Shown here: in pieces, positions 1 to 15,121 of the stretch
Layout of the letters: each line of letters starts with the position of its first letter
Numbering within the stretch: the stretch's first letter is position 1
NCBI GenBank assembly: GCA_004299545.1
Contig: SCRB01000002.1
Span: 1-15,121, forward strand
Source of the DNA: Rhizobiaceae bacterium
GTDB lineage: Bacteria; Pseudomonadota; Alphaproteobacteria; Rhizobiales; Rhizobiaceae
Direction of reading: 5' to 3'
Length of the DNA: 15,121 bases
Program-made: the position numbers and the translations under genes
The notes under the pieces: generated by a model
The model's input: only the letters and a program-made list of their open reading frames with translations
The model's database searches: none
What the model was told of the DNA's origin: nothing

Positions 1-526
1 CATGCCCGGCGGAGACGGGTCGCACCTCGGCACCGAGGAGCTTCATGCGGAAGACGTTGGGCTTCTGCCGGTCGACATCGGTTGCGCCCATATAGACAAC
101 GCAAGGGTAGCCGAAGCGAGCCGAAACGGTGGCCGAGGCGACGCCATGCTGGCCGGCCCCGGTTTCCGCGATGATGCGCTTCTTGCCCATGCGCCTGGCG
201 AGCAGGATCTGGCCGAGGCAATTGTTGATCTTGTGCGAGCCGGTGTGGTTCAGGTCCTCACGCTTGAAATAAATCTTCGCGCCGCCGAGATGGCGGGTCA
301 TCCCCTCGGCGAAATAAAGCTTCGAGGGCCGGCCGGCATAATAGGTCGAAAGCGCGCCGAGTTCCGCCTTGAAGGTCGGATCGCTTTTGGCGGCGTGCCA
401 TTCCCTTTCCAGATCGAGGATCAGCGGCATCAGCGTTTCAGCGACGAAACGGCCACCGAAAATGCCGAACATACCCTGATCGTCAGGGCCGGTGCGGAAG
501 GAGTTGGGTTCAGCCGGCTTGTTCAT
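1..526 (-). CDS. trpB: Tryptophan synthase beta subunit, N-terminal part (runs off the left edge)
   Basis: Catalyses the last step of tryptophan synthesis, joining indole and serine with pyridoxal phosphate in the cytoplasmic alpha2-beta2 complex. I translated the minus strand from the ATG at 526-524; it reads [10 protein letters not shown] and stays open to the window edge, 175 codons of the usual roughly 400. Seen directly: the N-terminal [17 protein letters not shown] block (residues 18-34), the PLP-lysine motif HTGSHKINN (Lys99, equivalent to Lys87 of the Salmonella enzyme) and the AETGAGQHG loop with Glu121, the usual catalytic glutamate. A good ribosome site, AGGAGA, sits about 6 bases before the ATG. 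The upstream gene on the same strand (1748-660) ends 133 bases away and is not a trp gene. trpA would be expected further left, outside the window. Confidence 0.97.
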
Positions 527-659
527 CGCCGATCTCCTGAAAATGCGGAAGCCAGTTCCCGTACGGATCAGGCACAAGAATGGCGATATTGCGGGGCGCG
601 TCAAAAGTAAACCGCCCGCCATGCCATCGGACAGCGGAAGGCGACGAATTTGGGTGCGT

Positions 660-1748
660 TCACCGGATGCCGATCGTCAAGGTGAATTTGCCGAAGGCGC
701 CGCCGGCCATCAGGTCGGGGCTGGCGCGCAGAACGTACCTGCCCGTCGCGGGAAGCGGAATCCGACCCGGCATCGGGCTATCGACATGACCGTCGGGATA
801 ACGGATCGTCACGCGCGCCGCCGGCCCCTCCAGCCGCCAGGTCAGGACCTGCCCGGACCGCGCGCCAAGGGCATAGGCGCAGCAATCGCCGCCCTTGCGG
901 AAGTTCCCCTCTACGATGGTGGTGTCTTTGCCCGGCGCGAAGCGGAGGGTGATCGGGCAATCCTCCCCGCCGTCCTCTCCGCCGGCCCCTTTGCCGGCAC
1001 CGCACGCAGACTTGGCCTGCACCGCGGCAAGGTCACGCAGGAAAGCCGGGTCGGCATAGGGAGAAAGGTCCTTCGAGCCAAGCGCGATCGGCTTGGCGCA
1101 GGCGGCGATCACGTGCGGGAAATCCGGCTGCACGACAAGCCCGCCCTTGGCGGCATCGAGCCAAAGAATTGCGCCTCCCTGCAACGGGTCCTGGCCGGAG
1201 ACGATGTCCTTGCATTCCTGCTGTTCGCCGGAGGCGGCGTAGCGCATCTGGTAGAGGCGGGTCAGCGCCGATGGAGCGGTCTCCCCGTCACGCGGCAGGA
1301 AATCCGGCTTGAAAACCCTTTTCCAGTCGATTTCGGTGCCGTTTGCAAGATCGATGGTGAGGGGATCGGCAGCATCTTCGGTCGGATAGGCGGTGGCGCA
1401 GAAATAGCTTTGCCGCACGTCGACCGAAAGATAACGCTCGGACACATAGCTCGCCGCGACCGTCTCCTCGAAGCTGTGGCGGTCCGGCGACTGGCCCGCC
1501 TGCCGGATCGCGGCGAGGCAATCGAGGCGCTGCTGGCGGTCGGCTTTCTCACGGCTGGCGAGCACCTTGTTGACCTGACGGCGCACTTGCGCACTCGCCC
1601 CGGCAACGAGCCGCGGATAGACGATTTTTCCCGGCGGACTGCGCAACGGCTTCACCGTTACCGTGGACCCGGCAAAGGCCGGGGCGCAGCCGAGCAGCAG
1701 GGCAAACAACACTTTCAAAGAAAGCGATCGGTTCAATCTTCTAAACAT
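660..1748 (-). CDS. Exported protein of unknown function, possible DUF3298/RsiV-like domain
   Basis: Function unknown. The predicted product is 362 residues and begins [20 protein letters not shown], a signal peptide with likely cleavage after AFA (about residue 27), so it should act in the envelope or periplasm. I chose the ATG at 1748; the same frame stays open to a TTG at 1808, but that would bury the signal peptide behind 20 extra residues. Residues about 75-150 ([34 protein letters not shown]) resemble the DUF3298/RsiV-type fold. The last 90 residues look like a beta-sandwich ([23 protein letters not shown]) reminiscent of pre-peptidase C-terminal or lysozyme-inhibitor-type domains. A CC pair lies in that domain. 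Domain names are from pattern memory and uncertain; that the gene is real and exported is well supported. Confidence 0.8.
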
Positions 1749-1813
1749 GGCCTTGGGGTGACAAGCTCGGGCGATCATCTCGCGCCGAAACGGCGGGTGG
1801 CCATCCAATCATG

Positions 1814-1851
1814 AAAAATGCCGGGGCGATAGCGCCATTTCCCGTGCCGGC
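1814..1851 (-). terminator. Likely rho-independent terminator of the ABC transporter operon
   Basis: Read on the minus strand, 4 bases after the ATPase stop codon there is an outer stem (GCCGG pairing with CCGGC, 1851-1847 with 1824-1820) enclosing an inner hairpin (GGCG-CTAT-CGCC, 1836-1825). One base after the outer stem comes a run of five T (1818-1814). The stem is interrupted by unpaired bases on one side, so strength is uncertain, but position and T-run fit a terminator. Confidence 0.5.
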
Positions 1852-1854
1852 CTT

Positions 1855-3048
1855 TCAATTCGCCGTGCTGTCGGCATAAAGAGCATCGCCCGTGGCCGGA
1901 TCGAAGAAATGAAGCTGGGCGGGATCGACCGTAACGAAGACCTGCTCGCCGGGGCGCAGGGCCACGCCCGCAGGGGCATTGAGCCTCAGCCGCCCCGCCT
2001 TTCCGTCACCCGACAGTGCCTTTTCCTCACCCTCTCCGAGGGCAACGACGGCTGAAGGATCCCTTACCGGCGCTGCCTCGGAATCGATATGGAACAGGAG
2101 ATGACTACCGAGATCCTCGCGATAAGCGACGGTGCCGCGGAGTGAGCGGCCCTCGGCGCTTCCGAGCGCGAGCGCCTCCGGACGAAAGCCGATGACGAGG
2201 GTCCGGTCGTGGTATCGCGCCAGTGCCGGCCGCTGCCGCACCGTTTCCGCTGGCAGCGAGATGACGGAACCGCCGAGATCGAGGGAGACAGCCTTGCCCT
2301 CTGCCCGCAAGCGCCCTTCGACGGCATTGATCGGCGGCGAACCAAGGAAGGTAGCGACAAAAAGGTTCACAGGCCGGTCGTAGAGCTCGCGCGGCGCGCC
2401 GACCTGTTGCAGGCGGCCGTGATTCATGACCGCGACCCGGTCGCCCATCGTCATCGCCTCGACCTGGTCATGAGTGACGTAGACGGTGGTGACGCCCGAA
2501 TCGCGCTGCAGCCGCGTGATTTCGGCGCGCGTCTGGCCGCGTAATCTGGCGTCGAGGTTGGACAGCGGCTCGTCCATCAGGAAGGCGGCAGGCTGGCGCA
2601 CGATGGCGCGGCCCATCGCGACGCGCTGGCGCTGCCCGCCGGACAGTTGCGCTGGCTTGCGCCCGAGATAGGGCTGCAATTCCAGAAGTTCCGCGGCCCG
2701 CTTGACACGGCTCTCGATCTCGGCCCTCGGCTGCCCCCTCACCCTCAGCGCAAAGCCCATGTTCTCAGCCACCGTCAGATGCGGATAAAGCGCGTAGCTC
2801 TGGAAGATCATGGCGACGTTGCGCGCGCGCGGCGCAAGATCATTGGCGACTTCGCCGCCGATCATCAGCCGGCCCGACGAGATGTCCTCCAGCCCCGCGA
2901 TCATCCTGAGCGCCGTCGTCTTGCCGCAGCCGGACGGCCCGACCAGCACCAGGAACTGGCCGTCCTCGACATCGAGATCGAGCCGGTCGACCGCAGGCAC
3001 GCCGTCGGCATAGATCTTGGAGACGTCCTCGAAGCGTATCTTCGCCAT
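1855..3048 (-). CDS. Sugar-type ABC transporter ATP-binding protein (MalK/UgpC family)
   Basis: The motor subunit that hydrolyses ATP on the cytoplasmic face to drive import by the two permeases encoded just upstream. The 397-residue product begins MAKIRFEDVSKIY. Visible motifs: Walker A GPSGCGKTT (37-45), Q-loop Gln83, signature LSGGQ (135-139), Walker B FLMDE (156-160), H-loop His193 in VTHD, and a C-terminal TOBE-type region (about 235-390) as in MalK/UgpC proteins. The frame is open upstream to 3465, but that part only shadows the permease gene. The ATG at 3048 follows a GAGAGGG ribosome site and starts 8 bases after the permease stop, so translation is probably coupled. Substrate cannot be told from this subunit. 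Family assignment is firm. Confidence 0.95.
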   Translation of the reverse strand: MAKIRFEDVSKIYADGVPAVDRLDLDVEDGQFLVLVGPSGCGKTTALRMIAGLEDISSGRLMIGGEVANDLAPRARNVAMIFQSYALYPHLTVAENMGFALRVRGQPRAEIESRVKRAAELLELQPYLGRKPAQLSGGQRQRVAMGRAIVRQPAAFLMDEPLSNLDARLRGQTRAEITRLQRDSGVTTVYVTHDQVEAMTMGDRVAVMNHGRLQQVGAPRELYDRPVNLFVATFLGSPPINAVEGRLRAEGKAVSLDLGGSVISLPAETVRQRPALARYHDRTLVIGFRPEALALGSAEGRSLRGTVAYREDLGSHLLFHIDSEAAPVRDPSAVVALGEGEEKALSGDGKAGRLRLNAPAGVALRPGEQVFVTVDPAQLHFFDPATGDALYADSTAN

Positions 3049-3056
3049 CGGCCCTC

Positions 3057-3938
3057 TCAGTTGACGCCCTTGGTCAGGCCCTGGACGAAATAACGGTTGA
3101 GAAAAAGCATCATCAATATGATCGGCAGCGTCGAAAAGTGCGCCAACGCGCCGAGCGTTCCCCACGATATGTCCTTGGTGCCGTAGGCCGAGAGCAGGGC
3201 GACCGAAATCGGCTTCGTCTCGGCGCGGGTCAGGAACATGGCGAAAAGGAAGTCGTTCCAGCTGAACATGACACAGAAGATGGCGCTGGCGATGATGCCG
3301 GGCACCACGGCCGGCAGCGCGACGGTGAGAAAGGTACGCCAGTCGTTGCAGCCGTCGGTCAGCGCCGCCTCCTCGATGGAGATGGGAGAAGAGCGGAAAT
3401 AGGCATACATCATCCACACCACGAAGGCGCAGTTGAGCGATGTGTTGATGAGGATCACCGCCCACCAGGTGCCAAGAAGGCCGATGTCACGCATCAGAAT
3501 ATAGAAGGGGATGAGTGTCGCTACCGGCGGCACGGTGCGTATCGCGAGAAAGAAATAGGCGACCCCGACGGCACCGCGGAATTTGGCGCGCGCCAGCGCA
3601 TAGCCGGCCGGCACGCCGAGAAGAAGGGAGAGAACGGTCGAGCCGAGGCTGATGACGATACTGCTCCAGAGAAGCTCGGGCAGGTCGAAATAACGGAAGA
3701 CGCTGGTGAAATTCGACCAGGTCGGCGAGAACAGCAATGTCGGCGGTGTCGCGAAAATATCGCGGGTCGGCTTGTAGGCGGTACTCAGCAGCCAAAGGAG
3801 CGGCAGCAGGAACACCGCCAGGATGACGATGACCGCCACGCGGCGGTAAAGAATGGAGCGGGCCTCGGCGCGCCGCATTCCCTGCTTTCCGGCACTTCCG
3901 GACGGAACGCCGCCGCCGCGCACGATCGCCCTAGCCAT
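3057..3938 (-). CDS. Carbohydrate-type ABC transporter permease (MalG-like)
   Basis: Inner-membrane permease that pairs with the product of 4863-3931 to form the import channel. The product is 293 residues with six predicted membrane helices (about 33-53, 91-113, 124-149, 156-178, 210-232, 261-280). The EAA loop that contacts the ATPase is present as EEAALTDG, with the conserved LP at 208-209. The ATG at 3938 overlaps the previous stop codon by 8 bases and has a GGAGG site, typical of translational coupling. An internal ATG (Met21, 3878) also has a purine-rich leader and would match the shorter N-terminus of many relatives, so the true start could be there. Confidence 0.94.
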   Translation of the reverse strand: MARAIVRGGGVPSGSAGKQGMRRAEARSILYRRVAVIVILAVFLLPLLWLLSTAYKPTRDIFATPPTLLFSPTWSNFTSVFRYFDLPELLWSSIVISLGSTVLSLLLGVPAGYALARAKFRGAVGVAYFFLAIRTVPPVATLIPFYILMRDIGLLGTWWAVILINTSLNCAFVVWMMYAYFRSSPISIEEAALTDGCNDWRTFLTVALPAVVPGIIASAIFCVMFSWNDFLFAMFLTRAETKPISVALLSAYGTKDISWGTLGALAHFSTLPIILMMLFLNRYFVQGLTKGVN

Positions 3939-4863
3939 TGCGTGCCTCCGCCGGCTTGACGACGAGGATGAAGATGACGGCCATGATACCGATCAGGATC
4001 GTCATCACGCTGGCGATCGCCGAGGCGAAGCCGACATTGAAGAATTGCAGGCCCTGCTTCACCGAATAGATCATCAGCGTGTCCGTCGCGTCGCCCGGCC
4101 CGCCGCCGGTCGAGACGAAAATGATGTCGAAGACCCGGAAGGCGTCCATCATGCGTAGCACCAGCGCCAGGAATGTTGACGGCAGCAGGAGGGGCAGGAC
4201 GACGATGCGGAAGCGCTGCAAAGGCCGCGCGCCGTCGACCTGGGCGGCCTCCAATATGTCGGTCGGCAGCGATTTCAGGCCGGCAAGCAGGATCAGCGCC
4301 ATCAGCGGCGTCCATTCCCAGACATCGATCATGATGATCGTCATCAGCGCCGAAGAGGTTTCACCGAGGAAACCGTGCTCGCCAGAAAGGCCCCATTCCG
4401 CGGCGAAATAGCCGATGGCGCCATAATCCGGGCTGAGCATGGCCTTGAAGATCAGCCCGACCACGAGCGGCGTCACCGTGACCGGGATCAGGAGCAGGCT
4501 GAGGCAGATCCGGTTGAACCGGTCGTCGCGCCACAGGAGCAGCGCGAGGCCGAGGCCGAAGAGAAATTCGAGCGCCACCGCGCCGAAGGTGAAGAGGAAG
4601 GTGTTGACGAGCGCGGTCCGAACCGTGGTGTCGCTGAACAGCGCGCGATAATTGTCGAGGCCGACATAGCTCGTGCTCGCCGGCCTCAACAGGCTGTAGT
4701 CGAAGAAGCTGTAGACAATGCCCTGCGCCAGCGGCCAGAGCGCGATCAGTACGACATAGACGATCGCCGGCGCGACCATGAGCAGGAGGAAGAGCCGCCG
4801 TCTGGTCCGATAGGGCATGGCGTTTCGCGGGGAACGGGAGATCGGCAGGGCGAGATCGGTCAT
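3931..4863 (-). CDS. Carbohydrate-type ABC transporter permease (MalF-like)
   Basis: First of two inner-membrane permeases of the importer. The product is 310 residues with six predicted membrane spans (about 24-46, 86-110, 121-141, 172-196, 219-237, 282-302). It carries the EAA cytoplasmic-loop motif (LEAAQVDGARPLQRF, then LP at 223-224), which docks with the ATPase. The length is that of the six-helix UgpA/MalF-type subunits without the large periplasmic loop of E. coli MalF. The start at 4863 has GAGG close upstream; Met16 is possible but lacks a ribosome site. It lies 113 bases after the binding-protein gene, separated by a strong hairpin, and overlaps the next permease by 8 bases. Confidence 0.94.
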   Translation of the reverse strand: MTDLALPISRSPRNAMPYRTRRRLFLLLMVAPAIVYVVLIALWPLAQGIVYSFFDYSLLRPASTSYVGLDNYRALFSDTTVRTALVNTFLFTFGAVALEFLFGLGLALLLWRDDRFNRICLSLLLIPVTVTPLVVGLIFKAMLSPDYGAIGYFAAEWGLSGEHGFLGETSSALMTIIMIDVWEWTPLMALILLAGLKSLPTDILEAAQVDGARPLQRFRIVVLPLLLPSTFLALVLRMMDAFRVFDIIFVSTGGGPGDATDTLMIYSVKQGLQFFNVGFASAIASVMTILIGIMAVIFILVVKPAEARNG

Positions 4864-4903
4864 TGCCTCTTTCGGGGTCGCACTCGGCAGTCACGGACAA
4901 AGC

Positions 4904-4922
4904 GACCGGCGCAAAGCCGGTC
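4904..4922 (-). other. Hairpin between binding-protein and permease genes
   Basis: A perfect 7-base inverted repeat, GACCGGC at 4904-4910 and GCCGGTC at 4916-4922, with a 5-base loop. It sits in the 113-base gap after the solute-binding-protein stop codon. Such hairpins in ABC operons (as between malE and malF) protect or partly terminate the upstream message so that the binding protein is made in excess. That role here is inferred. On the minus strand GCTTTGTCC follows, too few T for a strong terminator. Confidence 0.55.
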
Positions 4923-4976
4923 GGGAAATGAGGCATGATCGGCTGCGGCAGGCAAGCCCGCCGCTGTCCCGGCCCA

Positions 4977-6266
4977 TCATTTGAACAGCTTGACGACCTT
5001 CGCCTGCGCCGCGTCGAGCACCGATTTCGGATCGCCATTGCCGACCAGTGCGGCGTTGACGGCGGTGCCGAGCGCATCCTGGATTTCCGGATATTGCGGG
5101 ATGCGTGGCCGGAAATCGCCGTTGCCCTTTTCGAAGGCTTCCGCCACGACCGGCAGGAAAGGATATCTCTTCAGGAGATCGGGATCGGTCAACTCGCTCT
5201 TGCGGATATAGGAACCGGCGCCGCGCATGTTCATTTCCTTGTGGGCGGGCCGCGAATCGATCCATTTGATGAAATCCCAGGCTGCGGCTTTCTCGGCGTC
5301 GCTGATGTCGGCGTTTATGGCAAGGCCCCAGCCGCCGATCCCGTATTGAGGCGGCACGCCCTTCGCCGTCGGCGGCAGCTTGATGCCGACCTCGCCGACC
5401 ACCTTCGAGATTTTCGGATTGTCGTAATCGGCGGCCCCGACGGACCAGGTCTGCATGTTCGCGACAAGGCCCTGGCGGAAGCTCTCCTCGCGGCCGCCCC
5501 AGTCGTAATCGGCGGCTCCTGGAGGAGCATACTTATCGAAAAGCTCCTTATAGGTGGCGAGGCTTGCCACATTGGCATCGGAATTGAGCGTCGGCTTGCC
5601 GTCGTTGCCAAGGATCGAGCCGCCAAGCTGCATGTTGTACTGCATCCAGTCCTGCGCCGCGGCCGGACCCTTCTGACCGTTGGCGACGAAGCCGTAGATT
5701 TTGTTCGCCTTGTCGGTCAGCTTGGCGATGTTGGCGATATGCTCCTCCATCGTGTCGGCTGGCTTCAGTCCGGCCTTCTCGTAGAGATCCTTGCGGTAGG
5801 CGAGCACATTGGCGTAGCCGGCAAAAGGATAGGCGACCTGCTTGCCATCATAACCGCCAAGGGCGTGCATCAAACTCGGGTAGATATCGTCGAGGTCGAG
5901 TTCGGCGGTGTCACGCTTGATCCAGTCGGTGAGGTCGACCGTATAGCCCGCCTGCTCGAACTGGCCTGACCAGACGATGTCCATGGTGACGATGTCGTAA
6001 CCCTTGGTGTGGCCGACGAAATCGGCGATCGTCTTGGTCGCCAGTTCCGGATAGCTCATGATATCGACATCGACCTTGGCGCCTGTCGCCTTGGTGAATT
6101 CCGGAGCCATGTCGGCGAGCACGCGGGCGAACTGGTCGTTCTCGCAGGCGATGGTCAGCGTCACGCCGTCATGGCGTGCCGGGGCGGCGAAAACGGCGGC
6201 CGGAAAGGCCGCCATGCAGCAGGTGAGAAGCGCGAGGCGATACCCCCGAAGCGTTTTGGATTTCAT
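4977..6266 (-). CDS. Periplasmic solute-binding protein of the carbohydrate-type ABC importer
   Basis: Captures the substrate in the periplasm and delivers it to the permeases. The product is 429 residues, beginning MKSKTLRGYRLALLTCC, with a signal peptide probably cut after VFA (residue 27). The cysteines in it do not form a good lipobox, so a soluble periplasmic protein is expected. The body fits SBP family 1/8: an early LTIACENDQFARVLADMAPEF segment, an ATGAKVDVDIMSY hinge region and a late AAWDFIKWI helix. I chose the ATG at 6266, which has AAGGGG about 6 bases upstream; the frame is open to 6326, but the extra 20 residues would hide the signal peptide. First gene of the transporter operon, divergent from the questin-oxidase-like gene. 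Ligand cannot be read from the sequence. Confidence 0.94.
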   Translation of the reverse strand: MKSKTLRGYRLALLTCCMAAFPAAVFAAPARHDGVTLTIACENDQFARVLADMAPEFTKATGAKVDVDIMSYPELATKTIADFVGHTKGYDIVTMDIVWSGQFEQAGYTVDLTDWIKRDTAELDLDDIYPSLMHALGGYDGKQVAYPFAGYANVLAYRKDLYEKAGLKPADTMEEHIANIAKLTDKANKIYGFVANGQKGPAAAQDWMQYNMQLGGSILGNDGKPTLNSDANVASLATYKELFDKYAPPGAADYDWGGREESFRQGLVANMQTWSVGAADYDNPKISKVVGEVGIKLPPTAKGVPPQYGIGGWGLAINADISDAEKAAAWDFIKWIDSRPAHKEMNMRGAGSYIRKSELTDPDLLKRYPFLPVVAEAFEKGNGDFRPRIPQYPEIQDALGTAVNAALVGNGDPKSVLDAAQAKVVKLFK

Positions 6267-6292
6267 TGTTGTTCCCCTTGAGCGTTTGTGAA

Positions 6293-6322
6293 AATCTAGC
6301 GCCGAATTCCCGTATTTGGCAA
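6293..6322 (-). promoter_or_regulatory. Candidate sigma-70 promoter for the ABC transporter operon
   Basis: On the minus strand, TTGCCA (6322-6317; five of six matches to the -35 consensus) is followed after 18 bases by TAGATT (6298-6293; four of six for -10). This puts the transcript start near 6286, about 20 bases before the ATG. The sequence AATTGTTTGATTT lies just upstream of the -35 and TCACAAACG overlaps the expected start point; both have a near or exact second copy elsewhere in the intergenic regions of this locus. Confidence 0.4.
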
Positions 6323-6456
6323 GCAATTGTTTGATTTTTGACAGATTCCAACATTTATGCCTGGATTGCGAGGGGAGACAGGGCCATATCAGCCTCGTTG
6401 GCTTGGAAAGAAGCTCGTTTGTGAGTTAATTTGTGTACTTCCGTTTGGATTAGTCC

Positions 6457-6484
6457 TTGTGACGCGAAACGGTTGGCATATTGT
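6457..6484 (+). promoter_or_regulatory. Weak candidate promoter for the questin-oxidase-like gene
   Basis: TTGTGA (6457-6462) and TATTGT (6479-6484) are 16 bases apart, each matching four of six consensus positions. They lie about 50 bases before the ATG at 6533. The rest of the 266-base gap 6267-6532 holds no convincing gene. Confidence 0.25.
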
Positions 6485-6532
6485 TTTCCGATCGAATGGC
6501 CGGGCGACCGGGCAGACAAGAGGAGGCTGGAT

Positions 6533-7576
6533 ATGGTTTCTGCGCAAAGGCGCGCGTCGTTCGGCGAAGATGCCATGAATGAATATATCCGCCTGTCGGG
6601 CCGCTTCAGCGTCGAATTCCCGGTGATGCTCGCCAACCACCTGCCGATGGTGCTTTTTGCCCTCGATCGGATGGGGGCGGATGCGGAGCGACTGAAAGCC
6701 TATGGCGCGATCTACGAGCGCGACAACGGCCTGGTCCCCGTCCCTGCGCCGGTCCGCCCGGTGACACCGGAGAATTTCAACGACGGGCTCGGCGACCGCA
6801 GCCGCGAGGCCGATTACCGTCTCTTCTTCGCCGAACGGGTGCGAAGCCGCGGCGCTGCCCAAGTGGCGCAGGACTACATGCCGCGCTTCATGCCGGGCTT
6901 TACGGCAAGCGCCTTTCACGCCTTTATGCGCACCGCCTATGCGGCGGCCCGCCGCGACGAAGAGGAAATCGCCGTGGGGCTCGCCTACTGGGCGACGTGT
7001 TATCTGGAGCTCGGCCGCGCCACCGGCGCCCGGCCGACAACCGTCAACCCGCTCGATACGCTGCTCTATATGTACGGCCCCGACAGTTTCCATCATATCG
7101 TGCCCGAAAGCGATCTGCTCTGGCACAATATGCGCGCGGTCGCCGCGCTCGACGATTTCAGGCCGGTCGTAGACATGCTGGAGATCCGGCCGGACACGCT
7201 GAAGCGGATGGCGGAAGTGTCACTGGTGCTCTTTGCGAGTACATTCGATTTCGCTGCGCTGCATGCGCTGACCGGCTGCCACTGGATTAGGATGATGGCG
7301 CCGATCACGCCTAATGTCGACGAGGCGTTGCGCTATTTCTGGCAAGGCATCACGGCGCTGGTGCCGAAGATCGGCTTTCCCGAACTGCTTGCTCCCGACG
7401 CAATCGAGGCAATGCGCCGCACGCGGGCGCCGGGCTGGCCGGAAATCTTCCGCGCCGCCGTCGCCAGCAATGACGAGCACGACCTCAGTCTGACCTTTTC
7501 CGCCTCCGAGGAGGAGAAGATCTATGGCGATCCGCTCTACCGCGTCGTGGCGGCAAAAAGGCTCGGCCTGGCATGA
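6533..7576 (+). CDS. Questin-oxidase-like family protein (DUF4243)
   Basis: The product is 347 residues and resembles the questin oxidase-like family, named for the fungal enzyme that opens the anthraquinone ring of questin by a Baeyer-Villiger-type oxidation; the bacterial members have no established role that I know of. Supporting segments: FPVMLANHLPMVLFALDRMG near the N-terminus (30-48), PGFTASAFHAFMRTAYAA and EEIAVGLAYWATCYLELG in the middle, and a later FDFAALHALTGCHWIRM block rich in His. The HLPM and AFH histidines are of the sort conserved in the family. The ATG at 6533 is well supported by GAGGAGG 5 bases upstream; the frame is open from 6431. It is divergent from the ABC operon and ends 13 bases from the convergent dehydrogenase gene. 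No signal peptide or membrane segment is visible. Family call is from sequence pattern; function is open. Confidence 0.8.
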   Translation: MVSAQRRASFGEDAMNEYIRLSGRFSVEFPVMLANHLPMVLFALDRMGADAERLKAYGAIYERDNGLVPVPAPVRPVTPENFNDGLGDRSREADYRLFFAERVRSRGAAQVAQDYMPRFMPGFTASAFHAFMRTAYAAARRDEEEIAVGLAYWATCYLELGRATGARPTTVNPLDTLLYMYGPDSFHHIVPESDLLWHNMRAVAALDDFRPVVDMLEIRPDTLKRMAEVSLVLFASTFDFAALHALTGCHWIRMMAPITPNVDEALRYFWQGITALVPKIGFPELLAPDAIEAMRRTRAPGWPEIFRAAVASNDEHDLSLTFSASEEEKIYGDPLYRVVAAKRLGLA

Positions 7577-7589
7577 CGCCGGCCGATCC

Positions 7590-8363
7590 CTACGTCATGT
7601 AGACGCCGCCGGTGACATTGATCCCCTGCCCGGTCATGAAGCGCGCCGCGTCGGAGCACAGGAACACGACGAGTCCGGCGATGTCGTCCGGTTCCTCGAT
7701 CCTGCCGAGCGGCGTCTGGCGCACATAGTCTTCGAGTACCTCGGCCGGCGTCATGCCGCGCAGGCTCGCCTCCCACTCGACCTCGCGCGACTGCATCGAG
7801 GTTTTCACGAAGCCGGGGCAGACGGCGTTGACCCGGATGCCGGCCGGCGCCAGTTCCCGCGCAAGGGCCTGCGTCCAGCCGAGGACGGCGAACTTGCTGG
7901 CCGAATAATGCGCCAGAAGCGGCGCTCCGACCTTGGCTGCGAGCGAGGCGGTATTGACGATCACGCCTTGGCCACGCTCGAGGAAATAGCGCGCCGCGAT
8001 CTGGTTGGTCAGGAAAATGCCGCGCGTGTTAACGGCGAAGTTGAAGTCCCATTCGGCATCGGTCAGATCGACCGCGCGCGCCATGGATGAAACGCCGGCG
8101 TTGGCGATCGCGATGTCGATCTTGCCGAGCGCAGCCATTGCTTCGCCGAACGCCGTTTCCACCGAGGCCCGTTCGCGCACGTCGATCCTCGCGGCGATGC
8201 CGTCGATTTCCGCCGCCGCCTTGCGCGCGCCATCGAAATCGAGATCGGCGATGGCGACCCGCACGCCATGCGCGGCGAGCGCACGCGCGATCGCCCGGCC
8301 GATACCCGTCGCGCCGCCGGTCACGAACGCAGATTGCCCTTTGAGTTCCGCCGCAAGCGTCAT
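7590..8363 (-). CDS. SDR-family NAD(P)-dependent oxidoreductase
   Basis: Short-chain dehydrogenase/reductase of the classical type, 257 residues, cytoplasmic. Cofactor motif TGGATGIG (15-22) is present; Asp40 at the end of the second strand suggests preference for NAD over NADP. NAG is at 88-90, and the catalytic tetrad is complete: Asn112, Ser140, Tyr153, Lys157 (YSASK). The PG motif after the active site and the C-terminal VTGG typical of SDRs are also present. I chose the ATG at 8363 because GGAGA lies 5 bases upstream; an ATG at 8375 and a GTG at 8381 are in frame without a ribosome site. It is divergent from the DeoR-type regulator, so probably controlled by it, and may oxidise a polyol or sugar imported by the neighbouring transporter. 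Substrate is inferred only. Confidence 0.93.
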   Translation of the reverse strand: MTLAAELKGQSAFVTGGATGIGRAIARALAAHGVRVAIADLDFDGARKAAAEIDGIAARIDVRERASVETAFGEAMAALGKIDIAIANAGVSSMARAVDLTDAEWDFNFAVNTRGIFLTNQIAARYFLERGQGVIVNTASLAAKVGAPLLAHYSASKFAVLGWTQALARELAPAGIRVNAVCPGFVKTSMQSREVEWEASLRGMTPAEVLEDYVRQTPLGRIEEPDDIAGLVVFLCSDAARFMTGQGINVTGGVYMT

Positions 8364-8388
8364 CCGACTCTCCATTGTCACGAATCCA

Positions 8389-8406
8389 CGAAAACAAACA
8401 ATTTCG
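8389..8406. promoter_or_regulatory. Candidate operator half-sites CGAAA/TTTCG
   Basis: In the SDR/deoR divergent gap, CGAAA (8389-8393) and TTTCG (8402-8406) form an inverted pair 8 bases apart, 26 bases upstream of the SDR start codon. Several DeoR-family regulators (for example GlpR) use TTTCG-like boxes, so a link to the adjacent regulator is reasonable. The pair is short and could be chance. Confidence 0.3.
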
Positions 8407-8415
8407 CTCTTTGCA

Positions 8416-8438
8416 ACATAATCCGTGTTCGATTATGT
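8416..8438. promoter_or_regulatory. Perfect 8-base inverted repeat, candidate regulator operator
   Basis: ACATAATC (8416-8423) and GATTATGT (8431-8438) are exact reverse complements separated by 7 bases, centred in the 129-base gap between the divergent SDR and DeoR-family genes. Both arms contain a -10-like CATAAT, one on each strand, so a bound regulator could block transcription in both directions. Binding by the adjacent DeoR-type protein is inferred. Confidence 0.45.
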
Positions 8439-8492
8439 GTGATTTGGCGAAGCGCCCGAAGATGGCGCCGGAACGAAGATGGACGCCAGACG

Positions 8493-9350
8493 ATGAGCGA
8501 CGCGGTGCAAACGGAATTCGGACGGGCCGGCGCGCCGGCACACCCGGGGGCTCAGGGCCGCCTGCCGCCGCAGGTCCGCCAGTCGCGCATCGTCGCGGCG
8601 GTGCAGGCGGCTGGCTTCGTCGCCGTCGCCGATATAGCAGCCGACCTGTCCGTTTCGGACATGACGATCAGGCGCGACCTGATCGAACTCGAGCGCGAGG
8701 GGCTGGTCGAGCGGACGCATGGGGGCGCAATCGCGGCGGAAGGTGCGGCTGGGCATCCCGTCGATCAGGTCGAACCCGAATTCGAGGCGAGGCTCAGGCG
8801 CAATCGCGACACCAAGGAGCGCATCGCGCGGGCGGCGCTCGCGCTCATGGAAGGGCAGCGGACGGTAGCGCTCGATGTCGGCACGACCACGTTCCTGCTG
8901 GCGCGGCATCTTGCCGGGCAGCCCGGCATCCGTGTCTTCACCAACAGCCTGCGCATCGCAGGCGTGCTCGGCGCCGGCCGGGGCGAAGTCTACATCGCCG
9001 GCGGGCAGATTCGTGGCGACGAGATGACGGTCTGCGGCCCCATGGCGGTAGCGGAATTCGAGCAGCTCTGGTTCGACATTGCCTTTCTCGGCGTCTCCGG
9101 CATCACCGAAGACGGGCTGTTCGACTATTCGATGGACGACAGCGAAATGAAGCGCGCTTATGTGCGCCGCGCGACGCGCAAGGTGCTCCTGTGCGATTCC
9201 TCGAAATTCCAGCGCATGTCGCTCGTGCGTATCGCTGCGCTTGCCGACATCGACGTGATGATAACGGACGCGCCGCCGCCGGCCGGTCTCGCGGCAGCGC
9301 TCGCCGCTGCGAAAGTCGGCATCCTGGTCGCCGACAGGGCGAAGGCATGA
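8493..9350 (+). CDS. DeoR/GlpR-family transcriptional regulator
   Basis: DNA-binding repressor of a carbohydrate locus; the family usually releases DNA on binding a phosphorylated sugar intermediate. The 285-residue product has an N-terminal winged helix (about 29-80: RQSRIVAAVQ, VADIAADLSVSDMTIRRDL, VERTHGGA) and a DeoR C-terminal sensor domain with the DVGTTT sugar-phosphate loop, FTNS and YIAGG segments. The first roughly 25 residues, rich in Gly, Ala and Pro, extend beyond the usual family N-terminus, but no later start codon fits before the HTH. The ribosome site is weak (GGA). First gene of a plus-strand run with the BtpA-like and kinase genes, so autoregulation of that run and control of the divergent SDR gene are likely. 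Confidence 0.93.
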   Translation: MSDAVQTEFGRAGAPAHPGAQGRLPPQVRQSRIVAAVQAAGFVAVADIAADLSVSDMTIRRDLIELEREGLVERTHGGAIAAEGAAGHPVDQVEPEFEARLRRNRDTKERIARAALALMEGQRTVALDVGTTTFLLARHLAGQPGIRVFTNSLRIAGVLGAGRGEVYIAGGQIRGDEMTVCGPMAVAEFEQLWFDIAFLGVSGITEDGLFDYSMDDSEMKRAYVRRATRKVLLCDSSKFQRMSLVRIAALADIDVMITDAPPPAGLAAALAAAKVGILVADRAKA

Positions 9351-9438
9351 GCAGGCGCCGCCCGGGATGTACGGTCGAACAGAATTGAAATGGATCCGGA
9401 GCCGGACACGGCGACCCGTAGCAATCAGGAGAGAGAAA

Positions 9439-10239
9439 ATGGTGTTCGATTTCTTCGGCGCGAAGAAGAAGGTCGTGATCGCGATGGCGCATATTGGCGC
9501 CTTGCCGGGAGCGCCGCTTCATGACGCGAAAGGCGGCGTCGCCAGGCTGGTCGACGGCGTGCTCGCGGATGTCGAGAAGCTTCAGGCAGGCGGTGTCGAC
9601 GCCATCATGTTCGGCAACGAGAACGACCGGCCCTATGTGCTTGCCGCGCCGACGGAGGGCGTGGCGGCGATGACGGCGGTCGTCCAGGCCGTCAAGCCCG
9701 CGCTCAAGATCCCCTTCGGCGTCAATTATCTCTGGGACCCGAAGGCAAGCGTCGCGATCGCCGTCGCCACGGGAGCCGCTTTCGTGCGCGAGATATTCAC
9801 CGGCGTCTTCGCTTCCGATATGGGAGTATGGGCGCCGGATCTGGCAAGCGCCGCACGGCTCAGACACGATCTCGGCCGCGACGACCTCAAGATGCTCTTC
9901 AACATCAATGCCGAATTCGCCTATTCGCTGGACCAGCGGCCGATCGAGTTGAGGGCGAGAAGCGCCGTCTTTTCCTCGCTTGCCGACGCGATCCTCGTTT
10001 CTGGACCGATCACCGGCCAGGCAGCCGACCAGTCCGACCTGCGCAAGGTCGCCGAGACGGTGACGGAGGTGCCGGTCTTCGCCAATACCGGCGTGAACAT
10101 CGACAATGTCGCCGATGTCCTGTCGGTCGCGAGCGGTGTCATTATCGGCACGCATTTCAAGGTCGGCGGCAACACCTGGAACGCCGTCGACGGCGATCGT
10201 GTGAAGCGCTTCATGGACAAGGTCCAAGCGCTGCGCTGA
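9439..10239 (+). CDS. BtpA/SgcQ-family TIM-barrel protein
   Basis: The product is 266 residues and belongs to the BtpA/SgcQ family. BtpA was described in cyanobacteria as needed for photosystem I accumulation; SgcQ lies in an E. coli sugar-uptake cluster. Members are predicted TIM barrels and no reaction is firmly assigned. Seen: the opening AMAHIGALPGAP (15-26), GGVDAIMFGNENDRPY (about 51-66, with the conserved Asn-Asp pair), FGVNYLWDP (about 93-101), GAAFVREIFTGVFASDMGVW, ILVSGPITGQ, and the phosphate-site-like GVIIGTHFKVGG near the C-terminus. The ATG at 9439 follows AGGAG by 7 bases; the frame is open from 9367. It lies 88 bases after the regulator and 14 bases before the kinase, so a role on a phosphorylated sugar is plausible. 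A photosynthesis role is unlikely in this context. Confidence 0.92.
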   Translation: MVFDFFGAKKKVVIAMAHIGALPGAPLHDAKGGVARLVDGVLADVEKLQAGGVDAIMFGNENDRPYVLAAPTEGVAAMTAVVQAVKPALKIPFGVNYLWDPKASVAIAVATGAAFVREIFTGVFASDMGVWAPDLASAARLRHDLGRDDLKMLFNINAEFAYSLDQRPIELRARSAVFSSLADAILVSGPITGQAADQSDLRKVAETVTEVPVFANTGVNIDNVADVLSVASGVIIGTHFKVGGNTWNAVDGDRVKRFMDKVQALR

Positions 10240-10253
10240 GGAGGCTTCTCCCC

Positions 10254-11747
10254 ATGAGCCTCGTGCTCGGTCTCGACATCGGCACCACCTCGACGATCGG
10301 CATCCTGATCCGGTTGCCGGGTGAAGTGGTCGGCCTGGCGAGCCGGCCGGTCACTCTCTCCTCGCCACATGGCGGCTGGGCCGAGGAAGATCCGGAACAG
10401 TGGTGGCAAAACGTCTGCGCCATCACGCGGGAACTGCTTTCGTTGCCGGGCGTCGCGGCACGGGACATAAAGGCCGTCGGCGTCACCGGCATGCTGCCGG
10501 CCGTCGTCCTGCTCGATTCCGCGGGCAAGCTGATCCGGCCAAGCATCCAGCAGAGCGACGGGCGCTGTGGCGCCGAGGTCGAGGCGCTTCGCCGCGAAGT
10601 GAACGAGGCCGCCTTCACGCAACGCGCCGGCAACGGCGTCAACCAGCAACTCGTCGCCGCCAAGCTGCGCTGGATCGAAAGGCACGAACCGGAGAATTTC
10701 GCCCGCATCGCCACCGTCTTCGGCTCCTACGACTTCATAAACTGGCGGCTGACGGGGATTCGCGCCGCCGAGCAGAACTGGGCGCTCGAGGCCGGCTTCG
10801 TCGATCTGGGCACAGGGGAAATCGCCAACGATCTGGTGGCGCTCGCCCATGTGCCGCTCTCCGTCGTCCCGCCGAAGACGCTCTCGCACGCGATCCTAGG
10901 TGCAGTCGCCCCGGAAGCGGCGGAAGCGACCGGGCTTGTCGCGGGGACGCCCGTCATCGGCGGCGGCGCCGACCATGTCGCCTCGGCGCTCGGCGCCGGT
11001 ATCGTGGAACCGGGAGACGTGCTGCTCAAATTCGGCGGTTCGGTCGACGTGCTCGTCGCGACGGATCGCGCCGTGCCGGACCCGCGCCTCTATCTCGACT
11101 ACCATCTCGTTCCCGGTCTCTACATGCCGAACGGCTGCATGGCGACCGGCGGTTCGGCGCTCAACTGGTTCGTGGCGCAGTTTGCCGGTGGCGCGAAAAC
11201 GGAGGCCGAGGCGCGCGGCATTTCCGTCCACCAGCGGCTGGACGAACTCGCCGACATGGTTCCGGCCGGCGCGGACGGCGTCCAGATCCTGCCCTATTTT
11301 CTCGGCGAGAAGACGCCCATCCACGATCCCGACATACGCGGCCTGGTCTCGGGCCTCAGCCTCTCGCACGGGCTCGGCCATCTGTGGCGCGCGCTGCTCG
11401 AAGCCTATGGCTACGCCATCCTGCATCATGTGGAAGTGCTGCGCGACATGGGGCTCGCGCCCCGCCGCTATCTTGCCTCTGACGGGGGCGCGGCCAGCCG
11501 AGTCTGGATGCAGATCGTCGCCGACATCCTGCAGGCGCCGGTGGAGCGCCTGACGCGACATCCCGGCTCCTGCCTCGGCGTCGCCTGGACGGCGGCGGTG
11601 GGCATTGGCCTCGCCTATGATTGGCTGGGCGTCACCCGCTTTGCCGGCAGGGGCGAAACGATCAGCCCCGATCCGGCGAATGCCCGGATCTACCAGGCAG
11701 GCTACAGCACCTACCGCGACCTTTATCGCCGCATCGACGGCCGCTGA
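10254..11747 (+). CDS. FGGY-family carbohydrate kinase (xylulokinase-like)
   Basis: ATP-dependent kinase of a sugar or polyol, cytoplasmic, 497 residues, the usual FGGY length. Seen: N-terminal phosphate-binding LGLDIGTTS (5-13); the substrate-loop region SIQQSDGR (97-104); the GGGADH motif (236-241) where Asp240 is the expected catalytic base; and the second FGGY signature GLVSGLSLSHGLGHLWRALL in the C-terminal domain, followed by LASDGGAASRVWMQIVAD. The substrate loop has QQSD where xylulokinases usually have a tryptophan and NDGR, so the sugar may differ from xylulose. The ATG at 10254 follows GAGGAGG overlapping the previous stop codon; the frame is open from 9828, shadowing the BtpA-like gene. 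Last gene of the run; its stop is 12 bases from the convergent ClC gene. Confidence 0.94.
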   Translation: MSLVLGLDIGTTSTIGILIRLPGEVVGLASRPVTLSSPHGGWAEEDPEQWWQNVCAITRELLSLPGVAARDIKAVGVTGMLPAVVLLDSAGKLIRPSIQQSDGRCGAEVEALRREVNEAAFTQRAGNGVNQQLVAAKLRWIERHEPENFARIATVFGSYDFINWRLTGIRAAEQNWALEAGFVDLGTGEIANDLVALAHVPLSVVPPKTLSHAILGAVAPEAAEATGLVAGTPVIGGGADHVASALGAGIVEPGDVLLKFGGSVDVLVATDRAVPDPRLYLDYHLVPGLYMPNGCMATGGSALNWFVAQFAGGAKTEAEARGISVHQRLDELADMVPAGADGVQILPYFLGEKTPIHDPDIRGLVSGLSLSHGLGHLWRALLEAYGYAILHHVEVLRDMGLAPRRYLASDGGAASRVWMQIVADILQAPVERLTRHPGSCLGVAWTAAVGIGLAYDWLGVTRFAGRGETISPDPANARIYQAGYSTYRDLYRRIDGR

Positions 11748-11759
11748 GCACGCGATAAT

Positions 11760-13568
11760 CTACTTCGTGTGGTTCATATGATAGAATGTTGTCCGGCTAA
11801 CTTCCGCTTCGCGCTTCCTGCTGCGCACACGCAAAAGATCCTTCCACGCCACATAGCCGACGAGCCGCTGGTCTTCGCGGGAGACCACCGGCACATGGGC
11901 GATGTTGGCCTTGCTCATCTCGTCGATCAGGCCTTCGATGTACCAGTCGGGATAGGCTACCGGTACCGACCGGTTGCCACTGAGCAACTCCGCAAGAGTG
12001 GTTTTGCGATGCTTTCCCGCATGCCGCCATGCCAGGACGGTGGGCGGATTGAGGATGCCGAGGACATGGTTCTCCGCATCGACAACCGGGAAGCTCGGAT
12101 GCTTCGTCGTCGGGAGCGTAAGGAAGCTGGTCGCGTCGTGAAGCGTCATCGTCCCCGGCACGGTCTGGACTTCCGTCGCCATGATGTCCTTGACCTGGGC
12201 CAGGGCGAAGGGGTCGGCGTGCCATTCCCGCGTTACATGATGGCCGTGGCGCGCCACCTTTTCCGTCAATATGTCACGACGCATCAGCAGCACGGTGACG
12301 GTGTGTGCGGTAAAGCAGCACACGATCAGCGGCAGCAGCGCATGAATATTGCCGGTGACGCCAAGGGCGAAGAACGTCGCGGTGAGCGGGAGCCGCAACG
12401 TTCCGCCCAGCGTCGCCGACATGGCCAGAAGCGGCCAGAAACCGGGGCTCGCGGCGGGTAAAAAATGGATCGCGGCGGCGGCCATGGCCCCGCCGATCAT
12501 CATCAGGGGCGCGAGCGTACCGCCCGAGGTGCCGGAGCCGAGCGCAACGCCCCAGACGATCGTCTTCACCACAAACAGGCTGAGGCCCTGGTCCGGTCCG
12601 ACGTCGCCACGCAGCAAGGCTTCGATATTGGCGTAGCCGAGACCGAGGACATTGGGGTCGATCAGCCCGCCGACGCCAACGACGACGGCGCCAAGCGCAG
12701 GCCACCACATCCAGTGGATCGGCAGGCGATGGAAGCCGTCTTCCAGCGCATAGACGAGGCGGGTCAGGAAACCCGACAGGAGGCCGGCGCAGATGCCGAC
12801 GAGAACCCATGCTCCCGCATCGTAGAAGGAGATCGTGACGGTGCCGGTGAAGGGGAACAGGGGATCGGCAAGCCCGGTATAGCTGCGCAGGATGGCGGCA
12901 ACAACGCAGGCCGTCGCGACCGGCAGCAGGCTGCGCGGCGTCCATTCGAACAGAAGCAGCTCGAGCGCCAGCATGATCGCGGCGATCGGCGTGCCGAACA
13001 CGATGGTCATGCCGGCACAGGCGCCGGCGACCAGCAATGTCTTGCGTTCCGTGTCGCTGACCGGCAGCCATTGGGCGATCAGCGATCCGATGGCGCCTCC
13101 GGTCATGATGATCGGTCCTTCGGCGCCGAACGGCCCGCCCGTGCCGATGACGATCGACGACGATGTCGGCTTGAGGAGCGCTACTTTCAGATTGAGCCTC
13201 GAACGGCCGAGCAAAATGGCCTCGATCGCTTCCGGCAGTCCGTGGCCCCTGATCTGCTCCGTGCCGTAGCGCGCCATCAGGCCGACGATGATCGAGCCGG
13301 CAATCGGAATGAATACGACGAGCCAACCGAGAGGCGATTGGCTGAACGGGACATAGTCGAAGCTGAAACGGCCAAAATAGCAAAGGTTGGTGATAAGTTC
13401 GATCAACCGGAACATGGCGACGCCGACGACCGAAATGCAGACCGCCGCTATCGCAGCGATGCCCATGATGAAGAGCACGCGGCGATTGGCCGTGAAATCG
13501 CCCAGGTCGCGAATGCCCATAAGGGGAGAGCCACCTGGCGAAGGCAGGCGAGAACGACGGTCTGACAC
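11760..13568 (-). CDS. ClC-family chloride channel/antiporter with two C-terminal CBS domains
   Basis: Inner-membrane anion transporter, 602 residues. ClC signatures are present in variant form: GHGLPEA (108-114) for GSGIP, GAEGP (148-152) for GREGP with the gating Glu150 kept, and GTLAP for GxFxP. In the helix after FGTP, Glu203 aligns with E. coli ClC Glu202, while the internal proton-acceptor position (E. coli Glu203) is Leu204. Two CBS domains follow the membrane part (about 459-514 and 533-582), probably sensing a nucleotide or ionic condition. The start is a GTG at 13568 with GGAG about 11 bases upstream; an ATG at 13520 has no ribosome site. Whether it is a channel or an exchanger, and for which anion, cannot be settled here. 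It appears unrelated to the sugar locus. Confidence 0.93.
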   Translation of the reverse strand: MSDRRSRLPSPGGSPLMGIRDLGDFTANRRVLFIMGIAAIAAVCISVVGVAMFRLIELITNLCYFGRFSFDYVPFSQSPLGWLVVFIPIAGSIIVGLMARYGTEQIRGHGLPEAIEAILLGRSRLNLKVALLKPTSSSIVIGTGGPFGAEGPIIMTGGAIGSLIAQWLPVSDTERKTLLVAGACAGMTIVFGTPIAAIMLALELLLFEWTPRSLLPVATACVVAAILRSYTGLADPLFPFTGTVTISFYDAGAWVLVGICAGLLSGFLTRLVYALEDGFHRLPIHWMWWPALGAVVVGVGGLIDPNVLGLGYANIEALLRGDVGPDQGLSLFVVKTIVWGVALGSGTSGGTLAPLMMIGGAMAAAAIHFLPAASPGFWPLLAMSATLGGTLRLPLTATFFALGVTGNIHALLPLIVCCFTAHTVTVLLMRRDILTEKVARHGHHVTREWHADPFALAQVKDIMATEVQTVPGTMTLHDATSFLTLPTTKHPSFPVVDAENHVLGILNPPTVLAWRHAGKHRKTTLAELLSGNRSVPVAYPDWYIEGLIDEMSKANIAHVPVVSREDQRLVGYVAWKDLLRVRSRKREAEVSRTTFYHMNHTK

Positions 13569-13635
13569 TTATATGAACTCCGAATGACGGCGCGGGGAGG
13601 AGGCGCGGCCGATCGGTCGCGTCGTGATGCGACAT

Positions 13636-13646
13636 ATCACTGTGAT
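13636..13646. promoter_or_regulatory. Small palindrome ATCACTGTGAT, candidate operator
   Basis: An 11-base palindrome (ATCAC-T-GTGAT), with a further GTGAT half-site at 13624-13628 that also pairs with the central ATCAC. It lies 68 bases upstream of the ClC start codon. Such clustered half-sites are typical of operators, perhaps of the nearby MarR-type regulator, but no binding protein can be named. Confidence 0.3.
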
Positions 13647-13736
13647 TCCGCGGCGACAACGATCGCGTGACAAAAGCGCCATGCGTCAACTGGACGCGGT
13701 TTCCCGCGCCGGGTTCCGGCAAAATCCCAGCCATGC

Positions 13737-13844
13737 TAAAGCGCGTCGCGTTCAAACGGACTCACGCGACGCGCTTTATTTCCCTGTTTCCAAGCATGTC
13801 GTTATCCCGAAACCGCTGGATACTTTCGGGCGAGGCCGACATGC
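13737..13844. repeat. RIME-like rhizobial intergenic repeat with two palindromes
   Basis: The left half is a perfect 15-base inverted repeat (TAAAGCGCGTCGCGT at 13737-13751, its complement at 13764-13778) with a 12-base loop. The right half is a nested palindrome: GCATGTCG (13794-13801) with CGACATGC (13837-13844) outside and CCCGAAA (13806-13812) with TTTCGGG (13824-13830) inside. Span, double-palindrome layout and wording match my memory of RIME1, the Rhizobium-specific intergenic mosaic element. These are small non-coding repeats scattered between genes. It lies 47 bases before the MarR-family start codon, so its hairpins could affect that transcript. Confidence 0.75.
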
Positions 13845-13890
13845 GTGCTCCCGGCCCACAGGGACGCCATGCAAGAGGCGCGGAAAGACA

Positions 13891-14316
13891 ATGCAAGTGT
13901 CAGACCCGACATTGTCGCGATACGATTACCGAACGCTTGCAGCGTTCCGCTTCGCGCTGCGCAACTTCCTGTCATTCAGTCAGACGGCGGCGCGCGCCAC
14001 CGGCCTGACGCCACGCCAGCACCAGGCGCTGCTCGGCATCAAAGCGGCATCAGCGGACGGACAAGCGAGTATTTCACAACTGGCCACCTTCCTGATCCTG
14101 CACCACAACAGCACGGTCGAACTGGTCGACCGCCTCGAAGCGACCGGGTTGGTGCTGCGCAAGCAGGACCCTTCCGATCGCCGGCGGGTCCTGGTCCGTC
14201 TGACCGAGGCGGGCGAGCGCTGCCTTGCCGATCTCTCGGCCGTTCATCTCGCCGAACTTGAACGCATCCGCCCCGCACTGGAAAACCTGCTTCACCGGAT
14301 GAACACAAGATGCTGA
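13891..14316 (+). CDS. MarR-family transcriptional regulator
   Basis: Small dimeric DNA-binding regulator, 141 residues, the usual MarR length. Seen: the helix LTPRQHQALLGI (39-50), the winged helix with SQLATFLILHHNSTVELVDR (62-81; its second half is the recognition helix), LEATGLVLRK, the wing DPSDRRRVLVRLTEAG (93-108) and a C-terminal dimerisation helix. I chose the ATG at 13891; a GTG two codons later (13897) has better spacing from GGAAAG and is also possible. The frame is open back to 13624, but that would run through the RIME-like repeat. Ligand and targets are unknown; neighbours are the divergent ClC gene and the convergent gmd gene, 47 bases away. Confidence 0.92.
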   Translation: MQVSDPTLSRYDYRTLAAFRFALRNFLSFSQTAARATGLTPRQHQALLGIKAASADGQASISQLATFLILHHNSTVELVDRLEATGLVLRKQDPSDRRRVLVRLTEAGERCLADLSAVHLAELERIRPALENLLHRMNTRC

Positions 14317-14363
14317 GACGGCATACCGTTCCCGGAGCATGACGCCATTTTGCTGAACTTGCG

Positions 14364-15121
<758 letters not shown>

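Follow-up and report, generated by a model that had tools for sequence, protein, structure and literature searches.

A conserved BtpA/SgcQ, SDR, FGGY kinase and DeoR gene group beside a predicted ribitol-binding importer: a possible polyol regulon in a Rhizobiaceae bacterium

The window, meaning the whole analysed stretch of 15,121 nucleotides, carries nine genes within positions 1855..11747 (Table 1). All nine are real and are placed as claimed in an earlier note on this DNA, and in a profile search every gene family named there scored above its own Pfam cut-off. For the importer the scores were 105 bits (ABC_tran), 70 and 56 (BPD_transp_1) and 127 (SBP_bac_1, solute-binding protein, SBP), for the SDR 198 (adh_short_C2), and for the kinase 176 (FGGY_N) and 98 (FGGY_C). 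The regulator belongs to the DeoR family, with both the HTH_DeoR domain (61 bits) and the DeoRC sensor domain (150 bits). The questin-oxidase-like protein (QOX) reached 88.2 bits for PF14027 (Questin_oxidase, cut-off 27), a family of which we take DUF4243 to be the older name. The starts of DeoR (8493), BtpA (9439) and FGGY (10254) are refined ones, and that of QOX at 6533 is probable, because a database copy of the same protein (P0121) is 347 aa long. The two divergent promoter regions described earlier are present, at 6267-6532 between SBP and QOX and at 8382-8492 between SDR and DeoR.

Table 1. Genes and predicted sites of the locus, in window coordinates
Feature	Position	Strand	Domains and remarks
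ABC importer ATPase, MalK/UgpC type	1855..3048	-	PF00005, OB_MalK, TOBE_2
ABC permease 2	3057..3938	-	PF00528; 8-base overlap with permease 1
ABC permease 1	3931..4863	-	PF00528
Solute-binding protein (SBP), Arad_9887 (5IAI) subfamily	4977..6266	-	
Weak candidate DeoR operator, SBP/QOX promoter region	6419..6440	+	10.0 bits
Questin-oxidase-like protein (QOX)	6533..7576	+	PF14027, 88.2 bits, translated from 6575
SDR dehydrogenase	7590..8381	-	PF13561/PF00106
Predicted DeoR-type operator, SDR/DeoR region	8423..8444	+	tandem TGTTCGA..TGTGTGA, 21.2 bits
DeoR/GlpR-family regulator	8493..9350	+	PF08220 + PF00455
BtpA/SgcQ family TIM-barrel protein, 266 aa	9439..10239	+	PF03437, TIGR00259
FGGY carbohydrate kinase, XylB-like, 497 aa	10254..11747	+	PF00370 + PF02782

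Co-occurrence of these genes was counted in 397 mutually related genomes, of which 23, the window's own included, hold the window-type SBP and span 10 of 142 genera. Presence in a locus means presence within the retrieved flanks by author-set identity thresholds, and the Kaistia genomes entered the comparison twice, under different identifiers. Around the best 80 of 305 confirmed BtpA places, a sample thereby biased to close BtpA relatives and with short flanks in 18 loci, FGGY was found in 72/80, SDR in 69/80 and DeoR in 77/80, so that most loci examined keep SDR, DeoR, BtpA and FGGY as one group. These core genes pair with two kinds of importer across relatives. The idea of the nine genes as a single indivisible unit is therefore not supported, since importer kind varies and QOX is not core; the grouping itself exceeds chance, as judged by neighbourhood, co-occurrence and operator counts.

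The predicted operator is a tandem TGTTYGA, learnt from SDR/DeoR promoters only (50 training regions, four of which, L086, L089, L094 and L144, hold no site of 17 bits), and the motif in this promoter is conserved in relatives. Upstream of the window-type SBP it exceeded the 99% shuffle level in 18 of 25 dereplicated regions, which come from the same loci as the training promoters and still include near neighbours such as L044 and L073. The window's own region is among the seven below that level: of its 2000 dinucleotide-shuffled versions, 3.2% reach the score of its SBP/QOX site. Intergenic DNA is A+T-richer than genes, a bias that favours sites of this type. The proposal that the genes act together, previously drawn from layout, gains from this common predicted DeoR-type operator, present at the core and, for most relatives, also at the promoter of the importer.

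The importer can be assigned by sequence as a putative CUT1-type ABC system of the ribitol-binding Arad_9887 subfamily, its ATPase scoring slightly below the cut-off of the UgpC subfamily model (425.5 against 432 bits). Close sequence match (63% identity) and the same fold place the window SBP with Arad_9887 (PDB 5IAI), and binding of ribitol, which is present in the 5IAI crystal, is predicted, although that ribitol could be a fortuitous ligand. In the R. rhizogenes locus L065 a near-identical SBP of this type stands alongside QOX, an FAD oxidoreductase, BtpA and FGGY; unlike the window, L065 also carries an AtzF-like gene together with two isochorismatase-like ones, and neither SDR nor DeoR lies within its flanks.

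For the BtpA/SgcQ protein both family cut-offs were exceeded (PF03437, 242.1 against 30 bits; TIGR00259, 242.6 against 153.4). The AF2 model (pLDDT 93.6) predicts a phosphate-type TIM barrel with the standard phosphate-binding half, and a profile search found TrpA and, weakly, PcrB. Polar or charged residues invariant over 36 diverse members are K11, H18, N60, D63, N96, R117, R167 and K241. In loci picked by BtpA, this protein shows higher conservation than SDR and FGGY, in part because of how the loci were chosen; in QOX-picked loci with BtpA it is also ahead, though slightly. Family matches occurred in 5 of 14 control genomes (E. coli, Synechococcus, Thermus, Thermotoga and Methanocaldococcus), three of them above cut-off. 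A role in photosystem I biogenesis was rejected, the equivalog cut-off of NF045918 being missed (138.7 against 400 bits), as was kinship with dihydropteroate synthase (DHPS), for which a single-sequence match to 2y5j (E 0.008) was not repeated by the profile search; DHPS also appears among the Foldseek rows for BtpA. Kaistia-type loci were withdrawn as proof of kinase-free BtpA, since in those genomes the kinase sits elsewhere. No described function for SgcQ/BtpA was found in the open-licence literature, and in the available text of a 2026 paper the sgc operon is still described as having an unknown substrate and unknown functions (PMC13343008).

The closest PDB relatives of SDR and kinase are the quinuclidinone reductase 3ak4 (349 bits) and 3ifr (621 bits), respectively. 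For FGGY, the xylulokinase label was rejected (TIGR01312 equivalog, 318.7 against 380.25 bits), the pentulose-kinase label far more clearly (TIGR01315, 5C_CHO_kinase subfamily, 103.9 against 408.7), and the L-ribulokinase equivalog also failed (TIGR01234, 108.2 against 583.25).

QOX is tied to the window-type importer. Among loci with full flanks it occurred in 16/21 with the window-type SBP, 0/32 with the other kind only and 0/9 with neither, the last group including L075, L079 and L095, where the SBP is probably out of reach because window-type permeases lie at their cut ends. QOX and this SBP co-occurred in 23/23 genomes, within 15 kb in 22 of them. In the 23 genomes with both QOX and BtpA, these two lay at most 15 kb apart in 10, farther apart on one contig in 4 and on different contigs in 9. 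An FAD oxidoreductase was present in 20/21 loci with the window-type SBP and in 0/32 with the other kind only, and one open frame holds it together with QOX in L139, L144 and L145. In relatives, QOX also stands beside s-triazine-type hydrolases; together with the FAD oxidoreductase, these companions hint at a ribityl-type N-heterocycle as substrate.

On balance, the locus is somewhat more probably than otherwise a polyol (pentitol-type) catabolic regulon, in which BtpA/SgcQ acts on the phospho-sugar produced by SDR and kinase. The families of the genes, the conservation of the module, the common motif, the subfamily of the importer and the barrel fold were computed, while each reaction, the substrate and the repressor contact are inferred, as follows. 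The importer would bring in ribitol or a compound bearing a ribitol-like chain, the SDR would oxidise the polyol, the resulting ketose would be phosphorylated by the FGGY kinase, and BtpA/SgcQ, as epimerase, isomerase or aldolase, would turn the phospho-sugar into a central intermediate. The DeoR-type repressor would bind the tandem TGTTYGA between SDR and DeoR, in most relatives also upstream of the importer, and would presumably be released by the phospho-sugar. QOX may be an importer-tied accessory enzyme for a non-sugar part or variant of the substrate. The order import, oxidation, phosphorylation and TIM-barrel step suggested earlier is plausible, and as substrate a ribitol-like polyol has more in its favour than the open range of sugars, polyols and aromatic glycosides named there; aromatic glycosides were set aside, no glycosidase being among the proteins typed. 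Several points count against the polyol regulon: the kinase scores below the xylulokinase and pentulose-kinase cut-offs; the flanks of L044, L065 and L073 contain neither SDR nor DeoR; and in five loci BtpA adjoins an Ldh_2 dehydrogenase, with no SDR. The weak second operator of the window, the seven test regions and four training regions below their respective levels, the distance of more than 15 kb or the separate contigs of BtpA and QOX in 13 of 23 genomes, and the doubt over the 5IAI ligand weigh in the same direction. Furthermore, if the ketose were D-ribulose, the BtpA step would lack an explanation, because the known ribitol/D-ribulose routes, as far as the available text describes them, consist of a dehydrogenase and D-ribulokinase (PMC12307932).

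The companions of QOX open another reading, rather unlikely in our estimation, in which the window-type importer takes up a ribityl-like chain joined to a urea-derived N-heterocycle (ribityllumazine, ribitylaminouracil, or a flavin-, pterin- or purine-like conjugate) and the core uses the sugar part. Ring opening would fall to AtzB/AtzC-like amidohydrolases and to QOX, which many relatives pair with the FAD oxidoreductase, after which BiuH-like and allophanate hydrolases would complete the breakdown. This agrees with the complete QOX-SBP co-occurrence, with the linkage of the FAD oxidoreductase to the same SBP and its fusion to QOX, and with the hydrolases of relatives: the closest PDB relative of AmH14 is N-isopropylammelide hydrolase (314 bits), an 8-oxoguanine deaminase model was passed (621 against 532), and AtzF of L095 passed the allophanate hydrolase model (661 against 511). 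Moreover, the 6 of 29 QOX genomes lacking the window-type SBP, three of which are weak QOX matches (25-33% identity), are also without a BtpA match at E<=1e-60, and a DUF4243 domain forms part of MinC, which, in the available text, helps make the C-nucleoside minimycin (PMC8724604). Against it, the window holds only QOX of the proposed ring-breaking enzymes. AmH14 was not found in its own assembly, a weak negative at 85% completeness, where an FAD-oxidoreductase-like gene, a 41% partial at the end of a 3.5 kb contig, was not counted. AtzF and the BiuH-like gene occur in just 5/21 loci with the window-type SBP, the BiuH-like protein of L095 being below cut-off (277 against 370), and in QOX regions without a nearby window-type SBP the hydrolases stand in L141 and L143 and are absent from L137, L138 and L147. 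We know of no ligand larger than ribitol for this SBP. The bolder proposal that window-type loci form an unrecognised pathway dismantling ribityl- (polyol-) substituted N-heterocycles, with BtpA as phospho-sugar enzyme, is unlikely. Ribityllumazines, ribitylaminouracils or flavins would enter through the ribityl-recognising SBP, QOX and its FAD partner would oxygenate the ring, AtzB/AtzC/BiuH/AtzF-like enzymes would free nitrogen hydrolytically as allophanate, and the released polyol would be consumed by SDR, FGGY and BtpA/SgcQ. Known routes do not fit here: the P450, thiamin-dependent decarboxylase, xanthine oxidase and Rieske enzymes that the available text gives for riboflavin catabolism (PMC12746152) are not among the proteins typed, and triuret/biuret use as such (TrtA, BiuH, AtzF) concerns a minority of relatives and none of the window proteins typed.

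An ordinary ribitol route through D-ribulose to D-ribulose-5-phosphate, with BtpA merely as helper or regulator, is distinctly improbable. Ribitol in 5IAI and the SDR, FGGY and DeoR make-up would suit it, as would the 'PTS chaperone-like features' ascribed to SgcQ in the available text of the 2026 E. coli paper (PMC13343008); the enzyme-like invariant residues of BtpA, its conservation above that of SDR and FGGY, and a kinase scoring below the pentulose-kinase cut-off speak against it. Finally, it is most improbable, and for the core largely refuted, that these are neighbours without common function. Relatives do vary in QOX, in HAD, in the kind of importer and in where the ATPase lies, and BtpA and QOX are frequently unlinked, yet the core is conserved, the 23/23 co-occurrence holds even where the genes are unlinked, and the predicted operator is shared.

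With the polyol regulon as the preferred reading, BtpA gains regular partners (SDR, FGGY kinase and a predicted DeoR operator) as well as a probable class of ligand, which makes its reaction directly testable on the kinase product. The tie between QOX and importer, with the s-triazine-type hydrolases of relatives, points to a heterocycle route, of which no description was found in the open-licence literature; nor was any paper with this gene make-up, and the earlier note likewise knew of no defined pathway with this combination.

Among known systems, the E. coli sgc system has a DeoR-type protein, SgcR. According to the available text, SgcQ of sgcABCEQX is a BtpA-family protein and a pentitol link is suggested, whereas PTS-like uptake, the epimerase-like SgcE and the hydrolase-like SgcX replace ABC importer, SDR and FGGY (PMC13343008). 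The Sinorhizobium erythritol/adonitol/L-arabitol locus (mptABCDE, eryA, lalA-rbtABC) combines a rhizobial ABC polyol importer with a kinase and handles adonitol (ribitol); compared by gene names only, and as far as the available text lists them, it has other names, BtpA and QOX not among them (PMC3599248). The Klebsiella-type ribitol and Citrobacter Rbl D-ribulose systems differ in uptake, which runs through a polyol permease or through an ABC system whose SBP belongs to a different family, and are described in the available text without BtpA or QOX (PMC12307932); the window kinase, as compared with family models, fails TIGR01315. In both, nevertheless, polyol or pentulose uptake feeds an FGGY kinase as proposed here, and in the Klebsiella type ribitol 2-dehydrogenase adjoins the kinase (PMC12307932).

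We lean towards reading the locus at 1855-11747 as a conserved polyol catabolic regulon with a probable phospho-sugar enzyme, so far uncharacterised, and an oxygenase-like accessory tied to the importer. The nine genes that the earlier note had grouped here as one self-contained catabolic locus are all present, each above the curated Pfam cut-off for its family. The minus-strand run comprises the importer's solute-binding protein (SBP), two permeases and the ATPase; the questin-oxidase-like gene (QOX) is divergent from SBP, while the dehydrogenase gene (SDR) is divergent from the run of DeoR regulator, BtpA/SgcQ TIM-barrel protein (BtpA) and FGGY kinase. QOX most likely starts at 6533, because the database copy of the same protein is 347 aa long. 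No tRNA was detected in the window by ARAGORN, and no Rfam family at gathering score. A 382-aa open reading frame without a Pfam match (660-1808, minus strand) adjoins the importer, and the flanks at 11760-14316 and 14364-15026 hold a CLC chloride channel with CBS domains, a MarR regulator and a GDP-mannose-dehydratase-like gene. For the CLC gene, relatives provide distant matches only (24-25%, in loci L135 and L149).

Features placed in the window
Feature	Position	Strand	Score	Basis
DeoR	8493-9350	+		sequence and start context
BtpA	9439-10239	+		sequence and start context
FGGY	10254-11747	+		sequence and start context
Putative DeoR operator	8423-8444		21.2 bits	motif scan
Weak candidate operator, SBP upstream region	6419-6440		10.0 bits	best site; reached by 3.2% of shuffles

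Window genes were mapped onto the best 80 named BtpA loci (L-handles; 77-83% identity), out of 305 confirmed places, from Rhizobiales, other Alphaproteobacteria and some Enterobacterales; 62 have full flanks. DeoR was located inside the flanks in 77 of the 80 (59/62 with full flanks), FGGY in 72 (57/62) and SDR in 69 (55/62). SBP of the window kind occurs in 24; 39 have a second kind, which shares 22-29% identity with the first, and two of the 62 full-flank loci have both. Where FGGY is missing near BtpA (L035, L048, L049, L053, L070), those five genomes carry it elsewhere at 62-63% identity, with the runner-up at 33% or less. On these grounds SDR, DeoR, BtpA and FGGY are the core, and the importer and QOX are exchangeable additions; the earlier grouping stands for the core, which is together in most of the best 80 loci, and not for all nine genes as a single unit. 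A HAD hydrolase, mostly after FGGY, is present in 48 of the 80 and absent among the window proteins typed. Six contigs labelled as Enterobacterales genera (L022, a MAG, L026, L051, L058, L064, L067) carry a BtpA 77-82% identical to that of the window, which suggests that the core was transferred horizontally or that the contigs are mislabelled. The layout of L084, a Martelella contig by its label, is much like that of L022.

Among the 62 full-flank loci, QOX accompanies the window-type SBP in 16/21 and the other kind alone in 0/32, and is present in 0/9 loci with neither; the corresponding values for an FAD oxidoreductase are 20/21, 0/32 and 0/9. Moreover, 397 genomes of the window's order (G-handles) were surveyed at E<=1e-100 (SBP), E<=1e-3 (QOX) and E<=1e-60 (BtpA), giving matches in 23 genomes spanning 10 genera, 29 and 65 genomes, respectively. 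Each of the 23 SBP genomes, to which that of the window belongs, has both QOX and BtpA; none of the six QOX genomes lacking a window-type SBP has a BtpA match at E<=1e-60, and in three of these the QOX match is weak (25-33% identity). With relatedness ignored, the chance of co-occurrence with SBP is 4e-32 for QOX and 2e-20 for BtpA. QOX lies within 15 kb of SBP in 22 of the 23; in the exception, G082, SBP is within 7 kb of BtpA. QOX and BtpA are within 15 kb in just 10, farther apart on one contig in 4 (G082, G111, G222, G417) and on different contigs in 9. The two are therefore paired by genome, often not as neighbours. This argues against one unit of nine genes and in favour of a functional tie, unless relatedness is by itself enough to explain the pairing.

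EM training on 50 dereplicated SDR-DeoR promoter regions yielded as motif a tandem direct repeat, TtaTGTTTGAtTTTGTTCGatt; four of these regions (L086, L089, L094, L144) hold no site of 17 bits. In a scan of 103 sequences (1.93 Mb), 119 sites reached at least 17 bits, 69 of them between SDR and DeoR. Among the other 50, 2 lie within the second-kind SBP gene, 2 elsewhere and 46 upstream of a gene that was mapped, at a distance of up to 420 bases. Some of these 46 belong to variant forms of the core promoter itself, and the assignment to the ATPase is loose. Such upstream stretches form 8.2% of the remaining sequence, and their higher A+T may partly cause the excess. Promoters of the window-type SBP formed no part of the training set. 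Of the dereplicated regions upstream of this gene, 25 in all, 20 score above the 95% level set by dinucleotide shuffles and 18 above the 99% level; the seven under the 99% level are those of the window, L058, L133, L134, L135, L140 and L150. A degenerate pattern composed to cover the window's own operator site matches exactly once in the 4.59 Mb assembly, at that site; with up to 2 mismatches it gives 37 matches, compared with 15 for the reversed control pattern.

A heterocyclic substrate is hinted at by relatives of the window-type locus, to which the FAD oxidoreductase is added. In three genomes it shares one open reading frame with QOX (L139:7652-10165, L144:8188-10806, and L145 on the minus strand), an arrangement that suggests coupled steps. 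An amidohydrolase nearest to N-isopropylammelide hydrolase is present in 12 of the 21 full-flank loci with window-type SBP; further proteins pass the 8-oxoguanine deaminase model (one) and the allophanate hydrolase model (one), or are BiuH-like and gamma-glutamyltransferase-like. These hydrolases may be called AtzB-, AtzC- and AtzF-like. Allophanate would be the product if a fused uracil ring were cut at C4-C4a and N1. Among five QOX regions without a window-type SBP nearby, such hydrolases occur in L141 and L143, in the latter beside an NMT1-type binding protein, and none were found in L137, L138 and L147; the L137 genome has a window-type SBP elsewhere. In the biosynthesis of minimycin, a C-nucleoside, the protein MinC includes a DUF4243 domain (PMC8724604). 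Against this hint, the extra genes are absent among the window proteins typed, and the amidohydrolase has no match in the window's own assembly (85% complete). It was also observed that in L133:2377-4036, a stretch without BtpA, a ROK kinase and a CutC-family TIM barrel adjoin the importer; a CutC structure (4r9x) is also among the fold neighbours of BtpA.

The polyol reading is preferred to the open substrate list proposed earlier. No published description of this gene combination was found among open-licence literature. Quinuclidinone reductase (3ak4), the nearest PDB relative of the window SDR (7590-8381), is a biocatalyst, and its natural function may belong to a pathway of this kind.
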